Positions 1 through 64,000 of a stretch of 64,000 nucleotides of DNA are shown piece by piece. The notes under the pieces were generated by a model. It searched no databases. It was given only the letters and a program-made list of their open reading frames with translations, and was not told the DNA's origin. The stretch is from Campylobacteraceae bacterium (lineage in GTDB: Bacteria > Campylobacterota > Campylobacteria > Campylobacterales > Sulfurovaceae). The stretch covers positions 1 through 64,000 of the forward strand of contig JAMOOX010000007.1 of the NCBI GenBank assembly GCA_027065045.1, written 5' to 3'. Both the position numbers and the translations under genes were made by a program. Numbering within the stretch: position 1 is the stretch's first letter; each line of letters opens with the position of its first letter.

Positions 1-1
1 T

Positions 2-835
2 TATATGAATAGTACTTATGAGGGATACTATTTACAGTTGGATATAAAAGGTTTTTTTTATAATCTTGATAAAGATATACTTTTTGATAAACTAGCCTCT
101 TTAGGAGGTGGGTTAGGAAATTCACCCTACGGATTTATAGATGAACCTAATCTATTTTCAAATTTATCTACAGCTATAATCTCTAAAGATGCACTTAGTT
201 TAGCCAAACAAATCATATATCACGACCCAACAAAAAATTATATTTTCAAAGGTGATAAATCTAAATTAAAACTACTCCTACCACATAAAACTCTCTTTAA
301 AATACCCAAAAATATAGGAGTTCCTATAGGTAATCTTACAAGCCAGTTTTTTGCAAATGTATATATGAATGATTTTGATAACTATGTAAAAAGAGTATTA
401 AAAGTCAAAAGATATATCCGTTATGTAGATGATTTTGTACTTTTTGATAACTCCAAAGAGAGATTAGAGATTTTATATATAGAGATACAAAATTATCTAA
501 GAGAACATCTATCTTTGGAACTAAGAGCAGATACAAAATTAAAAAAACACTCTAATGGTTTAGATTTTTTAGGTTATATTATCCGTCCAAATTATATACT
601 TACAAGAAAAAGAGTAGTTAATAATTATAAATATAAAAAAGCAAAATATTTAGATGAATATGAAAAACAAAAAGCCAATATGAGTCTTGAAGAGATAAAA
701 AAGTTCTTATCTGTTCAAGCTTCATTTGTAGGGCATATTAAACATGCAAATAGCTTTAAATTAAATAAAAAGGTGGGACAATTTGATGATGAGAAATATA
801 TTAATCTTATTCTTGGTGAGTGGAGTGATAGCTAA
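2..835 (+). CDS. DGR-type reverse transcriptase (5' end outside window)
   Basis: A reverse transcriptase that in diversity-generating retroelements copies a template repeat with errors at adenines and delivers the copy into a target gene. The visible part holds the RT palm: LQLDIKGFFYNL (motif 1), GVPIGNLTSQFFANVY (motif 4), RYVDDFVLF (catalytic YVDD) and GLDFLGYII (motif 7). The GNLTSQ form of motif 4, with SQ rather than the SP common in other RTs, is the hallmark of DGR enzymes. The reading frame is open to the left edge and no ribosome site is visible, so the N-terminus is missing. The last ~50 bases overlap the signal-peptide region of the next gene, a DUF1566 protein. No group II intron maturase domain and no retron msr/msd structure was seen. 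The DGR assignment rests on motif form plus the neighbour. Confidence 0.85.
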   Translation, partial: YMNSTYEGYYLQLDIKGFFYNLDKDILFDKLASLGGGLGNSPYGFIDEPNLFSNLSTAIISKDALSLAKQIIYHDPTKNYIFKGDKSKLKLLLPHKTLFKIPKNIGVPIGNLTSQFFANVYMNDFDNYVKRVLKVKRYIRYVDDFVLFDNSKERLEILYIEIQNYLREHLSLELRADTKLKKHSNGLDFLGYIIRPNYILTRKRVVNNYKYKKAKYLDEYEKQKANMSLEEIKKFLSVQASFVGHIKHANSFKLNKKVGQFDDEKYINLILGEWSDS

Positions 836-1205
836 TGCTAGTTTTAGCAAAAGTGGAGATATTGTAACAGATAGTATTTCAGGTTTACAATGGCAAGATA
901 ATGCAATAGGACAAAAGATGAAGTGGCAAGAGGCTATAACTCACTGTGAGGATTTATCTTTGGGTGGTTATAGTGATTGGAGACTACCAAATATAAATGA
1001 GCTTAGAAGCATAGTAGATAGAGATAAATATGATCCTACTATTGTTAGTGCTTTTATTAATTTTAGCTCTAGCTATTATTGGTCTTCTACTACAAATAAG
1101 GGCCATAGTGGCAATGCTTGGATTGTGAATTTCAGCCTTGGCAATGTGTACAGCCGCAGTAAGAGCTATTACTATTATGTTAGGTGTGTAAGAGCAGGAG
1201 AGTGA
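786..1205 (+). CDS. Secreted DUF1566 (C-type-lectin-like) DGR target protein
   Basis: A small exported protein of ~139 residues with an N-terminal signal peptide (ILILFLVSGVIANA) and a DUF1566/Lcl domain (SGLQWQDN, WRLPNINELRSIVD, YYWSSTT, YVRCVRAGE). This domain is a known C-type-lectin-like scaffold diversified by DGRs. The ATG at 786 (or 789) is preceded by AGGTGGG at 771-777. The upstream TTG at 783 is less likely. The gene starts inside the 3' end of the RT gene. The 3' end (about 1090-1180) uses C-ending codons (GGC, AGC, TTC, TAC, CGC) that are rare in the rest of the window, as expected if AAC/AAT template codons were randomised. The product is probably a displayed or secreted binding protein; its ligand cannot be read from sequence. 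Confidence 0.85.
   Translation: MMRNILILFLVSGVIANASFSKSGDIVTDSISGLQWQDNAIGQKMKWQEAITHCEDLSLGGYSDWRLPNINELRSIVDRDKYDPTIVSAFINFSSSYYWSSTTNKGHSGNAWIVNFSLGNVYSRSKSYYYYVRCVRAGE
1090..1205 (+). repeat. Probable DGR variable repeat (VR)
   Basis: Within the DUF1566 gene the codons from 1094 read AAT AAG GGC CAT AGT GGC, and later ATT, TTC AGC CTT GGC, TAC AGC CGC AGT and AGC TAT TAC TAT TAT. Nearly all variable-looking codons are NNC or NNT, the product expected when adenines of AAC/AAT template codons are replaced while the third base is kept. Constant residues (AW, VNF, GNV, YVRCVR) lie between them. The matching template repeat was not found in this window and is presumed to lie left of the RT. 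VR limits are approximate. Confidence 0.7.
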
Positions 1206-1223
1206 TTTGATATTTGCTCTTTT

Positions 1224-1241
1224 GCCCCGCAGGGTCGCGAC
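1224..1241 (+). other. GC-rich IMH-like element after the VR
   Basis: Eighteen bases after the target stop codon there is a very GC-rich stretch (GCCCCGCAGGGTCGCGAC) that contains CCC/GGG and the palindrome GTCGCGAC. It stands out strongly from the AT-rich surroundings. In studied DGRs a GC-rich 'initiation of mutagenic homing' element and an inverted repeat mark the 3' side of the VR. The role here is inferred from position and composition only. Confidence 0.45.
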
Positions 1242-1258
1242 TGATTTTTCTCTTGTAG

Positions 1259-1283
1259 GGTGCGTTTCCTAACGCACCTTTTA
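1259..1283 (+). terminator. Hairpin terminator after the DGR target
   Basis: GGTGCGTT, a TCCT loop and AACGCACC form a perfect 8-bp stem followed by TTTTATT. This is a good Rho-independent terminator for the DUF1566 transcript. It could also act as the inverted repeat that DGRs often carry just beyond the VR. Confidence 0.7.
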
Positions 1284-1299
1284 TTATCTCTCCTGAGGT

Positions 1300-1886
1300 G
1301 TCATGAAAATTTAGGGTCAGCAATATTATTGCACTCTTCTCTCCAATACCAATAATAGATTTGATATTCTCAAAACCTTGCTTTAATTTATCATCTTTAG
1401 TAATAATCTTTACTATCTCTGCTAATATATCTTTCTCTTTTTCTTTATAGCTTTTTATCTCTTTTTGTAATTCATTAATAGCATAAATTACACCATCTTT
1501 AGCCGTTATAGACTCTAAATGATTAACTGACATTACTCTTGATTTTACAATAAATTTGTAATAACTCATAAGCACACTCATCTCTTCAACTCTCTTATCA
1601 TAAGTAGGAATTTTAATTTCTCCTTCTTTAGCTAAAACAATTGCATTAGATAGCAGTTTTGCATCTATTTTATCTGTCTTAATTTCTTTAATAAATTAGA
1701 ATAATTACCAGTTGGCTCATATACAAATATAAGCTCTTCGAACTCTTTTTTATATAGTTTTTTCAATTTTGATACTAACTTTTTTAAACTTTTCAGATTA
1801 TTCTCTATCTCAATAGATTGAGTATTGATTGGAATATATACTGAAATTAAACTCTTACTAATGTCTAATCCGATAGAATAGTTCAC
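1300..1886 (-). pseudogene. IS110-family transposase, frameshifted and 3'-truncated
   Basis: The minus strand begins at GTG 1886 after a strong GGAGG site and encodes the DEDD RuvC-like N-terminus (IGLDISK, FVYEPTGNY). It then hits a stop at 1665. In another frame the homology resumes upstream of 1581 with the family motif KTDKIDAKLLSNAI, then the start of the Transposase_20 domain (IKSIIGIGEKSAIILL). About 25 residues are missing at the junction, and everything after ~1310 is lost, including the region with the catalytic serine. The gene therefore cannot make an active transposase. The continuation of the frame to 1180 merely runs antisense through the DGR terminator and VR end. Confidence 0.8.
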
Positions 1887-1913
1887 CGTGAACCTCCAAA
1901 TATAATATTTTTA

Positions 1914-2050
1914 GAGAGTTCGTTAGGGCAGGAATTAACTCTTGCCTGATTCAATAACTATCTGACTGACCCACAGGCTAACTAATTTATTTTATTAAGA
2001 ATAATTTAGTCGCCTCAGGTATTGAACGATATATTACTGGTTGAACTCTC
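1914..2050 (-). ncRNA. Candidate IS110 bridge RNA leader
   Basis: The non-coding region just upstream of the transposase is bounded by an 8-base inverted repeat, GAGAGTTC at 1914-1921 and GAACTCTC at 2043-2050, enclosing 137 nt. Inside are a hairpin (1927-1933 with 1940-1946, one G-T pair) and a second long-range pairing, TTCAATA at 1950-1956 with TATTGAA at 2020-2026. IS110-group elements such as IS621 encode a guide-like bridge RNA in this same position and orientation. Position and foldability support this; loop-to-target matches could not be tested. Confidence 0.5.
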
Positions 2051-2158
2051 TATTTATTATTATATCTAATATATACGAGGTGATGAAAATAAACTTTTAT
2101 TTATTTCTTCACTTGTTCTCATCGCTCCTGCATTGGATAGATAATTATTTAATTATGC

Positions 2159-2164
2159 TATAAT
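2159..2164 (+). promoter_or_regulatory. Extended -10 promoter of the AAA-ATPase-like gene
   Basis: TGCTATAAT ends 19 bases before the ATG at 2184, with no obvious -35. The same upstream string (TTATGCTATAATnAAnCAAAAAG) recurs before the decayed homologue at 42803, so the promoter was carried along with this gene family. Confidence 0.6.
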
Positions 2165-2183
2165 CAATCAAAAAGAGATAACT

Positions 2184-3869
2184 ATGAAAAAAATACCTTA
2201 TGGAATAAGTGATTTTAAATTATTAAAAGAAGAGAATTATTATTTTGTAGATAAGACAAATTATATTGAGAAATTAGAAAATTATAATAGTAGGTTTTTG
2301 ATGTTCTTACGCCCACGAAGGTTTGGTAAATCTCTATTTATCGCTATTTTAGAAGCCTATTATGATAAATTTTATAAAGATGAGTTTGATGAAATTTTTA
2401 AAGATACATATATTATAGATAATAAAACGCCAGAAGTTAGTAGTTATCTTGTGCTTAGATTTGATTTTAGTGCTATTGATATATCTGATGTAGAAGAGAG
2501 TTTTAAGTATGATTTACAACTTACACTTAAAAGTTTTGTAAAAAGGTATAACTTAAATATCAATTTTGAGAATAGTAGTCCTATTTCTATGCTTAGAGCT
2601 ATATTTGATTATATTCAGAATAATTCTAGTCTCAAACTATATTTACTAATTGATGAGTATGATAATTTTGTAAATAAACTTCTACTAAATAGTAAAAATG
2701 ATTATCTCAATATCGTATCCCAAAAAACAGCCTACTTTAAACAATTCTTTACAGTTCTAAAAGCAGGAGCAAGTGGAAACAATGCACCAATAAAAAGAAT
2801 GTTTATCACAGGTGTAACTCCAATGACAATGTATGATGTTACAAGTGGATTTAATATCGGTGATAATATCTCACTTCATAAAGATTTTAATAATCTTATT
2901 GGATTTAATAATGATGAGTTAGTTCAGATTTTAGAAGATTTTGAATTAGATAAAAAGGTAGATATTGAGATATTAAAAGAGTGGTATAATAATTATAAAT
3001 TTAATGATAAAAGTGAGTCAATATATAATACTGATATGATTTTATACTTTATCAATAAATTTATGGCAGAAGATGAGTTACCAAAAGAGATGATAGATAT
3101 AAATGTACGAAGTGATTACTCAAAACTCAAAAAGATTATATATACAAATAGAAAGCTAAATGGAAATTTTAACACACTACAAACTTTAATTGGTGGAGAG
3201 TCTATATCTATAAGCAATTTAGTTCAAGATTTTAGTGCATTAGATTTGGAAAAAGAGAATAATTTTAAATCTTTTATGTTTTATTTAGGACTTGTAACGA
3301 TTGAAGATAGAAGATTAAAATTAAATCTAAAAATTCCAAATGAAACCGTCAAAAGAATAGATATTGATTTTTTAAAAGATGCTCTTGAAATAGAGAAAAT
3401 TTTTACTTTAAATGTTGATAAACTATCTGATTATTTAGCAGAATTTGCCTTAAATGGAGATATTGAAGTATTTAAATATTTTGCTTCTATGATAAAAGAT
3501 AATACAGGAATAAGAGATTATATCTATAATGAACAAACGATAAAATCTATGTATTTAGCATATCTTTCATTAACGCCATATTTTGTTGCTAAAAGTGAAT
3601 TTGAGATGAATAAAGGTTTTTGTGATATATTTTTAAAACCTCTTAATCCTTTCGTTGAGTATATTGGATTGGTTGAGTTTAAATATATTAAACGAGGAGA
3701 GAAAGCATCTAAAAAGAGGATTAAATCTCTTGTCCAAGAGGCTATAAATCAGTTGATTGAGTATGAGAGAGATGAGATAGTTACTACTTATATTGATGAT
3801 GGGTTAAAGGTAGAAAAGATTGTGATAATCTTTTGGGGTTGGGAGATGGTTTGGTGTGAGAAGATTTAG
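2184..3869 (+). CDS. AAA-ATPase-like / PD-(D/E)XK family protein
   Basis: A 561-residue protein with the 'predicted AAA-ATPase' domain at the N-terminus (PYGISDFKLL, YYFVDKTNYI, LRPRRFGKSLF as the Walker A-like loop, LLIDEYDNF as Walker B) and a PD-(D/E)XK nuclease-like C-terminus (residues ~480-561: FCDIFLKP, LVEFKYIKRGE, ending in GWEMVWCEKI). The family is widespread, repetitive and accessory; its function is unknown, though a DNA-processing or mobile role is often proposed. The length is full for the family and no breaks are seen. It stands alone between the IS110 remnant and a convergent transglutaminase gene. A shortened, broken paralogue lies at 42803-43335. Confidence 0.85.
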   Translation: MKKIPYGISDFKLLKEENYYFVDKTNYIEKLENYNSRFLMFLRPRRFGKSLFIAILEAYYDKFYKDEFDEIFKDTYIIDNKTPEVSSYLVLRFDFSAIDISDVEESFKYDLQLTLKSFVKRYNLNINFENSSPISMLRAIFDYIQNNSSLKLYLLIDEYDNFVNKLLLNSKNDYLNIVSQKTAYFKQFFTVLKAGASGNNAPIKRMFITGVTPMTMYDVTSGFNIGDNISLHKDFNNLIGFNNDELVQILEDFELDKKVDIEILKEWYNNYKFNDKSESIYNTDMILYFINKFMAEDELPKEMIDINVRSDYSKLKKIIYTNRKLNGNFNTLQTLIGGESISISNLVQDFSALDLEKENNFKSFMFYLGLVTIEDRRLKLNLKIPNETVKRIDIDFLKDALEIEKIFTLNVDKLSDYLAEFALNGDIEVFKYFASMIKDNTGIRDYIYNEQTIKSMYLAYLSLTPYFVAKSEFEMNKGFCDIFLKPLNPFVEYIGLVEFKYIKRGEKASKKRIKSLVQEAINQLIEYERDEIVTTYIDDGLKVEKIVIIFWGWEMVWCEKI

Positions 3870-3918
3870 GAGAATGAATAAAATTCATCTCACCCAAATA
3901 TAATACCCTAGAAGAGAA

Positions 3919-4662
3919 TTATTTTAATATCTCAACTATCGCCTCTTTTAGTTCTTTTAATTTATCACTCTTAGAAGAGTATTTTACTCTATGATAAAGG
4001 TATGATATATTCTCTATTTTATCTTTATTTATCAAAGTTTTAGCATTTTGTAGTAAATCTTCCATAGTTTGATAACTCTCTTTTATTACTCCTAGCTTTT
4101 TTAATCTTTTTAGTAGAGGTAGCATAGCATTAAGTGCTTCATCTCTAGGTTTTGCTTTTTCTAGTATCCAATTATTTATTAGATATTTCATATACATAAA
4201 TTGGATATTAATAGTCTTGAAAATAGAGTTTGAGGTAGTGCTACCATCTATATTATCTACACTAGATAAAATTCTATATGCACTACTTGTAGGTTCAAAC
4301 CTTACCCAACCATTATTTTTGATATAAAGTTCTACCCAAGCATGAGCATCTAACTCTTTGATTATTAAATAATTTTTGACCATATTTTTTTTACTTGCTT
4401 TAAATCCTGTAACTATTCGTGATGGAATACCTGCCATTCTAGCACTAAGTGCAAAAGATGATGCAAAATGTACACAATATCCCTCTTTTTTATCAAATAA
4501 AAATGAATCAATAGAGTGATTTAAATCTAATGGCTTTGGTCTAATAGAGTATGATAACTTTAAAACTAACATAGGAAATTTCAATAAAAATAGATGAGGT
4601 ATGATAGAGAGTATCAAAGCGATATCAAGTCTAGTCTCATAAGATAGAGTTTTTATATTCAT
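3919..4662 (-). CDS. TgpA-like transglutaminase with internal deletion
   Basis: A 247-residue protein whose middle is a transglutaminase core: GYCVHFASSFALSARMAGIP carries the catalytic Cys, DAHAWVELYI the His, and WVRFEPTS the Asp region. The first ~35 residues (ALILSIIPHLFLLKFPMLV) look like the start of the first membrane helix of TgpA-type proteins. In that family several more helices and a long linker (roughly 300 or more residues) normally separate this start from the core. Here they are joined directly at about residue 36, in frame. The family's usual MoxR and DUF58 neighbours are absent. It may be a relic or a minimal membrane-anchored protease/transglutaminase. Confidence 0.65.
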   Translation of the reverse strand: MNIKTLSYETRLDIALILSIIPHLFLLKFPMLVLKLSYSIRPKPLDLNHSIDSFLFDKKEGYCVHFASSFALSARMAGIPSRIVTGFKASKKNMVKNYLIIKELDAHAWVELYIKNNGWVRFEPTSSAYRILSSVDNIDGSTTSNSIFKTINIQFMYMKYLINNWILEKAKPRDEALNAMLPLLKRLKKLGVIKESYQTMEDLLQNAKTLINKDKIENISYLYHRVKYSSKSDKLKELKEAIVEILK

Positions 4663-4725
4663 ATTTGTTACTCCTTATTTAGGATTATATCATAAATAAT
4701 CAGGTTATTATCAAAGTGATTATGC

Positions 4726-4731
4726 TAAAAT
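4726..4731 (+). promoter_or_regulatory. Extended -10 (TGCTAAAAT) before the lipoprotein gene
   Basis: TGCTAAAAT lies 27 bases before the ATG at 4759 in an AT-rich spacer that also serves the divergent transglutaminase gene. It matches the Campylobacterota sigma-70 pattern of an extended -10 without a clear -35. Confidence 0.4.
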
Positions 4732-4758
4732 AAATCAAATAAGAGATTTGGAGTTTAT

Positions 4759-5718
4759 ATGATTAAATATTTTTTGTCATTTCTATTAGGTGTATTTTTT
4801 TTAGCATCTTGTGGAAGTAGCGACCCTATTAAATTGAGCGATGAGGCATTAGTTGGGACAACTAGACCACTAGGTGTATGGATAAAGAGTACAAAAACTT
4901 TTGATAGTAATCTCTCTACTAATCAAACTTTTGGTGCTTTATCTAGTAGAGGAATTAAGCATATTGACCAGTTGATAACAATGCAACAAAATAGTGATAA
5001 ATCTTATAGTATTATAAATGAATCACTATTAGCAGATTTTATCTCTAGTGCTTATAGTGAGGGTATAAGAGTCAATCTATTTTTAGAGGGTAATGACCTA
5101 TTTAATGGAGATAATCACAAAGATACTCTAAGTAAACTAGAGACTATAATAGATTTTAATAATAATTTAGCAGTTACAACAGGGCTTTCAATATTAGGAG
5201 TTAAATATCGTGTAGATTTAGAACACTCAACAGGCTGGGCAAATAGTCATCAAAATGCTACCTATAATTATCTATATTATCTTCTAAAAGCAAAAGCTTT
5301 ATTAGAACGAGAGGGTTCTACATTTAAAATATCAGTAGATACAAATAGTGCTTGGTCATCTTCAAACTATACTATCTCATTTAATAAAAAAGATAAAGCT
5401 TTATCATCTCATATTATAGATATTGTAGATTATATCACAATATTGTCTTTTAGTAGAGATGGAGATGATATATACTCAATTATATCTAATGAGTTACAAT
5501 ATATCAAAGATGAACAACTTACATATAGACTAGCACCATCAATGGCTATATCACCATTAGTAGATGCAACAACAAGTTTTTATGGTATGGATTCTACAAT
5601 ATTTTGGAGAGAGTTAGATAAGCTTCAAGGTTGGATAGCAGAAGATAAAAGAGTAGCTATGATAATGATAGAGGATTTTGATTATTTAGACCAAATCCCT
5701 TCTATCCCTGCAAATTAA
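4759..5718 (+). CDS. Lipoprotein of unknown function, possibly TIM-barrel
   Basis: A 319-residue protein with a lipoprotein signal peptide (FLLGVFFLASCG, lipobox with Cys at ~18). The body has alternating strand/helix segments (VNLFLEGNDLF, YRVDLEHS, IVDYITILSFSRD, RVAMIMIEDFDYL) that recall the barrel of glycoside-hydrolase-like proteins, but no family signature or catalytic pair was identified with confidence. It is followed 8 bases later by a DedA gene, so the two are probably co-transcribed. The likely place is the outer or inner membrane face of the periplasm. Function is unknown. Confidence 0.7.
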   Translation: MIKYFLSFLLGVFFLASCGSSDPIKLSDEALVGTTRPLGVWIKSTKTFDSNLSTNQTFGALSSRGIKHIDQLITMQQNSDKSYSIINESLLADFISSAYSEGIRVNLFLEGNDLFNGDNHKDTLSKLETIIDFNNNLAVTTGLSILGVKYRVDLEHSTGWANSHQNATYNYLYYLLKAKALLEREGSTFKISVDTNSAWSSSNYTISFNKKDKALSSHIIDIVDYITILSFSRDGDDIYSIISNELQYIKDEQLTYRLAPSMAISPLVDATTSFYGMDSTIFWRELDKLQGWIAEDKRVAMIMIEDFDYLDQIPSIPAN

Positions 5719-5726
5719 GGAACTTT

Positions 5727-6296
5727 ATGGAAGATACTTTAACATCTCTATCAACTTGGGGATATATAGCAGTTGCATTTTTCTCTTTTGGTGGTTCGCT
5801 TGTAGTAGTTGCGGCCGCTGGAGTTTTGTCATATATGGGAGAGATGAATATATTTATAGCACTACCTATCGCTATGGTTTCAAATTTTTTTGGTGATAAT
5901 TTCCTATTTTATCTAGGAACATACCACAAAGAGGACATCAAACCATACTTTAAAAAGCACAAAAGAAAGATAGCATTATCTACTTTGATTATGAGAAAAT
6001 ATGGAGTTTGGGCGATATTTATCCAGAAGTTTTTATACGGTATTAAGACTTTAATCCCCCTATCTATGGCAATATCAAAATATGATTTTAAAAAGTTTGC
6101 TTTTTATAATATTTTTGCCTCTATATTTTTTATATTAGTTATAGGAGTAGGAAGCTATATGGCAGGTGAGCCTATAAAAGAGCTATTTAATAACTTTAGT
6201 GATAAACCGTGGATAGTACCAATAATTTTATTTAGCCTTGTTGGTGGTAGTTGGCTATTATTAGAAAAAATGACATCTAAAAAAAGTCGTAAGTAA
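5727..6296 (+). CDS. DedA family membrane protein
   Basis: A 189-residue polytopic inner-membrane protein of the DedA/VTT family, whose members move lipid carriers or phospholipids across the membrane. Characteristic segments are SNFFGDNFLFYLG, the amphipathic stretch with FIQKFLYGIKTLIPLSMAISKYDFKKFAFYN (read as two parts around residues 95-125), and a C-terminal pair of helices. It lies 8 bases after the lipoprotein gene and probably shares its transcript. Confidence 0.85.
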   Translation: MEDTLTSLSTWGYIAVAFFSFGGSLVVVAAAGVLSYMGEMNIFIALPIAMVSNFFGDNFLFYLGTYHKEDIKPYFKKHKRKIALSTLIMRKYGVWAIFIQKFLYGIKTLIPLSMAISKYDFKKFAFYNIFASIFFILVIGVGSYMAGEPIKELFNNFSDKPWIVPIILFSLVGGSWLLLEKMTSKKSRK

Positions 6297-6306
6297 GGAT
6301 TAAATT

Positions 6307-6624
6307 ATGATTACAAAAGAAGATTTAGCACAAGCGATATTAAGATTAGAAAAAGTTCAAGAAGAGACTAATTAACAGATGAAGAAAACTGATAAAACAT
6401 TAAAAAGAGTTACAAAATTAGTAGGAAATATCTCAAATAATCAAGGGGATATCGCCGAAGAATTTTTTTATAATTCATTGGCTTCTAATCCAAAACTAGC
6501 AGGGATTAATTATGATTATATAGATAAAAATGTAACAAGACAGAGAAAAAATCTAAGAGATGAGTATGATATACTATTGGTAAATGGCAAAGATATAGCA
6601 ATTATAGAGACTATTATTCCATAA
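6307..6624 (+). pseudogene. Coiled-coil PD-(D/E)XK-type gene with in-frame stop
   Basis: A 22-codon open frame from ATG 6307 (MITKEDLAQAILRLEKVQEE) ends at TAA 6373-6375 and the same frame continues at once as QMKKTDKTLKRV. This rebuilds the K-T-D-rich coiled-coil start typical of a family of PD-(D/E)XK-fold hypothetical proteins. The downstream part has the nuclease-like lead-in (GDIAEEFFYNSL, LRDEYDILLVNGKDIAIIE) but stops at TIIP where the family continues with the catalytic ExK and about 40 more residues. A nonsense codon plus loss of the 3' end make it inactive. The second half alone (6379-6624) could still be translated. Confidence 0.65.
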
Positions 6625-6628
6625 ATTT

Positions 6629-7396
6629 TTAATAAATATGCACAAAAGCATTATTTTTACCCACTTGCTTGACTAAATAAAAAAGCTTTTTGGCATTTGA
6701 TGTCCTAAGTCTTATACATCCGTGTGAGGCGACTCTGCCTAATCTTCTTGTAGCTTTTGTACCATGAAATGCGTATCCTCCTCTAAAAAATATGGAGTAG
6801 GGCATAGGTGCATTATTATATTTTCGTGAGTAGTGCATTTTTTGCATTAGTTGGGGTTTATATTTGCCTCTTGGTGTGCTATATCCTCTTTTCCCTGTAG
6901 ATATTTTCCAATTATGTAAAAGTTTGTTATTTTTATATACTTTTAGGCGTTGAGATAATATATCCACTGATAATTTCAAGCTATTTTTATTTATAATATT
7001 TCTCTTTTTTACTATCTTTTTTTTGATGATTATATCTATTTTTTTAGATATTTTCTTTATAGTTTTTTTCTTTATAGTTTTTTTATAGTTTTTATACTCT
7101 CTTAATTTAGAAAGATAATTTATGGGAATATTTGGTTTAAAAGTAAAGCTGACAAAATCTATTTTAGGTATCTCTATTTTACTTTTGGGATTTATTAATC
7201 TCTCTATTTCATCTTCTAGTGATTTGGTCTCTATAGCTATATTTTTAAACTCTTTTGATTTGTAAAATTCTGATATATCATCATCTATTTTTATATTTTG
7301 GACTATTTTTGGACTCTGTTTTTTTGATGGTTTTTGATTAAAATATAGAAAAGTTGAAATTGTACCTATTATAAAAATTATGCTAACCCACTTCAA
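6629..7396 (-). CDS. L,D-transpeptidase (YkuD domain)
   Basis: A 255-residue envelope enzyme with one N-terminal membrane anchor (SIIFIIGTISTFLYF), a Lys/Ile-rich linker (residues ~85-140) and a C-terminal YkuD domain with the catalytic SHGCIRL motif and the upstream HGT of AFHGTKA. YkuD enzymes make 3-3 peptidoglycan cross-links or trim/anchor to peptidoglycan; in helical Campylobacterota some act on cell shape. The enzyme should act in the periplasm. It is convergent with the broken gene at 6307-6624 and 5 bases from its end. Confidence 0.88.
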   Translation of the reverse strand: MKWVSIIFIIGTISTFLYFNQKPSKKQSPKIVQNIKIDDDISEFYKSKEFKNIAIETKSLEDEIERLINPKSKIEIPKIDFVSFTFKPNIPINYLSKLREYKNYKKTIKKKTIKKISKKIDIIIKKKIVKKRNIINKNSLKLSVDILSQRLKVYKNNKLLHNWKISTGKRGYSTPRGKYKPQLMQKMHYSRKYNNAPMPYSIFFRGGYAFHGTKATRRLGRVASHGCIRLRTSNAKKLFYLVKQVGKNNAFVHIY

Positions 7397-7474
7397 TACC
7401 CACTCCTAATACTATACTTTAAGTTTTTCATATTATAATAACGATAAGATTATTATACCCATTTAAGGATTTAT

Positions 7475-7765
7475 ATGCAAATAGATAATAAGGTTTTAGA
7501 AAAGTTAGAGAAGCTATCTTATCTAAATATTGATGATGATAAAAAAGATGAGATTATATCGCAATTATCGGATATAGTATCTTATGTAGAGAATTTAAAT
7601 GAGTTAGATACAGATAATTTAGATGCCTCTTTTTCTACACTAAGTGGAGGTACGCCACTAAGAGAAGATGAGCCAGTAGAGGATATAAGTATATCACAAA
7701 AAATATTCTCAAATACTCTTCATTCGCAAGATGATTTCTTTATAGTTCCTGCAATTATAGAGTAG
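7475..7765 (+). CDS. gatC: Asp/Glu-tRNA amidotransferase subunit C
   Basis: A 96-residue GatC, the small subunit that wraps around and stabilises GatA in the GatCAB enzyme that turns Glu-tRNA(Gln) and Asp-tRNA(Asn) into the correct amidated forms. The start (VLEKLEKLSYLNIDDDKK), the central SQLSDIVSYVENLNELDT and the C-terminal LREDEP segment are typical. It is first in a run of same-strand genes with pilT, cvpA, fur, lysS and glyA; gatA and gatB are not in this window. Confidence 0.92.
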   Translation: MQIDNKVLEKLEKLSYLNIDDDKKDEIISQLSDIVSYVENLNELDTDNLDASFSTLSGGTPLREDEPVEDISISQKIFSNTLHSQDDFFIVPAIIE

Positions 7766-7793
7766 AGTTAATAAAATTTTAAAAGGATAGGTT

Positions 7794-8879
7794 ATGGAAG
7801 AAGAGAAAAGTGATGTCATTGATGTTAAGAAGTTACTAAAGAGTGTTGTTAAGCATGGTGCATCAGATTTGCACCTTGTTAGTCGTAGTGAGCCACAAAT
7901 TAGAATAGGTGGTAAGCTAAAGTCTGTAAATTTACCTGTTCTTGTAGGTGATGATATAGAAGAGATGTGTTATTCTGTAATTACAGAGAAGCAAAAACAG
8001 TTTTTTGAAGAGCATAATGAGCTAGATTTTGCTATTCAACTACCTGGTATTGGACGATTTAGAGGTAACTACTATAAAACTATGGGTGATATGGCAGCTG
8101 CATTTAGGATTATTCCAACTGAAATCCCATCACTTGACCAACTCAATGCACCACTTGTTTATAAAGAGATAATCAAAAGAGAAAAGGGTGTAATTTTAGT
8201 AACTGGGCCAACTGGTTCTGGTAAATCTACTACAATGGCAGCTATTATTAATGAGATAAACCTTACAGAGAGTAAGCATATCTTGACAGTAGAAGACCCA
8301 GTTGAGTTTATTCATCAAAATAAAAAATCACTATTCTCTCATAGAGGGGTTGGAGATGATACAAATAGTTTTGCTGCGGCACTTAAATATGCACTTCGTC
8401 AAGACCCTGATGTAATTGTAATTGGTGAGATGAGAACTAGAGAGACTATTGAAGCAGGATTATCAGCAGCAGAGACAGGACACCTTGTATTTGGAACACT
8501 ACATACAAGTTCAGCACCAGGTACAATTAGTAGGATATTAGATGTATTTGGAGGAGATGAACAACCAGCAGTTAGGGCTATGATAGCAGGTTCTCTTATT
8601 GCTGTAATTTCTCAAATGCTTTTACCAAAACTTGGTGGTGGGCGTGTAGCAGCACCTGAGATATTAGTAACTACAAATGCTATTGCTAACCTTATTAGAG
8701 AGGATAAAGTACATCAAATTTATTCTCAAATGCAGTTAGGACAAGGTAATAGTGGTATGCAGACGCAAACACAAGTATTGATGAGAGAGTATGAAGCAGG
8801 TAAAGTATCAAAAGATGTAATCTTGCAATATGCCAATAAAAAAGAGGAAGTTAAAAAGAAATTAGGAATGCCAGTATAG
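7794..8879 (+). CDS. pilT: Type IV pilus retraction ATPase PilT
   Basis: A 361-residue PilT/GspE-family motor ATPase. It has the N-terminal PAS-like domain (HGASDLHL), Walker A GPTGSGKSTT at residues ~138-147, the Asp/Walker B region DPDVIVIGEMR, and the His box TGHLVFGTLHTSSA. The AIRNLIRE-type PilT motif appears here as AIANLIRE. PilT depolymerises pili to pull the cell; its length is normal. No pilin or pilB gene lies nearby. It is followed 1 base later by cvpA. Confidence 0.93.
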   Translation: MEEEKSDVIDVKKLLKSVVKHGASDLHLVSRSEPQIRIGGKLKSVNLPVLVGDDIEEMCYSVITEKQKQFFEEHNELDFAIQLPGIGRFRGNYYKTMGDMAAAFRIIPTEIPSLDQLNAPLVYKEIIKREKGVILVTGPTGSGKSTTMAAIINEINLTESKHILTVEDPVEFIHQNKKSLFSHRGVGDDTNSFAAALKYALRQDPDVIVIGEMRTRETIEAGLSAAETGHLVFGTLHTSSAPGTISRILDVFGGDEQPAVRAMIAGSLIAVISQMLLPKLGGGRVAAPEILVTTNAIANLIREDKVHQIYSQMQLGQGNSGMQTQTQVLMREYEAGKVSKDVILQYANKKEEVKKKLGMPV

Positions 8880-8880
8880 T

Positions 8881-9531
8881 ATGAATGAATTTATTGATAT
8901 TAATAATTTAAATTACTTAGATATTACAATTGTTGCCTTGATATTTATATTATCTATCAAGGGCTTTGTAAATGGATTTTTAAGAGAGCTTTTTGGATTA
9001 CTAGGATTAATAGGTGGTATTGTAGTAGCATCTAGGGAGTTTTCATTTGTAGCTCAATATATCTATGATAAACTCTATCCACTAGAGAATATGGCTCTTT
9101 TAAATCTTTTGGGTTTTATAATTATAGTTTTGGCTATATGGATAGTATCAGCTATAGTTGGAATTATTGTATCTGCTAAGGCTCATAAGTATCGTAAGAT
9201 AGGATTGATAAGTAGAGTATTGGGGCTTTCTATGAGTGGAGGCAAGTACTTTTTATTATTTGCTACAATCTTTGTCTCTCTATTTAATATACCTTTTATC
9301 AAAGATAATTTTGTAGATAAGATAGATATTAATAGTTCTAAGGTATATCCTTTTGTCAAAGAGTATGGTAATTTGGTTATTAATCTTGATGAGATAAAAG
9401 AGTTGGATATAAAGTCAAAAGATTTTGTATTATCAAAAGAGAAAAAGAGTATATCCAAAGATATAAATAAAACTATAAAACCACCAAAACCTACTATTAA
9501 TTCTATTATGGTAAAAGAGAGAGGTGATTAG
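8881..9531 (+). CDS. CvpA family membrane protein
   Basis: A 216-residue inner-membrane protein with four predicted helices in the first ~150 residues (IVALIFILSIKGFVNGFLREL, the diagnostic CvpA start, then GLLGLIGGIVVA and others) and a charged cytoplasmic or periplasmic tail. CvpA proteins are linked to envelope integrity and, in enterobacteria, colicin V export; the biochemical role is unsettled. It sits tightly between pilT and fur. Confidence 0.88.
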   Translation: MNEFIDINNLNYLDITIVALIFILSIKGFVNGFLRELFGLLGLIGGIVVASREFSFVAQYIYDKLYPLENMALLNLLGFIIIVLAIWIVSAIVGIIVSAKAHKYRKIGLISRVLGLSMSGGKYFLLFATIFVSLFNIPFIKDNFVDKIDINSSKVYPFVKEYGNLVINLDEIKELDIKSKDFVLSKEKKSISKDINKTIKPPKPTINSIMVKERGD

Positions 9532-9533
9532 AT

Positions 9534-9977
9534 ATGGATTATGATGAATTTTTAGATAATTTTAAAGATATTTTAAAAGATAACTCTCTTAAATATACAA
9601 AACAGAGAGAACTTATAATTGAGACTATATTTAACAATAGAGAACATCATACACCAGAAGATATATATATGTTGATTAAAGAGAGTAATCCAAATATCAA
9701 TATAGGAATTGCAACAGTTTATAGAACTTTATCTTTTCTTGAGGAGTCAAAGATTGTATCTTCTATCTCATTTGGTGCAGATGGTAAAAAGTATGAATTG
9801 ATGTTAAAAGAGCATCATGACCATTTGGTTTGTACAGAATGTGGCAAGATAATAGAGTTTCATAATGAGACAATAGAGAAAGAGCAAGAGCTAATAGCAA
9901 AAGAGTTTAATTTTAAGATGACAAGCCATATAATGCAGTTAGTGGGAATTTGTCAAGAGTGTCAAGAAAAACAGTAA
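9534..9977 (+). CDS. fur: Fur family metal-responsive repressor
   Basis: A 147-residue Fur protein: N-terminal winged helix (LKYTKQRELIIETIF, HHTPEDIYMLI, IGIATVYRTLSFLEE) and a C-terminal dimer/metal domain with HDHLVCTECGKIIEFH, including the CxxC zinc site, and CQECQ at the end (a second CxxC). It uses Fe(II) or a related metal to repress uptake genes. It starts 2 bases after cvpA and is followed by lysS. Fur is the best call within the family; PerR cannot be excluded from sequence alone. Confidence 0.88.
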   Translation: MDYDEFLDNFKDILKDNSLKYTKQRELIIETIFNNREHHTPEDIYMLIKESNPNINIGIATVYRTLSFLEESKIVSSISFGADGKKYELMLKEHHDHLVCTECGKIIEFHNETIEKEQELIAKEFNFKMTSHIMQLVGICQECQEKQ

Positions 9978-9992
9978 AATATAGGAGAGAAA

Positions 9993-11633
9993 TTGATATT
10001 TGATAATCAATATATTCAAGAGAGAATAAAAAAAGCAGATAAACTAAGAGAGTTAGGGATAAATCCATATCCAAATCAGATTAAAAAAGGTACAACTTCA
10101 AAAGAGTTTTTATCAGCATCTGCTCACTTAATGACTCTACTTGATGATGAGAAAAAAGATGAGAGTAGAATTTTTAGATTAACAGGACGAATGAAGTTTG
10201 TCCGAATTATGGGTAAAGCCTCATTTGCTAAGATAGAAGATAGTGAGGGATTAGTTCAAATCTATTATAATCGTGATGATTTGCCAGAGGGGTATTATAA
10301 TAGTATCAAAAAGCTTTTTGAAGTAGGTGATATTATAGAGGCTGTTGGCTACGCATTTGTTACACAGACAGGAGAGATTACTCTTCACTGTTTAGAACTT
10401 AATATCGTAACAAAAGCTATCTCACCACTACCTGAAAAGTTTCATGGACTTCAAGATAAAGAACTAAGATACCGTCAAAGATATTTAGATTTAATTATGA
10501 ACCCAGATGTAAAAAAGACTTTTGAGATTAGAAGTAAAGTTATAAGTCTAACTAGAAGATTTTTTGAAGATAAAGGCTTTTTGGAAGTTGAAACTCCTAT
10601 GATGCACCCAATAGCAGGTGGAGCAAATGCTAAACCTTTTGTAACTCATCATAACTCTTTAGGAGTAGATAGATTTTTACGAATTGCACCAGAGTTATAT
10701 CTAAAGAGATTAATTGTTGGTGGATTTGAAGCAGTATTTGAGATAAATAGAAACTTTAGAAATGAGGGAATGGACGCTACTCACAATCCTGAATTTACAT
10801 CTATTGAATTTTATTGGGCATATAAGACTTATAGAGATTTAATAGAACTAACTAAAGAGTATTTTGAGTATCTATTTGAACATTTAGGATTAGAGAAGAT
10901 ATTGCCTTATGGAGATAAGCATATAAACTTTGATAACTTTAGTGAGATAGGATTAGTGGATTCTCTTACTACCATTGGTGGAGTACCAAGTGATATTTGT
11001 CATGATATAGATAAGATTTATAGCTATTGTAAAGAGAACAGTATAGCAGTAAAACCCAATCTAAATTTAGGACAACTCCAAGGTGAGCTATTTGATGAAT
11101 TTGTAGAAGAGAAACTAATTGACCCTACATTTATCACAGATTACCCAGTAGAGATTAGCCCATTAGCACGAAGAAGTGATACACACCCTAAAGTAACCGA
11201 GAGATTTGAGCTATTTATGGCAGGAAAAGAGATTGCTAATGCCTTTAGTGAGCTAAATGACCCACTTGACCAATTAGAGCGATTTCAAGGACAAATGAGT
11301 GCCAAAGATGCAGGAGATGATGAAGCCCATGAGATGGACGAGGATTTTGTAAATGCTCTATCTTATGGTATGACACCAACAGCAGGGCAAGGGATTGGAA
11401 TTGATAGACTTGTAATGATGCTAACAAATCAACATAGTATTAGAGATGTATTGCTTTTCCCTGCTATGAAACCAGAAGCACCAAAGCCTGAAGTTATCAA
11501 AATAGATAGCGATAAGGTTTGTAAAAAGTGCGGAAATGAGAATTTTGATGAGCTTAAACCTGCTAAAAAAGGTAAGGGAATGTTTTGTATTAATCAAAAC
11601 GAGTGTAAAGCAAGAGTTCAAGCAAATAAATAG
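9993..11633 (+). CDS. lysS: Lysine-tRNA ligase, class II, with C-terminal Cys motif tail
   Basis: A 546-residue class II LysRS. The TTG start at 9993 is chosen because AGGAGAG lies just upstream (9983-9989). The OB-fold anticodon domain ([19 protein letters not shown]) is followed by class II motifs: [46 protein letters not shown], and [29 protein letters not shown] (motif 3). After the usual end at ~residue 498 there is an extra ~45-residue tail, with [10 protein letters not shown] and later CINQNECK, that looks like a small zinc ribbon. Such a tail is not part of the standard bacterial enzyme. Confidence 0.92.
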
Positions 11634-11678
11634 GTTGGTGTGTCCTCACTCCGACAATTTTAATAAAAATATTGGTAG

Positions 11679-11695
11679 GGTGGGTAAAACCCACC
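11679..11695. repeat. Dispersed hairpin repeat GGTGGGT-AAA-ACCCACC
   Basis: A perfect 7-bp stem with an AAA loop between lysS and glyA. The same core recurs in a longer stem at 19782-19808 and in an imperfect form at 35195-35212. None has a proper U-run directly after it on the gene strand, so a dispersed repeat is as likely as a terminator. Confidence 0.6.
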
Positions 11696-11732
11696 GTTAA
11701 TAAAATATAAAAAGAAAAGGATTATTATAAAA

Positions 11733-12983
11733 ATGAGTTACGAAATAGAAAAGTTTGACCCAGAGATTTTTAAAGCAATTAAAGATGAGCAGATTAGACA
11801 AAGCGACCACCTAGAGATGATAGCAAGTGAAAACTTTACAATTCCAGCAGTTATGGAAGCGATGGGAAGTCTATTTACAAATAAATATGCAGAGGGTTAC
11901 CCATATAAAAGATATTATGGTGGTTGTGAGAATGCTGATATTGTAGAACAACTTGCTATTGATAGAGCTTGTGAGCTTTTTGATTGTAAGTTTGCTAATG
12001 TTCAACCTCACTCAGGTAGCCAAGCAAATGGAGCCGTTTATGCAGGATTACTTAAAGCAGGTCAAAAAATATTGGGAATGGATTTGAGCCATGGAGGACA
12101 CTTGACTCATGGAAGTAAGCCAAGTTTTAGTGGTAAAAACTACTCATCATTTACTTATGGTGTAGAACTTGATGGATATATCAATTATGATAGAGTTATG
12201 GATATTGCTAAAATTACTCAACCTGATATTATTGTATGTGGGGCTAGTGCTTATGCTAGAGAGATTGATTTTAAAAAGTTTCGTGAGATAGCTGATGAGG
12301 TTGGTGCGATTTTATTTGCTGATATTGCTCATATTGCTGGACTTGTGGTAGCAGGAGAACACCCATCGCCATTTCCGTATGCTGATGTTGTAACTTCAAC
12401 TACTCACAAAACTCTTGCAGGGCCTAGAGGAGGAATAATTTTGACAAATGATGAAGCTATTGCTAAAAAGATAAATTCGGCTATATTCCCTGGTATTCAA
12501 GGTGGACCATTGGTTCATGTAATTGCAGGAAAAGCAGTTGGATTTAAATATAATCTTAGTGATGAGTGGAAAGTTTATGCAAAACAGGTTAAAGCAAATG
12601 CAAGTGTATTAGCAGAAGTTTTAATTAAAAGAGGTTATGATGTAGTAAGTGGTGGTACTGATAATCATCTTGTATTAGTTAGTTTTGTAGGGCTTGAGAT
12701 TAGTGGTAAAGATGCAGATGCTGCGTTGGGTAGAGCAGGAATTACAGTAAATAAAAATACAGTACCAGGTGAAACTAGAAGTCCATTTGTAACTTCAGGA
12801 CTTAGAATTGGAAGTCCTGCACTTACAAGTAGAGGAATGAAAGAGAAAGAGTTTGATATAATTGCAAATAAGATTGCAGATGTATTAGATAATATAAATG
12901 ATGACGCACTTCATTTGAAGATTAAAGATGAGATGAGAGAGTTGGCTCAGGGCTTCATTATATATGATAAACCTATCTATTAG
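11733..12983 (+). CDS. glyA: Serine hydroxymethyltransferase
   Basis: A 416-residue PLP enzyme that interconverts serine and glycine and loads tetrahydrofolate with a one-carbon unit. Conserved segments: [46 protein letters not shown], the PLP lysine in [13 protein letters not shown], and [14 protein letters not shown]. Length is normal. It is followed by a SPOR protein and trpE, an order seen as glyA plus small envelope genes in Campylobacterota. Its folate product connects to metF at 45136. Confidence 0.95.
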
Positions 12984-13005
12984 GTTTATTTAAAGGAGAT
13001 ATTTG

Positions 13006-13701
13006 ATGGATGAAAAAGATAATGGTGTAGATAATCTAATACCAGATGATTTAGAAGCCCCAAAAAATAAAATACATACAATATTAACCATTATTGCACT
13101 TTTTATTATAGTATTGATGTCCACAATTATTATGACTAAAATGATACTTGATGATGGTAAAAATGATGATGATTTATTAAAAGACCCAAATAGTATAAAA
13201 GACCCTGCTTTGATATTAGATGAGAGTAAAAAAGATGGCAATAGAAGTGGGATTACTCATAATATCAAACCAGATACGGTTACAACTTATGACCTTGCTA
13301 GTTATGATGATAGTAATAGTGATACTATTTCAAATGGTGGTGATGCCTCTTCTATTATGAATATTGAAAGTAGTAATAAGGTAGAAGATAAGAAGCCTAT
13401 TATTAAAGAGAAGAAAGCTCCTATTATCAAAGAAGAGGTAGTAGAAAAAACAAAAGTTAATAAACCATTAGTTGTAAAAAATGGGAAATACTATATTCAA
13501 GTAGGTTCATTTACAGATGCACCAAGCAAAAGACTTATAAGTGTAATCAAATCTAGTGGATTTAGCTACTCTCTCAAAGATAATGGGAAATATAAGAAAC
13601 TTTTGATAGGTAGATATAGTGATAAAGATAGTGCAAGTAGAGCTTTGAAAAAAGTCAAAGATAAGATTAATAAGAGTGCATTTATTATAAAATTAAAGTA
13701 G
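13006..13701 (+). CDS. SPOR-domain inner-membrane protein
   Basis: A ~231-residue bitopic protein: short acidic cytoplasmic start, one membrane helix (IHTILTIIALFIIVLMSTIIM, residues ~24-44), a Lys/Glu-rich periplasmic linker, and a C-terminal SPOR domain (KYYIQVGSFTDAPSKRL, LLIGRYSDKDSASRALK) that binds denuded glycan at the septum. ATG 13006 has AAGGAG upstream; the earlier in-frame TTG at 13003 is less likely. It may guide septal or trafficking functions. Neighbours are glyA and trpE. Confidence 0.85.
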   Translation: MDEKDNGVDNLIPDDLEAPKNKIHTILTIIALFIIVLMSTIIMTKMILDDGKNDDDLLKDPNSIKDPALILDESKKDGNRSGITHNIKPDTVTTYDLASYDDSNSDTISNGGDASSIMNIESSNKVEDKKPIIKEKKAPIIKEEVVEKTKVNKPLVVKNGKYYIQVGSFTDAPSKRLISVIKSSGFSYSLKDNGKYKKLLIGRYSDKDSASRALKKVKDKINKSAFIIKLK

Positions 13702-13708
13702 GGATATT

Positions 13709-15115
13709 ATGAAGAGTTTACTATTTGACCAATTAACACCAGTGGCACTCTATAGCAAAGTAAGAGATATATTTAGTGATGAGGTTACTATGCTTTTTGA
13801 AAGTGTAGGAAACTCTAGTGATGCTAATTTTAGCTTTATTACAATTGGTGCTATTGAGAGATTGCAGTATATTGATAATCAATCTATTTATACAAATAGT
13901 AAAGTTCAAAAGATAGATAAAAATCCATTTGAATTTTTGCAAGATTATTATAATAATATAGACAAAGAGATATACAAAGAGAGAGCTAATGAGTATGGTT
14001 TTGGCTTTGTAGATGGGTTTATTGGATTTATTGGTTATGATATGGTCAAGGTATTTGAACCAACTCTAAAAGAGTCTATGGATACTCTTAAAGATACTCT
14101 AAATACTCCTGATTTAGATTTAGTGCGTCCCAAAATTATTATAGCCTATTCTCACAAAAATTCAAGACTTACTATTATTGAAAATGATACATCTCTATCA
14201 GATAAATTAGATACCCTAAAAATATCTATGAATGAGCCATTTACTCCACTCCCATTAAATGGTGTATCATTAGATGGAGAGGGAAGTTTTTCTATTGATG
14301 AGGAGAGATTTAAATCTCTTGTAGATGAGTCAAAAGAGAGTATCCGTTCAGGTGATATTTTTCAGATATTATTATCAAATAGATATACTCAAAAAGGCTC
14401 AATTAATCCTCTTACCTTTTATAGAGCATTAAGAAGCAAAAATCCATCTCCTTATCTATTTTTATTAAACTATGAGGAGTTTTCAATATGTGGTTCATCT
14501 CCTGAAGTAATGGTACGATTGAGTAACCAAGAGATACTTCTTCGCCCAATAGCAGGAACTCGTAAGAGAGGCAAAAATGAAGCAAGAGATAAAGAACTAG
14601 AGATTGAGATGATAAATGACCCCAAAGAGTGTGCCGAACATCTAATGCTTATTGATTTGGGGAGAAATGATGTAGGGCGAGTTGCCAAAACAGGAAGTGT
14701 TGAAGTTACTGATATGATGAGAGTAGAGAGATATTCTCATGTAATGCATATGGTAAGTGATGTAATAGCTACTATTGATGATAATAAAGATATGTTTGAT
14801 TTGTTTATGGCTACATTTACAGCAGGTACAATGACAGGTGCACCCAAGATTAAGGCTATGGAATTAATAAGCCATTATGAGGGGTTAAAGAGAGGTTTTT
14901 ATAGTGGAAGTATAGGATATTTTTCATTTACAGGTGATATGGATAGTGCTATTACAATACGAACAGCTTTGATAAATGATAGTGAAATTATACTTCAAGC
15001 AGGTGCAGGTGTAGTTGCTGATAGTGTCCCAGAGTTAGAGTATTTAGAAGTTGAAAATAAGCTTAAAGCTTTGATAGAAACTTTAAAGGATTTAAATAAT
15101 ACTACAAACTTGTAG
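13709..15115 (+). CDS. trpE: Anthranilate synthase component I
   Basis: A 468-residue chorismate-utilising enzyme of the TrpE/PabB/MenF fold. The C-terminal half has the family segments SGDIFQILLSNRYTQ, SPSPEVMV-type SSPEVMVRL, IAGTRKRG, LMLIDLGRNDVGRVAKTGSV, TFTAGTMTGAPKIKAMELI and GYFSFTGDMDSAITIRTA. The N-terminal half fits TrpE (feedback domain) better than PabB. It makes anthranilate with a glutamine amidotransferase partner (TrpG), which is not adjacent here. A hairpin, TTGGGT-ATC-ACCCAA at 15117-15131, follows the stop. Confidence 0.85.
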   Translation: MKSLLFDQLTPVALYSKVRDIFSDEVTMLFESVGNSSDANFSFITIGAIERLQYIDNQSIYTNSKVQKIDKNPFEFLQDYYNNIDKEIYKERANEYGFGFVDGFIGFIGYDMVKVFEPTLKESMDTLKDTLNTPDLDLVRPKIIIAYSHKNSRLTIIENDTSLSDKLDTLKISMNEPFTPLPLNGVSLDGEGSFSIDEERFKSLVDESKESIRSGDIFQILLSNRYTQKGSINPLTFYRALRSKNPSPYLFLLNYEEFSICGSSPEVMVRLSNQEILLRPIAGTRKRGKNEARDKELEIEMINDPKECAEHLMLIDLGRNDVGRVAKTGSVEVTDMMRVERYSHVMHMVSDVIATIDDNKDMFDLFMATFTAGTMTGAPKIKAMELISHYEGLKRGFYSGSIGYFSFTGDMDSAITIRTALINDSEIILQAGAGVVADSVPELEYLEVENKLKALIETLKDLNNTTNL

Positions 15116-15116
15116 G

Positions 15117-15131
15117 TTGGGTATCACCCAA
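15117..15131 (+). terminator. Short hairpin after trpE
   Basis: TTGGGT, ATC loop, ACCCAA: a 6-bp perfect stem starting 1 base after the trpE stop. It has no clear U-run, so termination is uncertain. Confidence 0.35.
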
Positions 15132-15159
15132 ATGATAAATAATTATAGGAGATTTAACT

Positions 15160-15667
15160 ATGGAAAAAGGTAAAAGATTAGTATCATTTGATTGGGCGAT
15201 GAAGCGACTACTACGAAGTAAATCAAACTTTGTGATTAGAGCATCTAGGTATGGGTGATGATTATAAAAAAATCAAAAAAGTAATTAGTGTAAATATTGT
15301 CTATTTTGATTTGGGAAGTGGAGATGATTATGTATATCATGGGACAACTAAATTTATGGGAATACATCAAGATGATGAGCTAGAACTCTCTACAAAGTCA
15401 AAAAAGAAATTTAACAAAAAATATCCTATTGAATTATACCCTGAGTATTATATTATAAAAGTAAATAAGTTTGATATAGTTGCAAAAGATACCTTAGATG
15501 AATGGATATATTTTTTGCGAAATGAAAGAGTAAAAAAAGACTTCACAGCAAGAGGATTACAAGAGGCTAAAAAAGAGCTAGACTTTATGAAATTAGATGA
15601 AGCTCAAAGATTAGCCTATGATAGATATATAGATGAGAGAAGATTTAAAATGAGTGTGGAGAGATGA
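15160..15667 (+). pseudogene. Rpn / PD-(D/E)XK family transposase remnant
   Basis: ATG 15160, after an AGGAG site, opens with EKGKRLVSFDWAMKRLLRSK, the highly conserved start of the Rpn/PD-(D/E)XK 'transposase' family, but the frame ends at 15258. From 15251 another frame carries the family's later region (KKVISVNIVYFDLGSGDDYVYHGT) and the C-terminal helices. Around 90 codons between them are missing, exactly the part with the catalytic D and ExQ residues, and the frames no longer match. It is inactive as a nuclease; the 138-residue 3' piece may still be translated because its stop overlaps the next gene's ATG. Confidence 0.8.
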
Positions 15668-17643
15668 AAAATAATAAATTAAATAAAATAGTACAACAAG
15701 CTATATTATATCATCAAAAAGGTGATTTAAAAAATGCAGAAAAATATTATAAAAGAGTTATATCACTAGATTCTAATATTAGTGATACCTATGCTAATCT
15801 TGGCTTGATATATCAAACTTGGAATAATATAAATGAAGCAAAAATATATTATAAAAAAGCAATATATCGCAAAACAAAGAATATAGATATTTATAATAGA
15901 TTAGGATATATTTATCAACAAGATAAAAATATTATAGAAGCCAAAATATATTATAAAAAATCATTAGAAATTAATTCAAATCAGTTTGGTATATATATTA
16001 ATTTAGGAAATATATATAAAGAAAACAATGATTTTATAAATGCAGAGAAATATTATAAACAAGCTATTTCTATTAATCCAAATTATCCTGATATATATTA
16101 TAATTTAGGAAATTTATATAAAAATATGAATAGAGGAGAGGAGGCTAAAAAGTGTTATGAGAAAGTAATTTCACTTAATAATAATCATTTTCAGGCTTAT
16201 AATTCTCTTGGAAGTCAATATCAAGAGAAAAAAGAGTATCAAGAAACTTTAGCCTATTATATAAAATCATTAAAAATAAATCCAAATCAATTAGAAATAT
16301 GTAATAATATTCTTGCTTTATCAAAAGAGCTTGATATTGAAAATATAGAAGAGTATTATAAATTATCTTTATCTATTAATCCAAAACAATCTAAAGTATT
16401 AATTAATTTAGGAAAATTATATAATGATGAGGATAAGCTTGATGAAGCAGAAAAGTATTATAAAAAAGCTATAAATATTAATCCAAATAGGATAGAAGCA
16501 TATAATAACTTAGGCACTATATATAAAGATAGAGAAGAATTTGAAAAGGCAGAAGAGTATTATAAAAGAGCAATAAGTATTAATTCCAATTATAAGGAAG
16601 CTTATAGAAATTTAGGTAGTTTATATAATGATAAAAATAATATTAATTTAGCAAAAAAATATTATAACAAAGCGATTTCTATAGATTCTAATTATCTTGA
16701 TGCTATATTTAGCTTGTCTTTTATAAATTTAAAAGAACAAGATTATAAAATTGGATTTGAAAAGTATAAACTTAGGTATCATAATGATAGAGAAAATTTA
16801 CATACTCCTATTATAGATGAAAAGAGTATTCTAAACTCAATTGATAATATAAAAAACAGAACTATTCTTATCACAAGAGAACAAGGTTTTGGAGATTTAA
16901 TTCAATTTGTTAGGTTTTTACCAAAGTTTATAGATTTGGGTGCAAAAATTATTTGTGAAGTTGCACCAGAGTTGCTTAAATTATTTCAATATAACTATCC
17001 TCAAATAAAGTTTATTGATAATTTAGAAGATGATATTAAATTTGATTATAATTTTCCAATGCTTGATATTTGTTATCTATTTGGTACTACTTATGATACC
17101 ATTCCTTATAGTAGTGGTTATTTAGAGGTAGATAAGGCTAATTCTATCGATTATAAACTAGATATACAAAAAATAAAAATAGGAATTAATTGGCAAGGTT
17201 CTAAAGGACATATAAATGATAAAAATAGGTCTATAAACTTAGATTTATTGTTAAATTATTTAAATAAATTAGATAACAGATTTCAAATATATTCATTACA
17301 ATATGATATAGTTCAAGATGAAGATATATTACTTCAAAATAATAATATTATCAATTTAGGTAGTCAAGTAAGTGATTTTTATGATACAGCATTATTTATT
17401 GATAGTCTTGATTTAATTATAAGTGTAGATTCCTCGGTAGCTCATCTTAGTGCATCAATGAACAAAAAAACATTTATACTACTCCCTTTTGCATCAGATT
17501 GGAGATGGGGATTAGATGGTAATAAAACAAATTGGTATGATAGTATAACTCTATTTAGACAAAAAGAGATTTCTAATTGGAATAGTGTGTTAGAAGAGGT
17601 TGTATTAACTATTAATAATAAAGGTAAAAGAGATGAATATTAA
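15664..17643 (+). CDS. TPR protein with C-terminal GT-B glycosyltransferase-like domain
   Basis: A 659-residue protein. Residues ~1-360 are about ten TPR units spaced by 34 residues, each with the N-P-x-x-x-x-A-Y-x-N-L-G-x-x-Y type signature. Residues ~380-650 resemble the ADP-heptose/GT9 half of TPR-glycosyltransferases: ILITREQGFGDLIQFVRFLP, IKIGINWQGS, LIISVDSSVAHLSASMNKKTFILLP and DWRWGLDG. The product probably glycosylates a protein or glycan and uses the TPRs to hold its substrate. Its ATG overlaps the stop of the Rpn remnant and its end overlaps the Sel1 lipoprotein start by 11 bases, so the two downstream genes are coupled. Confidence 0.82.
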   Translation: MKNNKLNKIVQQAILYHQKGDLKNAEKYYKRVISLDSNISDTYANLGLIYQTWNNINEAKIYYKKAIYRKTKNIDIYNRLGYIYQQDKNIIEAKIYYKKSLEINSNQFGIYINLGNIYKENNDFINAEKYYKQAISINPNYPDIYYNLGNLYKNMNRGEEAKKCYEKVISLNNNHFQAYNSLGSQYQEKKEYQETLAYYIKSLKINPNQLEICNNILALSKELDIENIEEYYKLSLSINPKQSKVLINLGKLYNDEDKLDEAEKYYKKAININPNRIEAYNNLGTIYKDREEFEKAEEYYKRAISINSNYKEAYRNLGSLYNDKNNINLAKKYYNKAISIDSNYLDAIFSLSFINLKEQDYKIGFEKYKLRYHNDRENLHTPIIDEKSILNSIDNIKNRTILITREQGFGDLIQFVRFLPKFIDLGAKIICEVAPELLKLFQYNYPQIKFIDNLEDDIKFDYNFPMLDICYLFGTTYDTIPYSSGYLEVDKANSIDYKLDIQKIKIGINWQGSKGHINDKNRSINLDLLLNYLNKLDNRFQIYSLQYDIVQDEDILLQNNNIINLGSQVSDFYDTALFIDSLDLIISVDSSVAHLSASMNKKTFILLPFASDWRWGLDGNKTNWYDSITLFRQKEISNWNSVLEEVVLTINNKGKRDEY

Positions 17644-18253
17644 AATATTTGCTATATTATTGATAGGAGTTATCCTTTTTTTTGGTAGTTGTGTTAAAAA
17701 AGTAGATAGAGATAGTAGTAGTAGTTCTGCACCAGCTAATCCCTGTGAAGATGATGTAGATAATACAATTCATATATCTGCTACTAAAGCTTATAATGAT
17801 GAAGATTATTACAAAGCACTATATCTATATAAAAAAAGTTGTGCCACAAATTATACTCCAAGTTGTAACTATCTAGCATATTTTCATTATAGTGGTAAAA
17901 TTGTTGAAAAAGATGTAAAAAAAGCATTTAATATATATTTTCAATCTTGTAAAAGTGGTGATAGCATAGGGTGTTTTAATACAGCTAATATGCTAAGGGC
18001 AGGAGAGGGAATAGATAAAAGAAATGAAGAGTTAGCAGTATCACTATATAAGAGTAATTGTAAAAATGACCATTATAAATCTTGTTTCAATCTAGGAGTA
18101 ATGTATCACAAAGGTAAAGGTGTTGAAAAAAATATAGAGAAATCTAAATCATATTTTCAAAAAGCATGTGGTGGTGGAGTAGGGTTAGCTTGTAAGAATT
18201 TCTATCTAATTGAGAGTAAAAATGTGAAATATCTTCCTAATTTAAGAAAATAG
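17633..18253 (+). CDS. Cys-rich Sel1-repeat lipoprotein
   Basis: A 206-residue lipoprotein (signal ILLIGVILFFGSC, lipobox Cys ~20) with four Sel1-like repeats. Each repeat carries a cysteine pair (YKKSCATNYTPSCNYL, FQSCKSGDSIGCFN, YKSNCKNDHYKSCFN, FQKACGGGVGLACKN) as in the disulphide-braced Hcp proteins of Helicobacter. Such proteins are exported and stable; their binding partners are mostly unknown. Overlap with the TPR-glycosyltransferase suggests joint expression. Confidence 0.85.
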   Translation: MNIKIFAILLIGVILFFGSCVKKVDRDSSSSSAPANPCEDDVDNTIHISATKAYNDEDYYKALYLYKKSCATNYTPSCNYLAYFHYSGKIVEKDVKKAFNIYFQSCKSGDSIGCFNTANMLRAGEGIDKRNEELAVSLYKSNCKNDHYKSCFNLGVMYHKGKGVEKNIEKSKSYFQKACGGGVGLACKNFYLIESKNVKYLPNLRK

Positions 18254-18271
18254 AGATGAAGAGTTAAATTA

Positions 18272-18763
18272 ATTTAACTCCTCTATATACCTCTTAATAT
18301 ACTCTATATTACTATTTTCAATATGATTTCTAAGGTTTTTAACATTTTGATATATATTATTATCTCTCATAATTTTTTTTTCAATAGGTAAAAATATAGA
18401 GCTTTTTAGGGCAAATAGTAGAATTAGTAGTTCTCTATTTTCTATTATTATATTTAGATACTCATCTTTTGAGTAGTCAAATTTAGATTGGTTATATATT
18501 TTTTTTAACGAAGCGACCTAAAGCCTTTTTTACTATAAATTTTCCTACCATATTACTTAGCATTACTTTAGCTTTATATAATAATGATAGTAATAAAACT
18601 TGTTTCTCTTTATACTCATAAGGATTTAAATTATAATTTATAATTCTATTATGATTTTAGAAGAGAATAGTTGCTCTATGCTACTATATCTAGGAGTGCT
18701 ATTTTCAAACTTAGAGTAAAAATATTCTACTTTTGATAGCCCCCAATTCTTCAATATCTTCAT
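18272..18763 (-). pseudogene. Decayed gene directly after nifU
   Basis: A ~500-base gap with no intact gene. On the minus strand an ATG at 18763 follows the nifU stop with no gap and reads MKILKNWGLSKVEYFYSKFE for 42 codons, then stops. Two further coding-looking pieces follow in other frames (NLNPYEYKEKQVLLLSLLYK; DYSKDEYLNIIIENRELLIL) and end with EYIKRYIEELN near 18275. Together they suggest one former ~150-residue gene of the nifS-nifU operon. No family was recognised. Confidence 0.5.
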
Positions 18764-19738
18764 CTATATAGGCAATACTCTAATATTTTCATCAATTTTT
18801 TGTTTAAGTGTTGATTCAATTGCATATAAAGTTCCTGTCGTTCCACTAGCACAACTTCCACAAGCACCAAGATATTTGATAAATATATCAAAATGAGGTA
18901 AATTCTCTCTAATATCAACTATCTCCATATCACCACCATCCATTATAAGCATAGGTCTAATATACTCATCAATCACAGCATCAACAGCTTTAATTCTTTG
19001 GACTATTGTCATATCAGCAAAACTATTATTTCCACTATTATTAGCAGCATTTTCTAATCTCTCTTGGTTCATTTGTTTTTTGACTTGGTCTAATATATCT
19101 ACTAAATATATATCTTTTGGTTCATGCCCTCCAGGTCTAATACAAGATTTACAGTAGCTTCCTGCTTTTGTAATCTCAATAATCTGTTCTACCTCTGTGA
19201 TATTATGTTCTCTAATCGCATCTACTATATCTTTGTGTGTTTTTCTAGCACATTCACATACAATATCACTATTTTCAATCTCACTTCTCTCTACACCTTT
19301 ATATTGAGCAACAGCTTCTAATATTACATCATAAGCCATTACCGAACAGTGCATTTTTTGAGGTGGTACAGCAGGAGTATCTACATCATCTCTCAAAAAT
19401 GCTTCTACCTCTGTATTGGTAATATGAATAGCATCATCTACCTTTTTACCAATACAAAGCTCTGCCATAGCATCACTACTAGCAATAGCAGTTCCACAAC
19501 CAAAACTTTTGAATTTAGAATCCAAAATTGTATCGGTTTTTTCATCAACCAACCAAAAAAGTCTTACAGCATCTCCACAACTCTCTGCTCCAAAGTCTGC
19601 TACAATTAATCTTGCACCTCTCTCATCTGCATCAGCTTGTGTAAATTCACCCATAGCCTTTGGAAAGTTCATTCTCTCTTGAACTTTTTCACTATATTGT
19701 TCCCACACATTACCTGTAACTAAATCACCTCTTGCCAT
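18764..19738 (-). CDS. nifU: Fe-S scaffold protein NifU (three-domain)
   Basis: A 324-residue full-length NifU. The N-terminal IscU-like domain has the three cluster cysteines (AESCGDA, SFGCGTA, KMHCSVM). The central domain has the permanent [2Fe-2S] cysteines (VCECARKTH and SYCKSCIRPGG). The C-terminal Nfu domain has the CxxC in LGACGSCASGTTG. It assembles clusters from sulphur delivered by NifS (next gene upstream). In Campylobacterota this NIF pair is the main Fe-S system, not a nitrogenase-only one. A long hairpin separates the two genes. Confidence 0.95.
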   Translation of the reverse strand: MARGDLVTGNVWEQYSEKVQERMNFPKAMGEFTQADADERGARLIVADFGAESCGDAVRLFWLVDEKTDTILDSKFKSFGCGTAIASSDAMAELCIGKKVDDAIHITNTEVEAFLRDDVDTPAVPPQKMHCSVMAYDVILEAVAQYKGVERSEIENSDIVCECARKTHKDIVDAIREHNITEVEQIIEITKAGSYCKSCIRPGGHEPKDIYLVDILDQVKKQMNQERLENAANNSGNNSFADMTIVQRIKAVDAVIDEYIRPMLIMDGGDMEIVDIRENLPHFDIFIKYLGACGSCASGTTGTLYAIESTLKQKIDENIRVLPI

Positions 19739-19781
19739 TTTGTATCCTTTATCTGTTCAATCTTTTATTAACTTATTTGAA

Positions 19782-19808
19782 TATTTGGTGGGTAAAACCC
19801 ACCAAATA
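19782..19808. repeat. Perfect 12-bp stem between nifS and nifU
   Basis: TATTTGGTGGGT, AAA loop, ACCCACCAAATA. This is the strongest copy of the GGTGGGTAAAACCCACC repeat. It lies between the nifS stop and the nifU start on the shared transcript and could tune the relative output of the two genes or stabilise mRNA ends. Confidence 0.65.
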
Positions 19809-19819
19809 CTATTATAGAT

Positions 19820-21013
19820 TTAGTGTAAATGTACGCTAAATGCCTCTTGTTTTGCATAAGTCATAGATATTTCTCTAAGTCTTATAACAGTGGATTTCAC
19901 TTTTTCCAATACGAAATCAATATCATCTTTGGTTGTATATTTACTTAAAGCAAACATTACCGTAGCATTTGCTATCTCTACTTTTTCTCCTAATGCCTCA
20001 ACTACTGCACTACTCTCTAAATCTTCACTACTACAACTACTACCAGTTGAGAGATATATCTTATGAGTATTCATATCCCACAACATCGCTTCACCCTCAA
20101 TACCTCTAAATGATATTGCTACAAGGTTTTTAAGTCTATTCTCTCTTGGTACATAGCTTTTTGTATCAGGTATTTTGAGAAGCTCATCTTCTAAATAATC
20201 TCTAAGGTCTTGAACCGTTTTAGTAATCAATGGTAAGTTTATATTAGCAATCTCTAGTGCTATTGCCATGGCAGCTACACCATTATTATATAGACTTCCT
20301 GCTCTCTTGCCACCCATAATATTTTTAGAACCATGAATTAATGGAGTATAAGGTACTCCACCTTTTACAAATAATCCACCAATCCCTTTTGGACCATGGA
20401 ACTTATGAGCAGACCAACTAAAGTAATCAACACCTAAATCCTGAACATCTACCTCTAATTTACCAATAGCTTGAGCCCCATCACTATGAAAATATACTCC
20501 ATTTTCTTTGGCTATTTTTGCTATCTCTTTGATATCTTGAATAGCCCCTGTCTCATTTGATGCCATTAATACTGTAATAAGAGCTGTTTTATCTGTGATA
20601 GCCTCTCTTATCTCATCAATTTTAACTAATCCATTACTATCAGTCCCAACATAAGTTACATCCATACCCATTGATTTACAATATTTAAGAGGAGATTTAA
20701 TAGAGGCATGTTCTGCTACTGTTGAAATTATATGATTTTTTTCGCTACCATTTAGGAACTTATCTAAAAATGTCTTAATTACTATATTATTACCCTCTGT
20801 TGTAGAAGATGTGATAATAATATCATCATCATCACTAGCATTAATACCATCATAAAGTTTATCATAAGCATCATTTAATAATGCTCTTGTCTCTATTCCT
20901 TTGTCATAAATTACATTTATATTACCAAATTTTTTAATATTTTCTATATAGACTTCTTCAACTCGTGAATCCATCTGTGTTGTTGAATTATTATCTAAAT
21001 ATACTTCATTCAT
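19820..21013 (-). CDS. nifS: Cysteine desulfurase NifS
   Basis: A 397-residue PLP enzyme that takes sulphur from cysteine for Fe-S assembly. Motifs: NNSTTQMDSRV at the N-terminus, TSSTTEGNNIVI, VAEHASIKSP, HSDGAQAIGKLEVDV, the PLP-lysine motif SWSAHKFHGPKGIGGL, and the mobile-loop cysteine in STGSSCSSEDLESS. Length is normal. It is upstream of nifU on the same strand and very likely in one operon. Confidence 0.95.
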   Translation of the reverse strand: MNEVYLDNNSTTQMDSRVEEVYIENIKKFGNINVIYDKGIETRALLNDAYDKLYDGINASDDDDIIITSSTTEGNNIVIKTFLDKFLNGSEKNHIISTVAEHASIKSPLKYCKSMGMDVTYVGTDSNGLVKIDEIREAITDKTALITVLMASNETGAIQDIKEIAKIAKENGVYFHSDGAQAIGKLEVDVQDLGVDYFSWSAHKFHGPKGIGGLFVKGGVPYTPLIHGSKNIMGGKRAGSLYNNGVAAMAIALEIANINLPLITKTVQDLRDYLEDELLKIPDTKSYVPRENRLKNLVAISFRGIEGEAMLWDMNTHKIYLSTGSSCSSEDLESSAVVEALGEKVEIANATVMFALSKYTTKDDIDFVLEKVKSTVIRLREISMTYAKQEAFSVHLH

Positions 21014-21164
21014 AAATCACACCTTTTTAGTCTTTTATTTACTTTATACATTTTTTATCTTTATTGTTAGCTTAATAAATCAAAAATATTGCAATATATT
21101 TATTAAAAAATAAAATAAGTGGGTAATGGTGTTAAATATTGGTAGATTTTATCTACCAATATAT

Positions 21165-21578
21165 CTAATCTTTCTCTTCTACTTTAACTTTACCTATGGC
21201 ATCAAGTACACCATTGATAAATTTAGGAGATTTCTCATCTGCAAGTTCTTTGGCAAGTTCTACAGCTTCATTTATAATAATAGCTCTATCTGTTTTGGCA
21301 ACTAATATCTCATAAGCCCCCAATCTCATAATAGATTTCTCTACTTTACCAATATTATTATAATCCCACTCTTTGAGATGTTTTTTAATCTCAATATCTA
21401 ACATCTCAATATTTTCAAGAGTACCCTCAAAAAGCTCTTTAGAAAAAACTCTCTGTTTATTTCTAATTTTTCCCTCTTCTAATATCTCATCAAAAAATTT
21501 AGCGATACCCTCATTTCCCAAATCATAAGCATATAATAACCCTACAACAGCACTTCTTGCTTGGTGTCTAGTAGCCAT
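21165..21578 (-). CDS. nusB: Transcription antitermination factor NusB
   Basis: A 137-residue all-helical protein that binds boxA RNA with NusE to keep RNA polymerase elongating through rRNA operons. Signature pieces are [30 protein letters not shown] and [30 protein letters not shown]. It overlaps the ribH stop by 11 bases, the common ribH-nusB pairing. Confidence 0.95.
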
Positions 21579-22044
21579 TTTCTAGCTCACTATAAAGATT
21601 TATCATCTCAATTAAACTAACCATTGCTTCGCCACCTTTATTTCCTGCTTTTGTACCAGCTCGTTCTATCGCTTGTTCAATACTATCAACTGTAAGTACC
21701 CCAAATGTAGCAGGTTTACCATATTTTAAAGTTACACTTGCTACACCTTTTGTTGCCTCTGCTGATACATAATCAAAATGAGGAGTAGCCCCACGAATTA
21801 CAGCACCCAAACAACATACTGCATCATATTTACCACTTGCTAATGCTTTATCAAGTGCAAATGGAATTTCAAATGCCCCTGGTACTAAAATCAAATCTAA
21901 ATCATCTACATCTCCACCATGTCTAGCATAAACATCTTTTGCACCCTCAACCAATCTATCTGTGATAAAATGGTTAAATCTTGCATTTATAATGGCTACC
22001 TTTTTACTTTTATTTACGCTTAAATTACCCTCTACGATATTCAT
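21568..22044 (-). CDS. ribH: Lumazine synthase
   Basis: A 158-residue 6,7-dimethyl-8-ribityllumazine synthase, the next-to-last step of riboflavin synthesis. It has [49 protein letters not shown] (with the active-site His) and [17 protein letters not shown]. Upstream of and overlapping nusB. Confidence 0.95.
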
Positions 22045-22061
22045 TTTTTTCCTTTTAAATT

Positions 22062-22928
22062 TTAATTCTCTAATGAGATTATACTATTTTCTAATTTAAT
22101 TTGCTTACTCTCTATTAAAGCATTTAAACCCTTTTTAAAACTTTTTTTACTCAATCCAAATATCTCTTTTATAATCTCAGGAGAACTTTTAGATGTTATT
22201 TCAAGAGAGTTACCCTTATCTTTTAAAACTTCTAAAATTTTATCTTGTGCATAATTATCATTTGAGATTGGTTGTAGTGATAAATCAAGCTTAAAATCAG
22301 GACGAACCTTTTTGATATATGCTCTATATTTATCACCTATATTTATATTATCAAATATCTCATTATCAAAAAGCATTCCCTCATATTTAGAGTCTGCTAT
22401 CACTTTATATCCAAGAGGAGTCTTAGCAATTACTATAATCTCCATCTCTTTATTCTCATGAAGCCCTTTCATATCTCTAATAATATGCTTACCTATTTTA
22501 TGAGTCCCATATAATCGTCCTGTTTCTCTATCAAGACAAACTCTCAAAATAAACTTTTTACCTACATGAAAATATGCTTTTTGTTGAGATAGAGGTACAA
22601 ACAAATCTTTTGGCAATCCCCAATCAATAAATGCTCCATACTGTTTATAATCTACAACCTCACCATAAAAATACTCACCCTCCATAGCATAAGGGCGTTT
22701 GGTTGTAGCAATTAATCTATCTTCTGAATCATGATATATAAATACATCAATCTCATCATACATATTCATATCTTTTGTTACATAAGCATTTGGCAGAAGT
22801 ACCTCTTGTTCATTACCACTGCGTAAAAAAAATCCAAAATCTGTATCTTTATATATCTCTAATTTATGGACACTACCTGCTTCTATTACATTATCTATCA
22901 CTATATTATCCTTTATTGTGCCTTGCAA
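22062..22928 (-). CDS. S1-domain RNA-binding protein, CvfB/YitL-like
   Basis: A 288-residue protein with tandem S1-like OB folds ([19 protein letters not shown] at ~32-50; [28 protein letters not shown] at ~88-115; a third near 165-220) and a C-terminal winged-helix-like part ([22 protein letters not shown]). CvfB relatives bind RNA and affect gene expression and virulence in Gram-positives. It lies 17 bases upstream of ribH on the same strand. The upstream spacer shows an AT-rich promoter zone. Confidence 0.8.
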
Positions 22929-23013
22929 AAAAGGACTTTTAAAATGAAAAACATTATACCAAAATATACTTCAAAATCATATAATATATAAAATATGATA
23001 CTATATATTCTAT

Positions 23014-24123
23014 CTAATCTTCAAATTTTTTATCTATAAAATGTTTAAAAATCTCTGTTACAAGCTCTATTCGTTCAATAAAACTCTGCTTATTAGCTCT
23101 CTCATTTACAGTATGGTCGCCATCTCCATAAGGCCCAAATCCATCAAGAGTAGCCACTCCACAAGATGAGATAATATTAGCATCACTTACTCCACCTCTT
23201 TGTTCTAATGGTAGATTAATATTACATAAAGTATTAATTTTTGCTATAAAATCTTTTTGATTAGATGATGGTTGCATTACATCTCTTTGGATACCTCCAC
23301 TTAGAGTTGATTGGCTTCCCTCTACAAAGCTTTGGGCTACAATTTTATCAATCTCTTTGAGTACTCTCTCTTTTTCATTACTATCTGTATATCTTAGTTC
23401 AAATGTTAGTTTTGAGTGTGGTGAGATTGTATTTGCTCCTATTCCACCCTCTATTTTACCTACATTTAGAGTCGTACCTTTGGATAAATCTGTGAGTTTG
23501 ACAAGTTCAATTAATTTAAGTGAAGCTTCCATATTGGCATCTATTCCACTGCTATAATGATTTCCTGCGTGAGATGCTTTGCCCTTAATATCTATAAAAA
23601 ATGTACCTACACCTTTTCTTGCTTCTACCACTTCACCATTTAATCCACTCGCTTCAAAAACCATACAATAATCATAATTAGAGGCTAATTTAGCACTTAA
23701 AAACTTGCTATCATCACTACCTGTCTCTTCATCACTTACAAGTAAAAAATCAATATTATAAATAGTGCCAAACTTATTATATATATTTTGAAGTGCTTTA
23801 TATGCTACGAAATTACCACCTTTCATATCACATACACCTGCACCATATATCCACTCATTGTCTTCTCTAAATCCCTCAAAGCTATTTGGTGGGAAAACTG
23901 TATCAAGGTGTCCTAGAAGCAATAATTTTTTGCCCTCTCTTTGTGGGCTAATTAGATGTAGATGGTCGCCTATATCTCCTCTTTCATGTCTTTGTAGGCT
24001 AAATCCAATATCTTCTAGCCAAGAGGCAAAGATATTTCCATTAATATCTACACCCTCTTTATTATTTGTCCATGAATTTATCTCTATAATCTCTCTTAAT
24101 TTATCTAATTCAAGATTTTGCAT
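23014..24123 (-). CDS. M20 family metallopeptidase (carboxypeptidase G2-like)
   Basis: A 369-residue zinc amidohydrolase. Zinc-site segments are LLLGHLDTVFP (His, Asp), GAGVCDMKGG (bridging Asp), VSDEETGS (Glu-Glu pair), EASGLNGEVVEARKG and a C-terminal GDHTVNERA (His). The dimerisation domain occupies residues ~175-285. It removes C-terminal residues from peptides or folate-like substrates; the exact substrate is unknown. Its start overlaps the stop of the upstream ferritin-like gene by 14 bases. Confidence 0.85.
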   Translation of the reverse strand: MQNLELDKLREIIEINSWTNNKEGVDINGNIFASWLEDIGFSLQRHERGDIGDHLHLISPQREGKKLLLLGHLDTVFPPNSFEGFREDNEWIYGAGVCDMKGGNFVAYKALQNIYNKFGTIYNIDFLLVSDEETGSDDSKFLSAKLASNYDYCMVFEASGLNGEVVEARKGVGTFFIDIKGKASHAGNHYSSGIDANMEASLKLIELVKLTDLSKGTTLNVGKIEGGIGANTISPHSKLTFELRYTDSNEKERVLKEIDKIVAQSFVEGSQSTLSGGIQRDVMQPSSNQKDFIAKINTLCNINLPLEQRGGVSDANIISSCGVATLDGFGPYGDGDHTVNERANKQSFIERIELVTEIFKHFIDKKFED

Positions 24124-24931
24124 AATACTCTAAAGCCTCTTCCATTAAAGCTATATGATAATTCTCTTGATTATTTATCAAATCAAAAAACTTTGCTAAC
24201 TCATCTGAATCTTGTGAGACTGCATCAGATAATCTTTTACACTCCTCTTTTGCATTAAGTTCTTCATTTATTCCATCTTTTAAAAATGCACTCATATCTG
24301 CTACTTTATAAAGCTCTTCATTGATAATTCTAGGTATTGCTAATATTCCCATATCTGCCATCATCTGCCCAAAACTTCTTAGATGAAAAAAGCTCTCATC
24401 AATTAAAATAGAGAAAATTCTATTTAAAAATGCATCATTACTATTTGCTTTGAGATAATTATATATCATAATAAGTTCATACTCTTTGTAGCTCTCTTCA
24501 AATAAAAATATAGTCAAAGCATCTCTAGCTTCATCTTTTAATTTAATATTATCTAACTCTCTTTTGGTGTTAAAAGCAGTTACTTTTTCTTCTTCCATCA
24601 ATGATATATCATATTTAATAAAGGTTAAATCACTTAATATTCTCTCTCTTAATGCTTTATCATCTATAACATCAAGATTATCTATAATTTTCTCAATTCG
24701 TTTGATAATATCATTTAATAGATAAGAGAAGTTTTCTACCTTGATAGGGATAGCCTCTCTATTATAGTTATAATCAATATTAGATTTAATAAGAGCATTC
24801 TCTACCCAAGTAAAGTGTTTAAATAGAATATCAGAACTATCAAAAAGTTTTATTTTACTCTTTTTTGATACAAATCCTGCCATTAATGTCTCTAGCCATA
24901 CCTCATGAATATCTATAAAAATTTGTTTCAT
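24110..24931 (-). CDS. Putative ferritin-like helical protein
   Basis: A 273-residue, mostly helical protein without a family I can name. Acid/His pairs in long helices (IDESFFHLRSFGQMMADMG near residue 185 and NNQENYHIALMEEALEYY at the end) have the E-x-x-H spacing of ferritin-like diiron proteins. The gene starts 1 base after the IscU-like gene and overlaps the M20 peptidase. A role in iron storage or Fe-S supply is an inference from neighbour and motifs. Confidence 0.5.
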   Translation of the reverse strand: MKQIFIDIHEVWLETLMAGFVSKKSKIKLFDSSDILFKHFTWVENALIKSNIDYNYNREAIPIKVENFSYLLNDIIKRIEKIIDNLDVIDDKALRERILSDLTFIKYDISLMEEEKVTAFNTKRELDNIKLKDEARDALTIFLFEESYKEYELIMIYNYLKANSNDAFLNRIFSILIDESFFHLRSFGQMMADMGILAIPRIINEELYKVADMSAFLKDGINEELNAKEECKRLSDAVSQDSDELAKFFDLINNQENYHIALMEEALEYYAKS

Positions 24932-25369
24932 CTACTTATTTTCCTCTTTTTGTTCTATCTCACAACTATATGATATTGATTTAGATACTACTAGTGCATT
25001 TTTATCTTTTAATCTATCACTATAATTTTGATACATTGACTTATATGCCATTACTACCATCTCCGAACAAGCAGCCTCTTCACTTGGTTTATCATCAAGC
25101 ATATCAAGGATTTTATCAGCCAAAATATCAGCCTCTTCTATCAACTCATTTTTGACTGAATCTGTAAATATAGAACCAGCTACAATAGTAGAACTACACC
25201 CAATAGCTTGAAATTTTATATCTAATATTCTATTATTTTCTATTTTAGCATATAGTGCTACTTTCTCACCATTTTGAGGATTCTCACCTAATCCCTCACA
25301 ATCACTATCTTCAATTACACCATAGTTCTTAGGTTCCATCATATGTTCTAATATCTCGCCCATTTCCAT
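24932..25369 (-). CDS. IscU/NifU-N-like Fe-S scaffold with altered first Cys site
   Basis: A 145-residue single-domain NifU_N protein. Two of the usual cluster cysteines are present (FQAIGCSSTIVAG and AACSEMVVMAYK). The first site, normally G-x-x-x-C-G-D, reads GENPQNGEK, so the cysteine is replaced by Asn; a nearby Cys in DSDCEGLG may substitute. It is additional to the three-domain NifU at 18764 and lies between a small conserved gene and the ferritin-like gene. It could be a specialised carrier rather than a main scaffold. Confidence 0.75.
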   Translation of the reverse strand: MEMGEILEHMMEPKNYGVIEDSDCEGLGENPQNGEKVALYAKIENNRILDIKFQAIGCSSTIVAGSIFTDSVKNELIEEADILADKILDMLDDKPSEEAACSEMVVMAYKSMYQNYSDRLKDKNALVVSKSISYSCEIEQKEENK

Positions 25370-25380
25370 AATAAAATCCT

Positions 25381-25602
25381 CTACAACTCTTCTTTGGCTT
25401 TTTGCAAAGCATCTATAACTGCATCAATATTAGCCTTTGGAAGATGAACTTTCCAATCAGGTTCGTTTGAACTCTCTTGTAGTGCTATCCCAATAGAAGC
25501 AATACTATCACTATCTTTACCATAAGGCTCTTCTACAATTGATACTGTAATCTTGCCATTTTTTGTACCATCTAATTTAATTTTTGCTATCTCTTGACTC
25601 AT
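25381..25602 (-). CDS. Small conserved-looking protein, 73 aa
   Basis: A 73-residue soluble protein (AKIKLDGTKNGKITVSIVEE, PDWKVHLPKANIDAVIDAL) with strand-rich N-terminus and C-terminal helix. No family was recognised. It is first in the minus-strand set with the IscU-like, ferritin-like and M20 genes, with 11 bases to the next start, so it is probably expressed with them. Confidence 0.65.
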   Translation of the reverse strand: MSQEIAKIKLDGTKNGKITVSIVEEPYGKDSDSIASIGIALQESSNEPDWKVHLPKANIDAVIDALQKAKEEL

Positions 25603-25666
25603 AATAATCTCCTAAATTTTAATATCTCAAATTATAGCATAAAAAATAAATATATCTAATATATGC

Positions 25667-25672
25667 TATAAT
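25667..25672 (+). promoter_or_regulatory. Extended -10 promoter of the gamma carbonic anhydrase gene
   Basis: TGCTATAAT ends 43 bases before the ATG at 25716, in the AT-rich divergent spacer (25603-25715). Confidence 0.55.
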
Positions 25673-25715
25673 ACTTTTAAATATACTACAATATAAGCTA
25701 ATAAAGGAATATAAA

Positions 25716-26237
25716 ATGACAATGAAATTTAAAGAGTGGAGTCCAAAACTTGGCAAAAATGCTTGGATAGCAGAGGGTGCTAGTGTGATTGGAAATGTAG
25801 AGATGGGTGAAGATAGTGCTATTTGGTTTGGTGTGGTTGTTCGTGGAGATGTTCATAGGATTAAAATTGGGGCAAGAAGCAATATTCAAGACCTCTCAAT
25901 GCTACATGTAACTCACTACAAAAAAGCTGATATGAGTGATGGTAATCCTACAATTATTGGAGATGATGTAACTGTTGGACATCGTGTTATGCTTCATGGT
26001 TGTACTATTGAAGATGCTTGTTTGATTGGAATGAGTGCTACAATTCTTGATGGTGCTGTTATTGGTAAAGAGTCAATTGTAGGGGCAAGTAGTCTAGTTA
26101 CAAAAAACAAGAAATTCCCTCCTAGAAGTCTAATTATGGGAAGTCCTGCTAAGTTTATAAGAGAATTGACACAAGATGAGGTAGATGAGCTTTATGCTTC
26201 TGCTAGTAGATATGTTAAGTTTAAAAATGAGTATTAA
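25716..26237 (+). CDS. Gamma carbonic anhydrase family protein (YrdA-like)
   Basis: A 173-residue left-handed beta-helix protein with hexapeptide repeats (WIAEGASVIGNVEMGEDSAI, IGDDVTVGHRVMLHGCTI, ILDGAVIGKESIVGA). The three metal-ligand histidines are present at LHVTHYK, VGHRV and MLHGC. The family includes active CO2 hydratases and proteins of unknown activity. ATG 25716 or the internal ATG two codons later could start it. It is transcribed alone. Confidence 0.88.
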   Translation: MTMKFKEWSPKLGKNAWIAEGASVIGNVEMGEDSAIWFGVVVRGDVHRIKIGARSNIQDLSMLHVTHYKKADMSDGNPTIIGDDVTVGHRVMLHGCTIEDACLIGMSATILDGAVIGKESIVGASSLVTKNKKFPPRSLIMGSPAKFIRELTQDEVDELYASASRYVKFKNEY

Positions 26238-26267
26238 AGGCTCTACTTTAATGGGTATATTTAAGAG

Positions 26268-26750
26268 ATGAAAAGAGTAATATTAATACTATTTATAATC
26301 AATTTATCTCTTTTTGGAGATTATAATATAATATACAAAGGCATCACCCTAGGTAGAATTAAAGATTTCTCAACCATTAAAAGTGGTTATCTAATAGGCA
26401 AACCCACCAACTCAATATTAAGGCTTTTAACCCCTTGGGATAATTACATCATCTATCAAGAGGGCAAAAAGCCAAATATAAAAGGTGATAATAAATATAA
26501 AAAAGATAAACATTTACTACTACATCTTATTAATAAACTTAGTAAATCGCAACCAAAATATCAAAAGTTTGAGACTAAAAAGTATAAATTAGTAATTAGA
26601 TGTAAAGATGGAATTTGTAATTATATTAGGACAAATAAATATAAAAATAGTACAACAAAAGGGTATTTAAGTTTTAGTAATAATATATTAGAAGAGTTAA
26701 AAGATTATGATTCTCGTTTGGCATTTAAAAGAGATAGTAAAAATAATTAG
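26268..26750 (+). CDS. Exported protein of unknown function
   Basis: A 160-residue protein with a signal peptide (VILILFIINLSLFG) and a basic mature part (YKGITLGRIKDFSTIKSGYL; KYKLVIRCKDGICNYIRTNK with two cysteines). No family recognised. It probably resides in the periplasm. It lies 30 bases after the carbonic anhydrase gene. Confidence 0.6.
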   Translation: MKRVILILFIINLSLFGDYNIIYKGITLGRIKDFSTIKSGYLIGKPTNSILRLLTPWDNYIIYQEGKKPNIKGDNKYKKDKHLLLHLINKLSKSQPKYQKFETKKYKLVIRCKDGICNYIRTNKYKNSTTKGYLSFSNNILEELKDYDSRLAFKRDSKNN

Positions 26751-26759
26751 GTATAAAAT

Positions 26760-26846
26760 ATGAATAATATAATAGAACAAAAGTTAAACAATCAAAAGAA
26801 TAAAGCTGTAATAAGTGCTAGAAAAGGGCATTGGGAAATTATTTGA
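26760..26846 (+). pseudogene. 28-codon gene fragment
   Basis: A short frame (MNNIIEQKLNNQKNKAVISA, then RKGHWEII and a stop) right after the exported protein. It looks like the N-terminus of a longer helical protein that lost its 3' part. Too short for a family call. Confidence 0.3.
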
Positions 26847-26852
26847 TTTTGA

Positions 26853-26858
26853 TATAAT
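26853..26858 (+). promoter_or_regulatory. Extended -10 promoter of the ATPase-HIRAN operon
   Basis: TGATATAAT ends 33 bases before the ATG at 26892, without a recognisable -35. It gives the ATPase-HIRAN pair its own promoter. Confidence 0.55.
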
Positions 26859-26891
26859 TATAAAAAGAATATACCATTGAAAAGGGACAAA

Positions 26892-28277
26892 ATGATAAAA
26901 ATAAATAAAATAGTTCTAAATAATTTTAGATTTTTTAGAGATGATAAAAAGCATAATAGTTTTGAATTAAATGGTGAGAATATGCTACTTTATGGAGAGA
27001 ATGGAAGTGGTAAAAGCTCTATTTTTAAGGCTTTTGAGTTTTTGGCTCAGACAGATATAGATAGAGAAGTATTTTTGAAATCTCAAAATATATTTAGTAC
27101 TCAAAAACCTTTTATAGAATTTAGTTTAGATAATAATAGAGAGATTATTATTGATGAGGATAATTTGGATAATAACTATTCATATCTTGAAGCATTGGAG
27201 ATATATAAGCCAATGCTTGAGTATAAAAATTTGCTCAAAATTCATTATCAAACAGATAAGAGTAAAGAGGAGATAAATATATATGATATGCTTAGAGAGC
27301 TATTTAGTGAGTATCCTATTGATGAAAATAAGATTTTGGGGGATATTAAAAATCCAAATATCTACTATGATAAACTAAAAGATATTATCAATAGTAAAGT
27401 ACTAGATGATATTAACCATTTTTTAAAGAAATTTGATGATACATTTCATATTAGAGAGTTCTTTTTTGATATGGAATTTACAGAAGATGGTAAGGTAGAG
27501 TTTATTGTAAATGTAAAAATTGATTTTATGGATAATGAGTTGAATATATATCATCATTTTTTAAATGAGGCAAGACTCTCTGCTTTGGCTATTGCTATAC
27601 ATTTTGCTATTATTAGAAATGTATCGGATAAGCTTGATAGTAGTTCATTAAAACTGCTTATTTTAGATGATTTATTAATGAGTCTTGATATGAGTAATAG
27701 ACTTAGTTTGATAACATTGTTAAAAGAGTATTTTTATGATTTTCAGATATTTTTATTTACCCATGATAAAAACTTTTTTGAGATATTAAAAGATAAAATG
27801 AGATGGAAAAGTTACGAGATATATGTAGATAGTAAAGATTTAGAAAAGCCATTTATCAAAAAATCTCTAAATTACTTTGAGAGTGCTAAAAAGTATTTTG
27901 AAGAGTATGATTATCCTGCTTGTGCTAATTATTTGCGAAAAGAGGTAGAGAGGATTAAAAAGATAAAAGAGGGAGAAGAGACATTTATAAATAGTGATAA
28001 AAAAATATTTAAAAAGCTTAAAAATATGATTTTATCTACTGATTTAAGTGATATTAAAAATAGAGATAAAATTTGTGGTAAGCTTATTGGCTTTAAAGAT
28101 GGATTTGAAGATGATAGAGATAGTGGGGTGGAGATAGATTTAAGAGATATAAAGTCTATTACAGATAGAATTTTAAATCCTCAATCTCATGATGATACCT
28201 TAAGACCATTATATAAAAAAGAGTTAAAAGAGGCAATAGAAATCATTCAAACTATTAGAGATAATATAAAATTATGA
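26892..28277 (+). CDS. RecF/SMC-type AAA ATPase, short-armed
   Basis: A ~461-residue ABC-class ATPase. It opens with IVLNNFRFF and Walker A GENGSGKSS, has a signature-like segment LNEARLSALAIAIHFAII, Walker B LLILDDLLMSLDMSNR and a His-switch FLFTHD. Only ~180 residues separate Walker A from the signature, so the long coiled-coil arm of RecN/SMC/RloC types is missing. The C-terminal ~150 residues are helical and end with ILNPQSHDDT and KELKEAIEII, a tail also found in defence-type ATPases. ATG 26892 is preferred over TTG 26877 because AAAAGGGA lies just upstream. The stop overlaps the HIRAN gene by four bases (ATGA). A nucleic-acid-sensing role is inferred. Confidence 0.8.
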   Translation: MIKINKIVLNNFRFFRDDKKHNSFELNGENMLLYGENGSGKSSIFKAFEFLAQTDIDREVFLKSQNIFSTQKPFIEFSLDNNREIIIDEDNLDNNYSYLEALEIYKPMLEYKNLLKIHYQTDKSKEEINIYDMLRELFSEYPIDENKILGDIKNPNIYYDKLKDIINSKVLDDINHFLKKFDDTFHIREFFFDMEFTEDGKVEFIVNVKIDFMDNELNIYHHFLNEARLSALAIAIHFAIIRNVSDKLDSSSLKLLILDDLLMSLDMSNRLSLITLLKEYFYDFQIFLFTHDKNFFEILKDKMRWKSYEIYVDSKDLEKPFIKKSLNYFESAKKYFEEYDYPACANYLRKEVERIKKIKEGEETFINSDKKIFKKLKNMILSTDLSDIKNRDKICGKLIGFKDGFEDDRDSGVEIDLRDIKSITDRILNPQSHDDTLRPLYKKELKEAIEIIQTIRDNIKL

Positions 28278-28570
28278 CAATAGAACTATCAATCTTTTAT
28301 ATAGCAGGGTTACAGTATTGTATAGATGGATTAGGAGTGAAATTATATCAAGATGATTACCTATCTCTTAGAGTAGATAAAAATAATCCAAATGATAAAT
28401 ATGCTATTGCTATATTTAAAGATGATATTAAATTAGGGTATGTGCCTAAGGGGATAAATCGTGATATATATGAGTATCTTGATAATGATATTAAGATTAA
28501 AGTATTAAAATTTAATGGAGAGTTGCCACCTTGGGAGAGAATTCAAGTGGTAGTTTTCTTAGAAGAGTAG
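28274..28570 (+). CDS. Stand-alone HIRAN domain protein
   Basis: A 98-residue protein that is almost only a HIRAN domain: YIAGLQYC, DDYLSLRVDKNNPNDKYAIAIF, KLGYVPKGINRDIYEYL. HIRAN domains bind DNA ends, notably free 3' ends, in HLTF/Rad5 helicases and in bacterial stand-alone forms. The ATG overlaps the ATPase stop (ATGA), so translation is coupled and a complex is likely. The truA start lies 3 bases after its stop. Confidence 0.85.
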   Translation: MTIELSIFYIAGLQYCIDGLGVKLYQDDYLSLRVDKNNPNDKYAIAIFKDDIKLGYVPKGINRDIYEYLDNDIKIKVLKFNGELPPWERIQVVVFLEE

Positions 28571-28572
28571 AG

Positions 28573-29295
28573 ATGAGAGTAAAAGCAGTAATATCTTATA
28601 ATGGAAATCTATTTTATGGGTTTCAAAAGCAAAAAGAGACAAACCAAACAGTAACTAATAGAGTAGAAGATGCTCTAAAAAAGATAAATATTAATAGTGA
28701 TATTATAGGAAGTGGTAGGACAGATAGAGGGGTTCATGCTACTGGGCAGGTGATAGATTTTGAAGTACCTAAGTATTGGAGTGATTTAAAAAAGCTTAAA
28801 ACTTCTCTTAATAGGATTTTAGAGGGTGTTAAGATAAAGCATATTATAAAAGTTGATGATAAGTTTCATTCACGATTTAGTGCTAAAAAAAGGGTATATA
28901 GATATGTTTTTAAAACTACTAAACTATCTCTATTTGAAGAGGATTTTATCTCATATTATAATAGTTTTGATATGGATAAACTTCAAGATGGACTTGATAT
29001 ATTGATAGGTACTCACGACTTTGGTTTTCTTATCAAGCAGGGGTCATATACTCATACAAATATTAGAACCATATATCAAGCATTTTATAAACAACGCAAA
29101 AATTATCATTTTATATATTTTACTGCTAATGGATTTTTGAGGGCTCAGGTGAGAATGATGATAAATTTGGTAATGCTTTATGCACAAGGTAAGATTAGTA
29201 GAGATGATATAGTATCACAATTAAATCTAAAGCATAGAATAACTACAAAACTAGCATCACCACAAGGGTTATATCTAGCTAGAGTTTTATATTGA
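28573..29295 (+). CDS. truA: tRNA pseudouridine synthase A
   Basis: A ~240-residue TruA that makes pseudouridine at tRNA positions 38-40. Motifs: ISYNGNLFYGFQKQ, the catalytic Asp in GSGRTDRGVHATGQV, FHSRFSAKKRVYRYV and NGFLRAQVRMMINL. ATG 28573 is the natural start; the longer frame from 28531 runs through the HIRAN 3' end. Convergent with murI. Confidence 0.93.
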   Translation: MRVKAVISYNGNLFYGFQKQKETNQTVTNRVEDALKKININSDIIGSGRTDRGVHATGQVIDFEVPKYWSDLKKLKTSLNRILEGVKIKHIIKVDDKFHSRFSAKKRVYRYVFKTTKLSLFEEDFISYYNSFDMDKLQDGLDILIGTHDFGFLIKQGSYTHTNIRTIYQAFYKQRKNYHFIYFTANGFLRAQVRMMINLVMLYAQGKISRDDIVSQLNLKHRITTKLASPQGLYLARVLY

Positions 29296-29297
29296 GT

Positions 29298-30041
29298 TTA
29301 ATTATCTAGCCATTTCATAGCTATTTTTCTTAGTCCATCTACATTATCAGAGGCATAAATTTTGAGATTTGTATTATCAAATCTGTTTTTAATCTTTAGA
29401 TTATTTTCTAAGTACTCTACAATTGCTTCGCCAGAGTGTATCATAATTGGGGTTTTATTAAAATAGTTGTTAATTGAGTGGCTAATAAGTGGGAAGTGGG
29501 TACAACCCAAAATTATTGCATCTGGTTTTTTTAAATCTTTAAAATAGTAATTTATTGTACTATCTAAAATATCTCCATCAAAAAGCCCCTCTTCAACGAT
29601 AGGTACAAATAGTCCTGTTTGGATTGCTTGGATATTATTATACCCTAATAATTTTATCTCTTTTTGGTATCTATTTGAAAGTATAGTTGATTTTGTGGCT
29701 ATTACTAATATATTGGAGTCTTTATTTAGCATTCTATTCTCTAATGCCTTGACACCTGATGTGATTACTCCTATTATAGGATAAGAGCTTTTAGAACGCA
29801 TTGTAGGCAAGGCATAAGCACTTACTGTATTACAAGCTGTAATAAGTAGGTCTATATCAAAATTATTAAAAAATTCTATCGCTTCAAGAGAGTATCTAAT
29901 AATGGTATTTTCATCTTTTGTGCCATAAGGGACTCTTGCTGTATCTCCATAATATATAATCTCTTCAAAAAGATTATGTTCTAAAAGAGATTTTACAACA
30001 CTAAATCCACCTACACCACTATCAAATATACCCACTCTCAT
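29298..30041 (-). CDS. murI: Glutamate racemase
   Basis: A 247-residue enzyme making D-glutamate for peptidoglycan. FDSGVGGFSVV, ITACNTVSAYALP (first catalytic Cys) and LGCTHFPLI (second catalytic Cys) are all present. Directly downstream of rho (13-base gap), likely co-transcribed. Confidence 0.94.
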   Translation of the reverse strand: MRVGIFDSGVGGFSVVKSLLEHNLFEEIIYYGDTARVPYGTKDENTIIRYSLEAIEFFNNFDIDLLITACNTVSAYALPTMRSKSSYPIIGVITSGVKALENRMLNKDSNILVIATKSTILSNRYQKEIKLLGYNNIQAIQTGLFVPIVEEGLFDGDILDSTINYYFKDLKKPDAIILGCTHFPLISHSINNYFNKTPIMIHSGEAIVEYLENNLKIKNRFDNTNLKIYASDNVDGLRKIAMKWLDN

Positions 30042-30054
30042 TGAAAATTATATT

Positions 30055-31362
30055 CTACTTATTCATCATATTTAAAAATTCTTCATTAGACTTAGTTTTA
30101 CCCATTTTAGAGAATAAGAATTTAAGTCCCTCTACCTCTTCCATATTTTGCATAGCATTTCTTAATGCCCATACTTTTTGAAGAGTCTCTGGAGAGCTTA
30201 ATAACTCCTCTTTTCTTGTAGCTGATTTGGTTACATCAATAGCAGGATATACTCTTCTTTCAGATACATTTCTATTTAGAACTACTTCCGAGTTACCAGT
30301 ACCCTTGAACTCTTCAAAGATTACTTCATCCATTCTACTACCTGTATCGATTAGAGCTGTTGCTATAATTGTAAGGCTTCCACCATCTTCTATATTTCTA
30401 GCTGCTCCAAAAAATCTTTTTGGTTTATGTAGAGCATTTGCATCTACACCACCACTTAATACTTTACCACTACTTGGAGTTACAGTATTATATGCCCTTG
30501 CCAATCTTGTGATAGAATCAAGTAAAATAATTACATCTTGTCCTAACTCTACTCTTCTTTTGGCTCTCTCTATTACCATTTCAGCTGTTCTTACATGGTT
30601 TTGAGCAGGTAGGTCAAATGTAGAGCTATATACCTCACCTTTGACACTTCTTTGCATATCTGTAACCTCTTCAGGTCTCTCATCTACAAGTAATACCATT
30701 AAAGATGCTTCAGGGTTATTTTTGCTAATACCATGAGCCAACTCTTTTAGAAGTTCTGTTTTACCTGTTCTTGGAGGTGCTACAATTAATGCTCTTTGTC
30801 CTTTACCAATAGGGCTAAATAGGTCTAATACTCTACCTGTAAAGTGCATTGGGTGATACTCTAATTTTAGTTTATCATTAGCATATAGTGGTGTAAGGTT
30901 TGAAAATAGTGGTCTTTGCTTAGATTTCTCTGGTGCTAAATAGTTAATAGCTTCTATTTTAAGTAGAGCATAATATTTCTCTTGGTCTTTTGGAGAACGG
31001 ACTTGACCTGTAATAACATCACCATTTCTAAGGGCAAATCTTCTAATTTGAGTCGCACTTACATAGGTATCATTTTTGCTATTTGCGAAGTTTCCATCAA
31101 TAGAACGCAAGAAACCATAACCATCATGCATAACCTCTAATATCCCAGTATAAAGAATAAATCCACCTTGTGATACTTGTGATTTTAGGATTTCAAATAT
31201 TAAATCTTTTCTTTGAAACTCATTTGGGTTCTCTACTTTTACAGTCTTAGCAATTGTTACAAGCTCTTTTAATGGCTTTTGTTGTAACTCCTCTATCTTG
31301 TGTCCATCAACGGGAACATGAGTCCTGCTTTTTCTAGTATTGGGTTTTTTATTTTCACTCAT
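30055..31362 (-). CDS. rho: Transcription termination factor Rho
   Basis: A 435-residue hexameric RNA helicase. The N-terminal helical part and CSD RNA-binding fold ([31 protein letters not shown]) precede the motor: Walker [27 protein letters not shown], Walker [19 protein letters not shown] loops [21 protein letters not shown]. It terminates transcripts and silences foreign DNA. Length is normal. Confidence 0.96.
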
Positions 31363-31478
31363 AAAAAGTCCTCTTGTATTTTGATTTTTTATATAATTAA
31401 TGTAGAATTTAATTTAAGAATTATTTTAAAGAAATAATCTCTAAAGCTAACAAAATAGTAACATAATAAACCTTAATA

Positions 31479-32989
<1,511 letters not shown>

Positions 32990-33086
32990 CTATTACCTTT
33001 TTATATTTGTATCTTAGAAAAGATATTTGTTCAATATCTTTCCAAAAAATTGAATATTTTTCTTAAGTCATTGGCATTAACCAATT

Positions 33087-33404
33087 TTACCCCAACATTA
33101 TATTATATGGTCGTTCTATTTTAGATACTAATTGTGAGATACTTACATTTCTTGACTCTCTAGCAAACTCTTTGCCATCTAAAAAAACTATCATTGTTGG
33201 GATTGAAAATACTCCAAAGTGTGAAGATACTTCTATATTATCTTTTGCATTTAGATATAACTGTTCTACTTTTGGAAAATTGCTATTAAATGCCTCTTTG
33301 ATTTTGGGGCGAAGGGTTTCGCATACTCCACAATTATCTCCCCAAAAGTATAGTAATACTCCATCTTTTGATTTTATATACTCTTTTATCTCTTCTAAAT
33401 TCAT
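33087..33404 (-). CDS. Thioredoxin-like protein
   Basis: A 105-residue thioredoxin fold with the redox motif WGDNCGVCETLRP (CGVC rather than CGPC) and the cis-Pro loop VFSIPTMIVFLDGKE. No signal peptide, so cytoplasmic. Its ATG overlaps the stop of the DUF2207 gene by four bases. CGVC suggests a redox potential different from housekeeping TrxA. Confidence 0.85.
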   Translation of the reverse strand: MNLEEIKEYIKSKDGVLLYFWGDNCGVCETLRPKIKEAFNSNFPKVEQLYLNAKDNIEVSSHFGVFSIPTMIVFLDGKEFARESRNVSISQLVSKIERPYNIMLG

Positions 33405-35176
33405 ATTTTTTTGCCTTTTTGTTTTGTTTTTGAACTAATTGAATCTATTGTAATAGCCTCTCGCATATCTTTATAAAAATATTTAAGTGTATAAATTTCA
33501 CTTCCCATATACCATTTAGGAGTATCTACTCCTAGTTTATGATAGAATGATACCCATTTTTTACTATTATTAAATAGCATTGCATAGGGTAGATATTTAT
33601 CTAAATATAATGGGTCTTGCATAAGTTTTTTCTTAATATCTTTCATTGTTGCACGGTTTATAAATTTCTCAATTGTATCTAAATATGCTTTGGCTATTGA
33701 GCCTTTTCTTGTGTATCTGCCTATTTTATTATAGGTAAATTGATTGAGGATATAGGTAAATAGTATCAAGAATATTGGTGTATATTTTATATTATTTAGA
33801 CCTATTTCTATATAGTTTTTGGTAAATGGTATTGATATAGCTACCATTGATATAAGTGCTAATATTCTGGTGGTTGTTCTTCCATTTACAATAAGTAGCA
33901 TTAAAGCTATAAGTAATATAGTGTGTAGTAGTGATATTAGAGTAATATTAGTACCTAATAGGTTGATAGATGAGTATATAGAAAATAGTATTAATGGTGT
34001 TGTTACTGTTAATATTTTTATTAAAAATAGTTTTTTTTCTCGTTTTGGACTATTTTGCATATATTTTTCTCTATAAGACCATGCATATATTAGTTCTGTA
34101 ATTACTTTATAACCTTTTAAAAATTTATCTGCTTGTTTATTTGATTTCTTTTTGATATTAATTACTCGTTCGCTAGAAAATAGTATATTTTCTAATAGAT
34201 ACCTCATCTCATAAGATAGGTTTTTGGTATCTTTATCTACTTTATATAGTGTTGCTGGTCTGGATTGGTCATATTTGGTTATATCTATATATCCCTTTTG
34301 TGCCAACTCTATAATAGCAATTGTAAATATAGAGTTATTGATAACTTTATTATATAAAAGAGCAGATTGTAAAATATCTAATTTTGATGGTGGTTGATAT
34401 TTAGAGTATATTGCTTTATTAAATTTATCAAAACCCAATAGTATCCAATATTTATAACTAAAAATAGAGATTAAAAATAGAGCAAACCAGTTCCAAGTAG
34501 TAAAAATTTGCTCTTTTACACTCAAAGAGAAATTTGTTTTACCATTTTGTTTTAGTATATTAATAGGATATATTATCTCTATTTTTTTACTCTTATTTTG
34601 GTTTATAGAGCCAATATCTATTTTAGCTTCATTTGGATTATCCCATTTTATAGTAGAATTTGGCTTTGTTTTGATAAGAGCATTTTTATTTGAAAGAGAG
34701 TAGGGGAGTATCACATTGATAGATGCTCGTTTAATATTTAGACCAAAATTATTTATAATATTAAATCTACTTATATCAAATTTATTATTATAATTAGATA
34801 CTCCTCTATTAATAGTATAAAAGAGGTTATATCTATGTACTCCTTTTAATCTATTAGTATTGGTAGATACTCTAATATATTTTGAATTAATTTTAGTCTG
34901 TTTATACTTTTCTACTCTTCCATCTCTCAAAAGAGATATATTCATAATTCCAATATCTCTATTATATATTCCTACTTTAAAGGCATAAGATATATCAAAA
35001 TTTATATCCTCTTGCTGTGTATTAAAATCATATATTATCTCTTGATTTACTTCAATTTGACCAGATTGTAGAAGTTTGAGTTCTATATTATACTCTTTTA
35101 TACTATTGTTACCCCAAATAAATATTGGTAAAAAATATAAAAAAATATAGTATTTAAAAAAAGATTTGATATTCAT
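33401..35176 (-). CDS. DUF2207 family membrane protein
   Basis: A 591-residue protein: signal peptide (YYIFLYFLPIFIWG), a beta-rich extracytoplasmic DUF2207 domain (IEVNQEIIYDF, YAFKVGIYNRDIG, HRYNLFYTI), a membrane helix near 230, a cytosolic winged-helix-like part (LLYNKVINNSIFTIAIIELAQ, IDITKYDQ), and several more helices (~375-455). The last ~100 residues include AYLDTIEKFINRATM and YLPYAMLF, the conserved end of the family. Function unknown; overlap with the thioredoxin-like gene hints at a linked role. Confidence 0.8.
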   Translation of the reverse strand: MNIKSFFKYYIFLYFLPIFIWGNNSIKEYNIELKLLQSGQIEVNQEIIYDFNTQQEDINFDISYAFKVGIYNRDIGIMNISLLRDGRVEKYKQTKINSKYIRVSTNTNRLKGVHRYNLFYTINRGVSNYNNKFDISRFNIINNFGLNIKRASINVILPYSLSNKNALIKTKPNSTIKWDNPNEAKIDIGSINQNKSKKIEIIYPINILKQNGKTNFSLSVKEQIFTTWNWFALFLISIFSYKYWILLGFDKFNKAIYSKYQPPSKLDILQSALLYNKVINNSIFTIAIIELAQKGYIDITKYDQSRPATLYKVDKDTKNLSYEMRYLLENILFSSERVINIKKKSNKQADKFLKGYKVITELIYAWSYREKYMQNSPKREKKLFLIKILTVTTPLILFSIYSSINLLGTNITLISLLHTILLIALMLLIVNGRTTTRILALISMVAISIPFTKNYIEIGLNNIKYTPIFLILFTYILNQFTYNKIGRYTRKGSIAKAYLDTIEKFINRATMKDIKKKLMQDPLYLDKYLPYAMLFNNSKKWVSFYHKLGVDTPKWYMGSEIYTLKYFYKDMREAITIDSISSKTKQKGKKI

Positions 35177-35194
35177 AGTTCTAATTTATTCTAA

Positions 35195-35212
35195 AGATGG
35201 GAAAACCCACCT
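35195..35212. repeat. Imperfect copy of the GGTGGGT/ACCCACC hairpin
   Basis: AGATGGG, AAAA, CCCACCT: the same repeat type as at 11679 and 19782 with one mismatch in the stem. It lies between two minus-strand genes. Confidence 0.4.
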
Positions 35213-35215
35213 TAA

Positions 35216-35821
35216 TTATGATTTTGGCACTAGTGTGCTATTGCTATCTAATGCTCCAAGAGTACTCTTTGGATATACATTTAAATATGTAGATGATTCA
35301 TATATCATCATAGCATTTGGTTCTTTGATATGAACAGTCTCATAACCCATATAACCCTTTTCATTAAATACAGCATAATTATCTGTCTCATTTAATTTAT
35401 CTAATTTTATATCTGATTTATTTTTTCTAAATCTCTCTAATGCACTTTTTGAACTTGTTTGAATAGACTCTTTTGTCCCTACAAACATTTGATTATGTTT
35501 TCTAAAGTATATTAAAGTTACATTTGCTACTCTCTCATTATTATATATCATAACATCAGTAAATAGAGTATCTGCATTTTCAACTTTAGAATCACTTCCT
35601 GTTCTATTTGAAATCCAATGTGTGTACCAACCATTTTTTAGAAATGGCTTCAACTCACCATATATATCATTTCTTGATTTGTCATCTGCATCACTAAAGT
35701 GTAAATCTTTTAGTATCTTATTTAAAAGAGACCTATGGTCAGATGGAATTGCACTTACAGCACTTAGAGCATATAGATTTGTAAAGCAAACCAATATAAA
35801 AGCTAACATAAATTTTTTCAT
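35216..35821 (-). CDS. Exported protein of unknown function
   Basis: A 201-residue protein with a signal peptide (FMLAFILVCFTNLYALSA). The mature part (DADDKSRNDIYGELKPFLKN, WYTHWISNRTGSDSKVENAD, VANVTLIYFRKHNQMFVGTK) is not a family I recognise. It lies upstream of the DUF2207 gene on the same strand, 39 bases away, with the imperfect repeat in the gap. Confidence 0.65.
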   Translation of the reverse strand: MKKFMLAFILVCFTNLYALSAVSAIPSDHRSLLNKILKDLHFSDADDKSRNDIYGELKPFLKNGWYTHWISNRTGSDSKVENADTLFTDVMIYNNERVANVTLIYFRKHNQMFVGTKESIQTSSKSALERFRKNKSDIKLDKLNETDNYAVFNEKGYMGYETVHIKEPNAMMIYESSTYLNVYPKSTLGALDSNSTLVPKS

Positions 35822-35975
35822 AAAAACTCCCTTGTATTTTGATACTATAATTTTACCATTATACTCTTTAAGCCTTGCTATCTTAAACTTTATTTAGATA
35901 TACTTATGCTGTAATACAAAACTTTTCCAAATTACAATCAAATAACATATATTTATAAAAGACAGGAGTTCTATT

Positions 35976-36539
35976 ATGTCTAAGTTTGAAATTTCCCTAT
36001 TTATGGGTAAATCTATATTAGCAAATCAAGAAGATATTATAAATCTAAAAATAGAAATACTTACAAAGAATCCATATTTATACACTATAGATACCCAAAT
36101 AGAAAAAGAGTATCTAAAAACATTTGCCAAAATCAAAGATAGTATAGTCGTAATATTAAAAGATAGTGATAAATCAGTAGCAATATTAAATGCCTTACCA
36201 TTAATCTATGAAGATGATAATATTCTTCTATCATGGAGTCAAACAGATTTTGAAGTAAGTTCTATATACTATTTTGAAGAGATTTTTATACTACCTCAAT
36301 ATAATAAACTAGAGTTAAAACAAGAGATATTAAATACAGCACAAGATTGGATAAGAGGGTTTAATAAATATAACTTTTTTATTACATCACTTAGTGATAT
36401 TGATAAAAATATTACTATAAAAGAGCAATTTTATATCAATAACTTATATGATAAATTAGATATTCAATCTCAAAGTAGATATAAAATAGAAAAGGATAAT
36501 CAAAATAACAAACTTCATTTTTGGATTAAAAAGATATAA
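35976..36539 (+). CDS. Unknown protein, weakly GNAT-like
   Basis: A 187-residue soluble protein with a CAGGAG site before ATG 35976. A strand-loop-helix (YYFEEIFILPQYNKLELKQE) followed by NFFITSL recalls the acceptor/CoA region of GNAT acetyltransferases, but the Q/RxxGxG/A loop is absent, so this is only a resemblance. It opens the accessory island that runs to 40355. Confidence 0.45.
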   Translation: MSKFEISLFMGKSILANQEDIINLKIEILTKNPYLYTIDTQIEKEYLKTFAKIKDSIVVILKDSDKSVAILNALPLIYEDDNILLSWSQTDFEVSSIYYFEEIFILPQYNKLELKQEILNTAQDWIRGFNKYNFFITSLSDIDKNITIKEQFYINNLYDKLDIQSQSRYKIEKDNQNNKLHFWIKKI

Positions 36540-36568
36540 TTTTAAAAATCTAAAAATGGAGAGATAAA

Positions 36569-36865
36569 TTGACTAAAGATGAACTTATTAACACCATAAA
36601 ATCAACATATTCAAGAGAAGTTAGAAAAAATCTAATTAAATCCATAATCAGTAGTGAAAAATCAAAAGATAATATCACCAAAGAGAAACAGTATAAAATA
36701 ATAAATCAAATATTTTCATATATTATAAAAGAGAGTGGTTGGAAGATAGCCTCTAATTCCAATGATATAGATACAGTACCACTTGATATAATGGTTGAGG
36801 TGTTTCCTAAAATTTTTGATACTCAGTGGTATCAAGAGAAGATTGTTTCTATTGGTAAAGATTAA
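36569..36865 (+). CDS. Small unknown protein, 98 aa
   Basis: A 98-residue protein starting at TTG 36569 after GGAGAG. It is helical at the start (KDELINTIKSTYSREVRKNL) with a Trp-containing second half (YIIKESGWKIASNSNDIDTV). No family recognised. A 20-base string upstream (36525-36544) recurs before the DUF262 gene, so both may use similar promoters. Confidence 0.5.
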   Translation: MTKDELINTIKSTYSREVRKNLIKSIISSEKSKDNITKEKQYKIINQIFSYIIKESGWKIASNSNDIDTVPLDIMVEVFPKIFDTQWYQEKIVSIGKD

Positions 36866-36870
36866 AAAGA

Positions 36871-36876
36871 TATAAT
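36871..36876 (+). promoter_or_regulatory. -10 element before the DUF262-HEPN pair
   Basis: TATAAT within ATTAAAAAGATATAATTTTA (36861-36880), 25 bases before ATG 36902. The same 20 bases occur at 36525-36544. Confidence 0.5.
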
Positions 36877-36901
36877 TTTATTTATATAAGGAGAGTATAA
36901 A

Positions 36902-37453
36902 ATGAGTTTAAGTGAAGAGATAAAATATAATTTTACAAAAATACATACTACTAAAATAAGAATGTCAATAGGTGAGATTATAAGTATGTATAAAGAGAAA
37001 GAGATTATAATTCAACCTGAATTTCAAAAACTTTTTAGATGGAACAGAGAGCAAAAGTCAAAATTTATAGAATCTATTTTGATTGGGATACCTATTTCAT
37101 CAATACTTGTTCAACAAATGGATGATGGTAGATGGGAATTGATTGATGGAGTAGAGAGAATTTCTACAATTTTAGAGTTTGTTGGTATTCTAGTAAATGA
37201 TAAAAAAGAGTTATATCCTCATCTTAAATTAAATAAAACAAAAATTTTACCAAGTTTAGAGAATATGACTTATGAGAGTTTTAAGGAAAATGATAATCAA
37301 GAGAGTTCAGAAACTTTTTTTGATATAGAAACAAGAATGATTTTTAAAAGAGCTTCATTAGATATAGAGGTAATTAAAATAGATAATAATATGACTAAAT
37401 ATGAACTATTTAATAGATTAAATCCAAATAATCAAATTAATAAAACCCTATAA
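36902..37453 (+). CDS. DUF262 (ParB/GmrS-N-like) protein, short form
   Basis: A 183-residue DUF262 domain protein: IIIQPEFQKLFRWNREQKSKF, ESILIGIPISSILVQ, WELIDGVERISTILEF. The family's active motif is usually DGQQR; here it is DGVER (residues ~82-86), keeping Asp, Gly and Arg. DUF262 proteins bind or hydrolyse nucleotides in GmrSD, BREX/SspE-like and toxin-antitoxin systems. The C-terminus stops at NRLNPNNQINKTL, where relatives continue with ~150 residues, so this is a truncation or a minimal form. The HEPN gene follows after 5 bases. Confidence 0.75.
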   Translation: MSLSEEIKYNFTKIHTTKIRMSIGEIISMYKEKEIIIQPEFQKLFRWNREQKSKFIESILIGIPISSILVQQMDDGRWELIDGVERISTILEFVGILVNDKKELYPHLKLNKTKILPSLENMTYESFKENDNQESSETFFDIETRMIFKRASLDIEVIKIDNNMTKYELFNRLNPNNQINKTL

Positions 37454-37458
37454 TAAAA

Positions 37459-38136
37459 ATGTTAAATTTTGATAGTGAATTAGAAAAATTAGAAGAAAAT
37501 TTAAATAGAGATATTCTTTGGAGAAAAAAAGAGTTAATTAATTTAAAAAATGAAATTGATTCTAAATTTAAACTTAATAATCAAGAAGTAAGCTTTTTGA
37601 TTAGGGGGACTATTGCTTTAGTTTATGCTCATTGGGAAGGAAGTATAAAATCACAATTATCTAGTTATATTAAATTTTTAAATGTGCTTTTAAAAGAAAA
37701 ATATATAGAATTAGATAATTATGATAATGAAATTTTAGATTTAATATTTCAACCAGCAATTAAAACATTATCACATAATACAAAAGAGAAACGATTAAAA
37801 GGAATAGAGAGTTTTAGGAAATTATATTTTGATAAGGAAATTTTAAAAATAGATGCTAATGAGGTTATTGATACAAAATCAAATCTTAGTTTTGAAGTAT
37901 TAAGCAAACTTTTTGATAAATTTAAAGTTCAGCAATTAGATAATATTAATGATAAATTTATTGAACAATTATTAAAAGATAGAAATTCTATAGCACATGG
38001 AGAGAGAAAATATTCAAAGAATATTAATGAAGATATAAAAAAAGATATAGAAAATCGTATAGAAAGAATCAATAAATTAATTGAAATAGTAAAAAATAAT
38101 ATTTTATACAAAGCCCAAAGTTATAAAAAAGGATAA
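37459..38136 (+). CDS. HEPN RNase, MAE_28990/MAE_18760 type
   Basis: A 225-residue helical protein. FLIRGTIALVYAHWEGSIKS is the hallmark of the MAE_28990-type HEPN family, and RNSIAH (R175 to H180) gives the R-x4-H catalytic motif of HEPN RNases. This HEPN type has been predicted as a toxin, often beside a DUF262 gene as here. No strong ribosome site precedes ATG 37459, so translation may depend on DUF262 termination 5 bases upstream. A toxin-antitoxin or abortive-infection role is inferred. Confidence 0.75.
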   Translation: MLNFDSELEKLEENLNRDILWRKKELINLKNEIDSKFKLNNQEVSFLIRGTIALVYAHWEGSIKSQLSSYIKFLNVLLKEKYIELDNYDNEILDLIFQPAIKTLSHNTKEKRLKGIESFRKLYFDKEILKIDANEVIDTKSNLSFEVLSKLFDKFKVQQLDNINDKFIEQLLKDRNSIAHGERKYSKNINEDIKKDIENRIERINKLIEIVKNNILYKAQSYKKG

Positions 38137-38139
38137 AAA

Positions 38140-38634
38140 TTGAGTAGAGTAGCCGTAGCATTTACAGGTGGTTCGGGAAATGGTAAAACCACACTTATAG
38201 AGAAAATTGCCAAAGAGTTAATCAAAACCAAAAAGGTATCTATTATCAAAAATGACCCAAAAGATAAGGCTATTTTTGATGTAGAGGGTAAAGATAGTTA
38301 TAAATTTAGTCAAACTGGTGCTGAGGTAGTGGTTACTTCACCTACAAGGACTACATATTTTAGCCAAAGAGAAAAGAGTCTTGATGAGATTGTAAATATG
38401 ATAAGTGATTTTGATATATTATTGGTTGAGGGGCTTAAGACTCTGCCATTGCCACGGATAGCTATTTTTAGAAATGAGATTGATAAGAGTTATTTTAATT
38501 GTAGTGAGGCTATAGCGATTGATGATAGTATTAATTTAGATGATTATGATATTCCATCATCTATAGATATTTTGGATTTAAATAATATTCAAATGATAAT
38601 TGAGTGGATATGGAAAAATGCTAAAGAGATATAA
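38140..38634 (+). CDS. mobB: Molybdopterin-guanine dinucleotide adaptor MobB
   Basis: A 164-residue P-loop GTPase (AFTGGSGNGKTTLIEKI) that assists MobA in making the Mo-bis-MGD cofactor. Later segments: IIKNDPKDKAIFDVEGKDSYKF and DILLVEGLKTLPLPRIAIFR. The start is TTG 38140, 3 bases after the HEPN stop, with AAAAAAGGA upstream. It is a housekeeping gene placed inside the accessory island, so the HEPN insertion may have landed at its 5' end. Confidence 0.85.
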   Translation: MSRVAVAFTGGSGNGKTTLIEKIAKELIKTKKVSIIKNDPKDKAIFDVEGKDSYKFSQTGAEVVVTSPTRTTYFSQREKSLDEIVNMISDFDILLVEGLKTLPLPRIAIFRNEIDKSYFNCSEAIAIDDSINLDDYDIPSSIDILDLNNIQMIIEWIWKNAKEI

Positions 38635-38647
38635 ATCAATTCTATGT

Positions 38648-38653
38648 TAAAAT
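38648..38653 (+). promoter_or_regulatory. Extended -10 (TGTTAAAAT) before the DUF488 cassette
   Basis: TGTTAAAAT lies in the 36-base gap between mobB and the first DUF488 gene (TTG 38671). Confidence 0.4.
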
Positions 38654-38670
38654 AAAAAAAAAGGGATTTA

Positions 38671-39285
38671 TTGAAAAAATTATATACAATAGGGCATTCA
38701 ATTTATAAAAGTGATGATTTTATATCTCTATTAAGAAGAGATAATATTAATACTATTGTAGATGTAAGAAGTATGCCTTATAGTAAATTTGCCTCTCAAT
38801 ATAATAGAGAGATATTAAAACACTCTCTAAAAGAGAAAGGTATATACTATATTTTTATGGGGGATTTATTGGGGGCAAGATATGAAGATAAAAATCTACT
38901 ATTTGATGATGGTAGAGTTGATTTTAAAAAAGTCCAAGAGATAAAACCATTTCAAGATGGTATTACAAGATTAGAGAGTGGCATATCTAAGGGATATAAT
39001 ATAGCTTTGATGTGTTCAGAAAAAGAGGCTTTTGATTGTCATAGATTTGGATTAGTATCAGAATTTTTGGTTAAAAATGGTATAGATGTAGCACATATAT
39101 ATCCTGATAAAATAGTCTCTCAAGAAAAATTAGAACAACAGCTATTAAAAAAATATAGCAAAAAACTTCCAGAGGCAGATTTATTTAATCCCAATATAAC
39201 TGATAAATTACGAATAAAATTAGCTTATAAATTAAGAAATAGAGATATAGCATATAATGCGATAACAAAAGAGGGTGATGAATAA
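38671..39285 (+). CDS. DUF488 family protein (first copy)
   Basis: A 204-residue DUF488 protein: LYTIGHSIYKSDDFISLL, NTIVDVRSMPYSKFASQYN, IYYIFMGDLLGARYED, and ALMCSEKEAFDCHRFGLV (the C-x-E-x-x-x-x-C-H-R motif). Start is TTG 38671. DUF488 is a rhodanese/HTH-like family with unknown chemistry that recurs in bacterial conflict loci. Its stop shares a base with the next ATG, so the two DUF488 genes are coupled. Confidence 0.88.
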   Translation: MKKLYTIGHSIYKSDDFISLLRRDNINTIVDVRSMPYSKFASQYNREILKHSLKEKGIYYIFMGDLLGARYEDKNLLFDDGRVDFKKVQEIKPFQDGITRLESGISKGYNIALMCSEKEAFDCHRFGLVSEFLVKNGIDVAHIYPDKIVSQEKLEQQLLKKYSKKLPEADLFNPNITDKLRIKLAYKLRNRDIAYNAITKEGDE

Positions 39286-39716
39286 TGAATATTTTTACAA
39301 TTGGATTTTCTCAAAAAAGTGCTGAAGATTTTTTTAAAAAATTACAAGAAAATAAAGTAGAAAAATTAATAGATATTAGATTAAATAATAAATCACAACT
39401 TGCTGGTTTTGCGAATGCGAAGCATTTACCATATTTTTTAAAACTACATAATATTAAATATGAATATAAGCCAAAACTAGCTCCATCAAAAGATTTACTT
39501 AATAATTATAAAAAGAAGACTATTAATTGGAATGAATATATTGAAATTTATAATAAACTCTTAATAGATAGAGATATTTTAAAAAATATTAATATTGATG
39601 ATTTTAATAATAGTGTATTATTATGTAGTGAAGTAACTGCTGAGCAGTGTCATAGAAGATTAATAGCTGAATATTTAAAAGATAATTTTGATAATATTAA
39701 AATAAAGCATCTATAA
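39285..39716 (+). CDS. DUF488 family protein (second, short copy)
   Basis: A 143-residue DUF488 protein: IFTIGFSQKSAEDFFKKL, KLIDIRLNNKSQLAGFANAK, VLLCSEVTAEQCHRRLIAEYL. It keeps the C-x-E-x4-7-C-H-R core but lacks the C-terminal extension of the first copy. The two are divergent paralogues, not a recent tandem duplication. The next gene's ATG follows the stop without a gap. Confidence 0.87.
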   Translation: MNIFTIGFSQKSAEDFFKKLQENKVEKLIDIRLNNKSQLAGFANAKHLPYFLKLHNIKYEYKPKLAPSKDLLNNYKKKTINWNEYIEIYNKLLIDRDILKNINIDDFNNSVLLCSEVTAEQCHRRLIAEYLKDNFDNIKIKHL

Positions 39717-40355
39717 ATGATAAAAACAATAGTAATTTTTGCTAATTCTGTAAAACATAATCAACATTGTGTTGCTGGAAAAGATATAATTACAAAAGAG
39801 TGGATACGACCTGTTGGAGATAAAAATGGTTGTGAATTAAGAGATAAACAAACAAAATATCAAAATCCTTATGGTAAATTTTTAGTAAAACCATTACAAA
39901 AGATAATTATTGATTTCTTAGATAAAGCACCATTAAAACAACAACCTGAGAATTATATTATTTCAAATAATATTTGGCAACAAAATTATAAAATAGAAAG
40001 AGAAAATATTAAATTCTTTTTGGATTATCCAAATAATTTATGGTTAGATGGTATAAGTTATAATGATAGAGTTAATTATAAATTAATTCAAAGTGAGAAT
40101 ATTATAATTAATCAATCTTTATATTTAATAGAGGTTGAAAAAATACATATTTATTGGAAAAATAGGAGTAATTTTAGAGAAAATTCACAACGAAGAGGAT
40201 TTTTTAAATATAATAATATTTCTTATGATTTACCTATAACTGACCCTAATTTTAAAAATTTTCAGGAACAAGATTTAGAAAATAAGTTTTTATGTATTAG
40301 TTTAGGAGAAGAGTACAAAGGATACTGTTATAAATTGATAGCTTCTATTTTATAA
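39717..40355 (+). CDS. Dual OB-fold (DuOB-like) domain protein
   Basis: A 212-residue protein beginning IVIFANSVKHNQHCVAGKDI and continuing EWIRPVGDKNGCELRD, a start typical of the dual OB-fold (DuOB) proteins found beside DUF488 genes in predicted immune or conflict loci. Later strands (FLCISLGEEYKGYCYKLIAS) form the conserved end. OB folds suggest nucleic acid or nucleotide binding. It has no spacer from the second DUF488 gene, so the trio is one translational unit. The family call is from recalled pattern, not a search. Confidence 0.72.
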   Translation: MIKTIVIFANSVKHNQHCVAGKDIITKEWIRPVGDKNGCELRDKQTKYQNPYGKFLVKPLQKIIIDFLDKAPLKQQPENYIISNNIWQQNYKIERENIKFFLDYPNNLWLDGISYNDRVNYKLIQSENIIINQSLYLIEVEKIHIYWKNRSNFRENSQRRGFFKYNNISYDLPITDPNFKNFQEQDLENKFLCISLGEEYKGYCYKLIASIL

Positions 40356-40363
40356 AAAGATTA

Positions 40364-40384
40364 TATAATGTTGTCCCCGACAAC
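40364..40384 (+). promoter_or_regulatory. -10 element and 5'-UTR hairpin of fbp
   Basis: TATAAT at 40364-40369 is followed at once by GTTGTC-CCC-GACAAC (40370-40384), a 6-bp hairpin that would lie at the very 5' end of the fbp mRNA. It could stabilise the message; it may instead end the DuOB transcript. Confidence 0.4.
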
Positions 40385-40411
40385 ACCAATTATTCAAAGG
40401 AGATATAAAAA

Positions 40412-41257
40412 ATGAAAGATATTTTTAAAGCAATAGAAGAGGTAGCATTTAGTATTGATAGTGCTATTAAAAATGAGGATTTAGGATATAGTGATAGTGA
40501 GAATTCATCAGGAGAAGAGCAGTTAAAACTTGATGTCCAAAGTGATAAGATTATAGAGGATAGATTTGCTTCTGTAAGTAGTGTAAAGGCTCTTGTAAGC
40601 GAAGAGAAAGAGGGGGTACTTGAATTCGATAATGATGGAGAATATACTCTATGTTATGACCCTCTTGATGGTTCAAGTTTGGTTGATGTAAATCTATCTG
40701 TTGGTTCTATCTTTGGGATATATAAAGGTGAATTAAAAGGGGATAATATTGTAGCCTCTGCTTATGTAGTATATGGGCCAAGAATAGAACTTGTTTGGGT
40801 AGAAAAAGGCAAAGCACCTATTTTATATCGTGCTAAGGGTAGAGAGTTCAAAGAGATTGGAGAGATTAAGCTTAATCCAAAAGGCAAACTTAATGCTAGT
40901 GGTGGGACTCAACAACATTGGGAAGCTAAACATAAAGCATTTATTGATGGGCTTTTTGCTAATGGGTATAGATTGAGATATAGTGGTGGAATGGTGCCTG
41001 ATTTACATCAAATATTGCTCAAAGGTGGAGGATTGTTTTCATATCCTGCTACCACAGATAAACCAAATGGAAAGCTTAGACAACTATTTGAAGTAATTCC
41101 ATTTGCTCTTGTTTATGAGAGTGCAGGGGGGAGTGCTATTGATGATAAAGGCAAGAGATTATTAGAACTCGTACCATCTCACCCACACGATACATCACCA
41201 TGTTTTTTTGGTTCAAATAGTGAAATAGAGGCACTTCAAGTAGCTTATGGAATCTAA
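40412..41257 (+). CDS. fbp: Fructose-1,6-bisphosphatase class I
   Basis: A 281-residue gluconeogenic enzyme. The metal-site segment [22 protein letters not shown] is intact, with SEEKEG upstream and [17 protein letters not shown] and [25 protein letters not shown] downstream. Slightly shorter than the enterobacterial enzyme, normal for Campylobacterota. An autotroph or gluconeogenic lifestyle would need it. AAAGGAG precedes ATG 40412. Confidence 0.93.
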
Positions 41258-41438
41258 TGATATATATCAGCAAAAACTTGATACTCAAAAAAAACTATTA
41301 GAGGAGTGTCAAATCTCTAAGGGACTTAAAAGTTGTATAAAGTGTGAAAAAATTATAGAGTGTGAATTAAGAGATAGATATGTAAAAAGTGTTTATGCAA
41401 GTATGAATAAAGGGCAAGATGGAGGATTTGAGTTTTAG
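41247..41438 (+). CDS. Small Cys-containing protein, 63 aa
   Basis: A 63-residue protein overlapping the fbp 3' end by 11 bases. It has four cysteines ([21 protein letters not shown]) and the C-terminal stretch [19 protein letters not shown]. The spacing could bind a metal. Coupled to fbp. Function unknown. Confidence 0.65.
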
Positions 41439-41461
41439 ACTCTCTCCATCTATATAAAATA

Positions 41462-42649
41462 TTAGTCGTTTTCTACTAAGCTATCTCCACTATATCGTAT
41501 AAACTTCTCTATTCTTCTAATACCATCTCTAATCATAGATATATCTGTGGCAAAACTAAATCTAAAATACCCCTCACTACCAAATCCAATTCCAGGGACT
41601 ACTGCTACTCCTGTCTCTTCCATTAAATCTTTGGCAAACTTCATTGAGTCATTTGATATATCTTTGATATTTACAAATAGATAAAATGCTCCTTGTGGTG
41701 CAACTACACTAACTCCAGGGATATGATTAAATAGTTCAACTGCTTCTAATGCACGAGACTCAAAGGCTCTTCTCATACTCTCTATATCTTTATCCACTTC
41801 ACCATTTAGAGCAGGGATTGCTGCCATTTGTGTGATAGAGTTGATATTTGATGTACTTTGTCCTTGAAGTTTGTTCATAGCAGATATAAGCTCTTTGTTT
41901 GGAGATGCAAGGTAGCCAAATCTCCAACCTGTCATAGCCACTGATTTACTTAATCCATTGATTGTAATTGTTCGTAAAAACATATCACGATTAATACTTG
42001 CAGTTGAAACAAATTTTGTCTCATATATAAGTTTTTCATACATCTCATCACTTGCTACAAAAATATTAGTATCTTTTAATACTCTTGCTAAATCTTCTAA
42101 CTCCTCTTTGGAATATACACTTCCTGTTGGGTTAGATGGAGTTGTAAGGATTAGCATTTTTGTTTTTGGTGTAATTGCACGATGTAACTGTTCTGCTGTA
42201 ATTTTAAATTTATTTATATCATTTGTCTCTATAAATACTGGCACACCACCACTATATTTGATAAGTTCAGGATAAGTTACCCAATAAGGTGCAGGAATAA
42301 TTACTTCATCTCCATCATCAATAAGTGCTTGAAATAGATTAAACAAAGAGTGTTTAGCCCCATTACTTACAATTATATCACTTGGTTGATATGTAAGATT
42401 ATTATCTCTTTGAAGCTTGTTTACAATAGCCTCTTTTAGTGGAGTTATCCCTGCTACGGCTGTATATTTAGTGAAGCCTCTATCAAGTGCCAATTTAGCC
42501 TCATCTTTAATTCTAGTTGGAGTATCAAAGTCTGGTTCTCCTGCTGAAAAACTTAAAATATTTTTGCCTTGTTCTTTAAGCTCATTTGCTTTTGCTGTAA
42601 TCTCTAAAGTTAGAGATGGTGATAATTTGTCCATTCTTTTAGATAACAT
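41462..42649 (-). CDS. aspC: Aspartate aminotransferase, class I
   Basis: A 395-residue PLP aminotransferase of the thermostable AspAT type (MLSKRMDKLSPSLTLEITAK). Motifs: FSAGEPDFDTP, IVSNGAKHSLFNLFQALID, TTPSNPTGSVYS, the PLP-lysine motif NGLSKSVAMTGWRFGYL and FRFSFATDI. Makes aspartate/glutamate; may also serve prephenate. Convergent with fbp's partner gene. Confidence 0.9.
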   Translation of the reverse strand: MLSKRMDKLSPSLTLEITAKANELKEQGKNILSFSAGEPDFDTPTRIKDEAKLALDRGFTKYTAVAGITPLKEAIVNKLQRDNNLTYQPSDIIVSNGAKHSLFNLFQALIDDGDEVIIPAPYWVTYPELIKYSGGVPVFIETNDINKFKITAEQLHRAITPKTKMLILTTPSNPTGSVYSKEELEDLARVLKDTNIFVASDEMYEKLIYETKFVSTASINRDMFLRTITINGLSKSVAMTGWRFGYLASPNKELISAMNKLQGQSTSNINSITQMAAIPALNGEVDKDIESMRRAFESRALEAVELFNHIPGVSVVAPQGAFYLFVNIKDISNDSMKFAKDLMEETGVAVVPGIGFGSEGYFRFSFATDISMIRDGIRRIEKFIRYSGDSLVEND

Positions 42650-42778
42650 AATTTAAACCCTTGATAAAAAATTTTGTTATTATACAATTAAGTTCTTTTA
42701 AATCAAATTAATTAAAATATAACTACAATCTATTAAATTTATACTTTTGATCACTTTGGAAATAGTAGTTGTTTATGC

Positions 42779-42784
42779 TATAAT
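42779..42784 (+). promoter_or_regulatory. Extended -10 before the decayed AAA-ATPase-like gene
   Basis: TGCTATAAT, 18 bases before ATG 42803; same flanking string as the promoter at 2159. Confidence 0.55.
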
Positions 42785-42802
42785 AAACCAAAAAGGATAG
42801 AG

Positions 42803-43335
42803 ATGTTGCCCTATGGAATAAGCGATTTTAGAAGAGTAAAATTGGAAAATTATTATTATGTAGATAAGACTCACTTTATCCCAAAAATAGAACAACAACC
42901 TCCATTTTTATTTCTTATTCGTCCACAAAGATTTGGGAAAAGCCTATTTCTAAATATGTTAGCTTTATATTATGATATATTCTATTATCACAAATGATTA
43001 TATATTTAATAGTGCTGTTGGAATTACCAAAGATGAGCTAAAAAGATTATTAAATCACTATAATTTAAATAAAGAACTTAATATTGGTGATTGGTATAAT
43101 AACTATAAATTTAATAAAGATGTGAAAGATACTATATCAAACGATTAAAAGAATTATGGGTGAGTATATCCAAAAGGCTTTGTAGATATATACCTTAAAA
43201 TTCACTCAAGATGAGTTATCAAAACAGATAACAGAGGCAAAAAAGCAGTTAGCTAAATACAATCCTAAAGGGTTAGAAAAGGGTATAGTAGTTGTATTTA
43301 ATGGTTGGGAGATGGTATATTGCAAGGAGGTTTAG
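42803..43335 (+). pseudogene. AAA-ATPase-like / PD-(D/E)XK gene, mostly deleted
   Basis: The first 64 codons (LPYGISDFRRVKLENYYYVD, LIRPQRFGKSLFLNML) match the start of the intact protein at 2184. The frame then breaks. Later pieces in shifting frames match its middle (ITKDELKRLL, WYNNYKFN) and C-terminus (KKQLAKYNPKGLEKGI, NGWEMVYCKEV, ending 43335). About two thirds of the gene, including Walker B and the nuclease core, is gone through several deletions. Confidence 0.85.
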
Positions 43336-43369
43336 AGTTTTTAAAATAAGAAAAATAGATGTTTTTTAG

Positions 43370-43396
43370 TAAATAAGAGTAAATTACTCTTATTTA
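43370..43396 (+). terminator. 12-bp perfect hairpin before cytochrome c
   Basis: TAAATAAGAGTA, AAT loop, TACTCTTATTTA. It lies between the pseudogene and the cytochrome c gene. AT-rich but fully paired; it is followed by AGCTTT rather than a long U-run. Confidence 0.45.
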
Positions 43397-43469
43397 GCTT
43401 TAAATTAAGACTATTTTTATCCTATTTAAGATATTATTTAAAATAATAAATTTTATAAAAGGAACTTAT

Positions 43470-43808
43470 ATGAAAAAGCTAATAACTTCAATAGTAATTT
43501 TAACAACAACAAACTTGATGGCAGATGTAGTTGCAGGGGAAAAAGTATATAAAGCAAATTGTGCAATTTGTCATACAGTCAATGGTGGTTCTGCTATGGG
43601 TAAGGACTTTAATATTGTATCTTATACAAGAACAAAAGCCAAAATAGAAGCGTATGCAAAAGATCCTTATAGTTTATTTAAAGAGTTTGGATATAGTGCT
43701 AATGCTATGCCGACACTTCCATTAGAAGATAAAGAGTTTAAAGATGTAGCAGACTATATATCATCTCTACAACCATTTAAGATTTGGATGAAAAAAGGTA
43801 GTAAATAA
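43470..43808 (+). CDS. Periplasmic c-type cytochrome, mono-haem
   Basis: A 112-residue cytochrome with a signal peptide (ITSIVILTTTNLMA) and one haem site, NCAICH, near residue 35, plus a probable distal Met in NAMPTLP. The size fits a class I soluble electron carrier; sulphur-oxidising Campylobacterota use many. AAAAGGAA precedes ATG 43470. Monocistronic. Confidence 0.87.
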   Translation: MKKLITSIVILTTTNLMADVVAGEKVYKANCAICHTVNGGSAMGKDFNIVSYTRTKAKIEAYAKDPYSLFKEFGYSANAMPTLPLEDKEFKDVADYISSLQPFKIWMKKGSK

Positions 43809-43850
43809 AATAAAATTGGAGAGTTGATATTTAACTCTCCAAAATAGTTA

Positions 43851-45086
43851 CTATTTATTATCCACTCTTGATGGTTGTTTTTGTGATTCTATAATTAATC
43901 TTAGAGCATTTAATTTAATAAACCCTTCAGCATCACTTTGATTATATACTTCATCCTCTTCAAATGTAGAGTGTTCTTCACTAAATAGAGACATCTCAGA
44001 CTCTCTTCCTACTACCATTATACTACCTTTATAGAGTTTTAATCTTACAGTACCCTCTACAAATTTTTGTGTGTTATCAATAGCAGATTGTAGCATCTCT
44101 CGTTCAGGACTCCACCAAAAACCATTGTATATAAGTTTAGCATATCTTGGCATCAACTCATCTTTGAGGTGCATAACTTCTCTATCAAGTGTAATTGATT
44201 CTATGGCTCTATGAGCTTTGAGCATAATTGTACCACCTGGAGTCTCATAACATCCTCTTGCTTTCATACCTACAAAACGATTTTCAACTATATCAATTCT
44301 ACCAATACCATGCTTATTTCCATACTCATTTAGAGTTCTTAGGATTGTAGCAGGTGTCATCTCTTCGCCATTAATAGCAATTGGGTCGCCTTTTTTATAA
44401 TCAATAGTGATATACTCTGGAGTATCGGGTGCATCTTCTGGTTTGACACTCCATAACCACATATCATCTTCTGGTTCTTTATTTGGGTCTTCTAATAATA
44501 ATCCCTCATAAGATATATGAAGCAAGTTAGCATCCATTGAGTATGGAGAACCACCATCTTTTTTCTTCTCTATATCAATACCATGTTCTGAAGCATATTT
44601 TAATAACTTCTCTCTTGAATTTAAATCCCACTCTCTCCATGGAGCAATTACTGTAATATTCCCATCAAGTCCTAAATAGCCTAATTCAAATCTTACTTGG
44701 TCATTACCTTTACCCGTAGCACCATGGCTCACTCCATCAGCACCAGTAATTTTGGCAATCTCTATCTGCTTTTTGGCAATCAATGGTCTAGCAATTGAAG
44801 TCCCCAACAGATACTCACCCTCATAAATAGTATTAGCTCTAAACATAGGGAATACAAAATCTTTTACAAACTCTTCTTGTAGGTCTAATATAAAGATATT
44901 CTCTTCTTTAATACCCATAGCCAAAGCTTTTTTTCTTGCAGGTTCTACCTCTTCACCTTGCCCCAAATCAGCTGTAAATGTAACAACTTCACAATTATAC
45001 TCATCTTGTAACCATTTTAGAATAATACTTGTATCTAATCCACCAGAATATGCTAAAACTACTTTTTGAACTTCTTTTTTTGACAT
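43851..45086 (-). CDS. argG: Argininosuccinate synthase
   Basis: A 411-residue enzyme joining citrulline and aspartate in arginine synthesis. [15 protein letters not shown] is the ATP PP-motif; later [16 protein letters not shown] and [18 protein letters not shown] are conserved. Length normal. 49 bases downstream of metF on the same strand. Confidence 0.96.
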
Positions 45087-45135
45087 TTTTAATCTACCTT
45101 AATTAATATATAGAGATATTTTAGCATAATATTAC

Positions 45136-46053
45136 TTATCCTATCAAATCATTACATAAATCAAATCTATTATGTGTCATTAAATGAACTTTTCCATGTA
45201 TTTTCATTATATTATCAAATATATCTTTTGATAGTCCAAATCCTACCTCTTGTTCTTTTTCTATTGAATCCATTGATGCTAAATTCATCTCATCTATAAT
45301 CTTTTTAGGTACTCTAATACCTGGGACATTATCTGATATAAAGTTTGTTGTCCTTGCTCTTACTACTGGGAATTGTCCTATTATAAGTTGGGCATCTTTT
45401 GCACTCTCTCTAATACTATTACTCTTAGCACTCTCAAAAATCTCTAAAAGCTCTTTTGCATTATCAATATCATATACAGGTTGTGTAATTATCGCTTTTG
45501 CACCATAATTTAATTTTTTAAGAATTTTTTTCTCTAATCTTGCCATATTTTTAGAGTAAGAGTTACTTACAGCAAATGGATATATTCTTTGTGGGGCAGG
45601 GGAGAGGGCTTTGTTTGAGTAATCTACACCTTTATTTAAGTGATGAATAATACTTAATAGTAGGGTAGAATCTCTCTCTAATACACCTTTTACCTCTGGT
45701 TGGTCGCTAAGTTTTGCAGGGTCGCCTGTAAGGGCCAAAATACATCTTAGATTAAAATCATTTGCACCAAGTAGAGATGATTGAAGTGAGAGTTTATTTT
45801 TATCTCTCATACTCATAGTTGTAATTACTGGTTTGTTAAATTTTTGTTGGATTTTAATACCTGATAGGATAGCAGACATTTTAAGTTTTGCTAGTGGGTT
45901 ATCAGTTACAGAAAAACCATCTATTTTTTTATCTAATTCAATTTTGGAGATATTATCTATAATATTATCTATAGAAGCACCATGAGGAGGAGTAATCTCT
46001 ACTGTAATAAATTTATCTTTGCTTTGTAGTTTTTGAAAAAAGTTATCAAACAT
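45136..46053 (-). CDS. metF: 5,10-methylenetetrahydrofolate reductase
   Basis: A 305-residue FAD enzyme that makes methyl-THF for methionine. TVEITPPHGASIDN at the start, FSVTDNPLAKLKMS, LRCILALTGDP and GAKAIITQPVYD fit the MetF barrel. The start PPHG differs from the usual PPRG. It uses the product of GlyA (11733). Confidence 0.9.
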   Translation of the reverse strand: MFDNFFQKLQSKDKFITVEITPPHGASIDNIIDNISKIELDKKIDGFSVTDNPLAKLKMSAILSGIKIQQKFNKPVITTMSMRDKNKLSLQSSLLGANDFNLRCILALTGDPAKLSDQPEVKGVLERDSTLLLSIIHHLNKGVDYSNKALSPAPQRIYPFAVSNSYSKNMARLEKKILKKLNYGAKAIITQPVYDIDNAKELLEIFESAKSNSIRESAKDAQLIIGQFPVVRARTTNFISDNVPGIRVPKKIIDEMNLASMDSIEKEQEVGFGLSKDIFDNIMKIHGKVHLMTHNRFDLCNDLIG

Positions 46054-46132
46054 ATCTGTATAATCCTAAAATTAGTTTTAATGATATTTTATCTAAAGTT
46101 TATAAAAAGTTTGATTTATAAATTATTTGAAG

Positions 46133-46209
46133 TGGTGGGTCTTCGCGGACTCGAACCGCGGACCACTCGGTTATGAGCCGAGTGCTCTAACCAGCTGAGC
46201 TAAAGACCC
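46133..46209 (-). tRNA. tRNA with CAU anticodon (Met elongator or Ile2)
   Basis: A 77-nt cloverleaf on the minus strand: acceptor GGGTCTT paired with AAGACCC, D-arm TAGCTCAGCTGGTTAGAG, anticodon stem CTCGG/CCGAG with loop CTCATAA, T-loop GTTCGAGTC, discriminator A and an encoded CCA. CAU can be elongator Met or, if lysidine-modified by TilS, Ile2. The sequence alone does not settle this. It lies 9 bases after the rodA stop, so it may be read from the rodA transcript. Confidence 0.92.
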
Positions 46210-46218
46210 TCACAGAAA

Positions 46219-47361
46219 CTATTTTAATCTATCTTTTGAGATTAAAAATGTTTTGTGGTCGGTATTATACTTTAAAAAATCTTTAAAAGCAAGTAAATTT
46301 TGCAAAATTCCAAAAATAATTGCAAAAATTATAAAAGAAGTGCCTCCGTGGCTAAACATTGGCAGTGGAAGTCCCACTACAGGGGCTAATCCTATAATCA
46401 TATAAATATTTACACACATATAAATAAAAAACAAAAATGCAGTTCCAGTGGCAAAAACTTGTATTAAATGGTCATCTTGGTGTAGCCAAGATATAAATAG
46501 TAGATGTAATATAAGAAAAATGTATAATAAAACAACACTTACCATACCAATAAATCCAAATCTTTCACCTAGATATGCAAATATAAAATCACTTGTAGAG
46601 ATTGGTAAAAATTTTAATTGAGTTTGAGTGGCATCCTCTTTGGCATTTCCATCTAATCCACCTGAACCAATAGCAATTAGAGCCTGTTGTACATGATAAC
46701 TTGGATGGTCTAAAAAATCATTAATTCTCTTTTTTTGATAGTCATGAAGATTTGGATATATAATAGTAGGGATAGATACTATAACAACTGTAATAATTAT
46801 TGCCCAAATTTGCCATTTTACTCCAATTATAAATAGTATGCCATATCCTGAAATCAAAAGTACCAAAGCAGTACCTAAATCTGGTTCTTTTGCAATAAGT
46901 AAAAATGGTACTATAATAAAAACAGAAAGTTTAGCAAAACTAACCAATCCATAACCACCTTTTGGAGGAGGAGTACGGCTAATAAGATGTCCTAACATCA
47001 TCAATACACTCACTTTTATAAATTCAGATGGTTGCACCGTAATACCAATACCTGGAATTTCTATCCATCTTTGCGCACCTAATATACTTTTACCAATAAA
47101 CTCAACAGCAATTAGCATTAATAGGTTAGCACCATAAAAGATTGGCACAAACCACCATATTATCTTACGCCATGGTATAATAAATGCTACGACAAATCCA
47201 ATAAATGCCACTGTATAGTATAGCATCTGTTTATCATAAAGAGATGGTTGTATCTCTTTGACCAAAAATACTGACATTATCCATAATGGTATCATTTGAA
47301 TTATCAGTATAAAATTAAAATTTTTAAGTAGTTTAGTATCAATTTCTAGTAAATGTTTCAT
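46219..47361 (-). CDS. rodA: Rod-shape peptidoglycan polymerase RodA
   Basis: A 380-residue SEDS glycosyltransferase with about ten helices that polymerises lipid II in the elongasome. GAQRWIEIPGIGITVQPSEF, AKEPDLGTALVLL, DFIFAYLGERFGFIG and VGLPLPMFSHGGTSF are classic RodA segments. Begins ~80 bases from the divergent promoter at 47407. Confidence 0.93.
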   Translation of the reverse strand: MKHLLEIDTKLLKNFNFILIIQMIPLWIMSVFLVKEIQPSLYDKQMLYYTVAFIGFVVAFIIPWRKIIWWFVPIFYGANLLMLIAVEFIGKSILGAQRWIEIPGIGITVQPSEFIKVSVLMMLGHLISRTPPPKGGYGLVSFAKLSVFIIVPFLLIAKEPDLGTALVLLISGYGILFIIGVKWQIWAIIITVVIVSIPTIIYPNLHDYQKKRINDFLDHPSYHVQQALIAIGSGGLDGNAKEDATQTQLKFLPISTSDFIFAYLGERFGFIGMVSVVLLYIFLILHLLFISWLHQDDHLIQVFATGTAFLFFIYMCVNIYMIIGLAPVVGLPLPMFSHGGTSFIIFAIIFGILQNLLAFKDFLKYNTDHKTFLISKDRLK

Positions 47362-47406
47362 TCTAGCATTATATATTATATTACTTTATATTTAAATGAT
47401 ATATGG

Positions 47407-47412
47407 TATAAT
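47407..47412 (+). promoter_or_regulatory. Extended -10 promoter of the 47.4-51.6 kb operon
   Basis: TGGTATAAT ends 30 bases before ATG 47443, in the divergent spacer with rodA. Confidence 0.55.
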
Positions 47413-47442
47413 CTATAAAATTATTTTTATGGGAGAAAGTCT

Positions 47443-48444
47443 ATGAGTAGTAAAGAGGATGAGTTGTTAGCAGATAATAAGAGTACAGCACCACAATTAG
47501 GAGAGCATGAACAAGCTCTAAATATTACAAGTGATGCAAGTGAGATTATGCAAAAGGCAGAGGCACAGGTGAGTGAGTGTATGTTGCTTTTAGATGAGGA
47601 TTTAAAGAATCTAAAAGAGAGTAAAGCATCTCTTAGAAAAGAGGCATTAGATGAATCTCAAACATTATTACTAGATTTAGGATATAAAGCTAATATGCTT
47701 GAAGATGAACCAGAAGTAGCTTTTGGATATGCAGAGGAGGATAAGCAAGAAAAAGTAGAGGTAAAATCTGTATCTTCAGGTAAATTTTCATCATTTATTA
47801 TAGCCTCTATTATAGGTGCTATTGTAGCTATTGGTTCACTTTTTGCATCTGCTAAATCCATAGGTGTGGCATTTGATATTAATAAGCTTAGTAATATAGA
47901 TTATTTAATGCCTCTATTACAACCAATAGGAAAACTATTTATCACAGATGCTAGTACAAATATTGGTGGAGTTGTTTTAGCTGGAATTGTTTTTATTATT
48001 ATGTATATTATATATATAATAAGAGTATCACTAAGAGCTACACAAAATCTAAAAGATGCACAAGCTACTCACGAACAAGCAGAGTTTTATTGTACTTCTA
48101 AAGAGGAGTGTAAAAAAGAGATGGACAAGGTAGATGCTCATCTTAATGAGACTATTAAAACGATAGAGTATTATAAACTTATATTATCTGAACAAAATGT
48201 AAAATTAAAAAGAATACTTTTTATAGAAGAGAAGCAAAATTTTGAATTTTATCACTATAAAACTCAATTAGAGCTTGAAAATAGTCAAAAATTAGTAAAT
48301 GCTATTAATAATCTATTGGGTACTCCAATGGCAGAGAAGGGTAGATTATCTAGTGAGGCTCAAGAGGTTTTAATTAAAACTAAATCAGTGCTTAATAAAC
48401 ACCTTCAAGTTATTTATGATAAAAATATAGATGATGTATTATAA
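47443..48444 (+). CDS. Two-helix membrane protein with coiled coils
   Basis: A 333-residue protein. The acidic N-terminus (residues 1-110) is helical (SEIMQKAEAQVSECMLLLDE). Two membrane helices follow (FIIASIIGAIVAIGSLFA and GVVLAGIVFIIMYIIYII), then a ~130-residue cytoplasmic coiled coil (QATHEQAEFYCTSKEECKKE, LEKNSQKL-like). No family recognised. Its stop overlaps the next ATG by one base. Probably a structural partner of the kinase two genes downstream. Confidence 0.7.
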   Translation: MSSKEDELLADNKSTAPQLGEHEQALNITSDASEIMQKAEAQVSECMLLLDEDLKNLKESKASLRKEALDESQTLLLDLGYKANMLEDEPEVAFGYAEEDKQEKVEVKSVSSGKFSSFIIASIIGAIVAIGSLFASAKSIGVAFDINKLSNIDYLMPLLQPIGKLFITDASTNIGGVVLAGIVFIIMYIIYIIRVSLRATQNLKDAQATHEQAEFYCTSKEECKKEMDKVDAHLNETIKTIEYYKLILSEQNVKLKRILFIEEKQNFEFYHYKTQLELENSQKLVNAINNLLGTPMAEKGRLSSEAQEVLIKTKSVLNKHLQVIYDKNIDDVL

Positions 48445-48992
48445 TGAATATAAAAAATATACTATTTATAGTTATATTATTTACACTTAGCTTATATGGT
48501 GAACTTAGAGGTAGTATTGTAGTCAATGCTACCTCTAGTAAGCTAGAAGCATTAGATTTAGTCAAGGTATTAAATGCAAAAGGCTTAGATGCTAAAATGG
48601 AGACTATTAGTAGTCAATATTTAGTTTTGATAGATTTACCTAAAGATATAGACAAATCACTTATTGTGATAAATAAAATCAAAGAAGATTATTCTCAATC
48701 ATTTAAAATATTAGTAGAAAGTACTAATGAAAATTTTGATGATATTGATGTTTTTGATTTATTGAATAAAAATAGAGTAGATAAAAATATAATTATTCGT
48801 TATATTGAGGCTATCGCACCAGAAGATAGACTTTTATGGTTATCTATATTTATATTCTCATCTATACTTTTAGTTATATTTATTATTTGGATAATACAAA
48901 GCTATAAGGTTAATAAAGAACAAAAAAGATTACAAAAACGACAAATGATTATAGAAAAAACTCTAACTAATACAAAACGGGATAACGAATGA
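48444..48992 (+). CDS. Membrane protein with SPOR-like periplasmic domain
   Basis: A 182-residue protein with signal anchor (NILFIVILFTLSLYG), a ~100-residue periplasmic domain (GSIVVNATSSKLEALDLVKV, YLVLIDLPKDIDKSLIVINK) whose strand-helix rhythm resembles SPOR, one membrane helix (LLWLSIFIFSSILLVIFIIW) and a basic cytoplasmic tail. It overlaps the kinase gene by four bases (ATGA). Confidence 0.7.
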   Translation: MNIKNILFIVILFTLSLYGELRGSIVVNATSSKLEALDLVKVLNAKGLDAKMETISSQYLVLIDLPKDIDKSLIVINKIKEDYSQSFKILVESTNENFDDIDVFDLLNKNRVDKNIIIRYIEAIAPEDRLLWLSIFIFSSILLVIFIIWIIQSYKVNKEQKRLQKRQMIIEKTLTNTKRDNE

Positions 48993-51610
48993 AAAAGATT
49001 TTATTGATATTATTAATTTTAACAACGACTCTTTTTAGTATATATAGTAAATCTGATGATTATTATAGTTCTATTATAATAGGTGCTTTTGATAGTGAAG
49101 CTAAGGCTAATAAAACAACTAAGAGTATTAAAAATATTTTGTCTTTAGAGGAGGATTTAAAGTCTTTGGAGAGTGAATTTAAATTTGAAATAGTTAAGAG
49201 TAATAAAAATAGTTATCATATTGTTGAATTAGCTCCATTTAAAGAGGATAAAATATTAGCACTTGCTTATATTATAATAAGAGATTACTACCCAAAATCA
49301 TTTATTATGAGACATGGGCATATTATTAATAATCCAAATCAACTTACCAAAAAAGAGTTAAAACAAAAAATAGTAGATGATATTGAAAAAGCTACACAAC
49401 AAGAGATACTAAAAGCTAAAAAAGAGATGATAACTATTACACCAAATGGTGGTGGTATATGGGAAATTCTATATGTTTTGATAGGTATTACTATTTTTGC
49501 ACTTCTTTGGATGCTATATCAAAGTAAAAGTATGAAAAGTGTGCAAAGAAAAATGTATGCAAAGCAGTTTGTATTAGAAGAAGAACAAAAGAAACTTCTA
49601 TTATCTGTTGGTGATAAAATTCATACAACAACCAAAGATATTATGGTAGAGAGAGATAAGATATTAGATGAGCCTCTAACTAAAATAAATAAGAGTAGTA
49701 TTGATGAGAAGATTAAAACTATACGAAGTGCAGATACTAAATTATTAGATGCTACCAATGATTTAGTAGAGTTTCTTAAAATTAAATCTGGTAAGATTGA
49801 ACTTCAAGAAGAGCCTTTTGATATAAATTCTCTATTAAATGGGGTATCAAGTTTTTTAACTTCTAAATATAAAGAGCGTATTCATATAGATTTTATTATT
49901 AATATTAGTAAAAATGTAGATAAATTTATAGTTGGAGATAAGGCAAGACTAAATCAAATAGTACTTAATCTATTGGAAAATGCCTTTAAATATACAACTA
50001 GAGGAGAGATTATATTAGAAATCTCTAAGGTAAAAGGTAGTGAATTAGAGTTTATTATTAGTGATACTGGTGTAGGTATAAAAAAAGATAAAGTAAGTAA
50101 ATTATTTAATGCCTTTGATGATGAGAGTGATAATATAGAGGGTAGTAACTTAGATAGTTCATTAGGATTATATATTACAAAAGAGCTTATTGCTAAAATG
50201 GGTGGAGATATAAGTGTAGTTAGTAATTATGGTAAAGGTAGTACATTTAAGTTTTCAATTCCTATTATAGATAGTAGTAAAATTGATAATAAGTTCTTGG
50301 AGAATATTGGTGTAGAGAGAGAGTATAAAAAGCTTCATAATGTAGTAGTAGATAATAAGATAATGATTATAGAAAATAACTCAACCGCAGCTATGTCAAT
50401 TAGTAATATGTTTGAGATATTTATGAATAATGTTTTAATTCAATCTATATCTACAATTCAAAATAATAGAGGACTTATAGCACAACAAAATATTTTATTG
50501 GTTGATGAGAGGATTTTAACACTAGATAATATTTTGATTTTAGAAGAGATTAAAGAGATAGGGGATATAACTATTATTGCTCTAAATACTCTATTATCTC
50601 AAAGTGATGATGTAAGTGAAGAGTTGAGAGCTAAAAAAGCTATTGTAATAGATAGATATTTACCAAAACCTCTTACACCACTTAGAGTAGAAGAGCTTCT
50701 CAAATCAGTTTATGTTGATGAGTTAGATAGAGTAAGTAAAGATGGTAGAAAACCTAGAAAAAAACTAAAAATCTATAAAGAAGAGATGCCAAGTACTCTT
50801 AATACTACAAGAGCAAGTTTCAAAGATTTTAGTGAAGCAAAGATTTTGATTGTAGAGGATAATAAGATAAATCAAAGAATTTTAGCAGGAGTGTTAGAGG
50901 GAAGTGGTATTAGATTTACAATTGCTGTAAATGGTATGGAAGCACTACAAGAACTTAGTAAATATTATAATAAATTTGATTTTGTTTTGATGGATATAGA
51001 GATGCCAATTATGAATGGTTATGAAGCTACCAAAAAAATTAGAGATAATAGAGAGTTTGATGAGTTGCCAATAGTAGCACTTACAGGACTTACAGAACAA
51101 GAAGATATGAATAAAATAATATCTGTTGGTATGAATGGTTATATTCTAAAACCATTAGATATAGGTGCTTTATATACTGCATTAAAAAGATTCTTGGATA
51201 TAAGTAGTCCAAAAGATATGCCAGATGAGTTTAAAAAGAAAGAGGAGATAGCATTTAATAGTATTCCTCATATCCTAGATATTGAAGAGGGACTTAAAAG
51301 AGCTAATAACTCTACAGATACTTATGCTGAGGTGCTTAAAGAGTTTATAGATATTTATGGAAATAGTCATATATCATTTGAAAAACTTATTATGGAAAAA
51401 AGGTATCTTCAAGCTAAAAACTTATGTCTTGATATGAAAGTTATCACACAAGCAATTGGTGCTAAAGACATGAATGCTCTATTAGTTGAAATACATCAGT
51501 TATTTATGTATAATTTAGATAAAAAGTTAGTTGATTATATAGATAAATATGCTATGGAGATGGAGAAGTTACTTATGAATATAGAGATATTTGAGAGAGG
51601 AATGGATTAA
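48989..51610 (+). CDS. Hybrid sensor kinase-like protein lacking clear phospho-His
   Basis: An 873-residue protein: signal anchor, SPOR-like periplasmic part (~25-110: YYSSIIIGAFDSEAKANKTT), membrane helix ~157-178, and a dimerisation helix pair (~195-270) without the H-E/D-x-x-x-P H-box. The HATPase domain (~275-425) has an N-box (NQIVLNLLENAFKYT) and G-box (DTGVGI). Receiver 1 (~457-572) is degenerate (IIENNS in place of the acid pair). Receiver 2 (~618-735) is complete, with E-D at 623-624, D669, T699 and K721. An Hpt-like helical end (~760-870) has CLDMKVITQAIGA where the phospho-His would be. It likely signals allosterically or borrows a phosphate from another kinase. Confidence 0.8.
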   Translation: MKKILLILLILTTTLFSIYSKSDDYYSSIIIGAFDSEAKANKTTKSIKNILSLEEDLKSLESEFKFEIVKSNKNSYHIVELAPFKEDKILALAYIIIRDYYPKSFIMRHGHIINNPNQLTKKELKQKIVDDIEKATQQEILKAKKEMITITPNGGGIWEILYVLIGITIFALLWMLYQSKSMKSVQRKMYAKQFVLEEEQKKLLLSVGDKIHTTTKDIMVERDKILDEPLTKINKSSIDEKIKTIRSADTKLLDATNDLVEFLKIKSGKIELQEEPFDINSLLNGVSSFLTSKYKERIHIDFIINISKNVDKFIVGDKARLNQIVLNLLENAFKYTTRGEIILEISKVKGSELEFIISDTGVGIKKDKVSKLFNAFDDESDNIEGSNLDSSLGLYITKELIAKMGGDISVVSNYGKGSTFKFSIPIIDSSKIDNKFLENIGVEREYKKLHNVVVDNKIMIIENNSTAAMSISNMFEIFMNNVLIQSISTIQNNRGLIAQQNILLVDERILTLDNILILEEIKEIGDITIIALNTLLSQSDDVSEELRAKKAIVIDRYLPKPLTPLRVEELLKSVYVDELDRVSKDGRKPRKKLKIYKEEMPSTLNTTRASFKDFSEAKILIVEDNKINQRILAGVLEGSGIRFTIAVNGMEALQELSKYYNKFDFVLMDIEMPIMNGYEATKKIRDNREFDELPIVALTGLTEQEDMNKIISVGMNGYILKPLDIGALYTALKRFLDISSPKDMPDEFKKKEEIAFNSIPHILDIEEGLKRANNSTDTYAEVLKEFIDIYGNSHISFEKLIMEKRYLQAKNLCLDMKVITQAIGAKDMNALLVEIHQLFMYNLDKKLVDYIDKYAMEMEKLLMNIEIFERGMD

Positions 51611-51615
51611 AAATA

Positions 51616-53013
51616 ATGGTAATATATGATAGTATAAAAAAAGATAAAGTTAAGTTTGAACCAATTAAAGATAGAGAGGTGAGTCTGTATGTTTGTGGAG
51701 CGACTGTATATGATGATGCTCACTTAGGACATGCTAGAAGTGCTTTGAGTTTTGATATTTTGGTTAGGAGTTTAAGAGCGTTAAATTATAGAGTAACATA
51801 TTGTAAAAATATCACAGATATTGATGATAAAATCATAGCAAAAGTACAAGAGAGTGGTAAAAGCCTCAAATCATTAACAGAGTATTATATAAATAGATAT
51901 AATCAAGATATGGACTCTCTTGGAGTAATAAGAGCTGATATTGAACCAAAAGCTACAGAGAGTATAGATGCTATTACCACGATGATTGATAATCTTATTG
52001 CCAAAGATTTTGCCTATATTATAGATAATGGAGATGTATATTTTGATACATCAAAAGATGATAAATATGGTACTATATCTTATCAGGTTGTAGATGATGA
52101 GGTAACTCAAAGTAGAGTAGAGAGTAGTAGCTTCAAGAGAAATCCAAAAGATTTTGCTCTATGGAAATCTTGTAAAGATGATAATGATATATGTTATGAT
52201 AGTAGTTTTAGTAGAGGACGACCAGGGTGGCATATTGAGTGTTCGGCTATGATTGATAAGCACTTTGTAGGAGATGATAACTATACCATTGATATTCATG
52301 GAGGAGGGGCAGATTTACTATTTCCTCATCATGAAAACGAGGCAACTCAAAGTAGATGTAGCAGTGGCAAAGAGTTGGCTAAATATTGGATGCACAATGG
52401 ATTTGTCAATATTGATGGTACTAAAATGAGTAAATCATTAGGTAATAGCTTTTTTATCAAAGATGCTTTGAACTCTTATGATGGAGAGATTTTAAGATTT
52501 TATCTTATATCTGTTCATTATAGAAATAGTTTTAATTTCAATGAAGAGGATTTATTATCATCTAAAAAACGACTTGATAAACTATATCGCCTCAAAAAGA
52601 GATTACCAACTAAGGGTAGTGCAATAAATAAGATTTTTAAAAAATCTATATTAGATGCTATGAGTGATGACCTTAATATCTCAAAAGCATTAAGTATAGT
52701 TGATGAGATGGTAAGTAGTGCCAATGATACTCTTGATAAAGAACCCAAAAACAAAGGGCTTAAAAAAGAGATAGTATCTAATCTTGAGTTTATCAATACT
52801 CTATTAGGCATTGGAGAAAAAGAGCCATATTCATATTTTCAAATTGGTGTAGATAAGGATAAAAAATTAAAAATAGAAGATTTAATATCTCAAAGAATAG
52901 AGGCAAAAAAAGATAAAAATTTTGAACTTAGCGATAAGATTAGAGATGAACTAAATAATATGGGTATAAGCTTAATGGATAGTGCTAATGGTACTGTTTG
53001 GGAGATAAATTAA
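51616..53013 (+). CDS. cysS: Cysteine-tRNA ligase
   Basis: A 465-residue class I synthetase. CGATVYDDAHLGHARS holds the zinc Cys and the HIGH box (HLGH); WHIECSAM and HHENEATQSRC carry further zinc ligands; KMSKSLGNS is the KMSKS box. Normal length. It starts 5 bases after the kinase gene, so it may share its transcript. Confidence 0.95.
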   Translation: MVIYDSIKKDKVKFEPIKDREVSLYVCGATVYDDAHLGHARSALSFDILVRSLRALNYRVTYCKNITDIDDKIIAKVQESGKSLKSLTEYYINRYNQDMDSLGVIRADIEPKATESIDAITTMIDNLIAKDFAYIIDNGDVYFDTSKDDKYGTISYQVVDDEVTQSRVESSSFKRNPKDFALWKSCKDDNDICYDSSFSRGRPGWHIECSAMIDKHFVGDDNYTIDIHGGGADLLFPHHENEATQSRCSSGKELAKYWMHNGFVNIDGTKMSKSLGNSFFIKDALNSYDGEILRFYLISVHYRNSFNFNEEDLLSSKKRLDKLYRLKKRLPTKGSAINKIFKKSILDAMSDDLNISKALSIVDEMVSSANDTLDKEPKNKGLKKEIVSNLEFINTLLGIGEKEPYSYFQIGVDKDKKLKIEDLISQRIEAKKDKNFELSDKIRDELNNMGISLMDSANGTVWEIN

Positions 53014-53044
53014 GAGTACCCATAAAGGGTATCTTAATATAATT

Positions 53045-56000
53045 TTATACCAACTCCTCTTCTATCAATATACCAATCTCCTTGGCATCATCAATAATCA
53101 AATCACTTACTCTAAGTTTGGATTCAATTACTACATCTGCTAGTTTTGATTTGATATATAGTTTTAGTTGTCTCTCTCCTCTATGTTTCTCTACTAGATA
53201 TAATAGTTTATCTACAATATCACTATCATTATCTAAGTTTAATGATAACATTAGTGGAGGAAGTTCATCAATTACAGGGATAAATTTTTCTTCTGTTTTG
53301 ATTTTAATTTTTGTTCTTTTGGCATCTTTTAAAGCACTTATTTTAAGTATGTTCATTCTTGTAAAGTTGTCATCTTTAGTGATTTTGACTTTAAAAGCTA
53401 TAGGTTTATTTATATCAAAATCTTCATCTAGTTCTCTTAATCTATTTTCAAATAGCATAAGTTCTATATTACCATGTAAATCCATAATATTTGCTATTCC
53501 AAATTTATTACCCTTTTTAGATATTTTTTCTGTAATCTCTTCTATTTTACCAATAAAAAGAGCTTCACTTCCATCTGCTAAATCTGGTATTTGAGAACTT
53601 AGAGTATATTTGATTTTATCAAGTTCAACTCTATACTCATCTAAAGGGTGTCCGGATACATAAAATCCCAAAGATGCTTTTTCAAACTCTAATATCTCTA
53701 TACCCTTATACTCCTCTTCATTATCTTTACATCAATAGTAACCATATCTTCATCATCACCAAATAGCGAACCAACTGCTTGTTTTTTGGCAAGTGAAGCT
53801 TTATTTGCACTATCCATTAGATACTCCAAATTATTAAGTAGTGCCTTTCTACTATATTCAAATATATCTAACGCACCTGATTTTATAAGTGCTTCTATTA
53901 CTCTTTTATTGACTTTTGATGAGTCTATTCTACTAATAAAATCACTTAAATCACTAAATTCTCCCTCTTGGCGAGTCTTTAAAATTGACTTAATAGCTAC
54001 ATCTCCTGCACCTTTTAATGCGCCCATTCCAAATAAGATTACCTCTTTATCCTCTTGGACAGATGGTGTAAATACCAAATCAGATTTATTAATATCAGGT
54101 GGGAGTAGCCCTATTCCCATTCGCTTGACCTCATCAACATACTTGACTACTTTTGTGGTATTATCTTTTTCTAGTGTAAGTAGAGCTGACATAAATTCTG
54201 TTGGGTGATATTTTTTGAGATATGTGGTATAAAATGTAATCAAAGCATAAGCAGCCGAGTGAGATTTATTAAATCCATACCCTGCAAACTTCACAATCAA
54301 ATCAAAAAGCTCCATAGCTGTATCTCTATCATGCCCCTTTTCTACTGCCCCATCTGCAAATTGATTTTGAAGCTTATCCATCTCCTCTTTAATCTTTTTA
54401 CCCATAGCACGACGAACTAAATCAGCCCCACCAAGAGAGAACCCACCAATAGTTTGAACTATCTGCATAACCTGTTCTTGATATACAATTACCCCATAAG
54501 TTGGCTTCAATATTGGTTCTAGTTCTTTAAATACATAAGTAATTTCTGCTCTTCCATGTTTTCTCTCAATAAAATCATCAAGCATTCCAGACTCCATAGG
54601 ACCTGGGCGATAAAGAGCAAGAACGGCGATAATATCTTCAAAGTTATTTGGCTTTAACCTAAAGTTCAAATCCTGCATACCTGCTGATTCTATCTGAAAT
54701 AATCCCACAGTATTCCCTGTTTGGATTAGTTCATAAACACCTTTATCATCTACATCTTTTTCTTGAAAGTTTATCCTACTTCCATATCTTTTTTCTACTA
54801 ATTTATTAGCCTCTTCTACAACTGTAAGAGTCTTAAGCCCCAAAAAGTCAAACTTAATCAAATCCACATCTTCAACATATTTACCATTATATTGAGTAGC
54901 TAGAGTATCAAGTCCAGTTGGTTTAAATAGAGGTGTCTTTTTCCAAAGCTCCTCATTGCTAATTACAACTCCTGCTGCATGAGTCCCTGCATTACGATTT
55001 AGCCCCTCCAAAGCCACAGCATATTTCCAAACCCTCTTAGCCTCTTTATCTCTATCTAAAAGTTCTTGAATTTTTGGCTCTTTAGCAAGTGATTTTTCAA
55101 GATTAATTCCAAGTTCATCAGGAATAAGCTTAGCCATAGCATCAGCCTTTGAATAAGGCATATCAAGAACCCTAGCCACATCACGAATTACACCCTTTGC
55201 CAAAAGCTTACCAAATGTAATAATTTGAGCCACATTATGTCGCCCATACTTCTCTACAACATAATCTAATATCTCCCCCCTACGACTCTGACAAAAATCC
55301 ATATCAATATCAGGCATAGATACCCGTTCAGGATTAAGAAACCTCTCAAAAAGCAATCCATAAGGAATAGGGTCTATATCTGTAATTTCAAGAGAGTATG
55401 CTACAAGGCTACCTGCGGCCGAATTATGAACTATATAATTAGTTGTTGTATAAGAGTGGTCATCTTCTACTGTAAAATCATAAACTTTAGTTTTAGTTTT
55501 AGGTTTTTTATCTATGTTTCTAACTTTTAATTTAATAAAATCTTTTTCTATTTTATATATATTTTGTCTGCTTTTAGGAATATCATAAATTGAACCATTT
55601 GATGGAATATTAATTGTATATTGTGAGTTACCATCTTTTAATGGAATAGATGTCATTTCTCTTTTATCTTCTCTTAAAGTTGATGGTATGCCAACTTGAA
55701 AAAGTAATTTTCTTGTTTGTAAAGCTAGTTTAGTTGATACAGTTGTAATTTTTATTCTATCTAAAGAGGTATATCCATCTGCTGATATATAACCATCTAA
55801 AACCTCTAAAATTTCTTGTTTTGGAAGAGAAAATACAAAACTAGGAATATATTTTGAGTTTGATTCAAATCTATAATTTTCAAAAGTCTTAGCAAAAAAT
55901 GAGTGTAAAAATTTATCATGAATATTTATATCAATAATAGATTTTGTCTTTAAAAGTGAATAATCATAACCATTCTCTTCTATAAAAGCCAACGATTCAT

Positions 56001-57894
56001 CAATACCTTTTTTATCATCTTTATAAAAAACAATTGATACACTCTTTCTCTTCATATCTTTTCTAATATGTCCATCACAAATCCATCTACCTAAAAACTT
56101 TCTAAAATAGTAACTATTTTGTAAATATCTCTTGATTTTTCTTTGATTTAATTCATCTACATATTTTACCCAATCATCAATTGAGTTAAATCCATTTAAA
56201 ATATAATTTTCTATATCTTTAATAGTTTTTTGTTTAATATTTACATCTTTACCAATTATATAATTATAATATTTTTTAATAGTTGCTTTTGTTTTTGGAA
56301 TATTATTAGATAAATCTTTTAGACTATATCTATTTTTTTTATTTTGAGAGTATTTATAGATTAAATATCCATTATCTTCTCTGTAATTATCATTACAAAA
56401 CTCTAATAAATCAAACTCTTTAATATCTTGAATACCATATTTTGGAATAGGAATAACCAACCAATCTTTAACTGTTATATCTTTTGCCTCTTTCCAATTA
56501 TCATCTCCTAAATATATCTTATGGTCATTTGTAAGAGTTATATTATTGATTAAATCTCCATAAAATGTAGATATAGTTATTAGTTCTTCTTCTATTGGAT
56601 ATTCAAAAATCTCTGTAACTCTTTTAGATTGATTATTATGAGAAATTACTACATCTCCAATTTCTATTTTATCAATTCTTTTAGTATCTATTTGATTATT
56701 ATTTGAAGTATAAACTAAAGTATCTTTAGTAAGACAACCTCTCCCTGGTCCTACTGGAATATTCATCTCCTTAGCCTTAGCCACAAACTCCCAAACTATT
56801 AGCATATACCCTGGGAATTTCATAGAGTTGATAATTTCCATCTCTACATCTAATCTATCTCTATACTCTTGATGTTTAGATTTATCTACAAACTTTAATC
56901 TCTCTTCTAATCCCTTTTTACAAAGATGATTAAACAGTACTATATCAGAAGCTAAAGAGTACTCATCTTTATCAGGTAACTCTATCCCCTCATCTCTAGC
57001 TATCTGTTGAGCAAATTTGAAGTTTGGAGGGGTTGGATTACCTAGTTTTATCTCTAAATTACATTTATTTGCTATCTCTTGGGTATTTTCCAATGCCTCT
57101 GGAATATCAGCAAAAAGCTCTGCCATCTGCTCTGGAGATTTGAGATAAAATTCATGGACACTATGTCGCATTCTATCTGGGTCATCATAGAGTTTATTCA
57201 TAGCTATACACATAAATGCTTCGTGTGATTCGGCGTGTTCTTGATATAGATAGTGAGTATCATTAGTGGCTATAATTTTAATCCCTGTCTCTTGTGAGAG
57301 CTTGATAAGTTGGGTATCAATATCATATTGATGTCCTATACCATGACGCATAAGTTCTAAATAAAAATCATCTCCAAAGACTGCTTTATATTTCAAAGCT
57401 ACCTTTTTTGCCTCTTCATACCCTTTTGCTCCATTTTTTAGATTTCTCTCACTTAAATTTAGATGCCAGTTTATCTCTCCTTGAAGACAAGCAGAAGAAC
57501 AAATCAACCCCTCACAATTATTTTTGAGTAAATCCCAATTTATTCGTGGATAGTAATAAAATCCATTAATATATGCTTGTGATGAGAGATACATAAGATT
57601 TTTATACCCTATATCATTTTTGGCAAATAGAGATATATGAAATCTTTTACGAGTAGATTTATCCCCAATATCCTCTTCATTATGGATATATCCCTCCATT
57701 CCAATAATAGGTTTTATCCCCTCTTTTTTCATAGCATTATAAAAGTCAATCACACCAAACATATTACCATGGTCGCTCATAGCAATACTATCCATACCCA
57801 ACTCTTTTGCCCTTTTGGCCAACTCTTTAATCTTGTTTGCCCCATCTAATAGAGAGTACTCAGTATGAAGATGAAGATGTGTAAATTTACTCAT
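53045..57894 (-). pseudogene. dnaE: DNA polymerase III alpha, intein-bearing, apparent 3' frameshift
   Basis: The replicative polymerase. The first frame (57894-53698, 1398 codons) has the PHP domain (FTHLHLHTEYSLLDGANKI), the palm (MPDIDMDFCQSRRGEILDYV) and a 438-residue intein. It ends at VTIDVK then IMKRSIRV. The remaining C-terminus continues in the -1 frame: DNEEEYKGIEILEFEKASLG leading into GFYVSGHPLDEYRVELDKI and the OB-fold end at 53045. Adding one A to the AAA run at about 53728 would restore one protein of roughly 1180 residues after splicing. Being essential, the gene is probably intact in the cell or the break is recent; a sequencing indel is possible. Confidence 0.8.
55423..56736 (-). 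mobile_element. DnaE intein with LAGLIDADG homing endonuclease
   Basis: A protein-splicing element of 438 residues (codons 387-824) inside dnaE. It begins with Cys in CLTKDTLVYTSN right after GPGRG and ends with TTNYIVHN before Ser+1 of SAAGSL, giving the Cys1 / His-Asn / Ser+1 chemistry. Block B is present as TLTNDHKIYL. The middle carries two dodecapeptide-like motifs, FLGRWICDGHIR and VLDGYISADGYT, of a DOD endonuclease. Its codon use is as AT-rich as the host, so residence is not very recent. Splicing rebuilds GRGSAAGSLV, the conserved polymerase loop. Confidence 0.92.
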
Positions 57895-57902
57895 TTTTTG
57901 CC

Positions 57903-58094
57903 TTAATTAATTATCTCTTTTACTCTACCCACACTACCATCACTAAGTCTAACCTTAATTCCATGGTGGTGATTTGCTGAATTTGTCAAAATATTTTGTA
58001 CTATTCCATTTGTAAGTTTTCCATTTCTTTGGTTCTCTTTTAATACAATATTTACCTCTAGTCCTGATTTAATATTTGCTCTTTTTGTATTCAT
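57903..58094 (-). CDS. YwbE family protein
   Basis: A 63-residue YwbE/DUF2196 protein (SGLEVNIVLKENQRNGKLTN, HHHGIKVRLSDGSVGRVKEI), a small beta-barrel of unknown function. ATG 58094 with AAGGAT upstream is chosen over the longer frame from 58121. Lies 8 bases upstream of dnaE. Confidence 0.88.
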   Translation of the reverse strand: MNTKRANIKSGLEVNIVLKENQRNGKLTNGIVQNILTNSANHHHGIKVRLSDGSVGRVKEIIN

Positions 58095-58177
58095 TATAAT
58101 ATCCTTTTTGCAATTATACAATATATTTAATTTAATAAGTTACAATTAATAAATTAAATATCAAGGATATTATTAAA

Positions 58178-58366
58178 ATGAAAAAGACTCTAATACTATT
58201 ATCGGTAACTAGCTCTATTCTATTGGCAAACACGCCTTTGGAACTGTTGAAAACTAAATGTGCTTCGTGTCATATATTAACTACACCCACAGCAAGTATA
58301 TTGCCTACACTAAAAGCACCTGCAATAGAGGCTGTAATGCTTCATCTAAAGGTGATTTATGAGTGA
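58178..58366 (+). pseudogene. Truncated small cytochrome c
   Basis: Signal peptide (LILLSVTSSILLA) and haem site KCASCH at residues ~28-33, then PTLKAPAIEAVMLHLK where an intact homologue would continue ~35 residues to a C-terminal Cys or Met segment. Here the frame ends in VIYE and a stop; a short MSELERIEG frame overlaps. Likely a 3' deletion. Confidence 0.55.
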
Positions 58367-58423
58367 ATTAGAAAGAATTGAAGGCTGAAACTATTATCTT
58401 ATTTTAAATTAAAGTAATTATGT

Positions 58424-58996
58424 CTATCTAGCATCTGCTAAAGTAAGGGCAAATATCACATCAACATTATATCTTTTCAATAATATATAAGCCTCTTGTA
58501 GTGTAATACCCGTAGTTATGGTATCATCTACTAATATAGCCTCTATATCACTCTTGCCACTATATCTAAAATCTCTACTATTTTCAAGCCTAAAATCCAA
58601 TGATTTACCTGCATAACTTACTCTATTTTGAGCTATCAAAGCATTATGTAAAGGGATTGAGAGTTTAGTTTTCATAGAGTGGGTTAATATAGCTACATTA
58701 GAGTAGCCATAACTAATATGTTCATCTATACCTATAATATATATTGGATTATCAATATTTTCTATAAACTTACCTATAAAAGGTTTAGTGGTGATTTTGG
58801 CTAACTCTTTATATACTCTATGTCCTACTACACTATATTTAGAGGTTATAAAATCTGAAATATTTTGATATTTATAGAAGCTATAAACCTCTAAACCACC
58901 TATCTCTCTTTTGCTAATAGAGGGCTTTAATATAGTATTTTTACACTTTTTACAAATTGCCACCAATGATAATTGATAACAACTTAAACATCTCAT
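58424..58996 (-). CDS. ComF family phosphoribosyltransferase-like protein
   Basis: A 190-residue ComF/GntX-type protein: N-terminal zinc-like cysteines (CLSCYQLSLVAICKKC) and the PRPP-binding loop AILVDDTITTGITLQEAYIL near the end. ComF is needed for DNA uptake in competent bacteria, perhaps for handling imported single strands. Begins 1 base after fabD on the same strand. Confidence 0.87.
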   Translation of the reverse strand: MRCLSCYQLSLVAICKKCKNTILKPSISKREIGGLEVYSFYKYQNISDFITSKYSVVGHRVYKELAKITTKPFIGKFIENIDNPIYIIGIDEHISYGYSNVAILTHSMKTKLSIPLHNALIAQNRVSYAGKSLDFRLENSRDFRYSGKSDIEAILVDDTITTGITLQEAYILLKRYNVDVIFALTLADAR

Positions 58997-59935
58997 TTAC
59001 AGTGCTTTGATAGCCTCTATTGTACTCTCTAATGATGCCATATCAGATACTACAAAGTGAGGTTTTTTCGTAGCTCTTCTATTTAGCCCTTTTAATACTC
59101 CACCATGTCCAAACTCAATATAACAATCAACTTCATCATCAAATTTAGCGATAGATTGTTTATACATTACAGGAGATACCAACTGCTTCACCAATAAATC
59201 TAAGGCTTCATCTTTACTTTCATATCTATCTGCTGTTACATTTGAGATTACAGGTGCTTTAAACTCATCTTTGAGTACCTCTTGGAGTTTAGCCTCTAAT
59301 GGAGCTTTGGCACTATCTAATAATGGACAATGACTAGCTACTGACATATTTAGAAGCATAGCTCTTTTTGCCTTTGCCTCTTTTAATATTGCTACTAACT
59401 TTTCTAAATCAGATTTAACACCTGCTATTACAATTTGCCCTTTAGCATTATAATTTACTGCCCAAACTTTAAGTCCATTATCTCTTTGAGTCTGTGTAAT
59501 CTCTTCTACAACTTCATCATCTAATCCAAGAGATACCATCATACCAACATCAGCACCCTCACAAGCCTGAGCCATCAATTCACCTCTAAGATTTACCAAA
59601 GATACAGCATCTAAAAAGTCCAAAGCCCCCACACTTACAAGAGCAGAAAATTCACCTAATGAGTGTCCTAAGGCATAATATGGAGTAATATTCATAGCAT
59701 CTTGAAATAGTCTATTAGCAATAGAAGATACCAAAAGTATAGCAGGTTGTGTAAATTGTGTTTTTTCTAAATCACTGTTTTCACTAAATAATAATTTTTT
59801 AAAATCTATACCACTACTTTTAGATGCCTCATCTATCATATCTTTTGCTACTTGAGAATTGTTATAAAAATTCTCTCCCATACCCATAGCTTGAGAACCT
59901 TGCCCAGGGAATAAAAACGCACATTTAATTGACAT
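58997..59935 (-). CDS. fabD: Malonyl-CoA:ACP transacylase
   Basis: A 312-residue enzyme loading malonate on ACP for fatty acid synthesis. FPGQGSQAMGMGENF, YALGHSLGEFSALVS (catalytic Ser) and MSVASHCPLL (catalytic His) are present. First gene before comF. The upstream region is a 400-base gap with a gene remnant. Confidence 0.95.
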   Translation of the reverse strand: MSIKCAFLFPGQGSQAMGMGENFYNNSQVAKDMIDEASKSSGIDFKKLLFSENSDLEKTQFTQPAILLVSSIANRLFQDAMNITPYYALGHSLGEFSALVSVGALDFLDAVSLVNLRGELMAQACEGADVGMMVSLGLDDEVVEEITQTQRDNGLKVWAVNYNAKGQIVIAGVKSDLEKLVAILKEAKAKRAMLLNMSVASHCPLLDSAKAPLEAKLQEVLKDEFKAPVISNVTADRYESKDEALDLLVKQLVSPVMYKQSIAKFDDEVDCYIEFGHGGVLKGLNRRATKKPHFVVSDMASLESTIEAIKAL

Positions 59936-59995
59936 ATTAATAATCCTTAAAATTTTTTATATTTTATCTAAATATCTGTTAAAGTTATTAATAGA

Positions 59996-60190
59996 GTTTT
60001 CCTTCTAAATTAATTTAAATCTCTTTAATCTCATCTATACTTAACCGTATCCACATTAGCTTTTAATAGGTTCTCAACCATTTCTATTTTTTCTAGCTTT
60101 AATTTCTTTTCACTGCTTATTCTCTCTTCTTTAATCTTTAATTCACTATTGTTCATTTTTAGATAATCTAGCGTCTCTTTGGCTTTGGTT
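59996..60190 (-). pseudogene. Remnant of a transposase/Rpn-type C-terminus
   Basis: The 398-base gap before nth has no intact gene. On the minus strand a frame reads MNNSELKIKEERISSEKKLK and IEMVENLLKANVDTV, then in the next frame SIDEIKEI and a stop. Together this matches the helical end (LLKxNxD...T...LSxEEIxEI) of Rpn/PD-(D/E)XK family proteins. One frameshift and loss of the N-terminal nuclease region show decay. The rest of the gap (60200-60333) is AT-rich with no visible signal. Confidence 0.45.
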
Positions 60191-60333
60191 TTTTACTTTT
60201 ATATCTAGGCGATTAAATCTCTAGCTGTTGAATAAGTAAAATAAATAGTAGATAAAGACAAAAAACAACTATATTATAATTTTTTTTAAGGTATTATATC
60301 AAAATTAAATAGATTTATTAAAAAGGGTTAATA

Positions 60334-60978
60334 ATGGTAAAGATGGCAACTAAAAAAGAGATAGAGGAGATAAAGGCTCTATTTTTAACACATTATCCCA
60401 ACTCTGTAACTGAACTTAACTATAATAATCTATATGAACTATTAATATCTGTAATGTTGTCTGCTCAATGTACTGATAAGAGAGTTAATATTATAACCCC
60501 TGATTTATTTCAAAAGTTTTCAAATGTAGAAGAGTTAGCAAGGGCTAATATTGATGATATTAAAGCACTTATTAATAGTTGTTCATTTTTTAATAATAAA
60601 GCTAAAAATCTAATTAAAATGGCTCAAAAGGTAGTAGATGAGTTTAATGGGGAGATACCATTAACCCAAAAAGAGCTTATGAAATTAGCAGGTGTAGGAC
60701 AAAAGACGGCAAATGTAGTAATGATAGAACATAGTGGGGCAAATGTAATGGCTGTGGATACTCATGTATTTAGAGTATCTCATAGATTAGGATTAAGTAG
60801 TGCCTCTACTGCTATCTCAACAGAAGCCGAACTTACCAAAAAGCTCAAAGATAATCTACATCTATTTCATCAAGCAATGGTACTATTTGGAAGATATAAA
60901 TGTAAAGCACTTAATCCTCAATGTGAGGAGTGCTTTTTGGCTCATTTATGTAAGAGTAAGGATAGGTTTAAGGTTTAA
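60334..60978 (+). CDS. nth: Endonuclease III
   Basis: A 214-residue base-excision glycosylase/AP lyase for oxidised pyrimidines. LISVMLSAQCTDKRVN, the HhH motif LMKLAGVGQKTANVVM with catalytic Lys, VDTHVFRVSHRLGL with catalytic Asp, and the [4Fe-4S] motif CKALNPQCEECFLAHLC are all present. Two further starts (MAT at 60343) are possible. Convergent and overlapping by four bases with msrA. Confidence 0.95.
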   Translation: MVKMATKKEIEEIKALFLTHYPNSVTELNYNNLYELLISVMLSAQCTDKRVNIITPDLFQKFSNVEELARANIDDIKALINSCSFFNNKAKNLIKMAQKVVDEFNGEIPLTQKELMKLAGVGQKTANVVMIEHSGANVMAVDTHVFRVSHRLGLSSASTAISTEAELTKKLKDNLHLFHQAMVLFGRYKCKALNPQCEECFLAHLCKSKDRFKV

Positions 60979-61502
60979 TCTTCAATATAATCTCTAAACT
61001 TATCTTCTAATTTAGCTATTTTTGGAGAAATTACAGCCATACAATATCCTTGATTAGAGTTATTTTGATAGTAGTCTTGATGATAATCTTCGGCTATATA
61101 AAATCTATCTAGCTCCTCTATAATAGTTACTATCTCATCATCAAAATTCTCTTGAACCTTATCAATTACACTATAAGCCAACTCCTCATCTTCTATATTT
61201 TGATATAGTATTGTAGAGCGATATTGTGTGCCTATATCTGCTCCTTGTCTATTTAGAGTAGTTGGGTCGTGTAGTTCAAAAAATATCTCTAGTAGCTCTT
61301 TTGTAGATATGATTTTATCATCATATATAATCTTGACTACCTCAACATGTCCTGTTGTGCCACTACATATATCTCTATATGTTGGATTTACTAAATTTCC
61401 ATTAGCATATCCACTTATTACATCTTCTACACCATTTAATCTCTCAAAAACTGCCTCTATACACCAAAAACAACCACCACCTAATATAAGCTCTTTTCTC
61501 AT
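60975..61502 (-). CDS. msrA: Peptide methionine sulfoxide reductase A
   Basis: A 175-residue repair enzyme for S-methionine sulfoxide. ILGGGCFWCIEAVFE is the catalytic motif; GTTGHVEVVKIIYD and HDPTTLNRQGADIGTQYRS follow. No MsrB domain is fused. Normal length. Confidence 0.95.
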   Translation of the reverse strand: MRKELILGGGCFWCIEAVFERLNGVEDVISGYANGNLVNPTYRDICSGTTGHVEVVKIIYDDKIISTKELLEIFFELHDPTTLNRQGADIGTQYRSTILYQNIEDEELAYSVIDKVQENFDDEIVTIIEELDRFYIAEDYHQDYYQNNSNQGYCMAVISPKIAKLEDKFRDYIED

Positions 61503-61511
61503 TTAGATACC

Positions 61512-61766
61512 TTAGTTTAAGATTTTAGAACGAGATAGAGCATCTTCAATCTCTTGTTTGTTAATCTCTCCATCTATTGTGATTTTTAGACCATCTTCTA
61601 TCTCTTCTACTCTCATATCTTTGATTTTTTTCTTTGTATCATCACTCATACAATCACATTTACCCTCACTACAATTCTCTACCATTTTAAAGATAGTACC
61701 TTTTTGGACATCTCCACTAAATGATATATTTACACCACTACTTAACTTATTTACAACTCTTTTCAT
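61512..61766 (-). CDS. Small unknown protein, 84 aa
   Basis: An 84-residue soluble protein with three cysteines in NCSEGKCDCMSDDTKK and a C-terminal strand-helix unit (GLKITIDGEINKQEIEDALS). The clustered cysteines could bind metal. Starts 9 bases upstream of msrA and may share its transcript. No family recognised. Confidence 0.65.
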   Translation of the reverse strand: MKRVVNKLSSGVNISFSGDVQKGTIFKMVENCSEGKCDCMSDDTKKKIKDMRVEEIEDGLKITIDGEINKQEIEDALSRSKILN

Positions 61767-61806
61767 ATTTTTCCTTTTTGCTAATTTTACTATAAAATAT
61801 ATTAAT

Positions 61807-63699
61807 TTACCTATATAATCTATTATGATACATATAGTTAAGTGATACTACAAATGCTAAAGCATCTCTCTCTAGGTTATTATCTGACTCTATTTTTTGT
61901 AGATGTTTATTTTTATATACAAAAGTTAGAGGTTTTTTATTGGGTCTAAGTATTGCTACTTTGTTATCACTTCTTAGGGCATAATATCTATTAAACTGCA
62001 TTAGCGATATATTGGCTTTTTTATCACTAAATATAGAGTGTCCCATAATTGGATACTCTAAATCTAATCCCATTAAATCCAAAGCAGTTGCTAATATATC
62101 TGGTTGTGTGGCTATTTTTAGATATTTTTGTGGTTTTATATCAGTACCTAATATCATAGCAGGGATATGAAACATATTTATAGGTACTACATCATCTCCA
62201 TATACTCGTATATTATGGTCTGCTACAACTACAAATATAGTATCTTTATAATACTCCTCTTTTTGAGCCAATTCTATAAATTTACCTATTGCAAAATCAG
62301 CATATTTAATAGCATTTTTTACACTCTTTTTGGCTACTCCATCAATTAGAGTTATTTTATTATCAGGGAAATCAAAAGGACTATGATTTGATGTAGAGAA
62401 TATTACAGAAGCAAATTTTTGATTTTTGCTATAAAGCTTTTTATACTCGCTATTTGCCCTCTCTACTACATCACCATCACATACTCCCCAAGTACCTACA
62501 AATGATGGGTTTTTAAATTTTGGCTCATCTATAATCTCATCAAACCCATTACCAAAAAACCACCCTTTCATATTATCAAATCTACTCTCTCCACCATATA
62601 TAAATGATGTATAGTATCCATAGGGTTTAAGTAGTTTGGCTATTGTGAAATAATCTTTTTGTGATTTATTTCGCTTTAATACCCCTCTACCTGTGATAGA
62701 GAAATTACCTGCTACTAATCCTGCTATCCCTCTTACACTTCTAGTACCATTTGAGTATAAATCTCCAAAGAAAATAGAGCTTTTGGCTAATCTATTGAAG
62801 TTTGGACTTATCTCTTTGTCTTCAAAAAATTGATAACCATAACTCTCTTGAATAAATATCACAAGGTTTTTGGGTTTATCTCTTTTGAAATGTGTTTTTT
62901 CTACTCTTCTAAGAGGTAATTTAGTATCTATGCTTTTGATATTTAATCTACTCTCTACTCTACTAATAGCCTCTTTTATATCCATCTCTCCATAGCTTTT
63001 CATAACACTTTTACTACCATGCTTTTGATTGACATATATTGCATCAATAATAGAGTGAATTGAATTTTTGGTTATCTCATTTAGCATTCTATTAGATGAG
63101 TATATAGCATCAGATATATTAGCAGGACGATGTCCAAAAGATGACCTAGCACCAATAAAAAGTAGTATAAATAGTGGAATAAATATCAAAACTCTTTTCC
63201 AATATATTATCTCAAAAATATTATTTAGAGTCTCTTTGAAATTTCTAAGATAAATATAAATAAATCCTATAATCAATATTAAAGCTATAGATAATTCCAA
63301 TTTATACTCTGCTAATATCATAGAAAAGACCTCTCTAGGATACTCTAAATACTCTATAAATAGATAATTTGGACGCACATCATATTGAGCTATAAAAGGT
63401 AGTGTTGCCACCTCTATATATATCAAAATTGATATTAAAACTAAAAAATAGTATTTCAAAAATATATTAACAATATTTTGAGCTATCTTAGGTGCAAAGC
63501 TTAATAAAATAAGTGGTATAAGGAGCAGAAGAGATACCAAAATTGTATCCATTCTTAATCCATAAATAAATGAAAGCCAATAACTGCTATCACTATTTTG
63601 AATATTTTCAAAATATATTATAAATAGGGTAACTCTACCTATAAAAAATATTATTATCATATAGAAATAATATTTTAATAATTGATTAAATATGCTCAC
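61807..63699 (-). CDS. LTA-synthase-like sulfatase family membrane protein
   Basis: A 630-residue inner-membrane enzyme with five N-terminal helices (to ~residue 195) and a periplasmic sulfatase/phosphoglycerol transferase domain. NLVIFIQESYGYQFF gives the metal Glu, YSNGTRSVRGIAGLV the nucleophile Thr, and VVADHNIRVYG the metal Asp-His. Gram-negative members transfer phosphoglycerol or phosphoethanolamine to periplasmic glycans. Substrate here unknown. Starts 2 bases after the partial PAS gene. Confidence 0.88.
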   Translation of the reverse strand: MSIFNQLLKYYFYMIIIFFIGRVTLFIIYFENIQNSDSSYWLSFIYGLRMDTILVSLLLLIPLILLSFAPKIAQNIVNIFLKYYFLVLISILIYIEVATLPFIAQYDVRPNYLFIEYLEYPREVFSMILAEYKLELSIALILIIGFIYIYLRNFKETLNNIFEIIYWKRVLIFIPLFILLFIGARSSFGHRPANISDAIYSSNRMLNEITKNSIHSIIDAIYVNQKHGSKSVMKSYGEMDIKEAISRVESRLNIKSIDTKLPLRRVEKTHFKRDKPKNLVIFIQESYGYQFFEDKEISPNFNRLAKSSIFFGDLYSNGTRSVRGIAGLVAGNFSITGRGVLKRNKSQKDYFTIAKLLKPYGYYTSFIYGGESRFDNMKGWFFGNGFDEIIDEPKFKNPSFVGTWGVCDGDVVERANSEYKKLYSKNQKFASVIFSTSNHSPFDFPDNKITLIDGVAKKSVKNAIKYADFAIGKFIELAQKEEYYKDTIFVVVADHNIRVYGDDVVPINMFHIPAMILGTDIKPQKYLKIATQPDILATALDLMGLDLEYPIMGHSIFSDKKANISLMQFNRYYALRSDNKVAILRPNKKPLTFVYKNKHLQKIESDNNLERDALAFVVSLNYMYHNRLYR

Positions 63700-63701
63700 T
63701 A

Positions 63702-63998
63702 TTAATAAAACCTATGTATCTCTTCCATAATATCAGCAAACTCTATATCATCACCTTTATCTTTGAGAAACTCAATAAGATATTTTTCACTAGCTTCAAT
63801 AGTCTCATTTTTTTCAATCTCTAATAGTGAAGCATAAAGTTCTGCTATTATCTCTATTACATGTTTAGAAATTGATTTTCTTGAAGCTTGATAACCAATT
63901 ATATCGCCACTATCAGCATCTCTTCTTGTCTCAAACTCTGTAAAAATCCAATAATATCTACCATCTTTTGCTCTATTTTTTACCACAGCATTGATATT
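63702..63998 (-). CDS. PAS-domain protein, N-terminus outside window
   Basis: The visible ~99 C-terminal residues hold the last strands of an Aer-like PAS domain (VVKNRAKDGRYYWIFTEFET, DIIGYQASRKSISKHV) and a short acidic helical tail (LEFLKDKGDDIEFADIMEEI-like). The frame is open to the window end, so start and full length are unknown. In Campylobacterota such PAS proteins are energy-taxis or redox sensors that pair with a separate transducer. Two bases separate its stop from the sulfatase gene. Confidence 0.7.
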   Translation of the reverse strand, partial: NINAVVKNRAKDGRYYWIFTEFETRRDADSGDIIGYQASRKSISKHVIEIIAELYASLLEIEKNETIEASEKYLIEFLKDKGDDIEFADIMEEIHRFY

Positions 63999-64000
63999 TT

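Follow-up and report, generated by a model that had tools for sequence, protein, structure and literature searches.

This locus raises the question of whether a run of NNC and NNT codons at the 3' end of a small DUF1566 (Lcl_C) gene behind a reverse transcriptase (RT) gene is the variable repeat (VR) of a diversity-generating retroelement (DGR), as an earlier sequence-only reading had proposed, and which template repeat (TR) would have written it. The stretch of DNA analyzed here (64,000 nucleotides; the window) covers bases 1-64000 of contig C7 (65,252 bases) from assembly G000, which consists of 164 contigs. The host is probably a Campylobacterota member resembling Sulfurovum. The first base of the window is the end of the contig, where the 5' part of the RT gene is cut away. 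We hold with high confidence that the last part of the small gene is the VR of a chromosomal DGR and that it lies in the second, small and secreted, target behind the RT. The features of the locus are given in Table 1.

Table 1. Coordinates of the DGR-related features in the window
Feature	Position	Strand	Remarks
DGR-type RT	2-835	+	277 residues; 5' part missing at the contig end
Overlap of RT 3' end and target start	789-835	+	47 bases, +1 frame; start signal-peptide-like
Small secreted target, Lcl_C (DUF1566)	789-1205	+	138 residues; PF07603, E 8e-35
VR	1068-1205	+	last ~45 codons of the target; variable codons ~1071-1173
Constant VR 3' end, candidate IMH (initiation of mutagenic homing) region	1179-1212	+	GTGTAAGAGCAGGAGAGTGATTTGAT; putative role by analogy with other DGRs
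Inverted repeat	1259-1278	+	GGTGCGTT-TCCT-AACGCACC

The reverse transcriptase and its overlapping target

The RT expected ahead of the DUF1566 gene is of the SQ type: the visible part of its gene is an open frame with intact motifs, including IGNLTSQ, in which SQ replaces SP, and YVDD, as in DGR-type RTs. The protein matches PF00078 (E 2e-11), and its best relative among solved structures is 8ub7, annotated as 'Reverse transcriptase' (E 4e-18), which we take to be the RT of the BPP-1 DGR. None of the NCBIfam RT models reaches its own cut-off on this protein. An identity as a defence RT was considered and rejected, the PADLOC models matching weakly and spread over many families. Scans of IMG/VR returned distant RTs only, and no match to the constant core of the VR.

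The small target has further in-frame starts at 783 (TTG) and 786 (ATG), and its match to PF07603 (120 bits against a cut-off of 34.9) identifies it as an Lcl_C domain protein. As in other DGR targets, the VR occupies the 3' end of the gene; the start of this gene overlaps the RT gene. The N-terminus resembles a signal peptide, as judged by eye. A structure model built from an alignment of 17 sibling small targets reached a mean pLDDT of 84.7, with only two of the five models being good; the closest Foldseek match was the C-terminal domain of Legionella Lcl (8q4e, E 8e-6, TM 0.61), followed by many C-type lectin domains. In the predicted model, the variable residues (~95-129) sit in C-terminal strands and loops. 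The signal-peptide-like start and the predicted fold support a secreted, lectin-like protein, in line with the sequence-only reading. The Legionella Lcl adhesin shares the domain family with the small target and is its best fold match, but the two are 29% identical in the structural match, and the Legionella domain is the C-terminal part of a longer protein whereas here it stands alone in 138 residues.

Just downstream of the target, on the minus strand (1180-1886), lies a broken IS110-type transposase gene, of which the N-terminal piece (1665-1886) matches IS110 models and the remaining frame is interrupted.

The codon footprint and its borders

Codons ending in C are otherwise avoided in this genome region, as had been claimed, making up 879 of the 15,027 codons (5.8%) in the long ORFs of the window. 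Against this background they account for 12 of the 47 codons in 1062-1205 (p 1e-5) and 10 of the 29 in 1089-1175 (p 3e-6), so that the reported NNC/NNT run is borne out, and only 21 of the 13,621 stretches of equal length elsewhere in the long ORFs reach ten such codons. The first part of the target has five among 91 codons. The footprint had been placed at 1090-1205; the run itself is real, but the variable stretch starts about 20 bases further to the left, at ~1071, because the codon at that position is not the same in the closest homologue and, in most siblings, the TR extends at least that far to the left. Variation ends with a codon at ~1173-1176, and positions 1179-1205 are constant.

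The VR on contig C163 of this genome has the same constant 3' end, and the end of the TR on contig C88 departs from it at two adenines (both contigs are described below). The ends of VRs and TRs also differ at fixed sites in the sibling DGRs (GGACAG and GGAGAG, respectively), as well as in the DGR of C88.

A downstream hairpin is not a requirement for every DGR. The inverted repeat past the VR has an 8 bp stem and the loop TCCT and begins 53 nt beyond the stop codon. The hairpins published for phage DGRs, which concern a subset of DGRs, have a GC-rich stem of 7-10 bp and a GRNA loop and lie 4-34 bp away (PMC3240598), and neither the loop nor the distance of the window repeat fits these rules. 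Stems of at least 7 bp within 110 nt were found for 16 of 42 VRs versus 197 of 3000 random stretches. A role of such hairpins as a homing element was rejected, their stems, loops and distances being inconsistent among the siblings, with terminators as a possible source. Inverted repeats of the form GGTGC..GCACC occur near DGR genes in the window, in locus L109 (~3487-3504) and in locus L042 (~5552-5569), and may belong to a dispersed repeat and not to the DGRs.

Templates, siblings and alternative explanations

The closest small target found is on contig C164 of genome G091, from another genus of the same family, with 62% identity. Differences between the two genes at codon positions 1/2/3 number 14/13/4 in the VR and 28/20/38 upstream of it (p 0.001), the upstream pattern resembling ordinary divergence. 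Among the codons with an amino-acid change, the third base is kept in 16 of 17 in the VR and in 17 of 35 upstream (p 0.001). If each first or second codon position at which the two VRs disagree is set to A, AAT or AAC results at the sites where the sibling TRs have AAY. As judged from this pair of genes, the comparison implies a putative AAY-rich template, and the third-base pattern is what would be expected from adenine mutagenesis of AAY codons, not from ordinary selection. In a test for non-adenine variants, the differences that do not fit adenine mutagenesis were limited to the border codon 1092 and three third-position changes. Compared with the small target on C163, third-base conservation is not significant (p 0.07), as expected because the VR of C163 has a different TR.

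The homologous locus in G091 (L109, 2822-3406) comprises two VR-bearing Lcl_C genes 30 bp apart, with no Avd, TR or RT between them; the core has been lost or is located elsewhere, and a separate full DGR is present on contig C66 of that genome.

A scan of reference genomes identified 13 RTs that are 55-75% identical to the window RT; these siblings lie in DGRs and their hosts are Sulfurovum, Sulfurimonas, Arcobacter and related MAGs, as well as MAGs labelled Patescibacteria and Gracilibacteria. In the latter (L043 and L052; 61% and 56% RT identity), the gene order is the same, and their placement reflects either inter-phylum transfer or a binning error. At the loci with enough sequence, the order is a large Lcl_C target, Avd, TR, RT and a small secreted Lcl_C target, except for L049, where the TR comes before Avd. 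Of this order, the window has the final two genes, with their overlap kept; at the sibling loci holding both genes, the small target likewise begins, in the +1 frame, ~35-70 nt before the RT gene ends. The Avd-like gene, present in the DGR of C88 and in most siblings, matches the PHROG family 'Avd protein of DGR' (E 1e-9) and PF22296 bAvd (E 9e-9, below its cut-off).

Searched systematically, most sibling loci yielded TR/VR pairs. The resulting set comprises 12 TRs (C88 and 11 siblings) and 28 VRs in one ungapped frame of 46 codons. Changes affect 355 of 955 TR adenines versus 26 of 1667 other bases; 183 are A to G, 131 A to T and 41 A to C, and they fall 218/123/14 at codon positions 1/2/3. 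Of the alignment columns, 15 have AAY in half or more of the TRs; all 15 are NNY in the window VR, whose residue differs from the TR consensus at 11 of them versus 5 of the 26 other columns (p 9e-4). When tried as direct templates for the window VR, the TRs of relatives each gave at least 19 non-adenine mismatches, as expected of diverged DGRs.

In several siblings a short open frame, matching the targets in its reading frame, contains the TR (L046, 423-683; L047, 2502-2762; L048, 1458-1748; L051, 932-1225; L075, 865-1143 on the reverse strand). It begins at the avd stop codon or overlaps with it (ATGA), ends beside the RT start and may be translated; the TR of C88 has no such frame. In L040, the repeat that takes the place of the TR, flanked by Avd and RT (5357-5494), is not AAY-rich and is VR-like (SSYYWSSTTFVGRTSNAWSVYFYSGLQRNRSRTNSLYVRCVRAGE), possibly representing an overwritten or decayed template.

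The same genome contains a second DGR. Contig C88 carries, on the minus strand, a large Lcl_C target of 1169 residues with Ig-like and cadherin domains, an Avd-like gene of 113 residues, a TR and an RT gene running off the contig. Contig C163 starts inside a near-identical RT end (judged by eye to overlap C88 by ~125 bases with one mismatch) and carries a Lcl_C target of 140 residues. Over the core repeat, nearly all differences between the C88 TR and its two VRs fall on TR adenines. For the window VR itself, no fitting TR was found in the window, the remainder of the contig or the whole assembly; its TR is not visible because the contig ends upstream, and the cognate Avd, absent from the assembly as well, would fall past the same end.

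Thus, the proposal of an adenine-mutagenized VR is supported by the codon-position pattern against the homologue, by the TR/VR sets of C88/C163 and 11 siblings, and by the shared gene arrangement. The alternative that deserves most attention is that the VR no longer changes and is the fossil of a past DGR target, whose core is dead or was lost past the contig end. Besides the lack of a recovered TR in the assembly, decayed relatives speak for it: an RT fragment of 103 residues in genome G110, an RT with a stop in G004 and the target pair of G091 without an RT, which suggests that targets can persist after the loss of a core or be located away from it. We nevertheless consider a fossil unlikely, since the visible part of the window RT is open with its motifs intact and the overlap with the target is retained. 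It is highly improbable that the window VR was written by the TR on C88, in the other DGR of the genome. The terminal ~30 bases of this VR are identical to the end of the C163 VR and almost identical to that of the C88 TR, so that a start site could be shared, but the C88 TR mismatches the window VR at 25 of 86 non-adenine positions. As the C88 TR fails to explain the VR, the window would therefore have its own DGR, with a presumed TR in an assembly gap. Ordinary diversifying selection or recombination on the lectin domain, with no retroelement involved, has equally little to recommend it, since although Lcl_C genes are common in the family (matches in 88 of 175 genomes, most without a neighboring DGR RT, versus RT matches in 23 of 175), such processes would not leave the third base unchanged in 16 of the 17 codons with a replacement while changing it in about half of those upstream, nor confine sibling differences to template adenines, and they are refuted in the siblings.

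Proposed mechanism and relation to known systems

For the preferred reading, a VR diversified by the window's own DGR, we propose by analogy with BPP-1 and other DGRs that the RNA of a presumed upstream TR would be copied by the RT with a presumed Avd partner, that adenines would be misread during copying, and that the mutated cDNA would replace the 3' end of the gene, beginning at the constant end near 1179-1212. AAY codons of the template would thereby become NNY codons in the VR and, as NNY codons are never stop codons, ~16 Lcl_C residues would vary while the scaffold stays fixed. The exported protein could then present many binding surfaces. Retrohoming, export, ligand binding and present activity are putative for the window element.

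DUF1566 targets of DGRs have long been known, having been described in 2014 and 2019, and these surveys describe DUF1566 as the Pfam domain found most often among DGR targets (PMC4159848, PMC6642488); the window element is another of this known type. It shares with them a DUF1566 gene that ends in a VR, the SQ-type RT and the adenine-specific TR/VR differences of its siblings. Here, however, the host group would be the sulfur-oxidising Campylobacterota, and the core has a target on either side, the smaller of which has its start within the RT gene. The DGR of Bordetella phage BPP-1 (Mtd, Avd, bRT) is similar in its RT, as indicated by the match to 8ub7, and in the Avd-like gene of the siblings, whereas the element described here is chromosomal and not evidently phage-borne, has a small secreted Lcl_C target instead of a tail protein, and has a downstream inverted repeat that departs from the hairpin rules of the BPP-1 type. 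The Treponema denticola DGR (TvpA; PMC4891356) likewise has exported targets with a lectin fold and cassette genes overlapping in different frames; there, an accessory gene and the RT gene overlap by 47 bp (PMC4891356), whereas here the RT and the target do, and the accessory gene is of the HRDC type instead of the Avd-like type of the siblings.

Delta- and Epsilonproteobacteria appear in a 2012 survey of DGRs (PMC3521204). In a limited literature search with partial coverage, we found no dedicated DGR description for Sulfurovum, Epsilonproteobacteria or Campylobacterota, and none of the RT/target overlap or of TR open frames.

The start of the target in the RT gene and, at several loci, the TR open frame at the avd stop lead us to suggest tentatively, as a possible though rather doubtful model, that DGRs of the sibling type form a translationally coupled cassette. 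If so, ribosomes would pass over the template, and RT synthesis, template handling and export of the variable protein could be tied together.

The results add well-supported two-target DGRs to the sulfur-oxidising Campylobacterota. The sibling set of 12 TRs and 28 VRs provides a clean natural record of the Lcl_C residues that are free to vary and of the base bias, and the conserved RT/target overlap offers a regulatory feature that can be tested.
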